Shown here: positions 1 to 64,000 of the stretch, piece after piece | How the letters are laid out: every line of letters starts with the position of its first letter | How positions within the stretch are numbered: position 1 is the first letter of the stretch | Source: Rhodoferax aquaticus | GTDB taxonomy: Bacteria; Pseudomonadota; Gammaproteobacteria; Burkholderiales; Burkholderiaceae_C | Length of the DNA: 64,000 nt | Direction of reading: 5' to 3' | Assembly: GCF_006974105.1 (NCBI RefSeq) | Contig: NZ_CP036282.1 | Coordinates: 1,922,001-1,986,000, forward strand | The notes under the pieces: generated by a model | Databases searched by the model: none | What the model saw: the letters and a program-made list of their open reading frames with translations, nothing else | What the model was told of the DNA's origin: nothing | Made by a program: the position numbers and the translations under genes

Positions 1-251
1 TGACCGCTGTCGCGCTAGGCTTGGGCGCAAAAAAAATACTTACTTTGAGTGAATCACTTGTGACGTTTGCAGAGATGTCTCACGCTGAAATTCTTGCCTA
101 CGTGGCTTCGGGCGAACCTATGGGAAAAGCCGGAGCCTATGCGGTGCAAGGAGCAGCCGCGGCATATATAGCGCGCATTAGTGGTAGCTATACCGGTATC
201 GTGGGCTTGCCTTTGTTTGAAACCGCGCGCTTGCTCAAAACAGTAAGCTAG
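1..251 (+). CDS. maf: Maf-family nucleoside triphosphate pyrophosphatase, C-terminal part
   Basis: The gene enters from the left edge, so only about 82 C-terminal residues are visible. The Maf signature is clear: [13 protein letters not shown] (the conserved E-P-x-x-K-A-G-A-Y block at the active site) followed by [14 protein letters not shown], the usual end of the fold. Maf proteins hydrolyse non-canonical or modified NTPs to NMP and pyrophosphate in the cytosol. The stop codon is 4 nt before the rng start, so the two are probably one transcript, a common proteobacterial pair. Reading frame phase is fixed by the codon at 3-5. The exact Maf subgroup (dTTP/UTP type YhdE or m7GTP type YceF) cannot be settled from this end alone, although the [10 protein letters not shown] ending looks YhdE-like. 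Confidence 0.9.
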
Positions 252-255
252 GGCT

Positions 256-1731
256 ATGCATCAAGATATTCTCATCAACTGGTCCCCGCAGGAAACACGG
301 GTCGCGATTGTGGAGCATGGGGCTGTGCAGGAGCTGCATGTTGAGCGTACCTTAGAGCGTGGTCTTGTTGGTAACGTGTACCTCGGAAAAGTTGCGCGGG
401 TATTGCCAGGGATGCAATCAGCCTTTATTGATATTGGTTTAGAACGCGCCGCTTTTTTGCATGTGGCAGACGTTTGGCACCCACCGGCCGAAGGCGAGTC
501 GTTGAGCGCCGCGCGCGCTTCCCAACCCCAAATACCCATTGAAAAACAGGTCTTTGAAGGGCAAGCGCTGATGGTGCAAGTGATCAAAGATCCGATTGGC
601 ACCAAAGGCGCCCGCCTCTCCACGCAGATCAGCATCGCCGGCCGTCTTCTTGTGTTTTTGCCGCAGGATGATCACATCGGTGTTTCACAAAAAATACCAC
701 CAACCCAGAGGGATGACTTGCGCAGTCGGCTGCAGACCTTGGCAGGCGCACAGGGTGGTGGTTTCATTCTGCGTACCAATGGCGAAGATGCTAATGACGC
801 TGAGTTGGCTGAGGACATTGCTTATCTGCGTAAGGCTTGGGCGCGGGTGAAGGACGCAGCACTGCGATTGCCCCCAAAGAGCTTACTGCACCAAGACCTG
901 AACTTGCTGCAGCGTGTGCTGCGTGATTTGGTGGGTGAGTCGACACAGACGATCCGTGTGGACTCTCGCGAACAGTATGAATTGCTTCGGACATTTGGCG
1001 CGGAGTTTATGCCCGCGGCAAGCGAGAAGTTGCAGCACTACAAAGGTGAGCGTCCCATTTTTGACCTGTATTCGATTGATGAGGAAATTGCCAAGGCGCT
1101 GGCCCGCAGGGTGGATTTAAAGTCGGGCGGGTATTTAATCGTTGACCAGACAGAGGCGCTAACCACAGTGGACGTGAACACGGGGGGCTTTGTCGGGGCA
1201 CGTAATTTTGACGACACGATTTTCAAGACCAACTTAGAAGCCGCTCAAGCCATTGCCCGACAGTTGCGCTTACGTAACTTGGGCGGGATCATTATTGTGG
1301 ACTTCATTGACATGGTGAGAGAAGACCACCGTGATGCGGTTCTTGGCGAGTTTCGCAAGCAGTTGGCCCGCGACAGGGTGAAGACCATGGCGGGCGGATT
1401 TTCTCAACTGGGTTTGGTTGAAATGACCCGTAAGCGCACCCGCGAGTCTTTGGCACACATGCTTTGCGAGCCATGCCCCACATGTGAGGGCAAGGGTATT
1501 GTGAAAACGGCGCGTAGTGTTACATACGACATCTTCCGGGAAATCCTGAGGGAGGCACGCCAGTTCAACCCCAGAGAATTTCGCGTAGTAGCGTCGCCTA
1601 AAGTCATTGAGTTATTCCTCGATGAAGAAAGTCAACACTTGGCAGGACTCTCTGAATTCATCGGCAAGCCGGTGTCGCTACAAAGCGAGGCCGCTATGGC
1701 GCAGGAACAATACGACATTGTTTTGTTGTGA
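256..1731 (+). CDS. rng: Ribonuclease G
   Basis: 491 residues, the normal RNase G length and without the long C-terminal scaffold of RNase E. The N-terminal S1-type RNA-binding domain carries GNVYLGKVARVLPGMQSAFI and ends near residue 80. The catalytic domain contains TTVDVNTGGFVG and IIIVDFIDM, which supply the two metal-binding aspartates. A CPTC zinc-link motif lies near residue 410. RNase G is a cytosolic endoribonuclease that matures the 16S rRNA 5' end and starts decay of some mRNAs. ATG start, immediately downstream of maf. The stop is 9 nt before a glycosyltransferase gene, so read-through into the polysaccharide region is possible. Confidence 0.97.
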   Translation: MHQDILINWSPQETRVAIVEHGAVQELHVERTLERGLVGNVYLGKVARVLPGMQSAFIDIGLERAAFLHVADVWHPPAEGESLSAARASQPQIPIEKQVFEGQALMVQVIKDPIGTKGARLSTQISIAGRLLVFLPQDDHIGVSQKIPPTQRDDLRSRLQTLAGAQGGGFILRTNGEDANDAELAEDIAYLRKAWARVKDAALRLPPKSLLHQDLNLLQRVLRDLVGESTQTIRVDSREQYELLRTFGAEFMPAASEKLQHYKGERPIFDLYSIDEEIAKALARRVDLKSGGYLIVDQTEALTTVDVNTGGFVGARNFDDTIFKTNLEAAQAIARQLRLRNLGGIIIVDFIDMVREDHRDAVLGEFRKQLARDRVKTMAGGFSQLGLVEMTRKRTRESLAHMLCEPCPTCEGKGIVKTARSVTYDIFREILREARQFNPREFRVVASPKVIELFLDEESQHLAGLSEFIGKPVSLQSEAAMAQEQYDIVLL

Positions 1732-1740
1732 TGGTGGCTT

Positions 1741-4161
1741 GTGACTGAGCGTTTGCGTATTGCGGTTCTGAGCCGTAATTTTTCAGTGACCGGCGGCGGG
1801 GCAGAGCGCTACTCCATCTCAGTGGTGGAGCAACTCGCCAAACAGCATGAAGTGCATGTGTTTGCACAGACTATTTCGCATGATTTTCCAGGCGTGACGT
1901 ACCACCAGGTGCCCATGCCGATGGAGCGCCCGCGCTGGATCAACCAACTTTACTTTGCATGGAAGACTTGGCGTGCCACACGCTCGGGTTTTGACATCGT
2001 GCATTCCCACGAGAACACGTGGCATGGCAATGTGCACACGGTGCATGTGCTGCCAGTGAAGCACACGCTGTTTGCCGGCAAACAGGGCTTCTCATTGGCC
2101 TTGCGTTGGTTGAAGGTGGTAACCAGCCCTCGCTTGCTGGCCTATCTTTGGCTTGAAGAGCGACGTTTTGCTTTTGCCTACAAAAAGAAGGTGGTGTGCG
2201 CATCGACCACGCTCAAAGAGGTGTTGGAAGGCGCTTTCCCTGATTCGTGTGGGATGCTGGAAGTCATTACGCCGGGAGTGGATGCGGTGCCTGGTCCTGC
2301 GACACCGCAGGCCAAGTCTGAAGCGCGGCGTGCACTCGGGGTGCCGGATGATGCCCCGTTGATGCTTTTTGTGGGTAACGATTTTGGCAAGAAGGGGCTC
2401 ACGACCTTGCTGGACGCGCAGGCGACGCTCCATAGCAAGGTGCAACTGCTGGTAATCGGCAATTCAGAGCGTGCCGCTGACTATGAGCAACAAGCGACGA
2501 AGCTGGGGCTCCGCTCACGGGTCCATTTTCTGGGCAGCCTAGAGGATATGTCTCCAGCCTACATCGCTGCGGACCTGCTGGCGCATCCGACTGTGGAAGA
2601 CTCCTACGGTATGGTGGTTCTGGAAGCTATGGCACATGGTCTGCCGGTGGTGGTGAGCGATGCGCCTTTCAGTGGAATTGCCAAGGATTTGACCTTGGGC
2701 TTGAATGCGCTGCTGCTTTCAATGCCGACTAACGCGAGTGACCTTGCTTCGAAGCTAGAGATTTTGCTTGGTGACCGTGCTGCTGCCAGTGCGCTGGGGG
2801 CCGGCGCTGTGAAATTCGCTCAGGAGAATTCGTGGGTTCAGGCCGGGCAGAGGTATGGCTCGCTCTATTCAGATGTGGCTCGCAAGTACCAACAACGTTG
2901 GTTGGTGCTTTCCCATGCATTCAACATGGATGGGCGTGCTGCCAGCCAAACCATTACCGACAAATTGCCGCACCTCGAAGCTGCAGGCATAGAACTGGTA
3001 GTGCTAAGCGGTGTTTCAGGCAGCCATGATCGCCACTACGAACACTACCAACTGTGGCCTGCCGGTCCTGCGGGCATCCGATTTGAACTGCGCCATGTTT
3101 TGCGCAAGTACTTCACTTCTCCTCTGGCCTACAGACTGGTGATGGTGTTGTTGTCGCTACCCTTGCTACCGTTGATGTTGGTCGAGAAGCTGATGCGCCC
3201 CGTGGAAAGCTCTTGGTCCTGGTGGCTATCAGCCTATTTCAAGGGATTACGCTTGGCGCGCCACCGAAAGTTCGACTTGATCTACTCAACCGGTGGTGCT
3301 TTTGCGGCGCACTTGGCCGGTAATGCCCTGAAGCAAAAGCTGGGAGTGCGGTGGCTGGCCGAGGTGCACGACCCGCTGGTGATGCCTGGCGCTGAGCCGG
3401 TAAGCAAGCAAGAGCTGATGCAGGCAGAGGTAGAGCGCATTATTTGCACCCATGCAGATGTGGCTGTCTGGTTTACTGATCAGGCACTGGCCAGCGCCAA
3501 GCGTAGGCATCCCCAACTGGGTGAACGCGGCAAAATGATGTTGCCCGGGATTGATGCGCCGTTCAAAGAAATGCCTCCTTATGTGCCCGGGCCGAAGATG
3601 GTGATTGGGCATTTCGGCTCTTTATCTCCAACACGTAACCTGACTCCCATTATTGAAGCACTGGAAGCGCTAGTGGCACAACGCCCCGAGCTTCGCGACA
3701 AAGTTGAACTCCAACTGACGGGAGGCCCCTTGGATGCAGTGTCTGAGGCTGCCATCTCAAAGTCGCCTGTGCGGAATCTGGTAAGGCACCTGGGCAGGAT
3801 AGAGGCAGATCCAGCCTCAGGGCTATCTGGGCGCGAGCAGATTTTGCGGCGTATGCGTAGTGCGGATGTTTTGCTTTTACTGCACGGTACGGAGGCGATC
3901 TGCGCTGAATACATTCCGTCCAAACTTTACGAGTACCTGTGGATGCAGCGGCCGATCTTGGCGACGGTCCATGGCAATCCCCAAATGGAAGTGTTATTGC
4001 AAAAGCAAGGCCACGTCGTTGTGAGGGATAGCACCGGTATTCTTGATTCGTTAAACAGGTTTTTCTATTCCTGGCAACGGCAGAAGCTTGCAGACACAGG
4101 CCTTGGAAGCGCCTTGACGACGGCTTCTGCGGTTTCACAATTGATAATGTGGACAAAATGA
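1741..4161 (+). CDS. Two-domain glycosyltransferase (tandem GT4-like modules)
   Basis: 806 residues, about twice the size of a single GT-B enzyme. Module one (about 1-380) begins IAVLSRNFSVTGGGAERYS, a classic GT4 N-terminal nucleotide-fold loop, and has the donor-binding EX7E region EDSYGMVVLEAMAHGLPVV. Module two starts near residue 386 (WLVLSHAFNMDGRAASQT), includes a hydrophobic stretch LVMVLLSLPLLPLMLV near 465-480 and ends with a GT-B-like C-terminal half (SKLYEYLWMQRPILATVHG). It probably adds two successive sugars to an LPS core or O-chain on the inner membrane face. GTG start, with no strong ribosome site. It overlaps the next GT by 4 nt. Donor and acceptor are unknown. A fusion caused by a missed stop is unlikely because coding-like sequence continues through the junction. 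Confidence 0.85.
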   Translation: MTERLRIAVLSRNFSVTGGGAERYSISVVEQLAKQHEVHVFAQTISHDFPGVTYHQVPMPMERPRWINQLYFAWKTWRATRSGFDIVHSHENTWHGNVHTVHVLPVKHTLFAGKQGFSLALRWLKVVTSPRLLAYLWLEERRFAFAYKKKVVCASTTLKEVLEGAFPDSCGMLEVITPGVDAVPGPATPQAKSEARRALGVPDDAPLMLFVGNDFGKKGLTTLLDAQATLHSKVQLLVIGNSERAADYEQQATKLGLRSRVHFLGSLEDMSPAYIAADLLAHPTVEDSYGMVVLEAMAHGLPVVVSDAPFSGIAKDLTLGLNALLLSMPTNASDLASKLEILLGDRAAASALGAGAVKFAQENSWVQAGQRYGSLYSDVARKYQQRWLVLSHAFNMDGRAASQTITDKLPHLEAAGIELVVLSGVSGSHDRHYEHYQLWPAGPAGIRFELRHVLRKYFTSPLAYRLVMVLLSLPLLPLMLVEKLMRPVESSWSWWLSAYFKGLRLARHRKFDLIYSTGGAFAAHLAGNALKQKLGVRWLAEVHDPLVMPGAEPVSKQELMQAEVERIICTHADVAVWFTDQALASAKRRHPQLGERGKMMLPGIDAPFKEMPPYVPGPKMVIGHFGSLSPTRNLTPIIEALEALVAQRPELRDKVELQLTGGPLDAVSEAAISKSPVRNLVRHLGRIEADPASGLSGREQILRRMRSADVLLLLHGTEAICAEYIPSKLYEYLWMQRPILATVHGNPQMEVLLQKQGHVVVRDSTGILDSLNRFFYSWQRQKLADTGLGSALTTASAVSQLIMWTK

Positions 4162-5090
4162 TGCCGATACTCTCCGTCATAGTTCTCGGCTTTCGGCAAT
4201 TCGAAACGGTCACCAAGAATTGTCTAGATTCCCTGATTCCTTGGTTTAACCACCCCGATATCGAGGTATTGGTAATAGACAATGGTTCTCCAGATGATTC
4301 AGCGTCGCTTACCCAACAGTGGTGTTCGAACCACCCCAATGTGCGTTGCTTCATTAGTGAAGAGAATCGGGGCTTTGCGGGGGGGATGAACTGGGGTGTT
4401 AAACATGCGAAAGGCGAATGGCTATTGCTTGTAAATAACGATACCGTTTTCCCCGGGCGCGCCTTGGACGCGTTGCTGAACGTTGTGCTGTCAGTGCCAA
4501 GCGATGTGGCAATGTTGGGACCAGTAACTAACGCAGCGGGCAATGGTCAACGCTTATGGCGACCAGAAGCCTCACATGCCGAGTGGCTTCAGATTGGTGA
4601 AACACTGCATACACATCCCACACAGCAATTGATGCCAACGTATCGATGTGATTTCTTCTGCATTGCCATTCGCCGCAAAGTTTGGGAACAGCTGGGCGGC
4701 TTAGATGTTGAATTTGGACTTGGGTACTATGAAGATGTGGACTTTAGTTTGCGGCTTAGGACTGCAGGTTATCAGCAGATGATTACGGAGGATGTATTCA
4801 TACTGCATGTTGGTAGCGCAACCTTCAAAGGTAGTAAAGACGCACGGGCCTTGATCAAACGCAATAAGAAACTGCTACAAACTAAACATCGGTTGGTTCG
4901 TTTTGAGCACACCCGATTGGGAAACTTAGCGGCACTAGAGCGTTATGAAACATTGCGCCAACTCGGCGTCTGGACCTCGTCCTTGCAATTGCGCAAGGAT
5001 TTGCGCATGCGAGCACTGGAAGAAGATGCGCCTAGAAGTATCGTAAAACGCTGGTTGTGGCAGCGAAAGATTAAAAGGGTGTTTAGATGA
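4158..5090 (+). CDS. GT2 family glycosyltransferase (rhamnosyltransferase-like)
   Basis: About 310 residues. GT-A fold with the N-terminal SVIVLGFRQF, a DNGSPDD nucleotide loop, the ENRGFAGGMNWGV motif typical of WbbL/RfbF-like rhamnosyltransferases, and NNDTVF as the metal-binding DxD-type site. YYEDVDFSLRLRTAGY supplies the catalytic ED region. ATG at 4158 is preferred over the upstream GTG at 4149 because it makes a 4-nt ATGA overlap with the preceding stop. It is in the forward polysaccharide run between the double glycosyltransferase and the O-antigen ligase-like gene. Sugar specificity is inferred from resemblance only. Confidence 0.88.
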   Translation: MMPILSVIVLGFRQFETVTKNCLDSLIPWFNHPDIEVLVIDNGSPDDSASLTQQWCSNHPNVRCFISEENRGFAGGMNWGVKHAKGEWLLLVNNDTVFPGRALDALLNVVLSVPSDVAMLGPVTNAAGNGQRLWRPEASHAEWLQIGETLHTHPTQQLMPTYRCDFFCIAIRRKVWEQLGGLDVEFGLGYYEDVDFSLRLRTAGYQQMITEDVFILHVGSATFKGSKDARALIKRNKKLLQTKHRLVRFEHTRLGNLAALERYETLRQLGVWTSSLQLRKDLRMRALEEDAPRSIVKRWLWQRKIKRVFR

Positions 5091-6373
5091 AGTTTATTGT
5101 AAATCGATGGAACGGCTGGATGCCTGTTGAAAGTACCGCACTTGAGCGCATCATCATGGCCCTGATTGCACTAGCCCCTGTTTTTTATCTTTCGATCCCT
5201 CACTGGATCACTAATATATCTATATTATCTATTCTGCTAATATTGGCATCTTCTATATTCTACAGAAATTATTTTTCTGTATATAAAAATGCCGCGCTAT
5301 TGCCTTTTTTGTGCATGTTTTTAGTTTATTTTTTGTCAATTTTTGTGTCGCAGTTGGGTCGCGGCGTCTTTGTGTCGAAAGAGTATTTGGACCAAACGCG
5401 GTGGCTGCTTGGCATACCTTTTTTTGCATTTCTATATTATTTTCGGATTGATTTTTCGCTGATGCTGCGCTGGTGTGCTCCGCTTGTAGTCATATTTGCG
5501 TGGATAAGCAGCACATTTTTCATTCCCAGTGATGCGTGGGGCGACCGTGCAACCATTGAATTCATGGATCCTTTGGCATTTGGATTTATGAGTTTGTCAG
5601 TGGGGCTGATGTGCTTGGTTACGGCGATTTTGGATCTGAGAAGGGGGGGTATAAGTAAGCTGGCGGTTTTGAATCTTGTAGGATTCTTGGTTGGACTTTA
5701 TATTTCGTTGCGAAGCGGCAGCCGAACTGGATGGCCGGCGTTTCCTTTTGTTCTGCTGTTGATCGCCGTGGTCCAATTTGAGAAATCTACTAAGGGACGA
5801 ATCTATTCAGTTCTTTTGCTGGTGCTCCCGCTGTGCGTCATAGCGTTGCTCTCCACCACGTTCCGTATGCGCATGGCCGATTTCGTGAATGAAGTTTCCA
5901 GTTATCCCTGGCATGGTGGAGTCGCTTCCGATACATCAGTGGGAATGCGTATCACCTTTTACCGACTGGGGGTCTATTATTTCTCTGAGAGCCCTTGGTT
6001 TGGTTGGGGCGACAGGGGGTATCTTGTGATCAAAGATGCCGCAGAAGTATTGAGGTTTTCAACCGCGTACACCAGGGATTTTGCCTACCATGCGTTGTTC
6101 CATAGCGAGTGGACTACACAAGCTGTGAGATTTGGCGTACTGGGTCTCTTTGCAGTTTTTTGGGTCTTTGCGGTGCCTGTTTACTTCTTCTTTACGCGTC
6201 TACGCTCACACACCCACGCAGCGCTTATGGGCTTGGCATTTCTAATGTGCCAACTGGCCGCAAGCTTCAGCACTGAAATATATAGCTCCAAAGGAATGAT
6301 CACATTCTCAGTAGTGGTTGTTTCCGGACTTTTGGTCAGTATTCTTGCTGGGAATGGCAATACAGACCGCTAG
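5087..6373 (+). CDS. O-antigen ligase/polymerase-like membrane protein (Wzy_C/WaaL family)
   Basis: 428 residues with at least ten hydrophobic segments, starting near residue 22 (IIMALIALAPVFYLSI). The motif SLRSGSRTGWPAF, followed by a hydrophobic span and a large periplasmic loop with WFGWGDRGY, matches the Wzy_C/O-antigen ligase family, which either polymerises O-units or joins O-chain to lipid A-core on the periplasmic face of the inner membrane. The start overlaps the previous stop by 4 nt (ATGA). Codons are visibly more A/T-rich than in flanking core genes (many TTT, ATA and TAT), suggesting acquisition by transfer. Ligase versus polymerase cannot be decided by eye. Confidence 0.85.
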   Translation: MKFIVNRWNGWMPVESTALERIIMALIALAPVFYLSIPHWITNISILSILLILASSIFYRNYFSVYKNAALLPFLCMFLVYFLSIFVSQLGRGVFVSKEYLDQTRWLLGIPFFAFLYYFRIDFSLMLRWCAPLVVIFAWISSTFFIPSDAWGDRATIEFMDPLAFGFMSLSVGLMCLVTAILDLRRGGISKLAVLNLVGFLVGLYISLRSGSRTGWPAFPFVLLLIAVVQFEKSTKGRIYSVLLLVLPLCVIALLSTTFRMRMADFVNEVSSYPWHGGVASDTSVGMRITFYRLGVYYFSESPWFGWGDRGYLVIKDAAEVLRFSTAYTRDFAYHALFHSEWTTQAVRFGVLGLFAVFWVFAVPVYFFFTRLRSHTHAALMGLAFLMCQLAASFSTEIYSSKGMITFSVVVVSGLLVSILAGNGNTDR

Positions 6374-6408
6374 CGGCAAGTGCCTCACATCTTGCGACGA
6401 AGAACTTG

Positions 6409-8280
6409 ATGAGCCAACAAAATTATCGCGCTGATGTTGATGGTTTGCGAGCAATCGCAATTTTATTCGTGGTTTTGTACCACGGATACCCATCGGAATT
6501 CAATGGTGGGCAGATAGGTGTCGATGTATTTTTTGTTATATCCGGTTATTTGATAACGGGATTGATCATCGATGATGTGTCAAAGAACCGGTTTCACCTC
6601 ACCACGTTTTATGCAAGACGCATCCGGAGAATTTTCCCGGCTTTAATCACCGTGCTGTTTTCCTGCATGGCCCTGGGGTGGTTTACCCTATTAAGTGTTG
6701 ACTTCGAACAATTGGGCCGCCAGGTAATCGCTGGTGCCTTGTTTTCTGCAAATTTTCTGTTTTGGAATGATGTTGGATACTTTGACATCGCTGCGGAGAA
6801 GAAGCCACTCCTGCATTTGTGGTCATTGGGGGTGGAGGAACAGTTTTACATTGCGTTCCCAATCATTTTTGTTTATATCCGGAAAAATTTTAAAATAATA
6901 TTTTTTGCGGTGCTACTGCTAACTTCGTTAGCGCTGTATATGTGGATTGGAAGCGTTAACCCATCGAGTGCCTTCTATTTGCCACATACTCGGTTTTGGC
7001 AAATCCTTAGTGGATCAGTCTTGATCCTTATGCAGCGTGAATACTACAAGCCATCTAAGAGATTGGAAAATGCTGCTTCGTTTTTCGGAGTAGTGGTTTT
7101 AATACTTTCGCTTTATACAATGCGCGGACCCGTCGAATTTGCATCCTACCGTTCGATCTTTCCCGTCATTGCTGCGATGCTTTTTTTATACGGTCAATCT
7201 TCATGGATCAATGGCACCATATTGTCTTGCCGTCCGATGGTTTTAGTGGGAAAGATCAGTTTTCCGCTTTATCTGTGGCATTGGGTTTTGCTGTCGTTTT
7301 GTCATATTTTTGAGGATAGTAAGCCATTCATCGAGGTGCGAAATCCTGCGCTGATTTTGTCTTTTTTGTTGGCTTTTGCCACGTATTGGTTCATCGAGCA
7401 GCCGGTCCGTTTCGGTCGATGGAGCCACTACCCAACTTCGATACTGTCGCTCCCATTATTTTTTGTTTTGATAATTGGAGGGTGGGTCTATTTTGACAAT
7501 GGTGTGCCGCAGCGGGCTGCTGCTCAAGTTTCGCAACTCAATAGTGGTGATATCGGACAGCAGGGATTTCTGACCTATCTAAGAACGACTGCACACCCCT
7601 GTGCCGAGCGTGGATGGGTGGCTGCTGTGAATGAAAAGGGTGTGAGTTCGAGGTGTGCGCAAAACCATAGTAGTTCTGAAAGCCCTGCCTACGTGCTGCT
7701 TGGGGACAGTCATGCGGAGCATTTATTTCCAGGCTTGGCGGAACAATTTCCCAAGACTGCGCTTGCATACACTACCCGGGAAGGTCTTCCTCTCACTTCT
7801 AATCCCGGTTTTCGTGAGATTTTTTCAGCCATCGCGGCAGACCACTCTGTAAAAGGCGTTCTGCTATCTGCCCACTGGGCTTCGAAACTACAAGATGCTG
7901 ATCACATTAGATTTCATGCCGATCTAAGGGCGACTCTTGACTACCTTACTGGTCAAGGTAAGGCGGTGTATCTGCTGGATGACGTTCCCATATTCCCATT
8001 CAACGCGGAGCGATGCGCTTACGCTGACAGATTCTTTGTTTCAAATATGTGCACAGCCTCTAAGGGGTCGGTTACCCATACACCCCTGAACTTAGCAGAC
8101 AACATTAGCAACCCGCTCGTGCTTTATCTCAATCTTGAAAAATACATCTGCAACGAGCATGAATGTCATATGGCTCGTGAAGCCCGCTTGCTTTATCGTG
8201 ACAGGAATCACCTTAACTTAAACGGTTCACGCTATGTTGCATGGGCTTTGCATGCGGAATACCCGAAACTCTTTCCGTGA
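6409..8280 (+). CDS. Acyltransferase (OafA/YrhL, AT3 family) with fused SGNH domain
   Basis: About 623 residues. The start of the AT3 domain is clear: YRADVDGLRAIAILFVVLYH, with the DGLRAIAI and H motifs expected, then GVDVFFVISGYLI and RRIRRIFPAL. Ten or so membrane spans reach about residue 375. The periplasmic C-terminal half is an SGNH/GDSL hydrolase-like domain with LLGDSHAEH (nucleophile serine) and DRNHLNLNGS (the D-x-x-H block). Such proteins O-acetylate LPS O-antigen or other surface sugars. ATG at 6409 is chosen over the adjacent TTG at 6406. It is AT-rich like the preceding gene and ends 12 nt from a converging gene, with no room for a separate terminator. Confidence 0.92.
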   Translation: MSQQNYRADVDGLRAIAILFVVLYHGYPSEFNGGQIGVDVFFVISGYLITGLIIDDVSKNRFHLTTFYARRIRRIFPALITVLFSCMALGWFTLLSVDFEQLGRQVIAGALFSANFLFWNDVGYFDIAAEKKPLLHLWSLGVEEQFYIAFPIIFVYIRKNFKIIFFAVLLLTSLALYMWIGSVNPSSAFYLPHTRFWQILSGSVLILMQREYYKPSKRLENAASFFGVVVLILSLYTMRGPVEFASYRSIFPVIAAMLFLYGQSSWINGTILSCRPMVLVGKISFPLYLWHWVLLSFCHIFEDSKPFIEVRNPALILSFLLAFATYWFIEQPVRFGRWSHYPTSILSLPLFFVLIIGGWVYFDNGVPQRAAAQVSQLNSGDIGQQGFLTYLRTTAHPCAERGWVAAVNEKGVSSRCAQNHSSSESPAYVLLGDSHAEHLFPGLAEQFPKTALAYTTREGLPLTSNPGFREIFSAIAADHSVKGVLLSAHWASKLQDADHIRFHADLRATLDYLTGQGKAVYLLDDVPIFPFNAERCAYADRFFVSNMCTASKGSVTHTPLNLADNISNPLVLYLNLEKYICNEHECHMAREARLLYRDRNHLNLNGSRYVAWALHAEYPKLFP

Positions 8281-8291
8281 ACCTCGTATTC

Positions 8292-9071
8292 TCAATTGAG
8301 AACATTCCTTTTGGCGGTGGTGAACCAGGGGGTAAATGCTTGGTCGCGTTTTGCTATCGCGTACTTCAATCGTTCTTTCTGTTTGCGAAGTGGGGTATTT
8401 GTGTAGTAAACCCCAGTTCCACCGCCAACCCCGCAAATAATGGGGGGAGGTGCCATAAGGCAGCCCTTCAATTGAGCCGTCAAAAAGATATCTTTAAAGC
8501 ACTCTTCTAGACTGTGCCCGTGCTGAGATCGCACAGCAAGGTGTGCGTTGAGGAAGAGTTTGCGGTAGATATCTATATTGGCTGCATAGAAGCGTGTGTC
8601 AATATAGGCTAGGGTCGTGGGTGTCAACGGAGAGAATGTGTTTGAAAAAACACCCTTGAGCAGCAAATCCCCATTCCACTGTTGCATGCATCCAGCAAAG
8701 TTCTCCACCCAAAGTTTGGACGTGCATTTGGCGAAGGCACCTGCAGTCCTGATTTGCTCAGAGTTCTCGATAGCATATTTAACGATTTCTCCTTCCCCAT
8801 AACCGCGCCCGTGGAGCTGCACTGCGGCACTGTCATTCTGAAAGGTCAGGCACTCGATCTGATGCGCGTTGGGAAGTTGTGCCACCATTGGGCGGAAATC
8901 GAAGCCAGAGCCGTCGCACAGTACCAGTGGTGTGTGTGGGCTGATGGCGCTCCATTGCAACACCGACTCCATCGCTAGTCGCACCCGCTCTTGCGGATCT
9001 TGCAAACGTACTCCTAGATCATGAACAACCACGCTAGAAGTCAATAAGACCGGAGGCCTGTCGTACGTCAT
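8292..9071 (-). CDS. Unknown protein, last gene of the msbA-containing operon
   Basis: About 259 residues. I do not recognise a named family with certainty. Visible features: LLTSSVVVHDLGVRLQDPQE at the N-terminus, LVLCDGSGFDF, a glycine-rich GVGGGTGVYYTNTP near the C-terminus, no signal peptide and no membrane span. The pattern (a short beta strand then DGSGFD, and an acidic/aromatic middle) is compatible with a small GT-A-like or nucleotide-sugar enzyme, but that is a guess. ATG at 9071 is preferred over the longer start at 9119 because it forms a 4-nt ATGA overlap with the upstream stop, the same coupling used by every other junction in this operon. Context suggests a role in LPS or capsule assembly. 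Confidence 0.72.
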   Translation of the reverse strand: MTYDRPPVLLTSSVVVHDLGVRLQDPQERVRLAMESVLQWSAISPHTPLVLCDGSGFDFRPMVAQLPNAHQIECLTFQNDSAAVQLHGRGYGEGEIVKYAIENSEQIRTAGAFAKCTSKLWVENFAGCMQQWNGDLLLKGVFSNTFSPLTPTTLAYIDTRFYAANIDIYRKLFLNAHLAVRSQHGHSLEECFKDIFLTAQLKGCLMAPPPIICGVGGGTGVYYTNTPLRKQKERLKYAIAKRDQAFTPWFTTAKRNVLN

Positions 9072-9955
9072 ATCCTGTTGAGTACCCGTCGCAAACGACG
9101 CCCAGCGCGAGAAAGCCAATTACCGCCCTCTGAGGGCCAGTCCATTTCGCGCTCCCATGCAGACTGGTAGACCACACCGCAATAAAGGCGCTCCAGTTGT
9201 TTTTCTTGAATACCCAAGCGCCTGTCGAAGCGCTGTTGCCAAGCATAGTGGTACATCTTGAAAAAAGGCTGGGATGGTAGCAGCTCAATTGATTTGTACT
9301 TAAGCAGCGCCTCGCCGTACCAACGCTGTTCGTTTGCAGACTTCAACACCAGATCTAGAAAGGACAATCCCCGAGGGTGTGCGTAATTGGCGGCTAGGCT
9401 TTCCCATACCCGCTTGTCCCAGATCGGGCAATTGGGCCCGAAATTGTAGTGTTTACCTCTACGCCCAAACTCCAGTTGAACTCCAAGTGACTCACGCTGG
9501 AAATCTTCGAGGACTTTTGCTTTCCGCTTTGCCAAAACAGGATAAAGGAGGTCGCGCCCCTCGTCCATTATGGTGTAAGGTGTTCCATCAGCGGTGATGA
9601 ATTCGTGTAGATGAAACGGCCTAATGAATATGCAGTCAGAGTCCAAGCACATGTATGAGACGCACACACCTTTTCGCCAGAATTCCGATTTCACTATCTG
9701 CTGAGATAGGTTGCCTGGAATACGGGCTAACTTGACGGGGTCGATGTCTGGGTTGCACGTAATGATGGACTCGTCCGTCAGCAAATTGACATTTAGACCT
9801 TGGAGATGCTCCTGAAATAATGCTAGGTCGAGCTGAGGGACCGAAACGTAGAAGGGAATATTGTCCCTGTTGTATTCCCGTATCGAATGCGTCAAACGTA
9901 CGACGCGGTTGAGGTCCGTACGATAGCTTTTGCAATAAAGAACAAAAGAATTCAT
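9068..9955 (-). CDS. DUF6492-like protein, probable glycosyltransferase-type
   Basis: 295 residues, no signal peptide or membrane span. It begins MNSFVLYCKSYRTDLNRVVR and has a central CLDSDCIFIRPF segment, which looks like a DxD-type metal/nucleotide-sugar site, followed by the aspartate-rich TIMDEGRDLLYP. The overall look matches DUF6492 proteins, which are found in polysaccharide clusters and resemble GT-A glycosyltransferases; this assignment is from memory of the family. The C-terminus is basic (RAGRRLRRVLNRI), perhaps membrane-associating. Its start overlaps the deacetylase stop by 4 nt and its stop overlaps the next gene. Substrate unknown. Confidence 0.75.
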   Translation of the reverse strand: MNSFVLYCKSYRTDLNRVVRLTHSIREYNRDNIPFYVSVPQLDLALFQEHLQGLNVNLLTDESIITCNPDIDPVKLARIPGNLSQQIVKSEFWRKGVCVSYMCLDSDCIFIRPFHLHEFITADGTPYTIMDEGRDLLYPVLAKRKAKVLEDFQRESLGVQLEFGRRGKHYNFGPNCPIWDKRVWESLAANYAHPRGLSFLDLVLKSANEQRWYGEALLKYKSIELLPSQPFFKMYHYAWQQRFDRRLGIQEKQLERLYCGVVYQSAWEREMDWPSEGGNWLSRAGRRLRRVLNRI

Positions 9956-10668
9956 GCACGGCGATCTTCGTACGGGGTGAGGATTTTCAAGAAAAACTGC
10001 AAAGGGTTTGTAGCCCGCGCGACCATAATCCGTTTAAGCGCATAGGGGTTTTCGCCAATCTGCACACGTCCCCGACGGGTACTGGTAGCAGTGATATAGC
10101 CTGCAGACCGTACCATGTCTTCATGCTCAGTTTTGAACCAGCCGTACGGATAGCAGAAGTGTCGAACTTCAATCCCTAGCGTTTGCTCCAGTTCATACTT
10201 TGATTGCACAACCTGTTGAAGCGCTGCTTCCTTTGTCAACTCCGTGAGGTTCGCATGCACTTGAGTGTGCGAACCGACATCCATTCCGCTCTCATTCCAA
10301 ACGCGCCAGTCCTCCAAACTCATGAGCGGTTTTTGGGCTACTTTTCCTATATCCCAAGCATTTGTTCCGCCGATCATGCTACTCACGCCATAGCACGTGG
10401 CTGTAAACCCATGGGTTTTCAAGATTGGCAAGGCATGAATTACATTATTCTGATACCCATCGTCAAACGTGATGCCCACCACTTTGTCTTGCTTTTCGCC
10501 AAGCAAATAGGGCTCAAGGTCCCGCATGGAAAGTCCCTTGTAACCAAGGCGGCGAAGCATGCGCATTTGCCAGGCAAACGATGAAGGCGCAACCACCAAA
10601 CCCCGTAACGCTGTCCCTCGAGGCGGGGGTGCATCGATTTGGTGGTACATCAGAATCGGTATCTTCAT
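9952..10668 (-). CDS. Polysaccharide deacetylase (NodB/CE4 family)
   Basis: 238 residues. NodB homology motifs are visible in order: LMYHQID near the N-terminus, motif 1 GITFDDGYQNN (catalytic and metal aspartates), motif 2 VGSHTQVHANL (the zinc-binding H-x3-H) and FCYPYGWF as motif 3. CE4 enzymes remove N- or O-acetyl groups from sugar polymers or lipid-linked sugars. No signal peptide is present, so a cytosolic, lipid-linked or nucleotide-linked substrate is more likely than peptidoglycan. It overlaps msbA and the DUF6492-like gene by 4 nt each. It may de-acetylate an LPS core sugar made by the neighbouring glycosyltransferases (inference). Confidence 0.9.
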   Translation of the reverse strand: MKIPILMYHQIDAPPPRGTALRGLVVAPSSFAWQMRMLRRLGYKGLSMRDLEPYLLGEKQDKVVGITFDDGYQNNVIHALPILKTHGFTATCYGVSSMIGGTNAWDIGKVAQKPLMSLEDWRVWNESGMDVGSHTQVHANLTELTKEAALQQVVQSKYELEQTLGIEVRHFCYPYGWFKTEHEDMVRSAGYITATSTRRGRVQIGENPYALKRIMVARATNPLQFFLKILTPYEDRRA

Positions 10669-12398
10669 GTCTGTAATCGTTGGAGATTGGCGTAATAGCC
10701 GTTACGCTGGATGAGGGTGGCATGATCTCCTGATTCCACAATGCGGCCTTGATCCAGCACGATGATGAGATCCGCACGTTCAATCGTACTGAGTCGGTGC
10801 GCAATCACCAAGGTAGTACGGTCACGCATGAGGGTTGCCAAGGCATCCTGTACTGCACGCTCCGACTCGGTATCCAAGGCCGATGTAGCCTCATCAAGAA
10901 TCAAAATGGGCGCATTTTTAAGCAGCGCTCGCGCTATGGCAATGCGTTGACGCTGCCCCCCAGATAAAGATGCTCCGTTTTCTCCTGTCAATGTATCCAG
11001 ACCTTGGGGTAAGTCTTCAATGAACTCCCAAGCGTGCGCGGCAATGGCTGCATCCTTTATCAAGGAATCGTCGACATTGCGCGCCTGTCCAAATGCGATA
11101 TTTGCTCGGACACTGTCATTGAGCAGAATAATGTCTTGACTGACCAATGCAATGTGTTCGCGCAGATTGGCCAAAGTTAAGGTGGAAATATCAACGCCAT
11201 CAATCGACACAGAGCCTGTGTCGGGTGAGAAGAAGCGTGGGATGAGTGCGGCTAGGGAGCTTTTGCCACCGCCTGATGCTCCCACCAAAGCAACGGTCTG
11301 CCCAGATCGAATGTCGAGATTGATGTTGCTTAATGCCAATTTGTCGCTGCCGGGGTATCGAAACGACACATCCTCGAAATTGATGTTTCCTTTGCAGTCT
11401 TCTAGGGTCGCTTGACCCTGGTTGGCTTCAGCGGGTGCATCCAATACGCCAAAGACACTTTCGCAGGCGGCTAATCCACGCTGAAGAATCGGGCTGATGG
11501 TTGTGAGTTGCTTGATGGGAGAAATCAACAACAACATTGCGGTAATGAAGGACACGAAACTTCCGGCGGAGTCGCCAGCCTGGCCCATTGATCGACTCAA
11601 TGCCATAAAGATGATGAAGGCGATTGCAATTGACGCAGCCATGTGAGTGATTGGCGTTAGCGCAGATGCGGGGACCGCCTCCTTCATCATGCTACGTCTA
11701 AAACCTTCAGTTACAGCAAAGAACCGATCCCGTTGCTGTTCCTGTCCACCGTAGATCTTGATGACTTTATTTGCAGCGGTGGTTTCTTCGACGGTATGAG
11801 CTACAGCTCGTAATGCATCAAGGCTAGCTTTGCTGGCCTTGCGAATCCTTTTGCCAAAACTTTGAATAAGTAAGGCAATAACTGGACCGACGGTAAGTGT
11901 GACCAGCGTCAGCTTCCAATCTAGGTAAACCAGATAACTTAGCAAAGCGAGTGCAGTCAGTGATTCCCTTATTGCGGTGACCAATACATTAGTTGCCGCT
12001 TGGTTGATATTGTCTACGTCGTAAAGGATGCGGGCAATCCATTGAGATGCCGGCTGCGTTTGGAAAATGTGCGTAGGCGATTCGACCAACTTTTCGAACA
12101 TGGCTCGTCGAAGATCTACTACCAAGCGGGTTGAGACCCAGGTCATTAAGTAGTTCGTCAAGAATGAAAGTACTCCACGTACCATGAAAAGCAACACAAT
12201 GCTTAGGGGTATCAGCCACACCATGCGAGCGTCCGTTGTCTTGAAGCCGCTATCCAGCAAGTACCGCATGATGGCCGGAAAAACAGGTTCAGTCGCTGCT
12301 GTGCAAACCATGCAAAGCACAGCTAACAAGAAAGCTCGCCAATACGGCTTGACAAAGCCTAAGAGGCGAATGTAGTGAGCTCGGTCTTGTTCAGTCAT
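10665..12398 (-). CDS. msbA: Lipid A export ABC transporter ATP-binding/permease protein MsbA
   Basis: 577 residues: an N-terminal six-span exporter domain (about 1-310) and a C-terminal ATPase with Walker A VGASGGGKSSL, signature LSGGQRQRIAIARAL, Walker B ILILDEATSALD and the switch histidine in VIAHRLST. This is a homodimeric half-transporter. MsbA flips core-lipid A across the inner membrane. The surrounding WaaE-like GT2 and polysaccharide genes fit that role better than a generic drug exporter. The 4-nt overlaps at both ends imply translational coupling with the GT2 upstream and the deacetylase downstream. Confidence 0.93.
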   Translation of the reverse strand: MTEQDRAHYIRLLGFVKPYWRAFLLAVLCMVCTAATEPVFPAIMRYLLDSGFKTTDARMVWLIPLSIVLLFMVRGVLSFLTNYLMTWVSTRLVVDLRRAMFEKLVESPTHIFQTQPASQWIARILYDVDNINQAATNVLVTAIRESLTALALLSYLVYLDWKLTLVTLTVGPVIALLIQSFGKRIRKASKASLDALRAVAHTVEETTAANKVIKIYGGQEQQRDRFFAVTEGFRRSMMKEAVPASALTPITHMAASIAIAFIIFMALSRSMGQAGDSAGSFVSFITAMLLLISPIKQLTTISPILQRGLAACESVFGVLDAPAEANQGQATLEDCKGNINFEDVSFRYPGSDKLALSNINLDIRSGQTVALVGASGGGKSSLAALIPRFFSPDTGSVSIDGVDISTLTLANLREHIALVSQDIILLNDSVRANIAFGQARNVDDSLIKDAAIAAHAWEFIEDLPQGLDTLTGENGASLSGGQRQRIAIARALLKNAPILILDEATSALDTESERAVQDALATLMRDRTTLVIAHRLSTIERADLIIVLDQGRIVESGDHATLIQRNGYYANLQRLQT

Positions 12399-13177
12399 TT
12401 GACGACTTTAGGCACATTCTTCCAGGCGTCTTCTTGCTGAATTTCCATTGCTTTCACATAACGATAAAACGTACCTTCAAAATTGCCAATAGCGATAACT
12501 AGTCCAGCCCCACCATCCAGAAAGCCCAGTTTGAACAAATAGTGTTTCCAAAACGCCCACTTAGCGTGCAGCAAAGCTGTCCAAATGGATATCTTCTTGT
12601 GCTTGATCTTTTCCGCACCTAAGCTTGAATACCGATTCGCCTTATGCATGACCTCTGCCATGTTTTTAAAAGGGAATTGCCAAATGGCTGATTTCATTTG
12701 GCCGATGGGCAGCTTTGAGTGCAATACATATCCTTCGTGCACTGGCTTAAGGTCGTAAGTCATGGCTCCGCGGCGAAACAATTGAGGCTGTCGGTAGTTC
12801 GGGTACCAACCTGAATGTTGGATCCACCGCCCCATAAAGAAGTTACGTCGAGGCGTGTGATAGACCTCGTGTACACCGTTGCTGGAGATTAGCTGTTTAA
12901 TCTCCGCCGAAGCCTCAGGTGTGCAACGCTCATCCGCATCAAGACTGAAAATCCAGTCCTTGGAACAAGCTTCAATAGCCTTGTTGCGCAGATCACCAAA
13001 CCCATTGAATTCCACTTGGATGACTTTGGCTCCTAGTTGCGCAGCGAGTGCGGTCGTGCCATCCGTGCTGAAGGAGTCGGCAACAATGATTTCATCAGCC
13101 CAAGACACACTCTCAATAGCAGCACGTACTTTGTCTATTTCGTTGTAAGCGATGATGTACACGGAGACTGTGGGCAT
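12395..13177 (-). CDS. GT2 glycosyltransferase, WaaE/KdtX-like (LPS core)
   Basis: 260 residues, GT-A fold. The N-terminus SVYIIAYNEIDKVRAAIES is followed by WADEIIVADSFSTDGT, a block diagnostic of the WaaE/KdtX beta-1,4-glucosyltransferase group, then FSLDADER (DxD site). These cytosolic or membrane-peripheral enzymes add glucose to inner-core heptose. First gene of the reverse operon leading into msbA with a 4-nt overlap. It is divergent from the GT2 at 13250 across 72 nt. The exact acceptor is inferred from family only. Confidence 0.88.
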   Translation of the reverse strand: MPTVSVYIIAYNEIDKVRAAIESVSWADEIIVADSFSTDGTTALAAQLGAKVIQVEFNGFGDLRNKAIEACSKDWIFSLDADERCTPEASAEIKQLISSNGVHEVYHTPRRNFFMGRWIQHSGWYPNYRQPQLFRRGAMTYDLKPVHEGYVLHSKLPIGQMKSAIWQFPFKNMAEVMHKANRYSSLGAEKIKHKKISIWTALLHAKWAFWKHYLFKLGFLDGGAGLVIAIGNFEGTFYRYVKAMEIQQEDAWKNVPKVVK

Positions 13178-13194
13178 TGGTGATGTAGGATTAC

Positions 13195-13222
13195 TTGGAA
13201 CGGAGGAGACGGTCTGTATTCT
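13195..13222 (+). promoter_or_regulatory. Candidate sigma70 promoter for the GT2-tolB run
   Basis: TTGGAA at 13195-13200 and TATTCT at 13217-13222 are separated by 16 nt in the 72-nt gap between two divergent glycosyltransferase genes. The -35 matches four of six consensus bases and the -10 four of six. It lies 27 nt before the ATG at 13250. No matching reverse-strand promoter was picked out with confidence. Confidence 0.4.
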
Positions 13223-13249
13223 CCATAGCTTTTTAGTCTATTCCAAAAA

Positions 13250-14104
13250 ATGTCAGATCAAAGTTTGTTGTCAGTCGTTGTGACGACCTACAACCGCAGC
13301 GAGACTGTGGCGCAGGTTCTGCGGGCACTTGCCGTGCAAACTGACAGGCAGTTCGAAGTTGTTATCGCTGATGACGGGTCCAACGCACAGCATCAGCAGG
13401 CCATTGCTTTGAGCGCTGCTGCGTGCCACCTAAAGGTTACGCATGTTTGGCATCCTGATGTGGGTTTCACCGCTTCGGTTGCGCGAAATCGCGGCGTCTT
13501 TCACTCCAGTGGGAACTACATCATCTTTATAGATGGCGACTGCGTTCCTGATGTCGATTTTATAGCGCAACATCGAGCAATCAGAGAAGCGGACTGTTTT
13601 GTCAATGGCAGCAGAGTCTTGCTGTCGCCGTCTTTTACTGACCAAGTGATATCAGAGAATTTAAATTTAGCTGGGCGTAGTTTAGGCTATTGGTTACAGC
13701 GACGAATTTGTGGTGACTGCAGTAAGCTCACCGGCCAATTGCGCTTTCCCTTGAGTCGCGGGCGACGTCAAGCACAGTTTAGGTGGAGGGGCATCAAAAG
13801 TTGCAATATGGGAGTGTGGCGCCACCATTTCGAGTTGGTGAATGGGTTTGACTCCACATTCAATGGGTGGGGGCATGAGGATGCTGATTTCGTCCTGCGT
13901 CTGCATAACGCGCATGTCATTCGAAAAAATGGGTTCTGTGCGACAGAGGTTTATCACTTATGGCATCGCGAGGCAAATAGACAAAGTGAGTCTTTCAATG
14001 CGGAGAAGGTACGGTCGCGCATTGGTACAGGCCAAGTCTGCGCGGACATTGGCTACGCCCAACTCGCAAACGATGCGAGTGTGGTTGTTCGAAGATGGGG
14101 ATAA
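13250..14104 (+). CDS. GT2 glycosyltransferase with GT7-type C-terminal domain
   Basis: 284 residues. The N-terminal GT-A half has SVVVTTYNRSETVAQVLRAL, VIADDGSN, ASVARNRGV and FIDGDCVP (DxD). The C-terminal galactosyltransferase-like block contains NGWGHEDADFVLRL, where the GHED-type acidic cluster is catalytic in this group. It probably transfers a hexose to LPS core or O-unit. Its TAA stop shares one base with the preferred tolB ATG (TAATG), so tolB translation may depend on this gene. That is odd, because tolB normally follows tolQRA. Confidence 0.88.
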   Translation: MSDQSLLSVVVTTYNRSETVAQVLRALAVQTDRQFEVVIADDGSNAQHQQAIALSAAACHLKVTHVWHPDVGFTASVARNRGVFHSSGNYIIFIDGDCVPDVDFIAQHRAIREADCFVNGSRVLLSPSFTDQVISENLNLAGRSLGYWLQRRICGDCSKLTGQLRFPLSRGRRQAQFRWRGIKSCNMGVWRHHFELVNGFDSTFNGWGHEDADFVLRLHNAHVIRKNGFCATEVYHLWHREANRQSESFNAEKVRSRIGTGQVCADIGYAQLANDASVVVRRWG

Positions 14105-15384
14105 TGTCGCTCATGAGAAATTTTTTAGCGTGTTTGTTTTTCTTTACGCTTAGTTCTGTGGCAAGTGCCCAGTTCCGTGTGGAGGTCAGCGGGGTTGGGC
14201 TAACCCAAGTACCTATTGCTGTGTCTGGTTTTCGAGGTGAAGAGAGTGTTTCCCAAAAGATCAGTGCGATTGTGCTTGCCGATCTTGAGCGCAGTGGACA
14301 GTTTCGTAAAGTTGAGACTGACGGTGTTGTGCTCGACGAGTCGGTGCGGCCGTCAACCTCGGGCTGGCGCCAAAAGGGCGCTGACGCTTTGCTGAATGGC
14401 AGCGTTCAACGACTTGCCGATGGTCGCTACGATGTGCGATTTCGGCTTTGGGACATGGTCCGAGGCACTGACGGGCAGGATCTTGGTGGACAGACCTTCA
14501 TCGCCTCAAGCTCGGAACTTAGGCTCGTGGCGCATCGAATTGCTGATTATGCTTATGAAAAGCTTACAGGCGACCGGGGATTCTTTACCACTAGGCTGGC
14601 GTACGTCACAAAAGTTGGTCAAACCTATAACTTGTGGGTTTCTGATGTTGACGGTGAAAACGCGCAAAGTGCGTTGAGTAGTTCTGAGCCAATTATTTCG
14701 CCCGCGTGGTCACCAAATGGTTTGCAACTTGCTTACGTATCGTTTGAGTCTAGGAAACCAGTGATATTTGTGCACGATGTTGCGACAGGCAAACGTCGGC
14801 TTTTGGCGAACTTTAAAGGTTCGAATAGCGCGCCAGCTTGGGCTCCTGACGGCAAGACACTTGCGGTAACTTTGACACGCGATGGTGGGTCACAGCTCTA
14901 TGCGCTTGACGTTGCAACCGGGGAAGCTAAGCGACTAGCGCAGTCGCCTTCAATCGATACAGAGCCCACTTACACGGCTGACGGTAGATCCATTTATTTC
15001 GTGAGTGACCGAGGTGGTGCTCCCCAGATTTACAAAATGCCATCCACGGGAGGTTCAGCCGAAAGGGTTACTTTCAGTGGTAGCTACAATATCTCGCCTG
15101 CCCTTAGTGCTGACGGCCGTTGGTTGGCGTATATATCCCGCGTATCCGGCGCATTTAAGCTCCATGTGATGGAGTTGAGTAATTCGTCCGTATCCGCCGT
15201 CACGGAAACCGCTGCTGATGAGAGCCCGAGTTTCGCGCCTAACAGCAAGATGCTGATCTATGCAACGCAAACGCAAGGGCGCGAGGCCTTAATGACTTCC
15301 ACGATTGATGGAAAAGTGAAGGCGAGGTTAGCTGGTCAAGGCGGTGACATTCGTGAGCCCGACTGGGGTCCATTGCAAAAGTGA
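14104..15384 (+). CDS. tolB: Tol-Pal system periplasmic beta-propeller protein TolB
   Basis: About 426 residues. The Sec signal peptide is MSLMRNFLACLFFFTLSSVASA, cleaved before QFRVEV. The N-terminal alpha/beta domain is followed by six-bladed propeller repeats with SPAWSPNG, APAWAPDG, EPTYTADG, SPALSADG and SPSFAPNS. TolB links Pal to TolA in the cell-division and outer-membrane-stability machine. The start at 14104 is preferred over 14095 because it forms TAATG with the preceding stop and gives a clean signal peptide. tolQ, tolR and tolA are not found upstream in this window. Confidence 0.95.
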   Translation: MSLMRNFLACLFFFTLSSVASAQFRVEVSGVGLTQVPIAVSGFRGEESVSQKISAIVLADLERSGQFRKVETDGVVLDESVRPSTSGWRQKGADALLNGSVQRLADGRYDVRFRLWDMVRGTDGQDLGGQTFIASSSELRLVAHRIADYAYEKLTGDRGFFTTRLAYVTKVGQTYNLWVSDVDGENAQSALSSSEPIISPAWSPNGLQLAYVSFESRKPVIFVHDVATGKRRLLANFKGSNSAPAWAPDGKTLAVTLTRDGGSQLYALDVATGEAKRLAQSPSIDTEPTYTADGRSIYFVSDRGGAPQIYKMPSTGGSAERVTFSGSYNISPALSADGRWLAYISRVSGAFKLHVMELSNSSVSAVTETAADESPSFAPNSKMLIYATQTQGREALMTSTIDGKVKARLAGQGGDIREPDWGPLQK

Positions 15385-15410
15385 CAGTATTATTTTTTTA
15401 GGAGTTAGGG

Positions 15411-15941
15411 ATGAAACGTATAGTGTTGATAGTGGCAACAAGCGCATTTTTGGTTGCTTGCGGCTCGTCGGTGAAGCTCGATGACGTGCCAGTCGTTGAT
15501 AAATCAGGTACTTCGGTTGGTGCTTCAACTGCGTCAACAACTCCTGACGACTCGGCAAATACCGGGGTTAAACGGGTCGAAGTTGGAAAGTCGGACGTTG
15601 ACCCCCTGAAGGTCGCTGCGAAGGTTGTTTATTTTGATTACGACAGTTTTCAGATTCGCCCAGAGTTTCAAGCCCTGATTGAAGCGCACGCGCGTGCGCT
15701 AAAGCTTGATAAGAGCAAAAAAGTAGCAATCGAGGGGCATACAGACGAGCGTGGTGGGCGTGAATACAACTTGGCCTTAGGGCAGAAGCGTGCAGAAGCT
15801 GTGCGCAAAGCGTTGGCGCTTTTGGGTGTTGCCGACTCCCAAGTTGAGGCGGTGAGTTTCGGGAAAGAAAAACCAGCAGTGTTAGGTGACTCCGAAGCTG
15901 CCATGGAAAAGAATCGGCGTGCGGAAGTTAGCTATCGATGA
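15411..15941 (+). CDS. pal: Peptidoglycan-associated lipoprotein Pal
   Basis: 176 residues. A lipoprotein signal with lipobox LVAC (Cys17 as the lipidation site) is followed by a flexible Ser/Thr/Asp-rich linker and an OmpA-like C-terminal domain with YFDYDSFQIRPEF and IEGHTDERGGREYNLALGQ, the peptidoglycan-binding core. Pal anchors the outer membrane to the cell wall and partners with TolB encoded 26 nt upstream. A GGAG ribosome site lies just before the ATG. The stop overlaps cpoB by 4 nt. Confidence 0.97.
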   Translation: MKRIVLIVATSAFLVACGSSVKLDDVPVVDKSGTSVGASTASTTPDDSANTGVKRVEVGKSDVDPLKVAAKVVYFDYDSFQIRPEFQALIEAHARALKLDKSKKVAIEGHTDERGGREYNLALGQKRAEAVRKALALLGVADSQVEAVSFGKEKPAVLGDSEAAMEKNRRAEVSYR

Positions 15942-16759
15942 GTCTTCTCATGGGCTTTGGTAAGTTGAACTTAAGACTCTTCTTTGTTTTTGCTGCGCTG
16001 TGGTTGTTTGTGCAGCCAAGTGTTGCTGGTCTATTTGATGATGACGAGGCTCGACGTGCAATTCTTGAGCTTAGGCAAAGCCATTCAGATCTGAAACTGT
16101 CACTTGAGAGGTTTCAACGCGCGACCGAGAGCAAGTTGGATGAAGATGGCAAGAAAACTCTTGAGGAATCAGCGACGCTAAAACGTAGTTTGATCGAACT
16201 GCAGAACCAATTGGAATCTTTACGCTCCGACTTAGCCAAAGTGCGTGGGGTTAATGAACAGCTTGCCAAAGATCTGTCTGATGTTCAGAAGCGTCAAAAA
16301 GATCAGGCGCAGTCGCTGGATGAGCGGATTAAGAAATTCGAACCTTCTCGAATCACAGTGGACGGACGAGAGTTTTTGGTTGAACCTCAGGAAAAGCGAG
16401 ATTACGATGTGGCTTTGGCGATTCTCCGCAAAGGAGATTTTTCATCCGCGCAGCTCAGCTTTGCTGACTTTCTCAGCCGTTATAGCCAGTCGGGCTATAG
16501 GGCTTCAGCGTTGTTTTGGTTGGGTAACGCGCAGTTCGCGACAAAAGACTATAAAGAGTCTATCGTCAACTTTAAGGCTTTTATTGGGTTGGGGGCTGAT
16601 CACCCAAAAGTACCCGAGGGTCTGCTTGCAATTGCAAATAGTCAGTTAGAGCTGAAGGATTCTAAGGCTGCAAAAAAAACTCTTGAAGAGTTGGTAAATT
16701 CGTTCCCAGGAACTGAAGCTGCCAGCGTCGCCAAAGAGCGATTAGCGCGCATCCGCTAG
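15938..16759 (+). CDS. cpoB: Cell division coordinator CpoB (YbgF)
   Basis: 273 residues. A signal peptide ends near SVAG (about residue 31). A coiled-coil region (about 35-130) with heptads such as LIELQNQLESLRSDL forms the trimerisation stalk. Then come TPR repeats starting YDVALAILRKGDFSSAQLSF and ending LVNSFPGTEAASVAKERL. CpoB is periplasmic and couples peptidoglycan synthase PBP1B to Tol-driven outer-membrane constriction. The ATGA overlap with pal supports co-translation. Confidence 0.94.
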   Translation: MSLLMGFGKLNLRLFFVFAALWLFVQPSVAGLFDDDEARRAILELRQSHSDLKLSLERFQRATESKLDEDGKKTLEESATLKRSLIELQNQLESLRSDLAKVRGVNEQLAKDLSDVQKRQKDQAQSLDERIKKFEPSRITVDGREFLVEPQEKRDYDVALAILRKGDFSSAQLSFADFLSRYSQSGYRASALFWLGNAQFATKDYKESIVNFKAFIGLGADHPKVPEGLLAIANSQLELKDSKAAKKTLEELVNSFPGTEAASVAKERLARIR

Positions 16760-16779
16760 CTTCGAGCTTTGAGTTTTTA

Positions 16780-17559
16780 ATGGAAGACTCTGTCATATCA
16801 GATCTCACGGTGCGGCGCTTTTCTGGGCTTGATAGGTTGCTCGGTGTTGCGTCAGCGAATCGTGTACGTAAAGCGCACGTTACAGTGGTTGGTATTGGTG
16901 GCGTAGGTTCTTGGGCTGCTGAAGCCCTAGCCAGAAGCGGCGTAGGGCAGATTACGTTAGTAGATTTAGATCACGTCTCCGAGTCAAACATCAATCGCCA
17001 GATCCAAGCATTAGAGTCAACCATCGGTATGGCTAAGGTTGACGCAATGGCAAGTCGTATCGCTAGCATCAATCCTCATTGCATCGTTAATCGCATCGAT
17101 GATTTTGCCAGCAAGGAAAACTGGCAAAGCATAGTGCCAGACCACGTCGATGGTGTCATTGATGCCTGCGATCAGGTCCAAGCCAAGATGGCAATGGCTA
17201 CTTGGGCTATGCGCAATCGAAAATTGCTTATTTGTGTAGGTGCTGCTGGTGGAAAAACCCACGCCCACCGCGTGGATGTTGCGGATTTGAGCAAAACCAC
17301 AAATGATCCGCTGTTGGCGAGTCTCCGTTACCAATTGCGCAAAGCTGGCGATGCCCCAAAAGGTGGAACCACTATCGGTCTTACATGTGTGTTTAGTAAT
17401 GAGCCAGTTAAGAAGCCAGACATCTCTTGCTCAGTAGGTGGCGGGGATGGTTCTTTAAATTGCCAAGGCTATGGATCTTTGGTAACAGTAACCGCAACTT
17501 TTGGCCTAGTTTCTGCTGGCTGGATGATTGAAAAGCTCTCGAAAGCAAAATCGGTCTAA
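16780..17559 (+). CDS. tcdA: tRNA threonylcarbamoyladenosine dehydratase TcdA
   Basis: 259 residues, an E1-like ThiF/MoeB-fold protein. The nucleotide loop is GIGGVGSWAAEALARSG, followed by DLDHVSESNINRQ, the conserved D...N..R block that binds ATP. The length and absence of a CxxC zinc pair fit TcdA (CsdL), which cyclises t6A37 to ct6A in tRNAs decoding ANN codons. Two tRNA-Lys genes, whose AAR-decoding products are t6A substrates, lie directly downstream, although this adjacency may be coincidental. It starts 20 nt after cpoB. Confidence 0.92.
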   Translation: MEDSVISDLTVRRFSGLDRLLGVASANRVRKAHVTVVGIGGVGSWAAEALARSGVGQITLVDLDHVSESNINRQIQALESTIGMAKVDAMASRIASINPHCIVNRIDDFASKENWQSIVPDHVDGVIDACDQVQAKMAMATWAMRNRKLLICVGAAGGKTHAHRVDVADLSKTTNDPLLASLRYQLRKAGDAPKGGTTIGLTCVFSNEPVKKPDISCSVGGGDGSLNCQGYGSLVTVTATFGLVSAGWMIEKLSKAKSV

Positions 17560-17567
17560 AAACACGC

Positions 17568-17573
17568 TATAAT
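17568..17573 (+). promoter_or_regulatory. -10 element of the tRNA-Lys promoter
   Basis: A perfect TATAAT sits 34 nt before the first tRNA and just after the tcdA stop. The matching -35 region is inside the end of tcdA and is weak. The spacing fits a stable-RNA promoter. Confidence 0.55.
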
Positions 17574-17607
17574 TCAAAGCTTAGCGAAAGTTAAAATTAA
17601 CTTAGCT

Positions 17608-17683
17608 GGGACGTTAGCTCAGTTGGTAGAGCAGCGGACTTTTAATCCGTTTGTCGTGGGTTCGACCCCCGCACGTCCCACCA
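17608..17683 (+). tRNA. tRNA-Lys (UUU anticodon)
   Basis: 76 nt with encoded CCA. Acceptor stem GGGACGT pairs with ACGTCCC. The D-arm AGCTCAGTTGGTAGAGC and T-arm GGGTTCGACCCC are canonical. The anticodon TTT is at 17641-17643 in the loop CTTTTAA. Confidence 0.98.
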
Positions 17684-17693
17684 TTTTCTCAGT

Positions 17694-17769
17694 GGGTTCT
17701 TAGCTCAGTTGGTAGAGCAGCTGACTCTTAATCAGTAGGTCGCGTGTTCGAGCCACGCAGGACCCACCA
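17694..17769 (+). tRNA. tRNA-Lys (CUU anticodon)
   Basis: 76 nt with encoded CCA. Acceptor stem GGGTTCT pairs with AGGACCC (one G-U). The anticodon CTT at 17727-17729 lies in the loop CTCTTAA. It is 10 nt after the UUU isoacceptor, so the two are one transcript supplying both lysine codons. Confidence 0.97.
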
Positions 17770-17792
17770 AAAAGCCTTATAGCGCAAAGACG

Positions 17793-17824
17793 GCCTGCTA
17801 CTTTATTTGTAGCAGGCTTTTTTG
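17793..17824 (+). terminator. Rho-independent terminator after the tRNA-Lys pair
   Basis: A perfect 9-bp stem GCCTGCTAC/GTAGCAGGC with loop TTTATTT is followed by seven T. A textbook terminator 23 nt after the second CCA. Confidence 0.95.
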
Positions 17825-18089
17825 TTTCTTTTTGAGGTGGGTTCTAATCTGGTCGCTCTATCGTGTGTGCGTCATGCGTTCATCCCCAAAGAGTCCTCGT
17901 CGCCAGTCCTGAACCCCATTTCGCGAAAGAGTCGTGGGAACATAAGGCTAAAAACACCCAACGGCCGAATGCTTGGTGCTATCCCTTTCGAGTTATGTAC
18001 AGGGTGGTGAGGCGCAGGGCCTTGATGTCAGGTTCCGTAGTAGCACTGCGTCACCATAAGTCGAAAACCCGCATGTCGCGAGGCGACCT
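17825..18089. other. Gap between the tRNA terminator and a converging gene
   Basis: 265 nt in which I see no convincing gene. Two short overlapping forward reading frames exist but lack a ribosome site and familiar protein features. A small GTCGC/GCGAC hairpin at about 18075-18087 lies just past the stop of the reverse-strand gene, without a T-run. Confidence 0.5.
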
Positions 18090-18983
18090 CTAAAACTCAT
18101 AGGTTAGACCCTCGCGTGCGAGCTGAACATCCAGTCCATTGCAAAGACTAGAACTCTCTATCAATGCTTCTTGAAATACTTGTTCTAGTGCTGCGTCCGA
18201 TCTGAGTGGCTCGTGATGAGTGCAAAACAATATCTTAGCGTTTGCGGCCTTTGCGCAAGCAATGCTGCTGGCAAAGGTGCCGTGCCCCCATCCTCGCTTG
18301 CTCGGATACTCGGCTGTAGTGTATGAGCAGTCAGCGATTAGCACGTCCACGTTGCGCATGGCATCGTGAATGGCCGCGTTTCGATCATCAACAAATGTTT
18401 GATACTCCCCGTAGCCCCGATCATCACACGGGTATATGTTGTAGGGAGGCTCATGATCGCCGGTAAAGAAGACCGACTTTCCGTTGCAGTCAATTCGATA
18501 GCCAAAATCAATAACAGGGTGATTGAGTAGGCATGGTGTGATGGTCGCGCTGCCTATCCTATGGGGAATGTTTGGCGTTAGTGTGATGTATTCAAGGCGC
18601 GCTTTCATTTCCTCCTCCCTGACAGGAAAGAAGCTGTATTGCATTTGAACCGCCATAACCTGCTCAATGCCCTTGCCTGTCACTGGATCGAAGCCGCCGT
18701 GGAGTCTTAAAGTGTTTCCCGGGATGAAGTTTGGAATGAAGAACGGAAGTCCTTGTATGTGGTCCCAGTGCGAATGGGTAATCAAGATATTTGCAGTGAC
18801 GGGCATTTCACTTAACAGGCTCTGTGACAAGGGAAACAGCCCAGTTCCGGCATCTAGTATTAGCAACTCATTGTTATCAGTTCTGATTTCTATGCAGGTG
18901 GTATTTCCGCCGTACCGCACGGTGGCTGGCCCGGGTGACGCAATTGAACCTCGAACACCCCAAAACGTAACTCTCATCTGCAC
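18090..18983 (-). CDS. Metallo-beta-lactamase-fold hydrolase
   Basis: 297 residues. The N-terminus VTFWGVRGSIASPGP, with GGNTTCIEI and LILDAGTG, is the start of the cyclic-nucleotide phosphodiesterase/RNase Z-like MBL group. The metal site is THSHWDHIQGLPFF (H-x-H-x-D-H), with further ligands likely at FTGDHEPP and the D in LIADCSYT, and the late CTHHEPL histidine. Soluble, probably binding two zinc ions. It is 3 nt after the HDOD gene, so one transcript. The natural substrate is not evident; an association with cyclic nucleotide or signalling-nucleotide turnover is speculation from the partner gene. Confidence 0.85.
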   Translation of the reverse strand: MQMRVTFWGVRGSIASPGPATVRYGGNTTCIEIRTDNNELLILDAGTGLFPLSQSLLSEMPVTANILITHSHWDHIQGLPFFIPNFIPGNTLRLHGGFDPVTGKGIEQVMAVQMQYSFFPVREEEMKARLEYITLTPNIPHRIGSATITPCLLNHPVIDFGYRIDCNGKSVFFTGDHEPPYNIYPCDDRGYGEYQTFVDDRNAAIHDAMRNVDVLIADCSYTTAEYPSKRGWGHGTFASSIACAKAANAKILFCTHHEPLRSDAALEQVFQEALIESSSLCNGLDVQLAREGLTYEF

Positions 18984-18986
18984 CTC

Positions 18987-19829
18987 TCATAGTTGTGCCA
19001 AAAGTGTTGACTCTGCAATGATGCTGTCCATATCGCCAAGCAGTGCGACACTCTCATCTAAAGTGCCTCCCAGTCTCGCTTTAACGCTCGGAGGGAATTC
19101 ATCGAATAAGTGGTTGCCGCCAAAGCCGATTTCTAGCTTTTTCGAGATTTGATTGGCGGCGAAGACGCAGGCAGTCATGCCAGTATCTTGGAGGTCGTCT
19201 ACTCTTTGATGGCGAATGGTTGTTACTAGCTCGGCGGAAAATCGCCATTTCTCGGCGAGCATGGCACCGACCAGTGCATGGTCTACCCCCGCGGTTCCGA
19301 TAAGTGCAGCGTTAAATGGGATGTTGTCCGTCTTGCATACGGTTAGTGCCATTTTGAATTCAATGGGCATGAACTGAAGCAGCACAATTTTCCCAAAGTC
19401 ATGCAGGAGGCCTGCAATGAAGCAGTCCATAGGGTCGGCTTGTCTGCTAAGTGCAGCTAAGCGCTTTGCGATAGTGGCGGTAGAGAGGGAGTGGATTAGG
19501 TACTTTTGAATGTCAAAATCAGCGGTATTCGTCTTCGGGAGCACGCCAATGGCAGCAATGCTCAAGGATAGATTTTTTACAGTGTTGAACCCCAAATAGA
19601 CAATTGCGTGTCCTAGCGAGGTAACTTGTTTCGGGAGGTTGTAGTGGGCTGAGTTGGCCACCCGCAGTATTTTTACGGTGATGACTGGGTCCAGCTCGAT
19701 AACATCTACCAATGCCTTGGGAGTGCAATCAACGTTCCTGGTAAGCTCAATTACCTTTTGTACGCTCTTTGGAAAAGCGGGCATGCTGTCGACTGCATGT
19801 GCCAGTTTTTGCGCTAATTCGGGTTGCAT
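18987..19829 (-). CDS. HDOD-domain signalling protein
   Basis: 280 residues. A single HDOD domain: PAFPKSVQKVIELT at the start, DPVITVKILRVANSAHYNLP, a long helical core and IAGLLHDFGKIVLLQF, whose HD pair is retained. HDOD proteins are non-enzymatic relatives of HD phosphohydrolases that act as adaptors in motility, stress and c-di-GMP responses. No receiver or output domain is attached. First gene of a two-gene reverse operon with the MBL-fold protein and divergent from rpsB. The precise role cannot be deduced. Confidence 0.9.
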   Translation of the reverse strand: MQPELAQKLAHAVDSMPAFPKSVQKVIELTRNVDCTPKALVDVIELDPVITVKILRVANSAHYNLPKQVTSLGHAIVYLGFNTVKNLSLSIAAIGVLPKTNTADFDIQKYLIHSLSTATIAKRLAALSRQADPMDCFIAGLLHDFGKIVLLQFMPIEFKMALTVCKTDNIPFNAALIGTAGVDHALVGAMLAEKWRFSAELVTTIRHQRVDDLQDTGMTACVFAANQISKKLEIGFGGNHLFDEFPPSVKARLGGTLDESVALLGDMDSIIAESTLLAQL

Positions 19830-19961
19830 GGTGCTGGTCGTTTCAATCGTTACTGTGATGCATCATAGGCAAAAAACTACCGATGGGGCGGTGGCATTGG
19901 CTACCGAATGAGGGAGGAAACGATTCTCCATCTACCGGCGCAATTTTCTGAATCACACGAA

Positions 19962-19970
19962 TGCTATAAT
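19962..19970 (+). promoter_or_regulatory. rpsB promoter, extended -10
   Basis: TGCTATAAT is a perfect -10 hexamer (19965-19970) preceded by the TGn extended element. The -35 region about 17 nt upstream (AATTTT) is poor, which is usual for extended -10 promoters. It leaves a leader of about 140 nt before rpsB. Confidence 0.7.
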
Positions 19971-20021
19971 CGATCAGATTTGCCGTTGAAGCTTCTTTGT
20001 AGATGCGGTGATTCAATACGC

Positions 20022-20097
20022 AAGCCCAGTTCTGTCAAGGTGTTGTTTTGGTAGGTTGAAGTTTTTTCGACTTCCGATCAATTAGCGGACTGGGTTT
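20022..20097 (+). promoter_or_regulatory. rpsB leader with a long-range helix, possible S2 autoregulatory element
   Basis: AAGCCCAGTTC at 20022-20032 can pair with GGACTGGGTTT at 20087-20097 over 11 bp with two wobbles. The helix closes a region of about 54 nt that holds a smaller GAAGT/ACTTC hairpin, and it ends 23 nt before the rpsB ATG. Other proteobacteria have S2-controlled rpsB leaders in this position. Whether this one binds S2 is an inference from position and base pairing. Confidence 0.45.
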
Positions 20098-20120
20098 TAG
20101 ACCTAACCTTTGGAGTAATT

Positions 20121-20873
20121 ATGGCTGTAACAATGCGCGAAATGCTCGAGGCTGGTGTTCATTTTGGACATCAAACTCGCTTCTGGAATCCTAAGATGGC
20201 TCCGTACATCTTTGGTCACCGCAATAAAATTCACATTATCAACTTGGAAAAGTCGTTGCCGATGTTCCAAGAGGCGGCAAAGTTTGTGCGTCAGTTGTCT
20301 GCAAAGCGTGGAACGATATTGATGGTAGGCACAAAGCGCCAGGCCCGCGAGATTGTCTCGGCAGAGGCGCAGCGCGCAGGTGTTTCTTACGTTGATCAGC
20401 GCTGGTTGGGTGGCATGTTGACCAATTTTAAGACGGTCAAAACTTCTATCAAGCGCTTGAAAGATATGAAGGCGCAACAAGAAACTGGCTTGGATGCATT
20501 GAGCAAAAAAGAGCAGTTGATGTTCGCCCGAGAGTTGGCGAAGTTGGAAAAAGATATTGGCGGCATTCAGGATATGGTCGCTTTGCCTGATGCTATTTTC
20601 ATCATCGATGTCGGATACCACAAGATCGCGATTGCTGAGGCGCGTAAGCTGGGTATTCCTTTGGTTGGTGTGGTTGACTCGAATCACTCCCCTGAAGGAA
20701 TCGACTATGTAATTCCTGGCAATGATGATTCATCTAAGGCGGTGACCTTGTATGCACGCGGTATTGCTGATGCCATCATCGAAGGTCGCGCTAGTGCGGT
20801 CGATGATGTGGTTCGTGCTGTGGTTGCAGGTAGCGAAGAAGAATTTGTTGAGGTGAGCGAAGCCGCTGCTTAA
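20121..20873 (+). CDS. rpsB: 30S ribosomal protein S2
   Basis: 250 residues. The N-terminus [20 protein letters not shown] is the S2 signature, followed by [20 protein letters not shown] and the second signature [21 protein letters not shown]2 joins the 30S subunit late, near the head-platform junction. A GGAG site lies 7 nt before the ATG. It is separated from tsf by a terminator-like hairpin. Confidence 0.99.
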
Positions 20874-20886
20874 GTAGGCTTTTCCC

Positions 20887-20917
20887 AAAAAAGGGGGCGT
20901 GAAGTCCCCTTTTTTTT
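20887..20917 (+). terminator. Terminator/attenuator between rpsB and tsf
   Basis: A-run plus GGGG pairs with CCCC plus a run of eight T around a short GCGTGAAGT loop. It sits between two genes that normally form one operon, so it probably terminates only part of the transcripts and sets the S2:EF-Ts ratio (inference). Confidence 0.8.
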
Positions 20918-20955
20918 GCTTTTATTTGACTGTTTAATTGAATACGGAGATTTTT

Positions 20956-21879
20956 ATGGCCGCAATTACTGCTGGAATGGTTGCTGAACTGCGTGGGAAA
21001 ACCGATGCCCCAATGATGGAATGCAAGCGTGCATTGACAGAGGCAGAGGGTGATATGGTCAAGGCGGAAGAGCTGTTGCGTGTCAAGCTTGGAAGCAAAG
21101 CCGGCAAGGCAGCAGCCCGCGTAACGGCTGAGGGAGTTGTTGCTGCGTACTCCGAGGGGCATGTCGGTAGTTTGATTGAGGTCAATTGCGAAACTGACTT
21201 TGTTACCAAGAATGATAGCTTTCTCTCGCTGGCCAATGCCGCTGCGATGTTGGTCGCAAAGTACAACCCAGCTGACGTCGCTGCCTTAGCTGCTCTGGAA
21301 TACTCTCAAGACGGTTTCGGTCCAACCTTGGAAGATGTGCGCAAAGGGTTGATTGGAAAAATTGGCGAGAACATGACGTTTCGCCGTTTTAAGCGGTTCG
21401 ACTCGGGTGCAAGCTTGGCGTCCTATTTGCACGGAACTCGCATTGGGGTTGTGGTTGAATTCGTTGGGGATGCCGTTGCAGCTAAGGACGTGGCAATGCA
21501 TGTTGCCGCGATGAAGCCTGTTTCTTTGTCTAGCGATCAGGTCCCAGCTGAATTGGTGGAGCGCGAGCGTTCGGTCGCTGCAGCCAAAGCGGCTGAAGAT
21601 GCGGCAGTCGCCTTGGCAGCAGGGAAACCAGTTCAGTCGGCTGAGATTGTTGCAAAGCGAATTGATGGCGGGGTCCAAAAATACCTGAAAGAGGTTTCAT
21701 TGTTCAACCAAGCGTTTGTGAAAAATGACAAGCAAACCGTTGAGCAAATGTTGAAAGCAGCTGCAACTACTGTCAATGGATTTACACTCTATGTGGTGGG
21801 TGAAGGCATTGAGAAGAAAGTGGACGACTTCGCTGCTGAGGTTGCCGCTCAAGTGGCGGCCGCTAAGCAAAGCGCGTAG
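20956..21879 (+). CDS. tsf: Translation elongation factor Ts
   Basis: 307 residues. [20 protein letters not shown] and MMECKRAL form the N-terminal UBA-like domain. [12 protein letters not shown] is the EF-Tu-contact motif (TDFV). A dimerisation/coiled-coil section and [16 protein letters not shown] close the protein. EF-Ts recharges EF-Tu with GTP. ATG 20956 is chosen because ACGGAG lies 6 nt upstream and the family begins MAAIT; the in-frame TTG at 20938 is not credible. Confidence 0.98.
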
Positions 21880-21934
21880 ATCGTTTTCAATCGTGTCCAA
21901 TTAATACCGAACCGCTAAGTAAACGGAGTAGTCC

Positions 21935-22657
21935 ATGAGTCTAGAGAAACCTGCGTATAAGCGCATTCTGCTTAAGCTGTCAGGCGAGGCCTTAATGGGA
22001 GACGATCAATTCGGTATTAATCGGGATACCATTGTCCGTATGGTGGACGAAGTCGCAGAAGTAACCCGGTTAGGAGTCGAGGTTGCTGTTGTAATTGGTG
22101 GCGGTAACATATTCAGGGGGGTCGCGGGGGGCTCCGTGGGTATGGACCGTGCGACAGCCGATTACATGGGTATGTTGGCGACAGTTATGAATGCCTTGGC
22201 TCTTGGTGACACGATGAATAAAGCTGGCTTGGTGGCTCGTGTTATGTCAGCTATCGGTGTTGAGCAGGTGGTAGAGCCATATGTGAGGCCAAAGGCGCTT
22301 CAGTACTTGGAAGAAGGCAAAGTAGTAATTTTTGCTGCTGGAACAGGCAATCCATTCTTTACTACCGATACTGCTGCAGCCCTTCGTGGTGCAGAAATCG
22401 GCGCTGAAATCGTCCTGAAGGCAACCAAGGTTGATGGTGTTTATACTGCTGACCCGAAAAAAGACCCCGCAGCAACACGGTATGCTTCCCTTACGTTTGA
22501 CCAAGCCATGCAACAAAACCTAGGCATTATGGACGCTGCTGCCTTCGCATTGTGTAGAGATCAGCGTCTTCCGATCAAGGTTTTCTCGATCTTTAAGCAC
22601 GGTGCGTTGAAGCGAGTTGTCTTGGGTCAGGACGAGGGCACGCTAGTTCACGTTTAG
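21935..22657 (+). CDS. pyrH: Uridylate kinase
   Basis: 240 residues, an amino-acid-kinase fold. [13 protein letters not shown] is the phosphate-binding start, [13 protein letters not shown] the glycine-rich loop, [18 protein letters not shown] the UMP pocket and [13 protein letters not shown] the ATP-site segment. PyrH makes UDP from UMP and is unrelated to eukaryotic UMP kinases. ACGGAG precedes the ATG. Position between tsf and frr is the conserved order. Confidence 0.98.
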
Positions 22658-22704
22658 TACTGAACTGCATAGCGGCAAGGGCATTTAAGAATTGAAGGTG
22701 AGCG

Positions 22705-23265
22705 ATGGCGGTCGTAGAAGTTAGAGCAAATCTGGAAAGCAAGATGGATCAATCCATTTCTGCGTTTAAGAATAATCTGTCAAAAATTCGGACAGGGCGG
22801 GCCAACCCCGCACTCTTGGATTCTGTACAAGTTGATTATTACGGTTCAATGGTCCCGTTAAGTCAGGTGGCTAACCTTTCTTTGCTGGATTCCCGTACTG
22901 TTAGCGTACAGCCTTGGGAGCGTGGTATGGGGGCGAAAATTGAAAAGGCCATCCGCGACAGCGATTTAGGATTAAATCCTTCGAGCATGGGCGATCTTAT
23001 TCGTGTGCCTATGCCGGTGATGTCGGAAGAGCGGCGAAAAGAGCTCACAAAATTGGCCCGCAGTGAAGGCGAGGGGGCGAAAATTGCGGTTCGAAACATT
23101 CGCCGGGATTCCAATGAGTCTGTGAAAAAGCTGGTAAAGGATAAGTTGGCCTCGGAAGACGATCAGAAGCGCTCTGAGGCTGAGATTCAAAAGATTACGG
23201 ATAAATATATCAGTGAAATTGATCGACTGGTAGTAGCTAAAGAGCAAGACATCATGGCTGTTTAG
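22705..23265 (+). CDS. frr: Ribosome recycling factor
   Basis: 186 residues, the exact family length. [21 protein letters not shown] and the three-helix bundle ending [16 protein letters not shown] identify RRF, which works with EF-G to split post-termination ribosomes. A strong AAGGTGAG site lies before the ATG. The stop is 40 nt before uppS. Confidence 0.98.
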
Positions 23266-23305
23266 TGTCCGCTTGTATTGATCATCCGTCTTACCGAGCA
23301 ACCTT

Positions 23306-24016
23306 TTGACAGTACCTTTACATATAGCCATTGTCATGGACGGTAATGGGCGTTGGGCATCCAAGCGTTTCTTACCCAGAGTCGCCGGGCACCGTCAAGG
23401 GGTTGAGTCCCTGAAGCGGATGGTGAAAGCGTGCGTTGCGCGTGGCGTCTCAACGCTAACGGTTTTTGCTTTCTCTTCGGAGAACTGGAATCGCCCGGTA
23501 GACGAAGTTTCCGGGCTCATGGATATCCTAGTTGGGGCACTTGCAAAGGATGTCACCCAGCTAGAACGGGAGGGTGTCCGACTATTCTTTCCGGGTTCTC
23601 GTGCTGGGTTGTCCGAGCGTGTCTTGGCCGGGTTGTCAAACGCAGAGCGACTGACGTCCGCCAACACCAAACTCATGCTCAACGTATGCTTTAATTTTGG
23701 CGGGCGTTGGGACATTGTTCAGGCGGCCTCAGCGTTGGCTAGAGCGGGTGAATTGATTACCGACGCAAGCTTATCTTCTAAGCTAGCGTTGGCGCATTGC
23801 GAAGATCCGGATCTGCTCATTCGGACCGGCGGGGAAAAGCGGCTTAGCAACTTCCTGTTGTGGCAATGTGCTTACTCGGAGCTGGTGTTTAGTGACGCAC
23901 TTTGGCCGGATTTCGATGAGGCTCACTTGGATCAAGCCATTGAAGACTTTGCAGGGCGAGAAAGACGTTATGGAATGACGTCCGGCCAGTTGCCATTGGC
24001 TGACGCGCAAGTTTGA
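23306..24016 (+). CDS. uppS: Di-trans,poly-cis-undecaprenyl-diphosphate synthase
   Basis: 236 residues. IAIVMDGNGRWASKR holds the catalytic aspartate and substrate loop, with GHRQGVESLKRMVKAC, FAFSSENWNRP and the C-terminal RTGGEKRLSNFLLWQCAYSE (the conserved R-T-x-G-E-x-R-x-S-N-F block). It condenses eight IPP units on FPP to make the C55 carrier used for peptidoglycan and O-antigen. TTG at 23306 is the only start after an in-frame TGA at 23279 that keeps the N-terminus, and its ribosome site is weak, so expression may be translationally limited. Confidence 0.96.
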   Translation: MTVPLHIAIVMDGNGRWASKRFLPRVAGHRQGVESLKRMVKACVARGVSTLTVFAFSSENWNRPVDEVSGLMDILVGALAKDVTQLEREGVRLFFPGSRAGLSERVLAGLSNAERLTSANTKLMLNVCFNFGGRWDIVQAASALARAGELITDASLSSKLALAHCEDPDLLIRTGGEKRLSNFLLWQCAYSELVFSDALWPDFDEAHLDQAIEDFAGRERRYGMTSGQLPLADAQV

Positions 24017-24028
24017 TTCTTAATCCCT

Positions 24029-24874
24029 ATGCTAAAACAACGTCTCATCACTGCTTTGCTGATGCTTGCGGTTTTGCTGCCTGCAGTGTTTCATCCAAAC
24101 CCCTTGATTTTTTCAATAACGGCCGCACTGATGGTTTCGGTGGGCGCATGGGAATGGGCGCGATTAAATCAAGTGGGTGGTGCGCTCGCTTGGGGAGTGG
24201 GTTTACTGTGTCTTGCTGGCTGCATTCTTACTTTGATCCTGTCCCCAGACCTCCATTCGCTCAGATCAGTATGGTTGTTTGCAGGAGGCGGCTGGGTTCT
24301 CTTCAGTGCCTTGTTGCTCATGCATGGAGCCACTACTTGGAATTCAATATCAAAATGGGTTCGCCTTTTCGGAGGTTTGATTGCATTGGGCGTCGCTTGG
24401 TTAGCGATTAGCCAAGCGCGACAGCTTGGCTTGAGTTTTCTTCTTTCTGTACTAGTTCTCGTCTGGGGGGCCGATGTGTTCGCCTATTTCGCAGGGAGAC
24501 GCTTTGGTGGCCATTGGTTCAGACGCAAACTTGCGCCTAGTATTAGTCCAGGGAAGACATGGGAAGGCGTTTTGGGAGGAGTCTTAGGTGTGCTGGTGAT
24601 TGCGCTAACGTGGACTTATTTCGAGTCGCATGTCGGCCTGTCCACAAAGAGTTTGTTTGGCTGTCTTTACTCACAGGGCGCATGGGTACTAGCTGTTGGA
24701 GTAATGTTTTTAGTTGCAATGAGCGTCGCTGGTGACTTGGTGGAATCTTTGATCAAACGTTGCGCAGGCGTCAAGGACAGTAGTAGTTTGCTACCGGGGC
24801 ATGGGGGAGTTTTGGACCGTATCGATGCATTACTACCCGTTCTTCCTCTCGCCATGATGCTGTACTCAATATGA
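24029..24874 (+). CDS. cdsA: Phosphatidate cytidylyltransferase
   Basis: 281 residues with about seven membrane spans. The family signature near the C-terminus, VAGDLVESLIKRCAGVKDSS followed by LLPGHGGVLDRIDALLP, is intact. CdsA makes CDP-diacylglycerol from phosphatidate in the inner membrane, the branch point for all phospholipids. Starts 12 nt after uppS and overlaps dxr by 4 nt. Confidence 0.96.
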   Translation: MLKQRLITALLMLAVLLPAVFHPNPLIFSITAALMVSVGAWEWARLNQVGGALAWGVGLLCLAGCILTLILSPDLHSLRSVWLFAGGGWVLFSALLLMHGATTWNSISKWVRLFGGLIALGVAWLAISQARQLGLSFLLSVLVLVWGADVFAYFAGRRFGGHWFRRKLAPSISPGKTWEGVLGGVLGVLVIALTWTYFESHVGLSTKSLFGCLYSQGAWVLAVGVMFLVAMSVAGDLVESLIKRCAGVKDSSSLLPGHGGVLDRIDALLPVLPLAMMLYSI

Positions 24875-26070
24875 CAAATGACATGAAGCGCGTTGTTGTC
24901 TTGGGTTCAACCGGGTCAATCGGTAAGAACACGCTCGATGTCATTGAGCGGAATCCCGATTTGTTCAGTGTGTTTGCCTTAGCTGCATCGACCAGTGTCG
25001 ATGTCTTGTTGGCTCAGTGTGTCAAGTTCCGCCCCACCTTCGCAGTAATGGTGAGTGGGATTCATGCAAGTCAACTTGCTGATGAATGCCGTCGCCTAGG
25101 TTTGCCTACCAGAGTTTTGGTGGGTGCGGAAGCATTGGAGTTGGTAGCCAGCCATGAGCAAGCTGACTATGTAATGGCTGCTATCGTAGGGGCGGCAGGA
25201 TTGGCCTCATGTATGGCTGCTGCGCGAGCCGGTAAACGTATTCTTCTTGCCAATAAAGAGGCGTTGGTCGTTGGGGGGCAACTTTTTCTAGACGCAGTCC
25301 GAGAGGGGGGCGCCCAGTTACTGCCCATTGATAGTGAACACTCCGCAATTTTTCAGTCATTGCCAGATGATCCTAACGTTTGGCTGGCACAAGTCGACAA
25401 GATCGTGCTGACTGCATCCGGCGGCCCTTTTCGTTCAAGGACTCCGGCTAGTCTGGCGTCAGTTACCCCAGAAGAAGCCTGCGCGCATCCCAATTGGCAA
25501 ATGGGCCGGAAGATATCAGTGGACTCCGCCACGATGATGAATAAGGCTCTTGAGGTCATTGAGGCCAAGTACCTGTTTGGCATTAGGCCTGGCCAAATTG
25601 AGGTCGTCATTCACCCGCAAAGTGTGATCCATTCTATGGTTCAATATGTCGACAACTCTGTGGTGGCGCAGTTGGGTACGCCGGATATGCGGGGGCCCAT
25701 TGCGCTTGGATTATCGTGGCCCAAACGCATTGTTTCTGGTGCGTCTGCACTTGATTTTTCCAAAATGGCATCATTGACCTTTGAGTCGATGGATTCGAAT
25801 CAGCATGACTTGAGGTTTCCTGGACTAAAGCTTGCTTGGCAAACCCTTGATGGCCCCTCCGGCACAACGGCGGTGCTGAACGCATCGAATGAAATAGCGG
25901 TAGCTGCATTTTTGGCTGCGAGGATTCGCTTTGACCAGATCCATCATGTCAACTTGGCATCGCTTGAGCATGTGGTTATTGCTTCACCTCTTGACTTGGG
26001 TGATTTGTTGGAAATCGATGCATGTGCGAGACGATATGCAGAACAGGCCGTGCTGGCATTAGCACAATAG
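24871..26070 (+). CDS. dxr: 1-deoxy-D-xylulose 5-phosphate reductoisomerase
   Basis: 399 residues. The NADPH-binding motif VLGSTGSIGKNTLDVI, ANKEALVVGG, the metal/substrate site PIDSEHSAIFQ and the flexible loop region PNWQMGRKISVDSATMMNK are all present. Second step of the MEP isoprenoid pathway, feeding the uppS product. ATGA overlap with cdsA. In related genomes rseP follows; here the next gene is bamA after about 300 nt. Confidence 0.97.
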   Translation: MTNDMKRVVVLGSTGSIGKNTLDVIERNPDLFSVFALAASTSVDVLLAQCVKFRPTFAVMVSGIHASQLADECRRLGLPTRVLVGAEALELVASHEQADYVMAAIVGAAGLASCMAAARAGKRILLANKEALVVGGQLFLDAVREGGAQLLPIDSEHSAIFQSLPDDPNVWLAQVDKIVLTASGGPFRSRTPASLASVTPEEACAHPNWQMGRKISVDSATMMNKALEVIEAKYLFGIRPGQIEVVIHPQSVIHSMVQYVDNSVVAQLGTPDMRGPIALGLSWPKRIVSGASALDFSKMASLTFESMDSNQHDLRFPGLKLAWQTLDGPSGTTAVLNASNEIAVAAFLAARIRFDQIHHVNLASLEHVVIASPLDLGDLLEIDACARRYAEQAVLALAQ

Positions 26071-26388
26071 GTCGTTTTTTTCCGTGGTTGGTGATCACTG
26101 AAGCACCTCGTTAAGTCCGCGTCACCACTCTCTCTCTCTCTCTCTCCGTATCAACAATCTGTCCAGCTGTCGCAGGCGCAACAAACTGGCTTGATGCATT
26201 GGCTGAGGTATCATCTTCAATGAATAGCTTTGTTTAGAGATGGTGGGTTTTGTATCGCTTGGTGGCTTGATCCAAGCTGTTTCTAAAATGCCCCCTTTGA
26301 GTGCTGAAAACGCACCTCTCTTTTTTTGATCGACTTGTCGGGCTTTAACGCTCTTGTTCGGTAAGTCTCACCTACTTTGGTTGAATGT
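26071..26388 (+). other. dxr-bamA gap, site where rseP would be expected
   Basis: 318 nt without a supportable gene. It contains T7 just after dxr without a hairpin, a (CT)9 tract, a 27-nt stretch resembling part of rpsB (26175-26201) and the bamA leader. No reading frame resembling the HExxH or PDZ parts of RseP was seen. No convincing sigma-E type promoter (GAACTT then TCTGA) was found before bamA. Confidence 0.6.
26128..26146 (+). repeat. (CT)9 dinucleotide tract upstream of bamA
   Basis: An uninterrupted run of nine CT units plus one C. Tracts this long are uncommon in bacterial chromosomes outside phase-variable loci. It is about 240 nt before the bamA start and outside any gene. Confidence 0.95.
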
Positions 26389-28686
26389 ATGGAATTGAAT
26401 AGGTCTTTCGTTCGGGGTTTGTCCGTTGTCATTTCGGCATTGGCGATGCTTCCTGTGGCTGAGGCACTTGAGCCTTTCTCAGTCAAGGATATTCGTGTTG
26501 AAGGGTTACAGCGGGTGGAGGCAGGAACAATTTTCGCCTCTATGCCAGTACGCGTGGGGGACACTTACAGCGATGAGAAGGCTGCGGCGGCTATAAAGTC
26601 ATTGTTCGCGTTGGGCTTGTTTAAAGACGTTCGAATTGAGGCCAAGGATGGCGTTCTCGTAGTGCTAGTTGAAGAGCGCCCTAGTGTGGCTGAGGTGGAT
26701 TTTTCAGGCACCAAAGAGTTTGAAAAAGACGTTTTGAAGAAGGCGTTGAAGGACATCGGCTTGGGTGAGGGCCGACCGTTTGATAAAGCTCTGGTGGATA
26801 AAGCCGAGCAAGAGCTCAAGCGTCAGTACATCAGTCGCAGTCTTTACGCTGTAGAGGTGGTTACGACCATCACTCCTATCGAGCGAAACAGAGTCAACCT
26901 GAGTTTTGCTGTGATTGAGGGAGAAACGGCAAAAATTAATTCGATCAAGATTGTGGGAAACAGCACATTCTCCGAGTCAACCTTGACGGGCCTGTTTGAT
27001 CAAGACACTGGCGGTTGGTTGAGTTGGTACACCAAGTCAAATCGCTACTCAAGAGCAAAGCTAAACGCAGACATCGAAACCCTTCGCTCCTACTATTTGT
27101 CGCGTGGATTTTTGGAATTTAAGGTTGATTCGACCCAAGTCGCCATCTCGCCGAATAAGCAAGACATTGACATATCGATCAGCGTGACGGAGGGTGAGCG
27201 TTTTGTTGTTTCCAAGATTAGGCTGGCGGGAAACTACTTGGGAAAGGAGGAGGAGTTTCAGGCACTAATAGCTATCAAGGCGGGAGACGCTTACAACGCT
27301 GATCAGGTCGCGCAAACCACAAAGGCTTTTACCGATTATTTTGGAAATTTTGGATATGCGTTTGCCAGAACCGAGGCAGTTCCAGAAATTGACCGCGGCA
27401 CAAATCGTGTCGAGATTACCTTGCAGTCTGAGCCGTCAAGGCGCGCGTACGTACGAAGAATAAACGTTGCAGGCAACGATAGAACGCGTGATGAAGTGAT
27501 TCGGCGCGAGTTCCGTCAATTGGAGGCAGCGTGGTATGACGGTGAAAAGATACGGCAATCGCGTAACCGTGTAGATAGGCTTGGGTACTTTAAAGAGGTG
27601 TCCTTGGATACGCAGGAAGTGCCGGGGTCGCCTGATCAGGTGGACCTTACCGTGACAGTGGCTGAGAAACCCACGGGCAGTTTAAGTTTGGGAGCAGGGG
27701 TTTCTAGTAGTGATGGTTTGGGTTTGATGTTCGGATTCAAGCAGGACAATGCGTTTGGCTCAGGCAGTTCTTTGGGGGTGGAGCTCAACACAAGTAAGGT
27801 CAATCGAACTATTGTGTTCAACACTACAAATCCTTATGTCACTGACGATGGCGTATCCAGAACCATTGACCTCTACCAGCGCAACACAAAGCCTTACACC
27901 GACCTAGACAGTTACTCCATCGAAACTGTCGGCACCAGCGTAAGGTACGGCATACCTATTACCGATCTAGATACGGTCTATCTGGGTGTTGGTGTAGATA
28001 GAACCACGATCGTTCCAGGGACCTTGTTACCAGCGGTGTACAAGGATTTTGCGACGGAGTTTGGCTATACATCCAATGCGGTGCCCTTAACTGTTGGGTG
28101 GGCGCGTGACTCTCGCGACAGTGCCTTGGTTCCGAGTACAGGTAAAGTCATTCGTACTTCTGGCGAATGGAGTGTCGCTGGTGAGTTGCGGTACGCTAGA
28201 GGCACTGTGCAGTACCAGCAGTACTACCCGGTTTCGAAGAAGGTGACAGCGGCTTTTAACTCTGATTTCTCCTTGGGCGCCGGTACAAATGGCTTGTCGT
28301 ACCCTGTTTTTAAGAACTTTTACTCCGGTGGTTTGGGGTCTGTGAGAGGTTTCGAGCAAGGCAGTTTAACGACTGCGGCACAGCGAGCTGCTGGTTTGAC
28401 TGCAACTGGTGGCGCTAAAAAAGTCACGTTCAACGCTGAGTTGTTGTCACCGCTGCCAGGTGGGGGTAACGACCGAACTCTGAGAATGTATGGGTTTGTG
28501 GACGCTGGCGGAATCTATGGTGCTGATGAGACGGTTCAACTTGGGGACCTGCGTAGTTCCTTTGGTATAGGCATTAGTTGGATCTCTCCCGTGGGACCAT
28601 TGCGTTTAGCGTTTGCCCGGCCATTGAGCAAGTTTGATGGGGATAAACTTCAGGGTATTCAGTTTCAGATTGGGACGGCCTTTTAA
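26389..28686 (+). CDS. bamA: Outer membrane protein assembly factor BamA
   Basis: About 765 residues. A signal peptide ends near AEA. Five POTRA domains follow, beginning FSVKDIRVEGLQRVEAGTIF, with the usual G-N or G-T glycine turns (KIVGNSTFSESTL, RLAGNYLGKEEEF, NVAGNDRTRDEVI). The 16-strand barrel contains the loop-6 VRGFEQG motif and ends with the aromatic IQFQIGTAF, whose terminal phenylalanine is the usual outer-membrane signature. BamA inserts beta-barrel proteins. ATG 26389 gives a normal signal sequence; a TTG at 26377 is possible. Leader ribosome site is weak. Confidence 0.97.
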   Translation: MELNRSFVRGLSVVISALAMLPVAEALEPFSVKDIRVEGLQRVEAGTIFASMPVRVGDTYSDEKAAAAIKSLFALGLFKDVRIEAKDGVLVVLVEERPSVAEVDFSGTKEFEKDVLKKALKDIGLGEGRPFDKALVDKAEQELKRQYISRSLYAVEVVTTITPIERNRVNLSFAVIEGETAKINSIKIVGNSTFSESTLTGLFDQDTGGWLSWYTKSNRYSRAKLNADIETLRSYYLSRGFLEFKVDSTQVAISPNKQDIDISISVTEGERFVVSKIRLAGNYLGKEEEFQALIAIKAGDAYNADQVAQTTKAFTDYFGNFGYAFARTEAVPEIDRGTNRVEITLQSEPSRRAYVRRINVAGNDRTRDEVIRREFRQLEAAWYDGEKIRQSRNRVDRLGYFKEVSLDTQEVPGSPDQVDLTVTVAEKPTGSLSLGAGVSSSDGLGLMFGFKQDNAFGSGSSLGVELNTSKVNRTIVFNTTNPYVTDDGVSRTIDLYQRNTKPYTDLDSYSIETVGTSVRYGIPITDLDTVYLGVGVDRTTIVPGTLLPAVYKDFATEFGYTSNAVPLTVGWARDSRDSALVPSTGKVIRTSGEWSVAGELRYARGTVQYQQYYPVSKKVTAAFNSDFSLGAGTNGLSYPVFKNFYSGGLGSVRGFEQGSLTTAAQRAAGLTATGGAKKVTFNAELLSPLPGGGNDRTLRMYGFVDAGGIYGADETVQLGDLRSSFGIGISWISPVGPLRLAFARPLSKFDGDKLQGIQFQIGTAF

Positions 28687-29195
28687 TGACATATTTTGCA
28701 AAAAAATGCTTGGTTGCGATGGCCTTGTCGGCCGCGGGTTTGACTGCAATTGCGCAAGACTCGCGTATAGCCTACGTAAATACCCAGCGAATCACCACAG
28801 AGTCTGCACCCGCAAAGACGGCGCAAGCCAAGCTTGAACAAGAGTTTTCTAAGCGTCAGAAGGATTTGGTGGACCTCCAAGCTTCGCTCAAAGCGTTGAG
28901 TGACAAGTTTGAGCGCGACGCCCCCACGTTGAACGAAACGCAAAGAGTGGGGCGCCAAAAGGAGTTTGCCGATCAAAACCGGGATCTTCAGCGCAAGCAA
29001 CGCGAGTTCCAAGAAGACTTGAATGGCCGCCGCAACGAGGAATTGCAGCAAGTGTTGGACAAAGCCAATAAGGCTGTTAAACAAGTAGCAGACACTGAAA
29101 AGTACGACTTGGTGATTCAAGAGGTGGTGTACAGCAACACCAAGCACGACATCACCGATAGGGTACTTAAGATACTGAATACAAACGTAAAGTAG
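28686..29195 (+). CDS. skp: Periplasmic chaperone Skp/OmpH
   Basis: 169 residues. A signal peptide ends near IAQ, followed by DSRIAYVNTQRI and a long charged coiled-coil arm (about 35-130: KLEQEFSKRQKDLVDLQ), then a return segment and a short trimerisation strand. Skp carries unfolded outer-membrane proteins to BamA, encoded next to it. The ATG shares one base with the bamA stop. Confidence 0.95.
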   Translation: MTYFAKKCLVAMALSAAGLTAIAQDSRIAYVNTQRITTESAPAKTAQAKLEQEFSKRQKDLVDLQASLKALSDKFERDAPTLNETQRVGRQKEFADQNRDLQRKQREFQEDLNGRRNEELQQVLDKANKAVKQVADTEKYDLVIQEVVYSNTKHDITDRVLKILNTNVK

Positions 29196-29201
29196 TCAAG
29201 A

Positions 29202-30206
29202 ATGAAGAGCGCCTTGGTTCAGGAGCCTGACTTGGCTTCTGTAGTGGCTGCATTGGGTGGGACTCTTTTTGGTGATAGTGCTTCCCGAATCTCAGGGCTG
29301 GCACCCCTCGAAAGCGCGTCAGGGAGCGAGATCAGCTTTCTTAGCCACCCGAAGTACCAGCAGCAGCTCTTGGGAAGTATGGCTGCATGCGTGATCGTTT
29401 CTCCCGGGATGGAGTCCGTAGCCCGCCAACGCGGTGCCTGCATCGTGGTTGACGACCCATACCTCTATTTCGCCAAGTTAACGCAGTGGTGGAAGCGTCT
29501 TTTGCCCTGCGAATCGGGACCCAAGGTTCATCCTACCGCGGTCATTCATGAGACCGCGTTTGTGGACCCGTCCGCCTCTGTGGGACCTTTGTGTGTTGTT
29601 GAGCGTGGTGCCTCAATTGGCGCAAACACTGTACTGAAATCACGTGTTACCGTGAGTGAAGGATGCTCTTTAGGGCAGCGCTGTGTGGTCCATCCAGGTG
29701 TTGTGATCGGTGCGGATGGGTTTGGTTTTGCATTGACCAATGGGACTTGGGAAAAAATAGAACAGTTAGGCGGCGTTCGTATTGGCAACGACGTAGAAAT
29801 TGGCGCGAATACGTGCATTGATCGCGGGGCGCTGAGTGATACCGTCATTGAGGATGGCGTTAAGCTCGATAACTTGATTCAAATCGGTCACAACGTACAT
29901 ATTGGCAAACACACGGCCATGGCCGGTTGTGTGGGTGTTGCTGGCAGCGCCACCATTGGTGCGCATTGCACGGTGGGAGGAGGAGGGATCGTTCTGGGGC
30001 ATCTGAGCTTGGCCGACCATGTCAACGTATCTGCGGCCACAGTGGTCACGCGCTCGATCCGTAAGCCCGGCACTTACACTGGCATGTTCCCCATCGATGA
30101 CAACAGCGCATGGGAGAAGAATGCTGCGTCACTGAAACAATTGCACAGTCTGCGAGATCGCATTCGCGTGTTGGAAGAAACTCTGAAGACAATGGAAAAC
30201 AAATGA
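29202..30206 (+). CDS. lpxD: UDP-3-O-(3-hydroxyacyl)glucosamine N-acyltransferase
   Basis: 334 residues. An N-terminal uridine-binding domain ([20 protein letters not shown]) is followed by left-handed beta-helix hexapeptide repeats ([16 protein letters not shown] and more), with the catalytic histidine in QIGHNVHIG. The C-terminal helix is [19 protein letters not shown]. Third step of lipid A synthesis. Starts 7 nt after skp and ends in an ATGA overlap with fabZ. Confidence 0.97.
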
Positions 30207-30643
30207 TGGACATTCACGCAATTTTGAAGCAGCTGCCGCATCGCTATCCCTTTTTGTTGGTTGATCGTGTGTTGGAGTTGGACAAAGGTAAAACCATCAA
30301 GGCACTGAAAAACGTGACCATGAACGAGCCTTTTTTCGAAGGACATTTTCCTCACCGCCCAGTGATGCCTGGTGTTCTCATGCTGGAAGCACTTGCGCAG
30401 GCCGCTGCTTTGCTGGCATTTGACGCCTTGGGTACTTCCCCAAGCGATGACATGGTCTATTACTTTGCGGGCATTGATGGTGCGCGCTTCAAGCGTCCTG
30501 TTGAACCAGGAGATCAATTGATTTTGGACGTGGAGTTGCTTCGTATGAAGGCCGGTATATTTAAGTTCAAGGCTAAGGCAACCGTGTCTGGTGAGTTAGC
30601 TGTCGAAGCCGAGCTGACTTGCGCAATGCGCGCTATAGCCTAG
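30203..30643 (+). CDS. fabZ: 3-hydroxyacyl-ACP dehydratase FabZ
   Basis: 146 residues, the hot-dog fold. [15 protein letters not shown] and [20 protein letters not shown] give the catalytic histidine and glutamate. It dehydrates 3-hydroxyacyl-ACPs and so competes with LpxA/LpxD for 3-hydroxymyristoyl-ACP. ATG at 30203 (or the next codon) overlaps the lpxD stop. A longer in-frame extension to 30110 lies inside lpxD and is rejected. Confidence 0.97.
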
Positions 30644-30653
30644 TGAGCGAGTT

Positions 30654-31448
30654 GTGAGCAACATTCACGCCACCGCCGTTGTATCGGCAAGTGCTGAAAT
30701 CGATTCAACGGTGACGGTCGGGCCTTACTCTGTGATTGGTCCCCACGTCAAGATAGGGGCCGGTACTACAGTGGGGCCGCATTGTGTGATCGAAGGGCAC
30801 ACCACCATCGGGGTTGACAACAGAATATTCCAGTTCAGTTCCTTGGGTGCAATACCGCAGGACAAAAAATACGCTGGCGAACCGTGTGAGTTGGTTATTG
30901 GTGATCGAAACACGATTCGCGAGTTTTGCACCTTCAATATTGGCTCTCCAGGTGACACTGGCATCACCCGAGTCGGCAATGACAACTGGCTTATGGCATA
31001 TGTGCATTTGGCGCACGATTGTGTCGTCGGCAACAACACAATTTTTGCCAACAATTCGCAGCTGGCGGGGCACGTCCACGTAGGTGATTGGGCGATTCTT
31101 GGTGGTTTCACGGTTGTGCACCAGTTCGTGAGAATCGGCGCCCATAGCATGACCGCGATGTGCACACTTTTGTTTGCCGATGTGCCTCCCTATGTGATGT
31201 GCCAAGGCCAGCCGGCCCATGCTCGGTCAATGAACTATGAGGGTCTGCGCCGTCGCGGGTTTTCGGCGCCTCGGGTAGGCGCAGTAAAAGCTATGCATAA
31301 AGCCTTGTATCGGGATGACCTGACATTGGAGGCGGCACGTGCACGCATCGCTGAGTTGAAAGACGCTCACGTCGAGTCAGAGGCGGACATCGAGATGATG
31401 TTGGCGTTTCTTGCTCAGACATCTCCGCAGCGCGGCATTGTTCGCTAG
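30654..31448 (+). CDS. lpxA: UDP-N-acetylglucosamine acyltransferase
   Basis: 264 residues with beta-helix hexapeptides from the N-terminus ([34 protein letters not shown]). The catalytic histidine is in [12 protein letters not shown], and [14 protein letters not shown] follows. It is the first committed step of lipid A synthesis. GTG start 10 nt after the fabZ stop. Confidence 0.97.
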
Positions 31449-31466
31449 TTTGGTTTAGCTGTCGCC

Positions 31467-32663
31467 ATGGGACTCAGCAATACCTCGCCCTCTGGAGCGA
31501 CAGACCAACTTGATCGGTTCGGTGTTGCTTTGGTCGCAGGGGAGGCCTCAGGTGACCTTCTTGCTGGGTTACTTTTGGATGGGATGCTGGCGCAATGGCC
31601 TCGGTTGCATACTTTCGGCATTGGTGGCCCACAGATGGCACTCCGAGGGTTTGATGCGTGGTGGTCGCACGAAAAACTCGCGGTTCACGGCTTTAGCTGG
31701 GAGCTAATGCGTAGGTATCGCGAAATTATCGGGATACGCAGTAGCCTAAAAACCCGTCTGCTTCAGAGCAAGCCCCAAGTGTTTATCGGTGTGGATGCGC
31801 CTGACTTCAATCTTGACTTGGAAGCGGAGCTAAAGAACGCAGGCATTAAGACGGTCCATTTTGTGTGCCCGTCTGTGTGGGCGTGGCGCCCTAAGCGATT
31901 AGAGAAGATTAAGCGCAGCGTAGATCACGTTTTGTGCATATTCCCTTTTGAGCCAGCCTTACTGGCGCGGCACGGCATTCATGCGACCTACGTTGGCCAC
32001 CCGCTTGCTAGCCATATACCGATGCAGCCAGATCGTGCGATGGCGCGCGCCGCCTTAGGATTCTCGGCCGATGACTGTGTTGTGGCCCTATTGCCTGGTA
32101 GCCGCAGGTCGGAAGTGCAGCACCTAGCTTTGCGCTTCTTTATGGCTGCTGCGCTTGTTCTGCGTGCGAAGCCTGCTATCAAATTCGTAATTCCAGTCGC
32201 CCCTTTGTTGCGTATTGAGATTGAAAAGGCCGCCCAAGCCTGCGGGATGTTGGAACACGTGCTTTTGGTGGATGGTCAGTCCCACACCGTGCTTGCAGCG
32301 TGCGATGTCACGCTGATTGCAAGCGGCACGGCAACCTTAGAGGCCGCGTTGTTCAAGCGCCCCATGGTCATCGCATACCACATGAGTTGGTTGTCGTGGC
32401 AAATCATGCGGCGCAAGCGACTGCAACCGTGGGTGGGTTTGCCCAATATCCTGTGCGGAGAGTTCGTAGTGCCCGAGTACTTGCAAGACGCAGCAACTCC
32501 TCAAGCGCTGGCTAGCGCTGTTCTTGGGTGGTTGCAGGCCGAGCCCGCCACTACCAAGCGCCTAAGGGCGCTTAACCAAAAATTTACTGCAATGCACACT
32601 GAACTGCGGCGTGATACCGCTCAGTTAGCTGCCCATGCCATTCAGCAAGTCCTCCAGAGCTAA
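31467..32663 (+). CDS. lpxB: Lipid-A-disaccharide synthase
   Basis: 398 residues, GT19 family. [18 protein letters not shown] is the hallmark N-terminal motif, then [11 protein letters not shown], the [10 protein letters not shown] segment, [10 protein letters not shown] and the C-terminal donor site [19 protein letters not shown]. It joins UDP-diacylglucosamine and lipid X on the inner membrane face. Starts 18 nt after lpxA. Confidence 0.97.
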
Positions 32664-32670
32664 ACCACGT

Positions 32671-33282
32671 ATGGCAAGCCTTAATTCTCCGCGCCAAACC
32701 AGTCTAGTTTGGACTGCGCCTGGACTTATTGCCGGGGTAGACGAAGCTGGGCGCGGGCCATTGGCGGGGCCTGTGGTGGCCGCTGCCGTCATCCTGGATG
32801 AAATGAATCCTATAGCGGGCTTGGCAGATTCCAAGGTCTTAAGCGCCGCACGGCGTGAGGCGTTGTTTGACGAAATTCGTGCCAAGGCGCTGTGCTGCGC
32901 CATAGCAGAGGCGAGCGTTGAAGAGATAGAGCGACTCAACATTTTGCAGGCCACTATGCTCGCTATGCGTAGAGCCGTAGAAGGCCTGCGCCTCAAACCA
33001 GCAAAGGTCTTGGTAGACGGAAATCGCATCCCAGTATTGGGCGTGTTGGCTGAAGCGGTGGTCAAAGGGGATGCATTCATTTCAGCGATCTCTGCTGCAT
33101 CTATCTTGGCTAAGGTACACCGTGACCGATGGTGTGAAGAGGTCGATCACCTCTACCCTGAGTATGGTTTTGCAAAGCACAAGGGGTATGGCACTGCGCA
33201 GCATTTGGCAGCATTGCGTTTTCACGGTGCCTGTCCCCAGCATAGAAAGACTTTCCGTCCCGTAGCGGAGGTGTTGGTATGA
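32671..33282 (+). CDS. rnhB: Ribonuclease HII
   Basis: About 203 residues. [19 protein letters not shown] carries the D-E catalytic pair, with [17 protein letters not shown] and the late catalytic aspartate in AKVHRDRWC. RNase HII removes single ribonucleotides from DNA. ATG 32671 starts just after the lpxB stop; an in-frame ATG at 32635 would overlap lpxB by 29 nt and is less likely. The stop overlaps the next gene by 4 nt. Confidence 0.95.
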
Positions 33283-34079
33283 ACGCCCCTTCGATGCTGC
33301 GTATTAGCTCTAGAGATAACGCCTTGATCAAGGACTTGCGGCGTTTGTCCCAAGAAAATGGGGCGTATCGAAAGCAGCAGCGCTATTGGGCAGAGGGAGA
33401 CCATTTGTGTCGCGCGGCCTTGGTCAGGGGTATGCGTCCCGATATAGCTGTATTCGCCGAGTCGTTTCTATCGGCTGCGCGCACAGAATATGTGCAGGCC
33501 GCTACAAAAAACATAGTAGTTCCGGATGCACTTTTTCATGAGATCAGCGGCCTAGAGTCGCCAGCGAGCATGGGATATGTGTTTGCGTTACCTCGTGACC
33601 AAGGTCTGAAACCTGGTGTTGCCACCGTGATTCTTGACCGGGTTCAAGATGCCGGCAACGTTGGGTCTATATTGCGCAGCGCTTCAGCGTTTGGGGTTGA
33701 GCAAGTGCTAGCGCTAAAGGGTACAGCGGCGCTATGGGGTTCCAAGGTTTTACGTGCCGGTATGGGTGCGCACTGGGGTTTGCGGCTGTTCGAGGGATTT
33801 ACCTTTGCCAACCTGGATGGCTTGGACCTGCCCATCGTGGTTACGAGCTCACACAGAGGGGAGTTTCTCCATGTGGCTCAGTATACGAACCAGCTGCCAA
33901 ATCCATGCGCGTGGGTCTTTGGGCATGAAGGGCAGGGGGTTTGCACGGAGTTGGAAGCGATGGCACGCGTGCATATTCGTATCGCTCAACCAGGGGGGGA
34001 AGAGTCTCTCAATGTGGGAGCCGCCGCTGCTATTTGCCTTCATGCAAGTGCATCTCAAGCACCCAGTGTGAGGGCTTAG
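33279..34079 (+). CDS. SpoU/TrmH-family RNA 2'-O-methyltransferase
   Basis: 266 residues. An N-terminal substrate-binding domain ([20 protein letters not shown]) is followed by the SPOUT trefoil-knot catalytic domain with motif 1 [20 protein letters not shown], motif 2 [10 protein letters not shown] and motif 3 ISQ-like [17 protein letters not shown]. It methylates a ribose in rRNA or tRNA using SAM. It resembles 23S rRNA RlmB-type enzymes, but the target nucleotide is not certain. ATGA overlap with rnhB puts it at the end of the long lipid A operon. Confidence 0.9.
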
Positions 34080-34127
34080 TAGTTCAGGTGCGGCTGGGTT
34101 TCCTTATGCCGCTTCATTTGCCTCGGC

Positions 34128-34133
34128 TATAAT
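34128..34133 (+). promoter_or_regulatory. -10 element of the carA promoter
   Basis: A perfect TATAAT, 124 nt before the GTG start of carA in the 177-nt gap after the RNA methyltransferase gene. The -35 region around 34105 is weak. No PyrR or arginine-box pattern was recognised. Confidence 0.55.
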
Positions 34134-34256
34134 GGGGCGCTTCACCGCATCCTGTACGTCTAGCGCCTCAAAAAGCACCTCCCTTCACAAAAGCAAGCCA
34201 AGAGTTGATTCTTGAGCGCGTTTGGGCGTACCCGAAAACCCCATCCGGAGAAACCA

Positions 34257-35435
34257 GTGCTTTTGTCTTTAAAGGGAACTACCCCACCCGCCATCTTGGC
34301 GCTCGCAGACGGCACGGTCTATATTGGCAATTCCATAGGAGCCGCAGGCTCTACTGTCGGGGAGGTGGTATTCAACACTTCCATGACGGGCTATCAGGAA
34401 ATCTTGACTGACCCCAGTTACTGCCAACAGATCGTCACACTCACCTATCCCCACATCGGCAACTATGGCGTCAATGCTGAAGATGTCGAGTCCAACAAGG
34501 TTTACGCCGCGGGATTGATCATCAAAAATCTGCCCTTGGTTGCATCCAACTTCCGACAGACCCAGTCGCTCAGCGAGTACTTGCAAGAGCAAGGCAGCGT
34601 TGCTATCGCCAACATTGACACACGCCAGTTGACACGTCAACTCAGAACCCACGGTGCCCAAAATGGCTGCATCTTGGCGCTTGCCCCAGGGGAGGTGATT
34701 ACTGCTGCTGTCGTTGAAAAAGCCGTAAGTGCCGCTAAAGCTGCTCCGGCTATGGCGGGTTTAGATTTGGCCAAGGTGGTTAGCTCTAGTGCAAGCTATA
34801 GCTGGACCGAAACCGAGTGGACTTTGGGGGAGGGCTATGGTGCGCAACTTGCCCCCACATTCCACGTGGTCGCGTATGACTTCGGTGTCAAGAAAAATAT
34901 CTTGCGCATGCTGGCACAGCGGGGCTGCAAAGTTACCGTGGTACCCGCGCAGACACCCGCTGCGGAAGTATTGAAACACCAACCCGACGGCATTTTCTTG
35001 AGCAACGGCCCAGGCGACCCAGAGCCCTGTGACTACGCGATTGCCGCTGCCCGTGAATTGATTGATTCAGGTACGCCCACGTTTGGTATCTGCTTAGGTC
35101 ACCAAATCATGGCATTGGCCTCGGGCGCCAAGACCTTCAAGATGAAGTTTGGCCACCACGGCGCCAACCATCCGGTGAAAGACCTGGACAGTGGCCGTGT
35201 CAGCATCACGAGCCAGAACCACGGGTTTGCTGTGGACGAGAAGTCCTTGCCCTCAAACTTGCGCGCTACCCATGTCAGCCTGTTTGACAACACCTTGCAA
35301 GGCTTAGAGCGCACTGACAAGCCCGCGTTCTGTTTCCAAGGTCACCCTGAAGCATCACCAGGACCGCAAGACATTGGCTACCTGTTCGATCGTTTCATTC
35401 GTGAAATGGAAACAGTGCGAGGCGCCAAGGCATGA
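34257..35435 (+). CDS. carA: Carbamoyl-phosphate synthase small (glutaminase) subunit
   Basis: 392 residues. The start [20 protein letters not shown] (GTG codon at 34257, with GGAG 7 nt upstream) fits the family; a longer TTG start at 34212 is not favoured. The class I glutaminase has [16 protein letters not shown] (nucleophile cysteine) and [13 protein letters not shown] (catalytic His-Glu). It supplies ammonia through a tunnel to CarB for arginine and pyrimidine synthesis. The stop overlaps the LysE-family gene. Confidence 0.97.
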
Positions 35436-36094
35436 GCTTTTATGGTGTCACCGATTTGTGGACGTATGTCCTCGGTGCGTTAGGCATCATTTTGTTGCCT
35501 GGCCCGAACTCCCTTTACGTGTTGTCTGTTGCTTCGGCACGTGGCGTGCGTGCAGGGTTTAAAGGCGCTGGCGGCGTTTTTGTCGGAGACACCATCTTGC
35601 TTGCCCTGACCGCCTTGGGTGCGGCGAGCTTATTGCGTACCTACCCTGCACTATTCATCGTCGTTAAGTATGTGGGCGCCGCCTATTTGGCGTGGGTGGG
35701 CATCAATTTATTGGTGGCAGCAGTGAAAAAGTTGCGCGCAGGAACGTCAGTGATCGATGCCGCTTCTGACGCTGCCCCCACAGTCAATATGAACCACCCG
35801 TTTAAGCGGGCGCTTCTCATTAGCTTGCTGAACCCGAAGGCGATTTTGTTCTTGCTGTCGTTCTTTGTTCAGTTTATTGACCCCAGCTATGCGACGCCCG
35901 CAGTTCCTTTTCTGATTTTGAGCTTCATCGTCATGGCCTTCAGTGCTGTGTACTTGTCCACCATCATCTTCTTGGGCGCGCGCTTGGCCCAGTTGTTTCG
36001 TGCGCGCCACCGCACCAGTGCTGGTTTGTCCAGCGCGGTGGGGGGCTTGTTTGTGTGGTTTGGGGTGAAGCTAGCGTCTGCAAGTTTGAGTTAG
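35432..36094 (+). CDS. LysE/RhtB-family amino-acid exporter (LeuE-like)
   Basis: 220 residues with about six membrane spans. The family hallmark [19 protein letters not shown], with G-P-N, is at residues 18-36. [18 protein letters not shown] is the second conserved half. The long N-terminal match to LeuE suggests leucine or another neutral amino acid export. Unusually, it sits between carA and carB with an ATGA overlap, so it is made together with carbamoyl-phosphate synthase. Confidence 0.88.
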
Positions 36095-36171
36095 TACCTG
36101 TCGCCTTGGACGGGTTTCGGAAATTTGTGCAGCGTCCTTAGGCGCTGTACGCACATAAGAAGTAGTGAAAT

Positions 36172-39100
36172 ATGCCAAAACGTACTGATATCAAAACTAT
36201 TCTCATCATTGGCGCTGGCCCCATCATTATTGGCCAAGCGTGTGAGTTCGATTACTCCGGCGTGCAGGCATGCAAGGCGTTGCGTGAAGAGGGCTACCGT
36301 GTGGTGCTGATCAACAGCAACCCCGCAACCATCATGACCGACCCCGCCACGGCTGATGTGACCTACATTGAGCCGATCACCTGGCAAACCGTCGAGAAGA
36401 TCATTGCCAAAGAACGCCCTGATGCCATTCTGCCTACCATGGGTGGTCAAACGGCCTTGAACTGTGCGTTGGATTTGTGGCACCACGGGGTGCTGGAAAA
36501 ATACAAGGTGGAGCTCATCGGCGCAACTCCTGAAGCCATAGACAAGGCGGAAGACCGCTTGAAATTCAAAGACGCGATGACCAAGATCGGTCTAGGTTCA
36601 GCGCGCTCCGGCATTGCCCACAGCATGGACGAGGCTTGGGCTGTTCAAAAGACCTTGGGCTTTCCCACGGTCATTCGCCCTAGCTTCACACTGGGCGGCA
36701 CGGGCGGCGGCATTGCCTACAACTCCGAAGAGTTTGAAACTATATGCAAACGCGGTCTTGAAGCCTCGCCTACCAATGAGCTCTTGATTGAAGAGTCTCT
36801 CTTGGGTTGGAAAGAGTACGAAATGGAAGTGGTGCGCGACAAGGCGGACAACTGCATCATCGTTTGCTCCATCGAAAACTTGGACCCTATGGGCGTGCAC
36901 ACAGGTGACTCCATCACGGTGGCACCAGCGCAAACCTTGACGGACAAGGAATACCAAATCCTGCGCAATGCCTCGTTGGCGGTGTTGCGTGAAATTGGAG
37001 TGGACACTGGCGGCTCTAACGTGCAGTTCTCCATCAATCCCAAAGATGGACGCATGGTTGTCATCGAGATGAACCCGCGCGTGTCACGCTCTTCGGCTTT
37101 GGCGTCCAAGGCAACTGGCTTTCCGATTGCAAAAGTGGCTGCCAAGTTAGCAGTGGGCTACACCTTAGACGAGTTGCGCAACGACATCACGGGAGGCGCA
37201 ACGCCAGCGAGTTTTGAGCCCAGCATCGACTATGTGGTTACCAAAATCCCACGTTTCGCCTTTGAGAAATTCCCAGCAGCCGATAGCCGCCTCACTACGC
37301 AAATGAAGTCAGTGGGTGAAGTGATGGCAATGGGCCGCACCTTCCAAGAGTCCTTCCAGAAAGCCTTGCGCGGTCTAGAAGTCGGCGTGGATGGGATGAA
37401 CGAAAAAACCCAAGACCGCGAGGTATTGGAAAAAGAATTGGGTGCACCAGGCCCAGAACGCATTTGGTATGTAGGTGACGCTTTCGCCCAAGGCATGAGC
37501 GTGGATGAGGTCTACGCCATTACCAAAATCGATCCTTGGTTCTTGGTGCAAATTGAGCAGATCGTCAAAATCGAACTGGAAATTGAACGCTTGCCCCAGC
37601 CAGACAGCGGCTCTGCTCTTGACCGCATCGACGCAGCAACCTTGCGCAGCCTGAAGCAAAAAGGTTTTTCTGACCGCCGCTTGGCACGCCAGTTCAAAAC
37701 CACGGACAAGGCGGTTCGCGAAAAGCGCCGTGCCTTGGGTGTGCGCCCCGTTTACAAGCGGGTAGATACCTGCGCGGCTGAGTTCAGCACCAACACGGCC
37801 TACATGTATTCCACCTATGAAGCCGACGGCTCAGAGTGCGAAGCCGCGCCTACCAACAACAAAAAAATCATGGTGTTGGGCGGTGGCCCCAACCGCATTG
37901 GCCAAGGGATCGAGTTTGACTACTGCTGCGTGCACGCGGCTTTGGCCATGCGCGAAGATGGTTATGAGACCATCATGGTCAACTGCAACCCGGAAACCGT
38001 GTCTACCGACTACGACACGTCCGACCGCCTGTACTTCGAACCGTTGACCCTGGAAGACGTCCTAGAAATTGTGGACAAAGAAAAGCCAGTGGGCGTCATT
38101 GTTCAATACGGTGGGCAAACACCGTTGAAGTTGGCCTTGGATCTCGAAGCCAACGGCGTGCCCATTATTGGCACTAGCCCTGACATGATTGATGCAGCGG
38201 AAGACCGTGAGCGTTTCCAAAAACTGCTGCATGAACTGAAATTGCGCCAACCCCCCAACGCGACGGCCCGCACCGAGCCTGAAGCCCTGGAAAAGGCTGC
38301 CGCTTTGGGTTACCCCTTGGTCGTGCGTCCTAGCTATGTGTTAGGTGGTCGCGCCATGGAAATCGTGCATGAGCAGCGTGACTTGGAACGCTACATGCGC
38401 GAGGCCGTTAAGGTTAGCCATGACTCCCCGGTGTTGTTGGACCGTTTCTTGAACGACGCGATTGAGTGTGATGTCGACTGTATCCGTGACGCAGGTGCTG
38501 ATGGTATTGAGGGCGCTACGTTCATCGGTGGCGTGATGGAGCACATTGAGCAAGCCGGTGTACACAGCGGCGACTCCGCCTGCTCGCTGCCTCCCTACAG
38601 CTTGGGCACAGACACGGTGGCGGAGATCAAGCGCCAAACCGCAGCCATGGCGAAGGCCTTGAACGTGGTGGGTCTGATGAATGTGCAGTTCGCGATTCAA
38701 AACGTAGATGGCAAAGACGTGATTTATGTGCTGGAGGTCAATCCCCGCGCGTCACGGACTGTGCCGTTTGTAAGCAAGGCGACGGGCATTCAATTGGCTA
38801 AAGTGGCCGCACGCTGCATGGTGGGACAAAGTTTGGCCTCTCAAGGCATTACGGCGGAAGTGAATCCTCCTTACTTCAGTGTGAAGGAAGCGGTGTTCCC
38901 GTTCGTGAAGTTCCCAGGGGTAGATACGATACTGGGGCCTGAGATGAAGTCCACAGGCGAGGTGATGGGCGTCGGGAAAACCTTTGGTGAAGCATTCGTT
39001 AAGTCACAACTGGGCGCGGGCACCAAGCTGCCGCGTGCAGGGCGCGCCTTCTTATCCGTCAAAAGTGCCGATAAACCCCGTGCCATTGAAGTTGCACGGG

Positions 39101-39444
39101 CCTTGGCTCACATGGGTTTTACGGTATCGGCGACCAAAGGCACAGCGGCTGCTGTTAACGCAGCTGGGGTCGCGTGTGAAGTGGTCAACAAAGTCACGGA
39201 AGGTCGCCCCAACATTGTGGACATGATCAAAAACAACGAAATTGCATTGGTGATCAATACTGTAGAGGAGCGCCGCAATGCCATTGCGGATTCCCGTCTG
39301 ATTCGTACCTCTGCTTTGTTGGCACGTGTTACCACTTTCACGACGATTGCAGGCGCTGAGGCTGCCGTACAAGGCATGCCCCACCTGGACCATCTCGATG
39401 TCATTTCCATTCAGGAAATGCACGCACAGTTAGCTGCCGCCTAA
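36172..39444 (+). CDS. carB: Carbamoyl-phosphate synthase large subunit
   Basis: 1090 residues. Two homologous ATP-grasp halves: the first opens [20 protein letters not shown], the second (about residue 563) [20 protein letters not shown]. The oligomerisation domain lies between them, and the C-terminal MGS-like allosteric domain contains [17 protein letters not shown]. It forms carbamoyl phosphate from bicarbonate, ammonia and two ATP. ATG 36172, 78 nt after the exporter gene. Confidence 0.99.
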
Positions 39445-39483
39445 ACGGCTGGTCACAATCGCGGCATAATTGCTGCAATTCAT

Positions 39484-39519
39484 ACCGCCGATCGGCAACG
39501 GTCGGCGGTTTCCTTTTTT
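39484..39519 (+). terminator. Terminator between carB and greA
   Basis: An 11-bp stem ACCGCCGATCG/CGGTCGGCGGT (one wobble) with a GCAA tetraloop is followed by TTCC and six T. It is 40 nt after carB and 30 nt before greA, so it may also serve as an attenuator for greA. Confidence 0.85.
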
Positions 39520-39548
39520 GTTCATCCCGTTTTAACCCGGAGCAGTAC

Positions 39549-40025
39549 GTGGCTACCATCCCCATCACCAAACGCGGCGCAGAGTTGTTGCGCGCAGAAT
39601 TGCACAAACTTAAGACGATAGATCGACCCTGGGTGATTAACGCCATCTCTGAAGCCCGTGCCCAAGGCGACCTGAGCGAAAACGCAGAGTATGAGGTCGC
39701 TAAAGACCGTCAAGGCTTTATTGAAGGTCGTATTCAAGAGGTCGAAGGCAAGCTTTCTGCATGCCAAGTCATTGATCCCGCCGAGTTGGACGCTGAAGGA
39801 AGGGTGGTCTTCGGAGCCACTGTGAAGCTAGAGGACGAGGAAACCGGCAATACAGTGACTTACCAAATCGTCGGTGAAGACGAGGCCGATATCAAGCTTG
39901 GCTTAGTCAATATCAGCAGCCCCATTGCACGTGCCTTGATCGGGAAATCTGAAGGTGACACCGCGGAAGTACAGGCGCCCGGTGGCGTGCGGGCCTACGA
40001 AATTGTCACTGTCTCGTATATCTAG
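39549..40025 (+). CDS. greA: Transcription elongation factor GreA
   Basis: 158 residues. ATIPITKRGAELLRAEL begins the N-terminal coiled coil, with the conserved acidic tip in AQGDLSENAEYEVAKDRQ. The C-terminal FKBP-like domain includes ISSPIARALIGKSEGD. GreA rescues backtracked RNA polymerase by stimulating transcript cleavage. GTG start, with CCGGAG 8 nt upstream. Confidence 0.98.
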   Translation: MATIPITKRGAELLRAELHKLKTIDRPWVINAISEARAQGDLSENAEYEVAKDRQGFIEGRIQEVEGKLSACQVIDPAELDAEGRVVFGATVKLEDEETGNTVTYQIVGEDEADIKLGLVNISSPIARALIGKSEGDTAEVQAPGGVRAYEIVTVSYI

Positions 40026-40026
40026 G

Positions 40027-40458
40027 GTGCTAAGCCAGCTGCCAGTGTGGCTGGCGGCGTTGTGGTGGGGTAGTTTGACGACCCTTGGCTTTTTTGTCGT
40101 TCCGATGCTGTTTTCCAATTTGGCCACGCCCGCCATGGCTGGCAATATGGCTGCCAAGCTGTTCACTGCGCAAACCTATGTGTCCAGCGTTTGTGCCGTG
40201 GGTTTGATGCTTCTTTTGAAACAAAAAATGGCTACTGCGCCCATGGATAAAGCGCTAGCTGCTATAGGTTTTGCAGTGGCTGGTTTGCTGTTCGCTCTGC
40301 TTGTGGAGTATGGCGTTGCTCCGCGCATTGTGGCGCGTGACAACCTCACACTGTGGCACCGGGTGGGAGGTGCCATGTATTTTCTGCAGTGGCTATGTTC
40401 GGCCGTGGTGTTTGCTTTGCTAAGCCGTCGTGAGGTGGGAACTCCAGCGCAAGCCTAG
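40027..40458 (+). CDS. DUF4149-type small membrane protein
   Basis: About 143 residues with four hydrophobic helices (for example WLAALWWGSLTTLGFFVVPM and ALAAIGFAVAGLLFALL). The sequence pattern resembles DUF4149 proteins found beside greA and yhbY in betaproteobacteria; that match is from memory. GTG at 40027 is two bases after the greA stop; an in-frame start at 39955 lies within greA. Function unknown. Its stop converges with yhbY. Confidence 0.75.
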   Translation: MLSQLPVWLAALWWGSLTTLGFFVVPMLFSNLATPAMAGNMAAKLFTAQTYVSSVCAVGLMLLLKQKMATAPMDKALAAIGFAVAGLLFALLVEYGVAPRIVARDNLTLWHRVGGAMYFLQWLCSAVVFALLSRREVGTPAQA

Positions 40459-40480
40459 CGAAAGAGGAGCAGAGCGCAGC

Positions 40481-40957
40481 TTAGGTTTGGCTGCGTTTCT
40501 TGATGCTGGTTTGTGGCTTAGGTTTGGCCCGCTTCACATTGCCACCTGCTGTGAGTCGCTGATTTCCCAATACACGCAAGGTCTTAACTTCAGGGCGTTG
40601 TCCGGCGCGCTTGCTGTACTTCAGCACTTTAAAATCGCGCGGGCCAGCCATGCGGTCTTCGTCAACTGTGCGTTCTTTTTCAACTTTCGGGCGCCACATG
40701 ACCAGCAACTTGCCGATGTGCTGAATGGGAGCCGCGTTGAGTTCTTCCGTAATGGATTGGTACAGACTCTCTCGGGCAACCCGGTCGTCTGAGAAGACTC
40801 TGACTTTGATCAGACCGTGGGCGCTGAGCGCTGCGTCGATTTCTTTTTTTACATTGGCGGTAAGGCCGTCATTTCCAATCATGACCACGGGGTCAAGATG
40901 GTGGGCTTCGGAGCGATGTTCTTTGCGCTGGGCAGGTGTCAATTGAATTTGGGGCAT
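40481..40957 (-). CDS. YhbY-type CRM-domain RNA-binding protein
   Basis: 158 residues. The CRM fold starts [20 protein letters not shown] and has [20 protein letters not shown] and an LIKVRVF strand. CRM proteins bind pre-50S particles. The C-terminal tail (about 100-158) is unusually long, basic and lysine/arginine-rich compared with the roughly 97-residue E. coli YhbY. ATG 40957 is chosen because the domain begins there; the reading frame continues upstream through rlmE but without domain character. It is divergent from rlmE across only 18 nt. Confidence 0.9.
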
Positions 40958-40975
40958 AGGGGTATTATCGGTGCA

Positions 40976-41635
40976 ATGAAAACCCCTAGTAAAGGCAAAA
41001 AGGTCAACAAGGCCTGGCTGCATGACCATATTAACGATCCCTACGTCAAATTGGCGCATAAAGAGGGCTATCGCGCCCGTGCCGCCTACAAACTCAAGGA
41101 AATTGACGAGTCGCTGGGTCTCATCAAACCTGGGCAACTCGTAGTGGATCTTGGATGCACGCCCGGTGCCTGGAGTCAATATGTGCGTCGCAAAATGTCG
41201 CCCAAGGGCGCTGCGGTGGGGGATTTGAACGGTACCATCATTGGTCTGGACATCTTGCCCATGGATCCTATCGAGGGAGTGACCTTTATACAGGGTGACT
41301 TTAGAGAAGCAGACGTGCTTGGCTTGTTGACACAAGCCTTGGAAGGTCGTCAAGCCGATGTCGTGGTGTCAGACATGGCTCCTAACTTGTCGGGTATTTC
41401 ATCTGCAGACGCTTCACGTGTGGAGTATTTGATCGAGCTTGCGATCGAGTTTGCACAGAACCACATGAAGCCACAGGGAACCTTGGTTGTGAAGGCTTTT
41501 CACGGTGGTAGCTATGACTCGGTTGTGCAGCACTTTAAGTCTGCTTTTTTGGTGGTGAAGAACCACAAACCCAAAGCGTCACGTGATCGCTCGTCTGAAA
41601 TCTTTTTGTCAGGCCAGGGTTTGCGTCTGAAGTAA
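40976..41635 (+). CDS. rlmE: 23S rRNA 2'-O-ribose U2552 methyltransferase RlmE (FtsJ/RrmJ)
   Basis: 219 residues. SRAAYKL-like [12 protein letters not shown], the SAM motif [25 protein letters not shown] and VVKAFHGG cover the K-D-K-E tetrad of RlmE. It methylates U2552 in the A loop of assembled 50S subunits. ATG 40976 is the family start. The conserved partner ftsH follows 144 nt downstream. Confidence 0.96.
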
Positions 41636-41698
41636 TTTCTCGTAAGGAATACTGGTGCCATCATTTCCATCCGGAAACTATGGCTGAATCGGAATAAT

Positions 41699-41728
41699 TT
41701 GGGCCTTAAACCTTGAAAGGCCTAAAAT
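41699..41728 (+). promoter_or_regulatory. Candidate ftsH promoter
   Basis: TTGGGC (41699-41704) and TAAAAT (41723-41728) with an 18-nt spacer. A CTTGAAA at 41712-41718 matches the -35 element of heat-shock sigma32 promoters, consistent with ftsH regulation in E. coli, but no clear CCCCAT-type -10 follows it. Confidence 0.35.
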
Positions 41729-41779
41729 AGGACTCAGGTACGCAATGTCTTTCTAATTGCGCCCGTATTGGAGCTTCGC

Positions 41780-43702
41780 TTGAATAATCAGTGGTTTTCG
41801 AAAATTGCAGTGTGGTTGGTGATAGCGCTTGTGCTATTCACCGTGTTTAAGCAGTTTGACTCGCACGGCTCAGCCGGGGCGAGTGTGATTGGGTATTCTG
41901 AATTTCTTGACGAAGTTGCGGCTAAGCGCATCAAGAGTGCAGTCATTCAAGAAGGCCCTGGTGGCTCTGAGATTCTGGCCGTCACAACGGATGACCGTAA
42001 GATCCGCGCGACCGCAACCTACCTCGACCGAGGCTTGGTCGGTGACTTGCGCAACAACGGTGTCAAGTTTGACGTCAAGCCTCGCGAAGAAGGCTCCTTG
42101 CTCATGACATTGCTCGTGAGCTGGGGCCCTATGCTGCTCTTGATTGGCGTTTGGGTGTACTTCATGCGCCAGATGCAAGGCGGTGGCAAAGGTGGTGCGT
42201 TTAGCTTTGGAAAAAGCAAGGCCCGCTTGCTGGATGAAAACGCCAACACCGTGACTTTTGCAGATGTTGCAGGTTGCGACGAAGCCAAAGAAGAAGTTAA
42301 GGAAGTTGTCGACTTCCTGAAAGACCCTAGCAAGTTCCAAAAGCTGGGCGGGCGTATCCCGCGCGGATTGCTGTTAGTTGGCCCCCCTGGGACTGGTAAA
42401 ACGCTTTTGGCAAAGTCCATTGCTGGCGAAGCCAAAGTACCGTTTTTCAGCATCTCGGGTTCTGACTTTGTAGAAATGTTTGTTGGCGTGGGCGCTTCCC
42501 GCGTGCGCGACATGTTTGAAAACGCCAAGAAGAATGCACCTTGCATCATCTTCATTGACGAAATTGACGCCGTCGGTCGCCAGCGCGGTGCTGGCTTGGG
42601 TGGCGGCAATGATGAGCGAGAGCAAACCCTCAATCAGATGTTGGTTGAGATGGACGGTTTTGAAACCAATGTAGGCGTCATCGTGGTGGCTGCTACCAAC
42701 CGCCCCGACATTTTGGATGCGGCTCTGTTGCGTCCAGGCCGTTTTGACCGTCAGGTGTATGTGACGCTGCCTGATATTCGTGGTCGCGAGCAAATTTTGA
42801 ACGTGCACATGCGCAAGGTTCCTTTGGGTCAAGACGTGAGTGCGATGACCATTGCCCGTGGTACACCCGGCATGAGCGGTGCCGACTTGGCTAACCTGTG
42901 CAATGAGGCCGCGTTGATGGCTGCACGTCGCAATGCCCGTTTGGTGGATATGCAAGACTTTGAAAAAGCCAAAGACAAAATCTTGATGGGCCCTGAGCGC
43001 AAAAGCATGGTCATGCCTGAGGAAGAACGTAAAAATACGGCCTACCATGAGTCTGGGCATGCGCTGATCGGCAAGTTGCTGCCTAAATGCGACCCAGTGC
43101 ATAAGGTCACGATCATCCCTCGTGGACGTGCTTTGGGGGTGACCATGAGTTTGCCCGCGCAAGACCGGTACAGCTACGACAGCGAGTTCATGCTCAACCA
43201 AATCAGCATGTTGTTTGGTGGCCGCATTGCTGAAGAAGTGTTCATGAAGCAAATGACCACGGGGGCTTCCAACGACTTTGAACGTGCGACTTCCATTGCA
43301 CGTGACATGGTGACCCGTTATGGCATGACAGACGCCTTGGGCCCTATGGTGTATGCCGAAAACGAAGGGGAAGTGTTTTTGGGCCGCAGCGTGACCAAAA
43401 CCACCACCATGAGCGAACAGACGATGCAAAAGGTCGACTCCGAGGTGCGTCGCATCATTGACCAACAGTATTCTTTGGCGCGCAAGCTCATTGAAGACAA
43501 CCAAGACAAGATGCATGCGATGGCCAAAGCGCTGCTGGAGTGGGAAACCATAGACAGCGATCAGCTCGATGACATCATGGCTGGCAAAGAGCCACGCCCA
43601 CCCAAAGACTGGAGCCCCCGTGCGATCAACACCGGTAGTGGTGACGGTAGTGGCGGAGGGAGTGGCGCGGTCGCAACTGGGGCAGCTACCAACGCTGCCT
43701 AA
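41780..43702 (+). CDS. ftsH: ATP-dependent zinc metalloprotease FtsH
   Basis: About 640 residues. Two N-terminal membrane spans ([15 protein letters not shown] and [15 protein letters not shown]) flank a periplasmic domain. The AAA+ module has Walker [12 protein letters not shown], pore motif FVGVGA and the second region of homology. The zinc site is HESGH. The C-terminus is Gly/Ser/Ala-rich. FtsH degrades LpxC, sigma32 and misassembled membrane proteins. Start: TTG at 41780 ([13 protein letters not shown]) with GGAG 6 nt upstream is preferred to the TTG at 41768, because the protein then begins as in relatives. Confidence 0.97.
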
Positions 43703-43718
43703 GCGAACATGCGATAAC

Positions 43719-43747
43719 AAAAAGGGGCTTTCAAAGCCCCTTTTTTT
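43719..43747 (+). terminator. Terminator after ftsH
   Basis: AAAAAGGGGCTTT pairs with AAAGCCCC followed by seven T. It is 17 nt after the ftsH stop and separates ftsH from folP. Confidence 0.88.
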
Positions 43748-43818
43748 ATGCCTGCACTGATTAGCTTCCTTTGCGCTCGCTTCCGAACTCGCCAGTTTGG
43801 CGACGGATAATGTGCCGC

Positions 43819-44700
43819 ATGTACTGGCAAACCTCACGCTTTAGCTTAGATGTATCCACCCCCAAAGTCATGGGGATCGTCAATGTCACACCAGATTCGT
43901 TCTCTGACGGTGGCCGCTTTGCCACTGGGCAAGAGGCGATGTCGCAGTGTGAGCAGCTGTTGCGGGATGGGGCCCACATTCTGGACATAGGCGGCGAGTC
44001 GACCCGCCCAGGGGCGTTGGCCTTGCCTCTTGAAGACGAAATGGCGCGTGTGCTTCCCGTTCTGAGGCATGCGCTTACATTGGGTGTGCCCGTATCGCTA
44101 GACACCTATAAGCCGCAACTGATGCGCGCAGCCCTTGACATGGGGGTAGACATCATTAACGACGTCTGGGCTTTGCGATGGAAGTCTGATGGCGATAGTC
44201 TGACTGGGGTGGATGTTGTGGCCCAGCACCCCAGCTGCGGCGTCTGTTTAATGCATATGCACCGTGAACCCAGCACCATGCAAGTAGCACCTATGGAGGG
44301 TAACGTGATGGCCCAAGTCGTATCGTTTTTGGGCAAGTCCGCTGACGCGCTGCGGGCTAAGGGGGTGAATGCAAGCCGAATTTGCCTAGACCCCGGCATT
44401 GGATTCGGAAAAACTGTCGTACAAAATTTCTCGCTGTTGGGGCAGCAGCGTGCTTTGTTGCCGCTTGGTTATCCAGTGCTTGCGGGATGGTCCCGCAAGT
44501 CGTCTCTTGTGGCAGTCACGCAAGACTCACTTGGCAGCGCCGCTACACTTAACACCCGTGACAGGGTGGTACCCAGCGTAGTTGCTGCCGTGCTCGCCGT
44601 GCAAAACGGCGCAAGCATAGTACGCGTGCACGATGTGAGAGAAACGGTGCAAGCCCTCAAGGTGTTGGCCGCTGCCAATAGCAACGCTGCAGATTTTTAA
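43819..44700 (+). CDS. folP: Dihydropteroate synthase
   Basis: About 293 residues, TIM barrel. VMGIVNVTPDSFSDGGRF is the first signature, DIGGESTRPGA the second, and LDPGIGFGKTVVQN the late pterin-site motif. It condenses pterin pyrophosphate with p-aminobenzoate and is the sulfonamide target. ATG 43819 gives the family-like N-terminus; 43810 or TTG 43771 are in frame but lengthen it. glmM follows after 39 nt, the conserved order. Confidence 0.94.
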   Translation: MYWQTSRFSLDVSTPKVMGIVNVTPDSFSDGGRFATGQEAMSQCEQLLRDGAHILDIGGESTRPGALALPLEDEMARVLPVLRHALTLGVPVSLDTYKPQLMRAALDMGVDIINDVWALRWKSDGDSLTGVDVVAQHPSCGVCLMHMHREPSTMQVAPMEGNVMAQVVSFLGKSADALRAKGVNASRICLDPGIGFGKTVVQNFSLLGQQRALLPLGYPVLAGWSRKSSLVAVTQDSLGSAATLNTRDRVVPSVVAAVLAVQNGASIVRVHDVRETVQALKVLAAANSNAADF

Positions 44701-44739
44701 AACAAAGGGCATCCATGCCCCAAACGAGAGGTTGATCGC

Positions 44740-46098
44740 ATGAGTCGAAAATATTTTGGTACAGATGGAATCCGTGGCGCTGTAGGGGTTGCACCTATCA
44801 CGCCCGACTTTGTGCTGCGCTTGGCCCATGCGGTTGGTCGTGTACTCAAACAGACCGACAATCGCCCAACGGTATTGATTGGCAAAGACACGCGTATTTC
44901 TGGCTACATGCTGGAAAGCGCCTTGGAGAGTGGCTTTAACTCTGCGGGGGTAGACGTGGTGCTGCTCGGACCCTTGCCCACGCCAGGCGTTGCCTATTTG
45001 ACCCGCACCTTGCGGGCTTCCTTGGGGGTGGTGATCAGCGCCAGCCATAACCCGTTTGCCGACAACGGCATCAAGTTTTTCAGTGCCCAAGGTACCAAGC
45101 TGCCCGACGCTTGGGAGTTGTCCGTCGAGGCTGCTTTGGAACTGCCCCCTCAGTGGGTGGATTCGGCCAATTTGGGTAAATCCCGCCGTTTGGACGATGC
45201 GGCTGGCCGCTACATTGAGTTTTGCAAAGGTACATTTGCCAACAACCTCACGCTCAAAGGCGTCAAGATCGTCGTCGACGGCGCGCATGGCGCGGCTTAC
45301 CAAGTCGCTCCCAAAGTGTTCCACGAACTGGGCGCCGAGGTCATCTCGATTGGCTGTGCCCCAGATGGCCTCAACATCAACCACGGGGTTGGAGCTACGC
45401 ACCCTGAGGCACTGGTTGCTGCTGTCAAGGCCCATGGCGCAGACTATGGCATTGCGCTCGATGGCGATGCCGACCGACTGCAATTGGTGGACGCTGACGG
45501 ACGCCTCTTCAACGGCGATGAAATCTTGTACCTCATGGTCAAAGAGCGCCTGTCCCGCGGTGGGCAAGTGTCCGGACGCCGTAGAGATGAGTCCGTCCCT
45601 GGCGTCGTGGGCACGCTCATGACCAATATGGCGGTGGAGTTGGCATTGAAAGACAAGGGCGTGGCCCTGGTACGCGCCAAGGTTGGTGACCGCTATGTGC
45701 TCGAAGAACTTGAAGCGCGCGGTTGGGTACTGGGCGGCGAAGGTTCTGGCCACTTGCTGGCTTTGGACAAGCACACCACGGGCGATGGCATTGTGTCAGC
45801 CCTGCAGGTGTTGCAGGCTTGTATTCGCCATGGTCACACCTTGGCGGCATTGCTTGCCGATGTCACGCTCTTCCCTCAAATCTTGATCAATGTGCGCTTG
45901 CAGCCCGGCCAAGACTGGAAAGCCAGCCCCAATCTGGACGCCACCACCAAAGCGGTAGAGGCAGAGTTGGGCGACACCGGCCGTGTGCTCATCCGCGCAA
46001 GCGGCACCGAGCCCTTGGTGCGCGTGATGGTAGAAGCTCGCGATGAAAGCCAAGCCCGCGCTTGTGCCCAGCGCATTGCGGATACCTTGAAGGCTTAG
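44740..46098 (+). CDS. glmM: Phosphoglucosamine mutase
   Basis: 452 residues. [13 protein letters not shown] starts the protein. The phosphoserine loop is [17 protein letters not shown]. The metal loop [11 protein letters not shown] and the C-terminal phosphate loop [18 protein letters not shown] are intact. It interconverts glucosamine 6- and 1-phosphate for UDP-GlcNAc. The 225 nt after it hold no gene that I can support, only an 8-bp CTGCGCGA/TCGCGTAG hairpin near 46110-46140 without a T-run. Confidence 0.98.
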
Positions 46099-46305
46099 GG
46101 TGTGAGAGGCTGCGCGATGAGGCTTTGCCCAGTCGCGTAGTCGAACGGCCTTCAATTGCAACGGATGGACATTGCCAGATTCCCGCTTGTTTTGCGATGG
46201 ATTCAGGCGATCCATGCCAGGGTGCCAGCGGAAATTTTGCGGCTACTGCATCCGCTAACTACGGCGCAAATCAAAGGTTTTCAAAATCGCCACCACCGCC
46301 CATCC

Positions 46306-46340
46306 GATAAGCGCAAGTAGCTACTATTTTTGTAGCGAAG
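46306..46340 (+). repeat. Short hairpin repeat, copy A, overlapping the arsA stop
   Basis: ATAAGCGCAAGTAGCTAC followed by TATTTTT and GTAGC: a 5-bp GCTAC/GTAGC hairpin with a 7-nt loop. The first 18 nt match copy B (48129-48146) at 16 positions. It overlaps the last five arsA codons and the stop. On the arsA strand no T-run follows, so it is not an obvious terminator. Confidence 0.7.
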
Positions 46341-48105
46341 TCATCTCGCCCAAAGCACGAATTCCCACCGGCCGTTCGGCCATCCATGGCACCACGTAGC
46401 TGTGTTTTGACAGCCCATGGGCAATCCGGTCCATCTGCTGTTGTTCACCAGTTAGTCGGGTTGCTAGCAACGTATCCTGCGTGCCGGCGGCGACCATGCT
46501 TTTGTTGATGACCCAGGCGAAAGGTTCGATTTTCGCGCGGCGCAGGTCGTCCTGCAGCGCTGCGGCTTGCGATACGGGGGTGATTTCGGGCAGTGTGACC
46601 AGCACGATCTTGGTGTGCTGCGGGTCTTGCAGGCGCATCAGCGGCGTGACAAGTCGCCCTAGGCTGGCGTCGCCGTACTCACGCAGCATTTGGCGGTGGT
46701 AGGCGCCGGTGGCGTCCATCAGCAGCAGGCTGTGGCCGGTGGGCGCGGTGTCCAGCACCACAAAAGCGCTGCGCGCCTCGGACACGATGCGTGAAAACGC
46801 ATGGAATACCGCTACCTCTTCGGTGCAGGGCGACTGCAGGTCTTCCCTTAGCAATGCAACACCCGCTGCGTCCAGCCCCGGCGATTTGGCGGCCATCACC
46901 TTGGCGATGTACTTCTCAGTCTCTGCCTTGGGGTCTATACGGTCCACCTTCAGGCCGGGCAGATTTCCGTCCACGGTCACTTGCAGGTGGTCTGCGGGGT
47001 CGGTGGTGCTCAGGTGCACCGAATGGCCACGCTGCACCAAGCCAGCGGCAATGGCAGAGGCGATGGTGGTTTTGCCTACGCCGCCCTTGCCCATGACCAT
47101 GATGAGTCCACGGCCTGCTGTGGCCAGTGCGTCGGTGAGCGCAGCGAGCGTGTGCTCCATGTTGGCGTGGGGCACCGCGCGCTTGGCCGGGCGTGCAGGA
47201 TGTGCTGGCGCGCTTGGCACCGCGTCGTCGCTCGAAAGCAACGCGCGCAGGGCAGCCAAGCCCACGGTGTCAAACGCGCGCAGCGGAATCCGGTCTTGCG
47301 GCAGCACCTGCAAATGCGCTGGCATGTCCGTAAGGGCCTGCGTGCCCAATGCTTCAAAGGCAGTAGCCACAGCATCGTCCGCCGCACTGGCATGGAACAC
47401 GCCGTTGATGGCCAGGCGCTGGTTATGCAGCCCCAAGTCCTGCAGCTCCAACGAAGTGCGCGCAGCCTCAGCAATGGCGCCCACATCGGGGCGGGTGACC
47501 AGTACGACGGTGGTTTGCGCAGCATCGCTCAGCGTTTTCAAGGCTTGAGCGAATCGAGCTTCCTGCATCTTGAGTCCTGAGTGGGGCCCGAGGCACGAGG
47601 CACCACGGTCGTTGCCTTCTAGAAAACCGGTCCATGCTTTGGGCAGGCTCAAGAGGCGTAGCGTGTGACCTGTGGGTGCGGTGTCAAAAACCACATGGTC
47701 ATAGCCCGCAGCGTCGCCACTGAGCAGGTTGGCAAACTCGTCAAACGCGGCAATCTCGGTGGTGCAAGCGCCGGACAGCTGCTCTTGCACCTGGCTGCGC
47801 TCGGTCTGGGAACTGGCTGGGTCCATTTGCGCTAGCACACGGGCTCGGTAGCTCTGGGCCGCGCTGTCGGGGTCGATGTTGAGCACTGATAGGCCTGGTA
47901 CGCCCGGCACGTGTACCGGTGCGTTGGCCAGGGTGATACCTAGTATCTCGTCCAAGTTGCTCGCTGCATCGGTGCTGACCAGCAGTACTTGCTTGCCGCT
48001 GTCGGCCAGCGCGATGGCGCAGGCCGTGGAGAGGGAAGTTTTGCCCACGCCGCCTTTGCCGGTAAAGAACAGGTGGCGGGTAGGGTGGTCTAGAAATGTG
48101 AACAT
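46324..48105 (-). CDS. arsA: Arsenical pump-driving ATPase ArsA
   Basis: 593 residues with two homologous ATPase halves. P-loops are FFTGKGGVGKTSLS (half 1) and VMGKGGVGKTTIASA (about residue 338). DTAPTGHTLRLL and DTAPTGHSLLLM are the switch/signal motifs. The three metalloid-binding cysteines of the R773 protein appear conserved in SGACTTEIAAF, GASCLGP and SPCTEEVAVF. ArsA normally energises the ArsB membrane pump and is fed by the ArsD metallochaperone; neither is encoded here. Last gene of the reverse ars operon, 64 nt after the ATP-grasp-like gene. A general Get3-like targeting role is possible but the cysteines favour metalloid activation. Confidence 0.93.
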   Translation of the reverse strand: MFTFLDHPTRHLFFTGKGGVGKTSLSTACAIALADSGKQVLLVSTDAASNLDEILGITLANAPVHVPGVPGLSVLNIDPDSAAQSYRARVLAQMDPASSQTERSQVQEQLSGACTTEIAAFDEFANLLSGDAAGYDHVVFDTAPTGHTLRLLSLPKAWTGFLEGNDRGASCLGPHSGLKMQEARFAQALKTLSDAAQTTVVLVTRPDVGAIAEAARTSLELQDLGLHNQRLAINGVFHASAADDAVATAFEALGTQALTDMPAHLQVLPQDRIPLRAFDTVGLAALRALLSSDDAVPSAPAHPARPAKRAVPHANMEHTLAALTDALATAGRGLIMVMGKGGVGKTTIASAIAAGLVQRGHSVHLSTTDPADHLQVTVDGNLPGLKVDRIDPKAETEKYIAKVMAAKSPGLDAAGVALLREDLQSPCTEEVAVFHAFSRIVSEARSAFVVLDTAPTGHSLLLMDATGAYHRQMLREYGDASLGRLVTPLMRLQDPQHTKIVLVTLPEITPVSQAAALQDDLRRAKIEPFAWVINKSMVAAGTQDTLLATRLTGEQQQMDRIAHGLSKHSYVVPWMAERPVGIRALGEMTSLQK

Positions 48106-48128
48106 AAATGGCCTCTTGCAACCATGGA

Positions 48129-48178
48129 ATAAGCGCAGGTAGCTATGTTTTATATAGCGATTGCGGCGCTTATGCGCA
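48129..48178 (+). repeat. Short hairpin repeat, copy B, between arsA and the ATP-grasp-like gene
   Basis: ATAAGCGC at 48129-48136 pairs perfectly with GCGCTTAT at 48166-48173 (outer arms). Inside is GCTAT/ATAGC with a 7-nt loop at 48142-48158. The leftmost part matches copy A. It covers the end of the ATP-grasp-like gene and most of the 64-nt gap before arsA, and could limit arsA expression. Confidence 0.7.
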
Positions 48179-49537
48179 TCGCTTGCTGTCAGGTAGGAGC
48201 ATGCCTTGTTGTGCCAAGTCGCTCAGTTCGGGGGCCAACAGAACAGGCGCAAAGCCGCCGCCTGGAGTGCGGAAGTTGGTGGTCTGGCCGCTGTAGGTGC
48301 GGGCGGCCAATAGCTGCACCTGGCCCGCGTAGGTGTAGGCCCGCACATCGAACTTAAGTTCCGTGGTGGCTCCGTCTATTTGCATGGCGCGCAGCGGCGG
48401 CGGCACCAGCGTTTGGGCGATGTAGTCGCCCGCCTGGATCTGCTCCCACACCTTCTTGGTGAGCTTGTCGCCCCGGTACACCGCCCGGGCACCAAACCCG
48501 TCTAATGGTTTAAAGAACAGCTGCTTGCGCCGTTCCCAGAGCTCAGGTGCATGGTCCGGGCTTACCCGTTCACTGGCGGGTACCGCGGCAAGCAGGGTGC
48601 GTTGGTCTGCTGCATCAAGCCCCAAGGCTTTCAATGCTGCGGCTTGGCCCAAAGTGACTAAATGCTGTTTGTTGGCCCGCAAAGCATGGGCGCGTGGGTG
48701 GGGTGTGACTGCTGCCAAACCTCGTGCATAGGCCTGTGCCAGGGCCGTGTGGTCAGCTGCAGACAGGTCAAAGTCGGTCAAACGGTTGTAAACCAAGTCC
48801 AGGGCTAAGGTGTCACTGAAGAGTTGCCCATCGCGCAATTGCAAACTGGCTGCATCTACCACCACAGCCTCTATGTCGTGGCGCTTAAAGAGTTGGGCAA
48901 ACAAGGAGAACTCGGGCGCCAAGTACTGGCTGTCGGGCGCTTGGTCCACGATAGCAATGCTGCGCAGAGGGCGCGGCGCTTGTCCTTGGGCTTGCAAAAA
49001 CAGCGCCCACTCTGCCTGAAACATGGCCACAAAATCATCTTCCAGCGTGCTGACGTTGCCGTAGGCGTGCAGCGTAGTGTCCATCAGGTCGCAGCACGCA
49101 GCCTGCGCACGAAGCAGCACCGCATTGAGCATGGCACCGCCCGCGTTGGTGTTGATTTCAATGAGTTGCGGTCCTGTGGGCGTGAGGTGAAAGTCGTAGC
49201 CCATGAAAACGCCCATCGGGCCGTGGTCAGCCTGCGCAATGGCACTGGCTGCCGGGAGTACCTGCGCTGCCCACCCCGGCAGGGACAAGGTGCGCTCAAT
49301 GGCTGCCACCGCGTTTTGCACAGCTTGCACCGTGGCGTGCGACACAAACACCGCCGTATTGGAAAACAAGTGCGGGTGCGTTTGCGCCAAGGTGCATGCT
49401 ATGTCGCGTAGCCTTGGATCCCGCCCTATGGCTTGGCTCAGCAAGTTGACGTCCAAGGTCTTGCAATAGCAGTGATGGTTCAGCGCATCGGCCAGCGCGG
49501 GGGATGTGTGTGTCATGGTGTGGGGCGTTTGGCTCAC
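48170..49537 (-). CDS. ATP-grasp-like protein of unknown function in the ars operon
   Basis: 455 residues, no signal peptide or membrane span. The middle has [18 protein letters not shown], like an ATP-grasp metal-binding E-x-N motif. A later segment, [20 protein letters not shown], then [12 protein letters not shown] and [14 protein letters not shown], looks like the lysine/glycine-loop and R-containing strands of an ATP-grasp ligase in permuted order. Cysteines are notable: HHCYCK near residue 22, an ACC pair and a final RCA. ATP-grasp enzymes join a carboxylate to an amine or thiol, as in glutathione synthesis. Here the substrate is unknown; a conjugate involved in arsenic handling is inference from context. 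GTG start overlapping the arsH stop by 4 nt. Confidence 0.7.
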
Positions 49538-50280
49538 AGGCTACGCTGATTCACCCGCTTCATCAGTTGTTCAGCACTCTCTTTGCGCTCGCTGTAGCGG
49601 TCCACCAGATAGTCGGACGCATCGCGGGTGAGCAGGGTGAACTTCATCAGCTCTTCCATTACATCGACCACGCGGTCAAAGTAGCTGGATGGCTTCATGC
49701 GGTCGTCGTCGCCGAACTCCATGAATGCCTTGGCCACCGAGCTTTGGTTAGGGATGGTCACCATGCGCATCCAGCGGCCCAGCACACGCATTTGGTTCAC
49801 GGCGTTGAAGCTTTGCGAGCCGCCGCTCACCTGCATGACCGCCAGTGTCTTGCCCTGGGTGGGGCGCACGGCACCGCTGTTGAGTGGTATCCAGTCGATC
49901 TGCGCTTTCATGATGCCGGTCATGGCGCCGTGCCGCTCGGGTGAGGTCCAGACCATGCCTTCGCTCCACTGCGTCAGCGCGCGCAACTCTTGCACCTTGG
50001 GGTGGGTGTCGGGCGCGTCGTCGGGCAGGGGCAGGCCGCTGGGGTTGAAGATGCGGGTCTCAGCCCCCATGGCCTGCAGCAAACGCGCAGCCTCTTCGGT
50101 GAGCAGGCGGCTAAAGGATCGGGGCCGCAGCGAGCCGTAGAGCAGCGCAATGCGCGGCGCATGGGTGGAGGGCGTTGGGCGCAGTGCGGCGGCATCCGCC
50201 AGGCGGAAGTGCGCGACCTCCAGTTGGGGCAGGGTGCTTAGCACATCAGACACGCTATCAGACACGTTGGCCCTTGTCAT
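49534..50280 (-). CDS. arsH: NADPH-dependent FMN reductase ArsH
   Basis: 248 residues. [20 protein letters not shown] is the ArsH flavodoxin-like FMN loop, with [20 protein letters not shown] and [20 protein letters not shown] also typical. ArsH oxidises trivalent organoarsenicals such as methylarsenite to the less toxic pentavalent form. Its presence therefore points to organoarsenicals as well as inorganic arsenic. The start overlaps the preceding arsC by 23 nt and the stop overlaps the ATP-grasp-like gene by 4 nt. Confidence 0.95.
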
Positions 50281-50677
50281 TCACCACTGCTTCGCCATCT
50301 TCTTTGGTGAAGGCAGCTTGCTGGGCGTGGGGCAAGAGGTCCAGCACCAGCTCGGAGGGGCGGCACAGGCGGGTGCCCAGGGGCGTTTCCACCACCGGGC
50401 GGTTGATGAGAATGGGGTGGGCCAGCATGAAGTCCAGCAACTCGTCGTCCGTCCATTTGTCGTTCGACAGATCCAGCTCGGCATAAGGCGTGCCTTTTTC
50501 GCGCAGCAGGGTGCGGGGGCCTGTGCCCATGGCAGCCAGCAACTCTTGCAGGCGGGCCTTGGTGGGCGGTGTTTTTAGGTATTCGATGACCGTGGGCTCC
50601 ACGCCGCTGTTGCGGATCATGGCCAGAGTGTTGCGCGAGGTGCCGCAGGCGGGGTTGTGAAAAATGGTGATGGTCAT
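50258..50677 (-). CDS. arsC: Arsenate reductase, glutaredoxin-coupled type
   Basis: 139 residues, ArsC/Spx-like thioredoxin fold. [20 protein letters not shown] holds the catalytic cysteine (residue 11), and arginines in [19 protein letters not shown] and TRLCRPS match the arsenate-binding set. Reduces arsenate to arsenite using glutathione and glutaredoxin. It overlaps the aquaporin stop by 4 nt. A second, unrelated arsenate reductase lies one gene upstream. Confidence 0.95.
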
Positions 50678-51540
50678 ACAGAGGTCTTCTTGGAGGAAAG
50701 TGCTTGGGCCAAGGCGACCCCGAGGCCTGCACCCACGGTTTGCGCCAGCACAAAGCCGATGGCGCTGGCCGGTGCAATGCCCGCAAAGGTGTCGCTGAAC
50801 ATGCGGCCCATGACGGCTGCCGGGTTGGCAAACGAGGTGCTGGCGGTGAACCAGTAGGCCGCGCCGATGTAGCAGGCCACCAGGGCCGGGGCTTTGCCTT
50901 CAGGCGCGCGCAAAATAGTGAACAGCAGCCCGCCGGTGGCCACGGCTTCGGCCACCCACTGGCCCCAGCCGGTGAACTGGCCGGCAGCGTCCCAGCCGCC
51001 GCGCAGGTGTTGGCTGAAATGCAGCAGAGGCAGCTCGAACATGGCGTTGGCCAGAGCTGCACCTGCTATGGCACCGGAGAGTTGAGATGCTATAAAAAAC
51101 GTAGCCACTCGCGCACTATTCATGGGCGAAAGTTGCCCTTTTGACCACATAACGAGCGTGACCAGCGGGTTGAAGTGGGCGCCGCTCACCGGTCCCAGGC
51201 TTTCGATCAGCACGTAGAGCGCGAATACAGTGGCCAGGGTGTTGGCCAAGAGCGCCACGCCATCGTTGCCACCACTGATGCGCTGGGCCATGATGCCTGA
51301 GCCTATGACGGCGCAGAGCAGGGCGGCGGTGCCTGCGAACTCTGCAAGCAGTTGTTGTGGCAGTCGGCTTGGTGCGACGGCTTGTGGGGCGCTGCGCCCG
51401 GGCGGCAGTGCGTTCTGCTTCGTGTCCTCCGCCCTACGGCTTGCGCCTGCGGGCTCCTCCTTAACCTGCGCAGAACGCACCGCCGCCCCGGCTTCGGTCG
51501 TGGCGTTCAAGCCAGATTCAATTTCTGTTTGATCGCTCAT
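50674..51540 (-). CDS. aqpS: MIP-family aquaglyceroporin (AqpS-like arsenite channel)
   Basis: 288 residues. Six spans and two half-helices. The first NPA motif is altered to NPL (GAHFNPLVTL), the second is intact (FANPAAVMGRM), but the selectivity-filter arginine that normally follows the second NPA is replaced by alanine. Rhizobial ars operons use AqpS in place of ArsB to let arsenite leave the cell. The first about 60 residues are a Gly/Ala/Pro/charged extension that contains an inverted-repeat element in frame. It overlaps both arsC genes by 4 nt. Widened pore specificity is inference. Confidence 0.9.
   Translation of the reverse strand: MSDQTEIESGLNATTEAGAAVRSAQVKEEPAGASRRAEDTKQNALPPGRSAPQAVAPSRLPQQLLAEFAGTAALLCAVIGSGIMAQRISGGNDGVALLANTLATVFALYVLIESLGPVSGAHFNPLVTLVMWSKGQLSPMNSARVATFFIASQLSGAIAGAALANAMFELPLLHFSQHLRGGWDAAGQFTGWGQWVAEAVATGGLLFTILRAPEGKAPALVACYIGAAYWFTASTSFANPAAVMGRMFSDTFAGIAPASAIGFVLAQTVGAGLGVALAQALSSKKTSV
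51089..51120 (-). repeat. Hairpin repeat-like segment, copy C, inside aqpS
   Basis: Read on the reverse strand, the 26 nt from GCGCGAGTGG to the TATAGC end agree with copy A at 21 positions, including the GCTAC...TAGC hairpin arms. It encodes part of a membrane segment (residues near VATFFIASQ), so the resemblance could be partly coincidental. Confidence 0.45.
51401..51487. repeat. 87-nt inverted-repeat element in the 5' part of aqpS
   Basis: GGCGGCAGTGCGTTCTGC (51401-51418) and GCAGAACGCACCGCCGCC (51470-51487) are inverted repeats with 17 of 18 positions paired, enclosing 51 nt. It lies wholly within the unusual N-terminal extension of the aquaporin and reads through in frame. It looks like a small non-autonomous or REP-type element. 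Only one copy was found in this window. Confidence 0.75.
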
Positions 51541-52040
51541 GCTTTTGCCAAGTCCTTCGCGGTTTGCTGGATCACCATGGCGCTTAGCTTGTCGGTGGGT
51601 AGGTTGACAAGTAACTCCAGTCGGCGGTGGATGGCATGCAGGGTATGGCGAAACGCTTGGGCCTTGTCAGCATCGCTACCGTCGCCCGCAGACGGGTCGG
51701 CGTAGCCCCAGTGGGCGGTGGCGGGTTTGCCGGGCCAGAAGGGACAGACTTCACCGGCAGCGTTGTCGCACACGGTGATGATGAGGTCCATGTGCGGTGC
51801 GTCGGGTAGGGCGAATTCGTCCCAGCTTTTGCTGCGCAAGCCCGCTGTTGAGATGCCTGCGGTTTCTAGGGTTTGCAGGCCTATGGGGTTGGGTTGTTGG
51901 TTCTCACGTGGGCTGCTGCCAGCCGAGTAGCCGACGAAGCGGCCTTTGCCGATGTGGTTGAGTGTGGCTTCGGCCAAGATGCTGCGGGCCGAGTTGTGGG
52001 TGCACAAAAACAAAACGCGGATGGGGGAGGTTTCGGACAT
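51537..52040 (-). CDS. arsC: Arsenate reductase, low-molecular-weight phosphatase (thioredoxin-coupled) type
   Basis: 167 residues. VLFLCTHNSARSILAEA is the phosphatase-like CX5R loop. ITVCDNAAGEVCPFWPG gives the C-x6-C redox pair that shuttles to thioredoxin in the S. aureus type, and WGYADPSAG supplies the D-P general acid. It reduces arsenate to arsenite. First gene after arsR (56-nt gap), with its stop overlapping the aquaporin start by 4 nt. The C-terminal tail is about 30 residues longer than the shortest family members. Confidence 0.95.
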   Translation of the reverse strand: MSETSPIRVLFLCTHNSARSILAEATLNHIGKGRFVGYSAGSSPRENQQPNPIGLQTLETAGISTAGLRSKSWDEFALPDAPHMDLIITVCDNAAGEVCPFWPGKPATAHWGYADPSAGDGSDADKAQAFRHTLHAIHRRLELLVNLPTDKLSAMVIQQTAKDLAKA

Positions 52041-52096
52041 GGGTGGTCTTTCTTGGTCAGGGAAACGGGGTTTGGCAAGAGCGTTAGCAGCCGCGC

Positions 52097-52492
52097 TCAG
52101 CAGCCGCAGCCAGCCATATTGGCGCTTTTGTTTGACACCTCCAAGTCACAGGCTTGGCCTTGGCAGCAGTGTTCTGTGAGGTAGGCCAGCACGCCGTTCA
52201 TGTGGGCGAAGTTGGCGCGGTAGATGAGGTTACGTCCACGCTGCTGCGCCGCCACCAAGCCCGAGTGCGTCAGCTCTTTCAGGTGGAATGACAAGGCGCT
52301 GGGTGATGTCTGCAGCTGCTGGGCCAGCACACCGGGCGTCAGACCATCTATCCCCGCGACCACCAAAGCTTTGAAGGTGCGCAGCCTTTGGGCCTGGGCC
52401 AAGGCGGTGAGGGCTTTGAGGGTTTGGGTCTCGTCCAAAACGGTGGCGGCTGCCGTGCAGTCTACGGGGTCGAGTGGGATTAATGCATTCAT
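52097..52492 (-). CDS. arsR: ArsR-family arsenic-responsive repressor
   Basis: 131 residues. A winged helix-turn-helix: LVVAGIDGLTPGVLAQQL then TSPSALSFHLKELTHSGLV (recognition helix) and QRGRNLIYRANF (wing). The metalloid-sensor cysteines are not in the recognition helix as in R773 ArsR but C-terminal, in TEHCCQGQAC and the final CGC, an arrangement like that of Acidithiobacillus ArsR. First gene of the operon, divergent from olsB. An inverted repeat immediately upstream of its ATG is the likely operator. Confidence 0.95.
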   Translation of the reverse strand: MNALIPLDPVDCTAAATVLDETQTLKALTALAQAQRLRTFKALVVAGIDGLTPGVLAQQLQTSPSALSFHLKELTHSGLVAAQQRGRNLIYRANFAHMNGVLAYLTEHCCQGQACDLEVSNKSANMAGCGC

Positions 52493-52512
52493 ATTTCAAT
52501 GATACTTGAAAT
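52493..52512. promoter_or_regulatory. Probable ArsR operator
   Basis: ATTTCAA and TTGAAAT form a perfect 7-bp inverted repeat with a 6-nt spacer, directly abutting the arsR start codon. ArsR binding here would block the operon promoter. Upstream on the same strand TTGGCA then 17 nt then TATTTC is one possible promoter overlapping the repeat. Confidence 0.6.
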
Positions 52513-52575
52513 ATTGAATTAACCATTGTTTGCCAATGATTTCGGCACTGGAGTGGGCTTGGTCGATGTGGGGCT

Positions 52576-52631
52576 ATGTCATGGAAGTTTCATAGGAATG
52601 CCTTGGTTGCGTCATCTTGGCTGCGCACAAT
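52576..52631 (+). promoter_or_regulatory. Tandem Pho-box-like repeats and -10 for olsB
   Basis: Four heptamers in exact 11-nt phase: ATGTCAT (52576), GTTTCAT (52587), ATGCCTT (52598) and GCGTCAT (52609). They match the PhoB half-site CTGTCAT at 6, 5, 4 and 5 of 7 positions. CACAAT at 52626-52631 begins 11 nt after the last repeat, the place where a -10 is expected in PhoB-dependent promoters. The run lies between arsR and olsB, 92 nt before the olsB ATG. Confidence 0.6.
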
Positions 52632-52723
52632 TTCCGTCTAGAAGCACCGTAGAGGACCGGGGGCAGGTCTAGATGGCTTCTAAGTAGCGCAGTTTTTACT
52701 AAAAGCAAAAATAGGAGTGCACC

Positions 52724-53542
52724 GTGACGAACCTCAATCGCATCGAAGTGCGTGATTCAAGCCCCAGCGCAGTCGCTGGCATTGCCAACCCCGCCACTAC
52801 CCAGAATTCAGCAGCCCGCAACATCGAAGTCTCATGGGCACGCCATTTGGACGATGTGCGCGCCGCACAGCGCTTGCGCTATGACGTGTTCGCCACCGAA
52901 ATGGGAGCCCGCCTCAGCACGACTTTGCCGGGCCATGACATCGACTTGTTTGATAATTTTTGCGAGCACCTGCTGGTGCGCGACCAAGCCACCCAACACG
53001 TGATTGGCACCTACCGCGTGTTGACCCCTGTGCAAGCTAAGCGGGTGGGCAGTACTTACAGCGATACCGAGTTTGATTTGACCCGCTTGCGCACCTTGCG
53101 TGACCGCATGGTGGAGTTGGGCCGCAGCTGCGTGCACCCCGACCACCGCCATGGCGGCGTGATCATGGCGCTGTGGAGCGCTTTGGCCGAGTTCATGGTG
53201 CGCAACCAACTCGATACCATGATTGGTTGTGCCAGCGTGCCCATGTTGCATAACGGCATTGTGAGTGGTGACGTGGCTGCCAGCATCTGGCGCCAAGTGC
53301 AGCAAACCCACTTGGCACCTATTGAATACCACGTGCGCCCGCGTTTGCCCTTGCCTATCGACAAGCTGGACTCCACCCTCAACGTGGAGCCACCGGCATT
53401 GATCAAAGGCTACTTGCGCTTAGGTGCCAAAGTACTGGGTGCCCCGGCATGGGACCCAGACTTCAATTCGGCGGATTTGCCAATGCTCATGCGCATTGCC
53501 GATTTGCCTGCCCGTTACCGCAAACACTTTCTGGGGGCGTAA
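52724..53542 (+). CDS. olsB: L-ornithine N-alpha-acyltransferase OlsB
   Basis: 272 residues, GNAT-like. RLRYDVFATEMGARL, LFDNFCEHLLVRD and especially VELGRSCVHPDHRHGGVIM are characteristic of OlsB/hemolysin-type acyltransferases. OlsB transfers a 3-hydroxyacyl chain from ACP to ornithine, the first step of phosphorus-free ornithine lipids. OlsA is not in the window. Its stop overlaps the next ATG by one base. The upstream tandem Pho boxes fit induction by phosphate starvation. Confidence 0.9.
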   Translation: MTNLNRIEVRDSSPSAVAGIANPATTQNSAARNIEVSWARHLDDVRAAQRLRYDVFATEMGARLSTTLPGHDIDLFDNFCEHLLVRDQATQHVIGTYRVLTPVQAKRVGSTYSDTEFDLTRLRTLRDRMVELGRSCVHPDHRHGGVIMALWSALAEFMVRNQLDTMIGCASVPMLHNGIVSGDVAASIWRQVQQTHLAPIEYHVRPRLPLPIDKLDSTLNVEPPALIKGYLRLGAKVLGAPAWDPDFNSADLPMLMRIADLPARYRKHFLGA

Positions 53543-54417
53543 TGTTGGCTGGCTTCGACGCCCTGGGTGCAAACTGGCAGGGCGTCACCGCCAGCGCCAG
53601 CACCGAAGTTGACGACGACTCTGGCCCCCTGCGCTACCGGGCCATTTTTATATCTGACATCCACCTAGGTACCGCCGGCTGTCAAGCCACCGCCCTGCTG
53701 GATTTCATGAAGCACCACTCCAGCGACTACCTGTACTTGGTGGGTGACATTGTGGATGGCTGGCAACTGCGCCGTCGCTGGTTTTGGCCCCAAGCCCATA
53801 ACGACGTGGTGCAAAAAATGCTGCGTCAAGCCCGCAAAGGCTGCAAGGTCGTGTTTATTCCGGGTAACCACGACGAATTTGCCCGCGCCTTTGTGGGCCA
53901 CCATTTTGGCGGGGTTGAGGTGTTGGAAGACACCGTGCACACCACAGCCGATGGGCGTGCCTTGTGGGTCACCCATGGTGACTACTTTGATGGCGTGATT
54001 CAGTGTGCCAAGTGGCTGGCTTACGTGGGTGACAACTTGTATGAGTTCACCCTCAAGATCAACCGCTACCTCAACACCTTGCGCGCCCGCATGGGGCTAC
54101 CGTATTGGTCACTCTCTGCCTATTTGAAAAACAAGGTCAAAACGGCAGTGAACTATGTGACGGACTTTGAGGTGGCTGTCGCCAATGAGGCGCGTCAGCG
54201 AGGCCACCAGGGCGTGGTGTGCGGCCACATTCACCGCGCCGAGATGCGCACCATTGACGGAATTTTGTATTGCAACGATGGCGACTGGGTAGAAAGCCGC
54301 AGCGCCTTGGTTGAACATATGGATGGCCGCTTAGAGCTGGTGTATTGGGGCAGTGAGCCCGGTAAGCCAGACGCCGCCGCCACAGCTCCCCGCCAACTAG
54401 CCCATTCTTCCCTATGA
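53542..54417 (+). CDS. PlcP-like metallophosphoesterase (phospholipase C; LpxH-like fold)
   Basis: 291 residues. Calcineurin-like metal motifs in order: FISDIHLG (D-x-H), LVGDIVDGW (GD), FIPGNHDEFAR (GNHD), THGDYFDG and CGHIHRAE (GH-x-H). Often annotated as UDP-2,3-diacylglucosamine diphosphatase, but the HFGGVEVLEDTVH and NGDWVES-like DGDWVES segments and the pairing with a glycosyltransferase match PlcP, which strips phosphate headgroups from phospholipids to give diacylglycerol when phosphate is scarce. TAATG junction with olsB and ATGA overlap with the next gene. PlcP versus LpxH is inferred from context and remembered family sequence. Confidence 0.82.
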   Translation: MLAGFDALGANWQGVTASASTEVDDDSGPLRYRAIFISDIHLGTAGCQATALLDFMKHHSSDYLYLVGDIVDGWQLRRRWFWPQAHNDVVQKMLRQARKGCKVVFIPGNHDEFARAFVGHHFGGVEVLEDTVHTTADGRALWVTHGDYFDGVIQCAKWLAYVGDNLYEFTLKINRYLNTLRARMGLPYWSLSAYLKNKVKTAVNYVTDFEVAVANEARQRGHQGVVCGHIHRAEMRTIDGILYCNDGDWVESRSALVEHMDGRLELVYWGSEPGKPDAAATAPRQLAHSSL

Positions 54418-55463
54418 AATTAGCTCTTGTGACTGATGCTTGGCAACCCCAAGTCAACGGCGTCGTGACCACTCTGGTGGAGTTGGTACGTGAAATGGAG
54501 TTGCAGGGGCATGAGGTGCTGGTCATCCACCCAGGCTTGTTTCGCACCCGCCCATGTCCAGGCTACGATGGCATTGACTTGGCTGTGCGTCCAGCCAAGC
54601 GCCTCTCGGAGTTGCTGAGCACTGCCAATCCAGATGCCATCCACTTGGCCACAGAAGGCCCCTTGGGCTGGGCCGCGCGTAGCTACTGTCTCAAGCGCAA
54701 GCTGGCGTTTACCACGGCATTTCACACGCGTTTCCCTGAGATTCTGAAGGCAGCCCTCAAAGTGCCTTTGTGGCTAGGCTATGCCTTGTTCAGGCACTTT
54801 CACCGCCCGTCCTCCGGTGTCTTGGTTCCTACACCCAGCGTGATGCATATGCTGCAGTCGCGGGGCTTTAAGAACCTGCGTAACTGGACACATGGCGTGG
54901 ACACCCAGCTGTTTGGGTACCAAGGCCTACCTGAGGTCTACAGCCCCTTGGGCGCTTTAGCGCGCCCTGTCTCACTGTTTGTGGGCCGGGTGTCGTATGA
55001 AAAAAATATTGAGGCTTTCTTGAAACTTGATGTGCCCGGAACCAAGGTGGTGTGCGGGGTGGGGCCTTTGGAGGAGTCGCTGAAAGAACGCTACCCGCAT
55101 GTGCGCTGGCTGGGCGTTTTACCTAGGCCTGAGCTTGCGCGAGTGTATGCAGCCGCAGATGTGTTTGTGATGCCGAGTCAGTCGGAAACCTTTGGCTTGG
55201 TCATGCTGGAGGCCATGTCCTGTGGTACTCCGGTGGTTGCCTACCCTGTGGAGGGGCCATTGGAGGTGATGGGTAGCCCAGCTTTGGGTGGGGTTTTGGA
55301 AGACGATTTGGCGGTAGGGTGGTATCGTGCGCTAACCGTTTCACGCCATGAGGCGCGGGCGCGGGCGTTGACCTTTAGCTGGGCGCATGCTTCGCAGTTG
55401 TTTGCGGGGTTTTTGGTGCCATGCAAACGGGGGCAGACATTTGACAAGCTAGTTGCAGCTTAG
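54414..55463 (+). CDS. GT4 glycosyltransferase (Agt-like, glycolipid synthesis)
   Basis: 349 residues, GT-B. LVTDAWQPQVNGVVTTLVEL is the N-terminal acceptor loop, FVGRVSYEKNIEAFL the linker region and SQSETFGLVMLEAMSCGTPV the donor EX7E site. Related Agt enzymes use diacylglycerol from PlcP to make mono- or di-glycosyl diacylglycerol in place of phospholipid. ATGA overlap with the PlcP-like gene supports a joint pathway. The sugar is unknown. Other roles in mannosyl-lipid synthesis remain possible. Confidence 0.85.
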   Translation: MKLALVTDAWQPQVNGVVTTLVELVREMELQGHEVLVIHPGLFRTRPCPGYDGIDLAVRPAKRLSELLSTANPDAIHLATEGPLGWAARSYCLKRKLAFTTAFHTRFPEILKAALKVPLWLGYALFRHFHRPSSGVLVPTPSVMHMLQSRGFKNLRNWTHGVDTQLFGYQGLPEVYSPLGALARPVSLFVGRVSYEKNIEAFLKLDVPGTKVVCGVGPLEESLKERYPHVRWLGVLPRPELARVYAAADVFVMPSQSETFGLVMLEAMSCGTPVVAYPVEGPLEVMGSPALGGVLEDDLAVGWYRALTVSRHEARARALTFSWAHASQLFAGFLVPCKRGQTFDKLVAA

Positions 55464-55486
55464 GTGTCATGGTTTCGTAATGTGAC

Positions 55487-55515
55487 TGGTCAACAATTTG
55501 TCACCATGTTGTCAT
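55487..55515 (+). promoter_or_regulatory. Pho-box-like repeats upstream of ppk
   Basis: TGGTCAA (55487), TTGTCAC (55498) and TTGTCAT (55509) in 11-nt phase, in the 68-nt gap before ppk. The last two match the PhoB half-site well. A conventional -10 would fall at about 55526, very close to the ATG at 55532, so either the transcript is nearly leaderless or the site works differently. Confidence 0.5.
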
Positions 55516-55531
55516 AGTCAGGTAGGTATTC

Positions 55532-57619
55532 ATGTCATCCATCGCACAACGCACCCGTTCCAATGTGTCCACAGACGCATTTGAGCTGCTAGACCGCGAT
55601 CACAGTCTCATTGCATTTAACGAGCGTGTACTGAGCTGGGCCATTCGAGAAGATGTGCCTTTGTTAGAGCGCTTGCGGTTTTTGTGCATTGTTTCGTCGA
55701 ATTTGGACGAATTTTTTGAGGTGCGCGCCGAGCCTCACTTGGCGGCCAGTCAAGCGCATGACCATAAGGGCGCGTTTACTGTGAGCTCGTTTGAGAAGCT
55801 CAGTGCCGCCTTACACAAGCTGGTGGCGCAGCAGTATGCGCTGTACAACGAGAAGCTCTTGCCCGCGTTCGAGCGAGAGGGTATTCGTATCGTGTCGCAT
55901 GCGGAGCGCAATGCCGTGCAGCGCAAATGGGTACGCCAGTACTTCTTGCGCGAAGTGCGCCCCTTGTTGATCCCCGTGGGCTTAGACCCTTCGCACCCCT
56001 TCCCGCAGGTGGCTAACAAGTCCTTGAACTTCATTGTGCGGTTGGGCGGTAAAGATGCTTTTGGGCGTGAGAACGACATTGCCATTGTCAAAATTCCTCG
56101 CGTGCTGCCGCGCTTCATTCGGATGCCTGAGAAAGTGGCTGGCACGGCGGCCGCCTTTGTCTCGTTGTCGAGCGTGATTCGCGCCCATTTGGATGAGCTG
56201 TTCTTGGGCCGTACGGTGGGGCAGTTTTCTCAGTTCCGCGTCACACGCCACTCGGACTTAGCGGTAGACGAAGACGACGTGCAGAACCTGCGGACCGCAC
56301 TACGCCAAGGCCTGGTGCATCGGAATTACGGGCAGGCCGTGCGCTTAGAGGTTTCGGCGGGGTGCTCTGAACATTTGGCGAGTTTCCTGCTTAAGCAATT
56401 TGATTTACCTGCAGAGTCTTTGTACCGCGTGCACGGGCCGGTTAATTTGGTGAGGTTGACACAGCTCATTGACTTGGTGAATCGGCCCGAGTTGGGCTTC
56501 ACGCCCTACCAAGCGTCCTACCCGGTGCAAGTGAACCAAAACCAGTCCATCTTTGAGCAGTTGCAACGCGGTGACATTTTGATTCACCAGCCGTTTGAGA
56601 GCTTTGATGGGGTGTTGGCCTTTTTGCGACAGGCAGTGCAAGACCCTCATGTGTTGGCCATCAAGCAAACCATTTACCGCACCGGTGCGCAATCGGAGTT
56701 GATGGATCTGCTGCGTGAAGCCGTGCGGCGTGGCAAAGAGGTCACCGCGGTTGTAGAGCTAAAGGCACGCTTTGACGAAGAAGCCAACATCAACTGGGCA
56801 GAGATGTTGGAGTCCATTGGTGCACAAGTGGTGTATGGCGTGGTGGGCTTGAAAACCCACGCCAAGATGATGCTGGTAACCCGGCGCGAAGGAAAGACAC
56901 TCAAACGCTACGGCCATTTGTCAACCGGTAACTACAACCCGCGTACCGCACGCTTGTACACCGATGTCAGTCACCTTACCGCCGATGTCGCCTTGACTAC
57001 GGACATGGAACATGTGTTTGTGCATTTGGCCAGTCAAAGCCGTCTGCCCAAGCTCAGCAAGTTGCTCATGGCGCCTTTTGATTTGCAACGCAAGCTCATC
57101 AGCAAGATTGATGCATTAGGGCTTGCCGCTGCCAGTGGGAAATCCACCCGCATCGTGGCCAAAATGAATGCGCTCACCGATGAGGCTTTGATTCGTAGCT
57201 TGATGCGTGCCGGGCAGCGCGGTGTGGAGATCGATCTGATTGTGCGCGGAGCCTGCATGCTGCCTGCCCAGGTGCCGGGTGTTACGGACAACATCCGTGT
57301 GCGCTCCATCATTGGCCGGTTTCTTGAGCACTCACGCGTTTTCTACTTTAGGCAAGGCACGGAGGATGAGTTGTACCTCTCCAGCGCCGATTGGATGAAT
57401 CGCAATATGGTGCGTCGGGTCGAACTTGCGTGGCCTGTGACAGATGAAGCGCAGCGCCAGCGATTGGTGGACGAATGTTTGGTTGCTTACATGCATGACG
57501 GGCTGGACGCCTGGGACATGGGAGCAGACGGCGTGTATACGCCGTGCCAAACCAGCGCAGATAGCCATGCCCATGCAGCACAGGCGGCCCTCATGGCGCG
57601 CTACGCACGCTTGGGCTAA
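55532..57619 (+). CDS. ppk: Polyphosphate kinase 1
   Basis: 695 residues. The N-terminal domain has HSLIAFNERVLSWA and SSNLDEFFEVRAE. The C1 domain contains KQTIYRTGAQSELMDLL and the autophosphorylated histidine in GLKTHAKMMLV. HLSTGNYNPRTARLYTD supplies the second conserved histidine. PPK1 makes inorganic polyphosphate from ATP at the membrane. Follows the lipid-remodelling genes and precedes sixA. The ATG is supported by AGGTAGG; a downstream GTG at 55565 is a possible alternative. Confidence 0.97.
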   Translation: MSSIAQRTRSNVSTDAFELLDRDHSLIAFNERVLSWAIREDVPLLERLRFLCIVSSNLDEFFEVRAEPHLAASQAHDHKGAFTVSSFEKLSAALHKLVAQQYALYNEKLLPAFEREGIRIVSHAERNAVQRKWVRQYFLREVRPLLIPVGLDPSHPFPQVANKSLNFIVRLGGKDAFGRENDIAIVKIPRVLPRFIRMPEKVAGTAAAFVSLSSVIRAHLDELFLGRTVGQFSQFRVTRHSDLAVDEDDVQNLRTALRQGLVHRNYGQAVRLEVSAGCSEHLASFLLKQFDLPAESLYRVHGPVNLVRLTQLIDLVNRPELGFTPYQASYPVQVNQNQSIFEQLQRGDILIHQPFESFDGVLAFLRQAVQDPHVLAIKQTIYRTGAQSELMDLLREAVRRGKEVTAVVELKARFDEEANINWAEMLESIGAQVVYGVVGLKTHAKMMLVTRREGKTLKRYGHLSTGNYNPRTARLYTDVSHLTADVALTTDMEHVFVHLASQSRLPKLSKLLMAPFDLQRKLISKIDALGLAAASGKSTRIVAKMNALTDEALIRSLMRAGQRGVEIDLIVRGACMLPAQVPGVTDNIRVRSIIGRFLEHSRVFYFRQGTEDELYLSSADWMNRNMVRRVELAWPVTDEAQRQRLVDECLVAYMHDGLDAWDMGADGVYTPCQTSADSHAHAAQAALMARYARLG

Positions 57620-57645
57620 TGTAAAAAAGGAGAGGGGGATCTTGC

Positions 57646-58107
57646 ATGGACTTGATACTGTGGAGACACGCAGAAGCGATTGACTTGGAATTGGTTGGTG
57701 ACGATATGCTGCGCACGCTCACGCCGCGCGGTGAGCGGCAAGCGGCCCGTATGGGCGCGTGGTTGGACCGCCAACTGCCCGATGGGGCTAAAGTGTGGTC
57801 AAGCCCTGCGCTGAGGGCCGAGCAAACGGCCAAGGCTTTAGGGCGGAAGTTCAAGGTGAGTCCTGCCTTGGCACCCCTGGCCACTGTCGACCAATTGCTA
57901 GAGTTGGTGCAATGGCCGCACGGCAAAGGGTGCATCTTGGTCGCGGGACATCAGCCTACGCTGGGCCAAGTGTTGGCGCGGCTTTTGGGCTTAACGGAGA
58001 GCGAGTGCGCTGTGAAGAAAGGCGCTATCTGGTGGCTGCGCCACCGCGAGCGCGATGGCGTTGCCAAAACGGTGGTGGTTACCGTGCAGTCGCCAGACTT
58101 GTTGTGA
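57646..58107 (+). CDS. sixA: Phosphohistidine phosphatase SixA
   Basis: 153 residues, histidine phosphatase superfamily. ILWRHAEAIDLE holds the RH catalytic pair, SSPALRAEQTAKAL the second arginine and LVAGHQPTLGQVLARLLG the second histidine. SixA removes phosphate from histidine phosphotransfer proteins. A strong AAAGGAGAGG ribosome site precedes the ATG. It directly follows ppk as in many betaproteobacteria. Confidence 0.94.
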   Translation: MDLILWRHAEAIDLELVGDDMLRTLTPRGERQAARMGAWLDRQLPDGAKVWSSPALRAEQTAKALGRKFKVSPALAPLATVDQLLELVQWPHGKGCILVAGHQPTLGQVLARLLGLTESECAVKKGAIWWLRHRERDGVAKTVVVTVQSPDLL

Positions 58108-58137
58108 CTGCGGCTGGCAAATAAACCACCTACCCAG

Positions 58138-58161
58138 CAAGTGCCCTGTTGAGGGCTCTTG
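58138..58161. other. Hairpin between converging sixA and the H1-like gene
   Basis: CAAG-T-GCCCT then GTTG loop then AGGGC-T-CTTG gives a 9-bp stem with one mismatch. It has no T-run on either strand, so any bidirectional terminator role is weakly supported. Confidence 0.35.
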
Positions 58162-58173
58162 CACCTTGTCGGC

Positions 58174-58713
58174 TTACTTGGTGGCCTTGGCAGGGCGGCC
58201 AGTTTTCAGGCTAGGAACCGCCTTGATGGCTGCCAAGAAGGCGGCGTCTGTCATGGCTGCAATAGCCTTGATGCCTGCACGAATCAGTTCGGTTTTCTTG
58301 ACTGGGCTCGCTAACTTAGTGGCGCGGTCTTTGAGGGTTTCCAAGACTGCGTATTCCAGCTTGGGAATCGTCAAACTGTCGCGAACCATTTTGGGCTTCT
58401 TGACCTTGGTGGGCTTTGCGGCTGCAGGTTTTGCTGCGGGGGCCTTTGCTGCAGGCTTTGCTTTTGTTGCAACTTTTTTGGCTTCAACAGGCTTTACCGC
58501 TGGCTTGGCCTTTGCCGGGGCTGTAGCGGAGGCCTTGGGGGCTGGAGCCGCTGCCTTGACTGCTGGCTTGCTTTCGACCTTCGCAACGGGCTTGGCTTCT
58601 GCCTTAGCGGCTGGTTTTGCTACGGCTTTGGGAGCCGCTTTAGGCGCTGGGCTTGCTACAGGTTTCGTAGTGGCAGGAGCTGGGGTGGCGGGGGCTTTTT
58701 CGACTTCAGACAT
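58174..58713 (-). CDS. Histone H1-like, Lys/Ala/Pro-rich nucleoid protein
   Basis: 179 residues. Positions 1-105 are low-complexity KPAxK-type repeats (for example KPAAKAEAKPVAK), resembling eukaryotic H1 tails and the AlgP group. The C-terminal part (about 108-179) is an ordered domain, starting KMVRDSLTIPKLEYAVLETL and ending SLKTGRPAKATK. Proteins of this build are common in Burkholderiales and are thought to bind DNA. An AAGGA ribosome site precedes the ATG, and TTGACT followed by TATAAA (14-nt spacing) lies upstream. Converges with sixA. Exact role unknown. Confidence 0.85.
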   Translation of the reverse strand: MSEVEKAPATPAPATTKPVASPAPKAAPKAVAKPAAKAEAKPVAKVESKPAVKAAAPAPKASATAPAKAKPAVKPVEAKKVATKAKPAAKAPAAKPAAAKPTKVKKPKMVRDSLTIPKLEYAVLETLKDRATKLASPVKKTELIRAGIKAIAAMTDAAFLAAIKAVPSLKTGRPAKATK

Positions 58714-58842
58714 GCAAGATCCTTAAATTAACGGTGTATATAGTTTATATCGTTTATTGTTGAAGTCAAAATCCCTATTGGGTTGGGGCCAAATCAAGTG
58801 AAGCGGGAGCTGACTTTGCTGTACTTGGTGTGTCTTTTGAAC

Positions 58843-58860
58843 TTGTCATAGGTGTGTCAC
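58843..58860 (+). promoter_or_regulatory. Pho-box-like repeat pair upstream of the EAL-GGDEF gene
   Basis: TTGTCAT (58843-58849) and GTGTCAC (58854-58860) are separated by AGGT, giving the 7-4-7 Pho-box layout in 11-nt phase. Each matches CTGTCAY at 6 of 7 positions. A weak -10-like TAACCT begins 10 nt further on, 45 nt before the ribosome site and GTG start region. Confidence 0.55.
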
Positions 58861-58904
58861 GGCAGTGCAATAACCTACCTACCTGACAATGACAGGAGCC
58901 CCTT

Positions 58905-60761
58905 GTGTCTTTTCAAGCTCTGCGCAGTGCAGTACCTGCTGCCGACACATCAAGTGCTTTGGGCCCGCTTGGAGCGCTATTGGCTGCTGGACAGCTCTAT
59001 TCCGTTTTTCAGCCTATCGCTCACCTGGCAGATGCGCAGGTGTATGCCCACGAAGCTTTGGTGCGTGGGCCCCAAGGCACACCACTACACACCCCAGACG
59101 CCCTATTGCGAGCCGCTGCAGCCGAAGGCTTGAGCTACGAGTTTGAGTACGCTTGCGTGGTCGTGGCCATTCAAACGTGGGGCAGATTGGGTGTTCCTGG
59201 GCGTTTGTTTGTCAACGTCAGTGCCAGCGCTCTCACACGCATGGTGCAACTCCACAGTGCTGAATCGTTGATGCGTCTGGTACTTGACTCTGGCGTTGTC
59301 CCTCGCATGCTGGTGCTAGAGATTACGGAGCATGAGCGCATTGACGATATGGATCAATTGCACGATGTGGCTGAAGGCGTGCGCGCTGCGGGTCTTACGC
59401 TGGCTTTGGATGACTTTGGCGATGGACGCTCTAGTTTGCGCTTGTGGTCGCAAATCAAGCCGGAAATCGTCAAGATTGATAAGTACTTCACACGGCACAT
59501 CAGTGCGCATGGAGATAAGCTAAAGACCATTCAAGCACTGCAGCAGATTGCGGTTGTGTTTGGCACGGACCTTGTGGCCGAAGGTATTGAGACCGCTGAT
59601 GATCTGCGCGTTTTGCGTGACTTGGGCATCGCCTACGGTCAGGGGTACTTTCTGGGACACCCTGATCGTCAACCTCAAAAATACTTGGGCGTTGACTGCT
59701 CGCGGGTGCTCAAAGAGCGCCAAGTGAGCGTATTCCCGGAGCTCACGCGTGTGACCCCGGGCGGGGTACTGCGCAACTTCGCATTGGTGCAGGCCCCTAC
59801 CGTCACACCGCACACCACCAATGACGCTTTGGCCGCCATTTTTATGGAGTTGAAAGAGTTGCATGCCATTGCCGTCATGGAAGGTGAACGTCCGATTGGG
59901 CTCATTAATCGGGCGCGTTTCATGAGCGAGTACTCCAAGCTGTATTACCGCGAGGTGTGGGGGCGCAAGTCCTGCATCGTCCATGCCAACCGAGAGCCTA
60001 GGCTCATAGAGTTAAAGCACAGCGTGGACGAGTTGTTAGGTATCCTGACCTCCCAAGACCAGCGCTATTTGTATGACGGATTTATCGCAACCGACAATGG
60101 TCGCTATGCTGGTTTGGGCACAGGTGACCAACTGGTGCGCTCGGTCACAGAGACCCGTATTGAAGCTGCGCGGCACGCCAACCCCCTTACTTTTTTGCCT
60201 GGCAATATTCCGATCAGCCAGCACATAGACCGCTTGCTGAAGAAGCAGGTGCGCTTTGTTGCTTGTTACGCCGATCTCAACCATTTCAAACCCTTCAATG
60301 ACCACTATGGCTATTGGCGTGGCGATGAGATGATTTTGCTATTGGCTAGGTTGTGCATGGAACACTGCGATGCACAGCGAGATTTCTTGGGGCATGTGGG
60401 GGGAGATGACTTCATCATGCTGTTTCAAAGCCCAGACTGGCGGCTGCGGTGTGACCGCTTGGTTGCCGAATTCAATCAAGGTGCAAGAGCGCTTTTTGAT
60501 GCCGATGCTCGCCAGGTAGGTGGCATACATGCCGAAGATCGGCATGGCATTCACCGGTTTTTTCCATTCACGACCTTGTCAGTGGGCGCTGTAGTCATTG
60601 ACGGGGGTGCTTTCACCCGGCCAGAGCATGTGGCGAATTTGGCGGCAGCGGCTAAACACGGCGCAAAGCAGTCAGGTCTTGGCGTTTTTGAGCAAACATC
60701 GCGGACCACGACGGAGCTTAAGGACTACCCCACAAGTAGTCAGCCCTTGTTGCAACCTTAG
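58905..60761 (+). CDS. EAL-CBS-GGDEF cyclic-di-GMP signalling protein
   Basis: 618 residues. The N-terminal EAL domain (about 30-265) has AHEALVRGP (EAL), FVNVSAS, ITEHERID, LDDFGDGRSS, VKIDKYF and VAEGIETADDL, the catalytic residues of an active phosphodiesterase. Tandem CBS-like segments occupy about 300-420. The C-terminal GGDEF domain has CYADLNHFKPFNDHYGYWRG and HVGGDDFIMLF (GGDDF, an acceptable variant). No membrane span. It could make or break c-di-GMP. GTG start with CAGGAG 6 nt before. It ends overlapping the ppx stop, tail to tail, by 4 nt. Confidence 0.93.
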   Translation: MSFQALRSAVPAADTSSALGPLGALLAAGQLYSVFQPIAHLADAQVYAHEALVRGPQGTPLHTPDALLRAAAAEGLSYEFEYACVVVAIQTWGRLGVPGRLFVNVSASALTRMVQLHSAESLMRLVLDSGVVPRMLVLEITEHERIDDMDQLHDVAEGVRAAGLTLALDDFGDGRSSLRLWSQIKPEIVKIDKYFTRHISAHGDKLKTIQALQQIAVVFGTDLVAEGIETADDLRVLRDLGIAYGQGYFLGHPDRQPQKYLGVDCSRVLKERQVSVFPELTRVTPGGVLRNFALVQAPTVTPHTTNDALAAIFMELKELHAIAVMEGERPIGLINRARFMSEYSKLYYREVWGRKSCIVHANREPRLIELKHSVDELLGILTSQDQRYLYDGFIATDNGRYAGLGTGDQLVRSVTETRIEAARHANPLTFLPGNIPISQHIDRLLKKQVRFVACYADLNHFKPFNDHYGYWRGDEMILLLARLCMEHCDAQRDFLGHVGGDDFIMLFQSPDWRLRCDRLVAEFNQGARALFDADARQVGGIHAEDRHGIHRFFPFTTLSVGAVVIDGGAFTRPEHVANLAAAAKHGAKQSGLGVFEQTSRTTTELKDYPTSSQPLLQP

Positions 60762-62266
60762 AGACCGCGAATCTCTAGAGGCCATGCAGTTTTTTGCCAT
60801 GCCAAAGCTTCTTCTTTCAGCAAGTATGCCGACTGTGGATAGGCAGCGGCCCAACCAATGCGTGTGGTGAGACAGGCAAAATAGGGCGCTTGCGTGCTGC
60901 GCTCAAGGGTCATACCCTCAAGGTCGGGGTCCCGCCTGGCGTGGCAAAGAATCACTGCAAGGCGCAGCGACATGAGTTGGGCGGCTAAGCCTTCTTCGCC
61001 AAGCATGGGTTCAAGCTTGCGCAACTTCCCCCGGTGCCCTAATACCAAAAGGCTAAGCCGGTGCATCTCTGACAGCGAAAAACCCATGGCATCGGCGTTG
61101 TCCAAAATGTAGGCGCCATGCTTGTGGTAGTCGCTGTGCGAAATGTGGCTGCCAACTTCATGCAATTGGGCAGCCCAATTGAGTTTGCGCAAGAAACGAT
61201 CACGTTTTGCAAACTCACTACATGACGGGTCCGAAATAATGGGTGCAAGCAATTGGGTTGCCACATTGCCAACCCGTGCCCCGTGCACGGTGTCGATTGC
61301 AAACTTGGTCGCCAAACGTTGCACACTGTTGATGCGCAAATCGTCCACCGTGTTGCTAGTACCTAGCAAATCGCAAATCAAACCATGGCGCAGTCCACCG
61401 GCGGCATGCTGCATGGATTCAATGCCCAAGAGACTGAACACCGCGCGCATCACGCTAACACCGCCGCCAATGATGGCCTTGCGGTCTTCGCGCATGCCCA
61501 ACATCCGCAGGCGGTCCACACTTTGCCCGGCCACCAGCTTTTCTAGCAGCCAGTCCAAGCCGTCTTGTGTGACCACGCCTTGTGGCCATCCTGCCGCAAC
61601 CAATACGTCACCAATAGCGCCAACCGTACCCGCTGAACCATAGGCCACGTCCCAGTTGTCCGGGTGGTAGGCGTCAAAGGCTTCGTCCAGCACTGCTTTT
61701 GCGGCAATTTCCGCTATTTCAAAGGCTTTGCGTGTGAATTGGCCATCTGCAAAGTAACGTTTGGACCATGCAATGCTGCCCACGCGAAATGACTCCATGA
61801 CGCTGGGGGTCATCCCTTGTCCCAAGATCAACTCGGTTGAGCGACCGCCAATGTCGATCACAAGGCGGCGCTCCTCGGAGCGCTCCAGCATGTGCGCCAC
61901 ACCTTGGTAAATTAGCCGCGCTTCTTCACGCCCGGAGATCACATCAATCGGGAAGCCTAGTACTTCGTTCGCAGTTTTGAGAAACTCGTCGCGATTGCGC
62001 GCTTCGCGTAGCGTTTGGGTGGCTACAGCACGCACTTCGCCGGGTTTGAAGCCGGCAAGGCGCTCGCCAAAGCGTGCCAGGCAGTCCCAGCCGCTTTGCA
62101 TGGCGTCTGCGGTCAGGTTGCGGTTCTCGTCGAGCCCCCCACCTTGGCGCACGGTTTCTTTCAGGTATTCGGTGCGACGAAATTCACCATGGTCTACGCG
62201 CCCGATCTCGAGGCGAAAACTGTTTGATCCTAAATCCACGGCGGCGAGCCGACTTCCGTTTTGCAT
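60758..62266 (-). CDS. ppx: Exopolyphosphatase (Ppx/GppA family)
   Basis: 502 residues. AAVDLGSNSFRLEIGRV is the ASKHA phosphate-1 motif, VIDIGGRSTELILGQG phosphate-2, and GSAGTVGAIGDV the adenosine-like region. The C-terminal HD-type helical domain includes LHEVGSHISHSDYHKHG. It releases phosphate from polyphosphate, opposing the ppk product 3 kb away; pppGpp hydrolysis is also possible for this family. It converges with the EAL-GGDEF gene. Confidence 0.95.
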   Translation of the reverse strand: MQNGSRLAAVDLGSNSFRLEIGRVDHGEFRRTEYLKETVRQGGGLDENRNLTADAMQSGWDCLARFGERLAGFKPGEVRAVATQTLREARNRDEFLKTANEVLGFPIDVISGREEARLIYQGVAHMLERSEERRLVIDIGGRSTELILGQGMTPSVMESFRVGSIAWSKRYFADGQFTRKAFEIAEIAAKAVLDEAFDAYHPDNWDVAYGSAGTVGAIGDVLVAAGWPQGVVTQDGLDWLLEKLVAGQSVDRLRMLGMREDRKAIIGGGVSVMRAVFSLLGIESMQHAAGGLRHGLICDLLGTSNTVDDLRINSVQRLATKFAIDTVHGARVGNVATQLLAPIISDPSCSEFAKRDRFLRKLNWAAQLHEVGSHISHSDYHKHGAYILDNADAMGFSLSEMHRLSLLVLGHRGKLRKLEPMLGEEGLAAQLMSLRLAVILCHARRDPDLEGMTLERSTQAPYFACLTTRIGWAAAYPQSAYLLKEEALAWQKTAWPLEIRGL

Positions 62267-62353
62267 CTGCTTTTACTTCTACTTTTGATGGGGGGAGCTA
62301 TCTTCGTTAAGAGCATAGCACCGTAGCCGGAACACCGGTTGGGGGTAAAAAGA

Positions 62354-63496
62354 CTAGCCGATCAGGCGGCCATCCGGTGCAATCATGCTTTGGGTTACAT
62401 ACGTGCCACTGCGATTTTTTCCGTCGAGATTGAGTCTAAAACCACCCAGTTCGACAGAGCTACGCTTCTGGAGTGCTTGCAGTGTGCTTTGGCGTGTCAC
62501 TGCGCCGTCTATGGACTGGAGCATCTCGTAGGTGTAGCGTGCCGACATAAAGCCAGCCAAGCTGTGGGGGGTAGGGGGTTCGTCATAGAGCCGCCCTAAG
62601 GTGTCTCGGTAGGCGCGAACGATAGGTAGATTGGAGTTCACCAGCGGCACAACTTGGGTTGCCACCACTTGTGCGTGGCGAGAGCTTCCCATTTGACTCA
62701 GTGTTTGCAGATTGACATCCGACATGCCGACGATGTAGCGCAAGGCGGCTTGTTTATCAATGCCCCGGCTAAACTCGTATAACTCGGGGGTTCCACCAAT
62801 GAAAACCAATACCCGTGGTGTGTCCGGCGTGAGTGTTTTCCCAAGCTGCTGTAGATCTGCGCTGGGGCTGTAGTTTTTGAGTCGCAAGCCAAGGGTTTGG
62901 GCTGCAAGTTCAACATCTGTTTTGTAGCTCGCGAACTCGGCGGGAGAGCCGTACACAGCACCCATCTCCGTCACCCCCATCACGGCCAATGACTTGACAG
63001 CATGTGTGATCTGGTCTTGGCGAGACGCAAAAATCGGGAAGGTGTTATCACCGCCGATCAGGTCAAGGTTTTGAAGCCAGGGGGCGATGTGCGCGATGTC
63101 AGGTAGCTCTCTGCGCAGAATATCTGCAATTTGGCTTGCCGCACGGTCGCCTGAAGTGCCAAACAATGCGACACATTGGGTTTGATTTTTCAGCGACTCC
63201 ACCGCCGCACGGAGGTTGGCGGCGGTCCCATCCACTTCTATGACTTGGTGTTGGATTGTCTTGCCGCGCAAGCCGCCTTTGGCATTGATGTCACTCCAAG
63301 CAGCCCGAGCCCCTACCAGAAAGTCTTTGGACACGTCAATTTGAGTCGCTGACATGTCTACGATTTGCGCCACCGATATGCGTCCTGCACTCGTGCTCCT
63401 GCTTGCCTGCGCCCAGGCCGGCAAGGCGGCACTTGCAGCTAAGCCACTGGTGATTCCAAGAAGTTTGCGGCGGTTAAGGATGTACTGGTGGTGCAT
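62354..63496 (-). CDS. Type-1 periplasmic binding protein (ABC, branched-chain amino acid/amide type)
   Basis: About 380 residues. The N-terminus has a Tat-like signal NRRKLLGITSGLAASAALPA with AWAQA cleavage. The mature part shows the LivJ/Leu-Ile-Val-binding fold: QIVDMSATQIDVSKDFLVGA, then INAKGGLRGKTIQ and FGTSGDRAASQIADIL. No membrane or ATPase subunits are nearby, so the transport partner or a sensory role is unknown. ATG 63496 is chosen because the twin-arginine signal begins just after it; an upstream in-frame ATG at 63568 would cross the fasciclin terminator. Confidence 0.88.
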   Translation of the reverse strand: MHHQYILNRRKLLGITSGLAASAALPAWAQASRSTSAGRISVAQIVDMSATQIDVSKDFLVGARAAWSDINAKGGLRGKTIQHQVIEVDGTAANLRAAVESLKNQTQCVALFGTSGDRAASQIADILRRELPDIAHIAPWLQNLDLIGGDNTFPIFASRQDQITHAVKSLAVMGVTEMGAVYGSPAEFASYKTDVELAAQTLGLRLKNYSPSADLQQLGKTLTPDTPRVLVFIGGTPELYEFSRGIDKQAALRYIVGMSDVNLQTLSQMGSSRHAQVVATQVVPLVNSNLPIVRAYRDTLGRLYDEPPTPHSLAGFMSARYTYEMLQSIDGAVTRQSTLQALQKRSSVELGGFRLNLDGKNRSGTYVTQSMIAPDGRLIG

Positions 63497-63543
63497 GAAC
63501 GTGATCGCTTCGTAGGTGGACTTGCCAGGGTGATGTGTGCTAC

Positions 63544-63593
63544 AAAAAAAATAGCTGTATACGCACACTGGGTGTGCGCAAACAGCTATTTTT
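63544..63593 (-). terminator. Terminator after the fasciclin gene, repeat-like (copy D)
   Basis: A 12-bp stem AAAAATAGCTGT/ACAGCTATTTTT encloses a second 7-bp stem CGCACAC/GTGTGCG. On the reverse strand it is followed by a T-run and lies 37 nt past the fasciclin stop. Its GCGCAAACAGCTATTTTTG side resembles the hairpin repeats in the ars operon. Confidence 0.85.
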
Positions 63594-63629
63594 GCGGGGG
63601 AATTTGACTGCGCTGTGACGCGCGTCGAT

Positions 63630-64000
63630 TTACTTCTTGACCGGAGCTGTCATCACGGTGTCAATGATGTGTACCACCCCGTTGGTTGCCACCAAGTCGG
63701 CCTTGGTGACGGCTGCATTTTCCACAGTGACGAATTCGCCCGCTTTGGCGATGGCGACGTTGGCGCCGTGCAGGGTTTTGACGTCACTATTTTTGATGTC
63801 TGCCGCCAGCAGCTTGGCCGCAACTACATGGTAGGTCAGCAAGTCTTTGAGCTTGTCAGGGTTTTGGCTCAGCTCATCCAAGGTTTTGGCTGGGACTGCC
63901 TTGAATGCTTCGTCCGAAGGGGCAAAGACGGTGAAGGGGCCGCCGGACTTCAAGGTCTCGCCAAGTCCCGCTTTCGCTACCAATTTGCTGAGTGTGCTCA
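63630..64000 (-). CDS. Fasciclin-domain protein, truncated by the window edge
   Basis: The C-terminal about 123 residues are visible, entering from the right edge. The FAS1 fold signatures FTVFAPSDEAFKAVP and LLTYHVVAAKLLAADI are followed by the terminal NGVVHIIDTVMTAP. FAS1 proteins are usually exported adhesion or surface proteins; the signal peptide would lie outside the window. The gene ends with a strong terminator. Confidence 0.93.
   Translation of the reverse strand, partial: STLSKLVAKAGLGETLKSGGPFTVFAPSDEAFKAVPAKTLDELSQNPDKLKDLLTYHVVAAKLLAADIKNSDVKTLHGANVAIAKAGEFVTVENAAVTKADLVATNGVVHIIDTVMTAPVKK

Follow-up and report, generated by a model that had tools for sequence, protein, structure and literature searches.

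An arsenic resistance operon of Rhodoferax aquaticus that appears to dispose of arsenic through a channel, not a pump

The established role of ArsA is to power the arsenite pumps ArsB or Acr3, which raises the question of what it does in an operon that has a passive channel and no pump. Such an operon, which also contains a ligase-like gene, lies in the window analysed here, by which we mean the whole 64,000-nucleotide stretch of the Rhodoferax aquaticus genome under study. The seven genes called by the sequence-only reading are all present on the minus strand with intact frames (Table 1). That reading was right about the 23-nt overlap of arsC and arsH, but the 4-nt overlaps number three (arsC-aqpS, aqpS-arsC, and arsH with the ATP-grasp-like gene) and not four; gaps of 56 nt and 64 nt separate arsR from arsC and the ATP-grasp-like gene from arsA. 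The identity of the first ArsC is taken from Pfam LMWPc, its NCBIfam arsC matches being under cut-off.

Table 1. Features of the ars operon, with window coordinates
Feature	Coordinates	Strand	Description
arsR, ArsR/SmtB-family repressor	52097..52492	-	131 aa; HTH_20 over cut-off; HTH_metalloreg 54.1 bits vs cut-off 55
arsC, low-molecular-weight phosphatase type arsenate reductase	51537..52040	-	167 aa; Pfam LMWPc 4.3e-15; arsC_pI258_fam 7.5e-18, under its cut-off
aqpS-like MIP channel	50674..51540	-	288 aa; Pfam MIP 2.5e-17
arsC, glutaredoxin-type arsenate reductase	50258..50677	-	139 aa; TIGR00014 139 bits vs cut-off 106
arsH	49534..50280	-	248 aa, homology from residue 17; TIGR02690 407 bits vs cut-off 292
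ATP-grasp-like ligase gene, unnamed	48170..49537	-	455 aa, GTG start; predicted fold of glutathionylspermidine / eukaryote-type glutathione synthetases
arsA, two-domain ATPase	46324..48105	-	593 aa; TIGR04291 721 bits vs cut-off 650
ArsR operator candidate	52491..52514	-	ATATTTCAA-GTATCA-TTGAAATAT, perfect 9-bp inverted repeat reaching into the arsR start codon

The gene order is identical in Rhodoferax bucti, Rhodoferax sp. TS-BS-61-7 and Rhodoferax sp. TH121, and since the order is kept in these relatives we reject a chance assembly of the operon. Acr3, ArsB and ArsP are each absent from the genome, so that the absence of a pump, noted from the window, extends genome-wide for the families searched; an ArsB or Acr3 elsewhere had been named beforehand as a refuting result, and none was found. 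No ArsD was found in the whole genome, and ArsA is present in one copy.

The operon unites ArsR, ArsC and a MIP channel and lacks both ArsB and Acr3, as is characteristic of the pumpless AqpS-type operons. The first channel motif is NPL and the second is NPA followed by alanine. Aquaporins usually carry arginine after the second NPA; in all 81 of the 81 channels compared the residue after the second motif is V, A, I or L, never R. The Sinorhizobium meliloti AqpS operon, whose order we take to be arsR-aqpS-arsC-arsH, is the closest known counterpart. It likewise has ArsR, ArsC, ArsH and a MIP channel instead of ArsB or Acr3, and it too is pumpless (Yang et al. 2005, as presented in PMC6205960 and PMC4435449), whereas the window has in addition ArsA, another ArsC and the ATP-grasp-like ligase. 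The replacement of a pump by the S. meliloti AqpS channel is accordingly a known route (Yang et al. 2005, as presented in PMC6205960). It is also common within the order: none of the 67 AqpS loci fetched shows Acr3 or ArsB in the surrounding 8.5 kb, or in as much of it as the contig covers. The suggestion that the gene combination marks a different export route therefore stands only in part; neither a pump of the ArsB or Acr3 type elsewhere nor a loss of the gene order in relatives was seen, but a channel in place of a pump is not new. What is still unusual, by gene content, is that ArsA adjoins AqpS while no pump lies next to them, and that the ligase-like gene is present.

Our preferred reading, to which we assign a probability of about 0.6, is that the operon serves arsenate detoxification under ArsR control, belongs to the pumpless AqpS kind and carries two further activities, a thiol-peptide ligase and an ArsA that works with AqpS. 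Judging from characterised relatives, the two ArsC enzymes would reduce arsenate, internal arsenite would leave down its gradient via the AqpS-like channel, and ArsH would oxidise trivalent organoarsenicals. The 455-aa protein is predicted to be a carboxylate-amine ligase with the glutathionylspermidine / eukaryote-type glutathione synthetase fold, whose most likely task is to make or lengthen a small thiol peptide or peptide-amine able to bind soft metals, As(III) and Cu(I) among them, the substrate being our proposal and the linkage being drawn by comparison. ArsA is an intact ATPase of the arsenite type that persists in the absence of ArsB and Acr3; it most likely binds arsenite in the cytosol and would act with the AqpS pathway.

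As in the ArsAB and ArsA-Acr3 systems (for example that of plasmid R773), the operon has ArsA itself, with P-loops at 18 and 341 and cysteine motifs GACTTE at 112, ASCLG at 169 and SPCTE at 425; alignment to 1f48 (E. coli ArsA) shows the two P-loops and all three cysteine motifs to be retained. In the E. coli protein the cysteines of these motifs bind As(III), and its Cys113, Cys172 and Cys422 have equivalents here. Unlike in those systems, ArsB, Acr3 and ArsD are all absent from the genome, and ArsA has neither its usual membrane partner nor an ArsD for an ArsD-ArsA relay.

Could ArsA then be left over from, or carried along by, an Acr3 operon whose Acr3 gave way to AqpS, with no export role now? 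We regard this as a genuine but minority possibility. The closest ArsA beyond the four-strain clade (71%) comes from an arsR-arsC-acr3-arsA operon, and a related Rhodoferax MAG locus (L089) reads arsR-arsC-aqpS-ATP-grasp without arsA. ArsA without a local pump is also common, and the notion that it is rare was rejected: 15 of 42 ArsA loci have no pump within about 7 kb, as do four of the five plasmid ArsA loci viewed. At 12 of those 15 pumpless loci there is no same-strand protein with at least five crude hydrophobic segments within 4 kb, by a counter that scores just four for AqpS itself, which had been sought by tblastn. Also counting against our preferred reading, the GFAJ-1 paper reports that loss of a scattered arsA had no effect at 5 mM arsenite. 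Against a relic, arsA is kept in four genomes with a pN/pS of about 0.15 and zero stops, and the pairing with AqpS recurs in several ArsA lineages. Because of this recurrence and selection, ArsA is more likely functional than a leftover.

The recurrence is seen in the ArsA tree (usable ArsA from 59 of 62 loci), in which ArsA adjoining AqpS without an adjacent pump falls into three deep clades, as judged by the tree and by an AU test of a nine-row group defined by gene context and two smaller groups within it chosen after the tree was seen. Plasmids of Sphaerotilus sulfidivorans and Aquincola tertiaricarbonis carry arsR-arsC-arsC-MIP-arsD-arsA, and loci L241, L247 and L259 carry arsR-arsC-arsD-arsA-arsC-MIP; both arrangements likewise join a channel to ArsA in an operon that has no pump, but they differ from the window in having ArsD, lacking the ligase and drawing their ArsA from other clades. 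The Aquincola plasmid, however, has an arsB elsewhere on that plasmid, which counts against our preferred reading. With ArsA and a passive channel together in several lineages, and neither pump found in the genomes, an alternative partner or a pump-free role for ArsA becomes directly testable.

One form that such a partnership could take is direct coupling: ArsA would bind to the channel or gate it, ATP would give arsenite exit a direction, and AqpS would join ArsB and Acr3 among the membrane partners of ArsA. The three-clade adjacency and the retained P-loops and cysteine motifs favour it, and AqpS elsewhere in the genome is commoner with pumpless than with pump-bearing ArsA loci (6/15 vs 1/22, p 0.011, with AqpS-adjacent loci excluded and no correction for kinship). 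Adding the four AqpS-adjacent loci gives 10/19 vs 1/22 (p 0.0009), and we prefer the former comparison because the latter is partly circular. A general association of AqpS and ArsA across genomes proved weak (11 genomes vs 6.9 expected, one-sided p 0.06). We know of no channel that is energised by ArsA and found none in the literature searched, and no description of ArsA coupled to AqpS, or of the ligase in an ars operon, was recognised in the open-licence literature. AqpS also works without ArsA, which is absent nearby at 64 of the 67 AqpS loci of the order and at 8 of the 12 in a second set. Castillo and Saier proposed that ArsA joins different membrane proteins (as reported in PMC6205960), but the word aquaporin is absent from the searched text of their paper. 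Taken together, direct coupling is rather unlikely.

Less probable again is that an unrecognised arsenite pump elsewhere in the genome, for example ArsK-like, MFS or of another family, exports arsenite and explains ArsA. The genome search spanned the ArsB, Acr3 and ArsP families, which leaves room for one, but AqpS stands without a nearby pump throughout the order and the characterised AqpS pathway needs none (PMC6205960).

By its relatives, the ligase gene is a member of a widespread unnamed family that reaches beyond arsenic. At E 0.001 the 455-aa protein matches neither a Pfam nor an NCBIfam family; it has no significant match among PHROGs and finds nothing significant in PDB sequences (best E 0.21 by phmmer and 0.79 with a 60-row profile). 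Among 60 members, NCBIfam glutathione synthase matches are weak (3/60, best E 0.009), and CP_ATPgrasp_2 (PF14403) gives matches in 14/60 (best E 1.3e-4) and is missing among the window protein's own matches. At E up to 10, the 60 members together match 19 families, and GSP_synth and eukaryotic GSH synthetase, the Pfam names for those sequence families, are not among them; the HMMER filters of this search drop most weak matches. The predicted fold matches that of glutathionylspermidine / eukaryote-type glutathione synthetases over the full length, well above unrelated ATP-grasp enzymes. The ligase is 9 to 15% identical to glutathionylspermidine synthetase, the YgiC/YjfC peptide-spermidine ligases and eukaryote-type glutathione/homoglutathione synthetases, and has its own cysteine motifs, CxC (23, 25) and CC (148, 149).

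These cysteines are conserved in 126, 127, 127 and 126 of 129 members. They could instead make the protein an As(III) donor to ArsA that replaces ArsD and is not a biosynthetic ligase; its gene lies directly before arsA, the place of arsD in the Sphaerotilus and Aquincola operons, in a genome without ArsD. However, where the gene lies in copper, amidotransferase or dinG/moeA contexts, the protein retains the same four cysteines and all likely catalytic residues, and ArsD and the ligase occur together at two related loci (L054 and L055), which makes a donor role very improbable.

The contexts of the ligase gene were counted with marker genes sought by tblastn with single references, every count of loci with none being an upper bound, and many contigs stop short of the full flank. 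We assigned the references for ArsP, ArsI, GAPDH, CDF, dinG, moeA and OsmC by eye and those for copper genes from plasmid annotation; a model was used for Acr3, ArsJ and the amidotransferase alone. Part of the counts comes from the 80 closest loci by similarity to the window's ligase and so leans to the window's own kind, a bias of which the family sample is free. Of 130 rows, 129 entered the tree, and a further row set left out eleven long-branch rows. Four loci with internal stops (L013, L014, L022 and L027) were left out of set A1; for set A2, 60 of the 80 most similar loci were tried and 59 used, L112 being out because of a stop. That the gene serves arsenic only was rejected, as five of the six plasmid relatives viewed adjoin copper or heavy-metal genes; the sixth adjoins ATP synthase genes. 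Ten loci have it between dinG and moeA, and at most 15 of the 50 family-sample loci have no marker gene nearby. Because of these marker-free, dinG/moeA and ATP synthase contexts, the role of the ligase is probably broader than arsenic.

An amidotransferase gene (TIGR03104) of the NAGGN osmolyte pathway lies immediately beside the ligase gene, in either order, at 24 of the 130 loci, but the window's operon has none; no further recurrent ORF cluster accompanies these pairs. A fusion of the two was considered and is not claimed, because on the L116 MAG contig, where they form one frame, the amidotransferase match starts only at residue 5, and the L053 frame is false.

A widespread family with this predicted fold at arsenic and copper resistance loci hints that bacterial metal defence has a small-molecule branch still to be discovered. 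The strongest version of our reading, that ArsA drives or gates the aquaglyceroporin-type channel for ATP-dependent, pump-free arsenite exit while the ligase produces a soft-metal-binding thiol or peptide not known before, for defence against arsenic, copper and other metals across Proteobacteria, is a speculation that we consider unlikely to hold in full.

Control by ArsR would be exerted at the candidate operator, to which we infer that the repressor binds. The motif TTCAA-N6-TTGAA occurs a single time in the 64-kb window, at this position, and in one comparison set of AqpS plus ATP-grasp loci, to which L246 of the 67 AqpS loci does not belong, it is present at all 11 of the 11 others, followed within a few bases by an ATG taken as the arsR start.

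This is an AqpS operon for arsenate resistance that lacks a pump and has ArsA plus a ligase of thiol or peptide type as additions. All seven minus-strand genes, arsR, arsC (LMW phosphatase type), an aqpS-like MIP channel gene, arsC (glutaredoxin type), arsH, an ATP-grasp-like gene (here the ligase) and arsA, lie where the sequence-only reading placed them, and every reading frame is intact. Scores for ArsA, ArsH and glutaredoxin-type ArsC lie above their curated cut-offs, and LMW-type ArsC, the MIP channel and ArsR have Pfam matches. The 455-residue ligase has no family match at E 0.001 and is predicted to adopt a glutathionylspermidine or eukaryote-type glutathione synthetase fold. The junctions measure, in order, a 56-nt gap (arsR-arsC), overlaps of 4, 4, 23 and 4 nt, and a 64-nt gap (ligase-arsA), so that there are three 4-nt overlaps rather than four.

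Coordinates of the operon and adjoining features in the window
Feature	Coordinates	Strand	Remark
glmM-like phosphomutase gene	44740-46098		operon flank
ars operon	46324-52492	minus	seven genes
Inverted repeat	52491-52514		ATATTTCAA-N6-TTGAAATAT, perfect, 9 bp; runs into arsR start codon
GNAT (Acetyltransf_5) gene	52724-53542		operon flank

The inverted-repeat motif TTCAA-N6-TTGAA occurs once in the window, and the same motif followed by ATG, taken as the arsR start, is present in 11/11 other loci examined with both AqpS and the ligase. ORF clusters resembling the phosphomutase and GNAT genes lie near 16 and 25, respectively, of 130 ligase loci (names by eye), and this recurrence suggests a fixed chromosomal site at which the ars gene content changes.

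A search of the whole genome, a single 4.74-Mb contig with a stated completeness of 100%, found no Acr3, ArsB, ArsP or ArsD and a single ArsA, in agreement with the suspected lack of an arsenite pump. The gene order also holds in relatives, the full set being present in Rhodoferax bucti, Rhodoferax sp. TS-BS-61-7 and Rhodoferax sp. TH121 (loci L086, L087 and L088). Neither ArsB nor Acr3 over its cut-off was found in these three drafts or in the related MAG carrying locus L089; TH121 has one Acr3 match of 30 bits, against a cut-off of 282.8.

That a channel can take a pump's place is already known, because ArsC-made arsenite exits through AqpS in Sinorhizobium, as described in PMC6205960, and in the count of PMC4435449 685 ars operons yield 717 putative transporters, 18 of them MIPs. 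By the same route arsenite would leave the cell here through the AqpS-like channel. Such channels (E 1e-30) occur in 67 of 399 Burkholderiales genomes, this one included. Among 67 fetched AqpS loci, the window excluded, arsC lies within 8.5 kb in 61, and Acr3 or ArsB in none, some contigs ending early; three have arsD-arsA and one the ligase. Among the ligase loci compared, twelve have AqpS, with Acr3 in none of these and ArsA in four. Directly after the second NPA motif, 81/81 channels carry V, A, I or L and never Arg.

ArsA (E 1e-60) is found in 41/399 genomes of the order. Within about 7 kb, the 42 loci show Acr3 (17), ArsB (6), AqpS (4, including the window) or none of these (15); ArsA units without an adjacent pump look common. 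In 12 of those 15 (L285, L288, L292, L293, L295, L297, L298, L299, L301, L309, L311, L312, L313, L316 and L319), arsD is beside arsA. Five plasmid loci were viewed whose ArsA is 63 to 69% identical; one (Ideonella) has Acr3, and the remaining four lack an annotated pump within 6 kb. Two further plasmids, from Sphaerotilus sulfidivorans and Aquincola tertiaricarbonis, the only replicons searched in these strains, carry arsR-arsC-arsC-MIP-arsD-arsA, and arsB is present elsewhere on the Aquincola plasmid. Neither ArsB nor Acr3 was found in the genomes (100, 100 and 86% complete) of the three arsR-arsC-arsD-arsA-arsC-MIP loci, L241, L247 and L259.

When 59 ArsA proteins are placed on a tree, the nine AqpS-linked members are spread over three deep clades, and a single origin is rejected (p-AU 1.7e-39), as it is for the five with ArsD (2.9e-61) and for L241, L247 and L259 alone (2.7e-46), the latter two tested after the tree was seen. 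No ArsD match lies near arsA in the 15-row clade holding the window's protein. The two P-loops are retained in the window's ArsA, as are the three cysteine motifs of E. coli ArsA (1f48); selection shows in a pN/pS of about 0.15 against Rhodoferax relatives and in a dN/dS of 0.08 between L086 and L088.

Genomes whose ArsA has no local pump more often carry AqpS elsewhere (6/15 vs 1/22 with a pump, p 0.011, AqpS-adjacent loci left out and kinship uncorrected). A strong claim linking ArsA to AqpS is weakened, however, because overall genome co-occurrence is weak (one-sided p 0.06) and, according to PMC5930303, deletion of a scattered arsA in Halomonas GFAJ-1 had no effect at 5 mM arsenite. Any mode of action for ArsA in the operon is putative, and the ligase product would be of thiol or peptide type; the bolder reading, in which ArsA acts on AqpS and the ligase yields a new soft-metal ligand, we consider unlikely.

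The ligase family is not confined to arsenic loci. With overlapping labels, an evenly drawn sample of 50, including the window, gives 20 arsenic, 9 copper, 11 amidotransferase and 3 CDF transporter contexts and 15 without any marker, and all 130 non-redundant loci give 43 arsenic, 21 copper, 24 amidotransferase, 15 CDF, 10 dinG/moeA and 38 none. The window's ligase falls in a 36-row clade (SH-aLRT 97) with 29 arsenic-linked and 7 unlabelled members, and the arsenic label requires 14 changes on the whole tree (18 on a larger one). In 22 loci arsR immediately precedes the ligase (matches ≤81 nt apart).

The genes for the ligase and an NAGGN-type amidotransferase stand side by side as a pair, whichever comes first, in 24/130 loci (including L104, L045, L095, L097, L101, L108, L109, L110, L118, L077, L079 and L082), one representative scoring 979 bits to TIGR03104, N-acetylglutaminylglutamine amidotransferase. 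CDF, copper or arsenic markers lie near 12/24 pairs, possibly reflecting a peptide-amide pathway tied to metals. At L116 (MAG VIKI01000150.1) a single frame spans both genes, the amidotransferase match beginning at its residue 5, which may be an assembly error. In ten loci forming one clade (L126, L133, L135, L138, L148, L151, L152, L156, L162 and L163), dinG lies on one side of the ligase and moeA on the other, together with further genes of molybdenum-cofactor-like type (all named by eye), and seven of the ten are titled Zoogloea, Rhodocyclaceae or Rhodocyclales. On Moraxella osloensis plasmid pMOSL3 (L033, AP017384.1) the family lies in a copper island with copper-resistance copA and copB, a copper P-type ATPase and tat genes.
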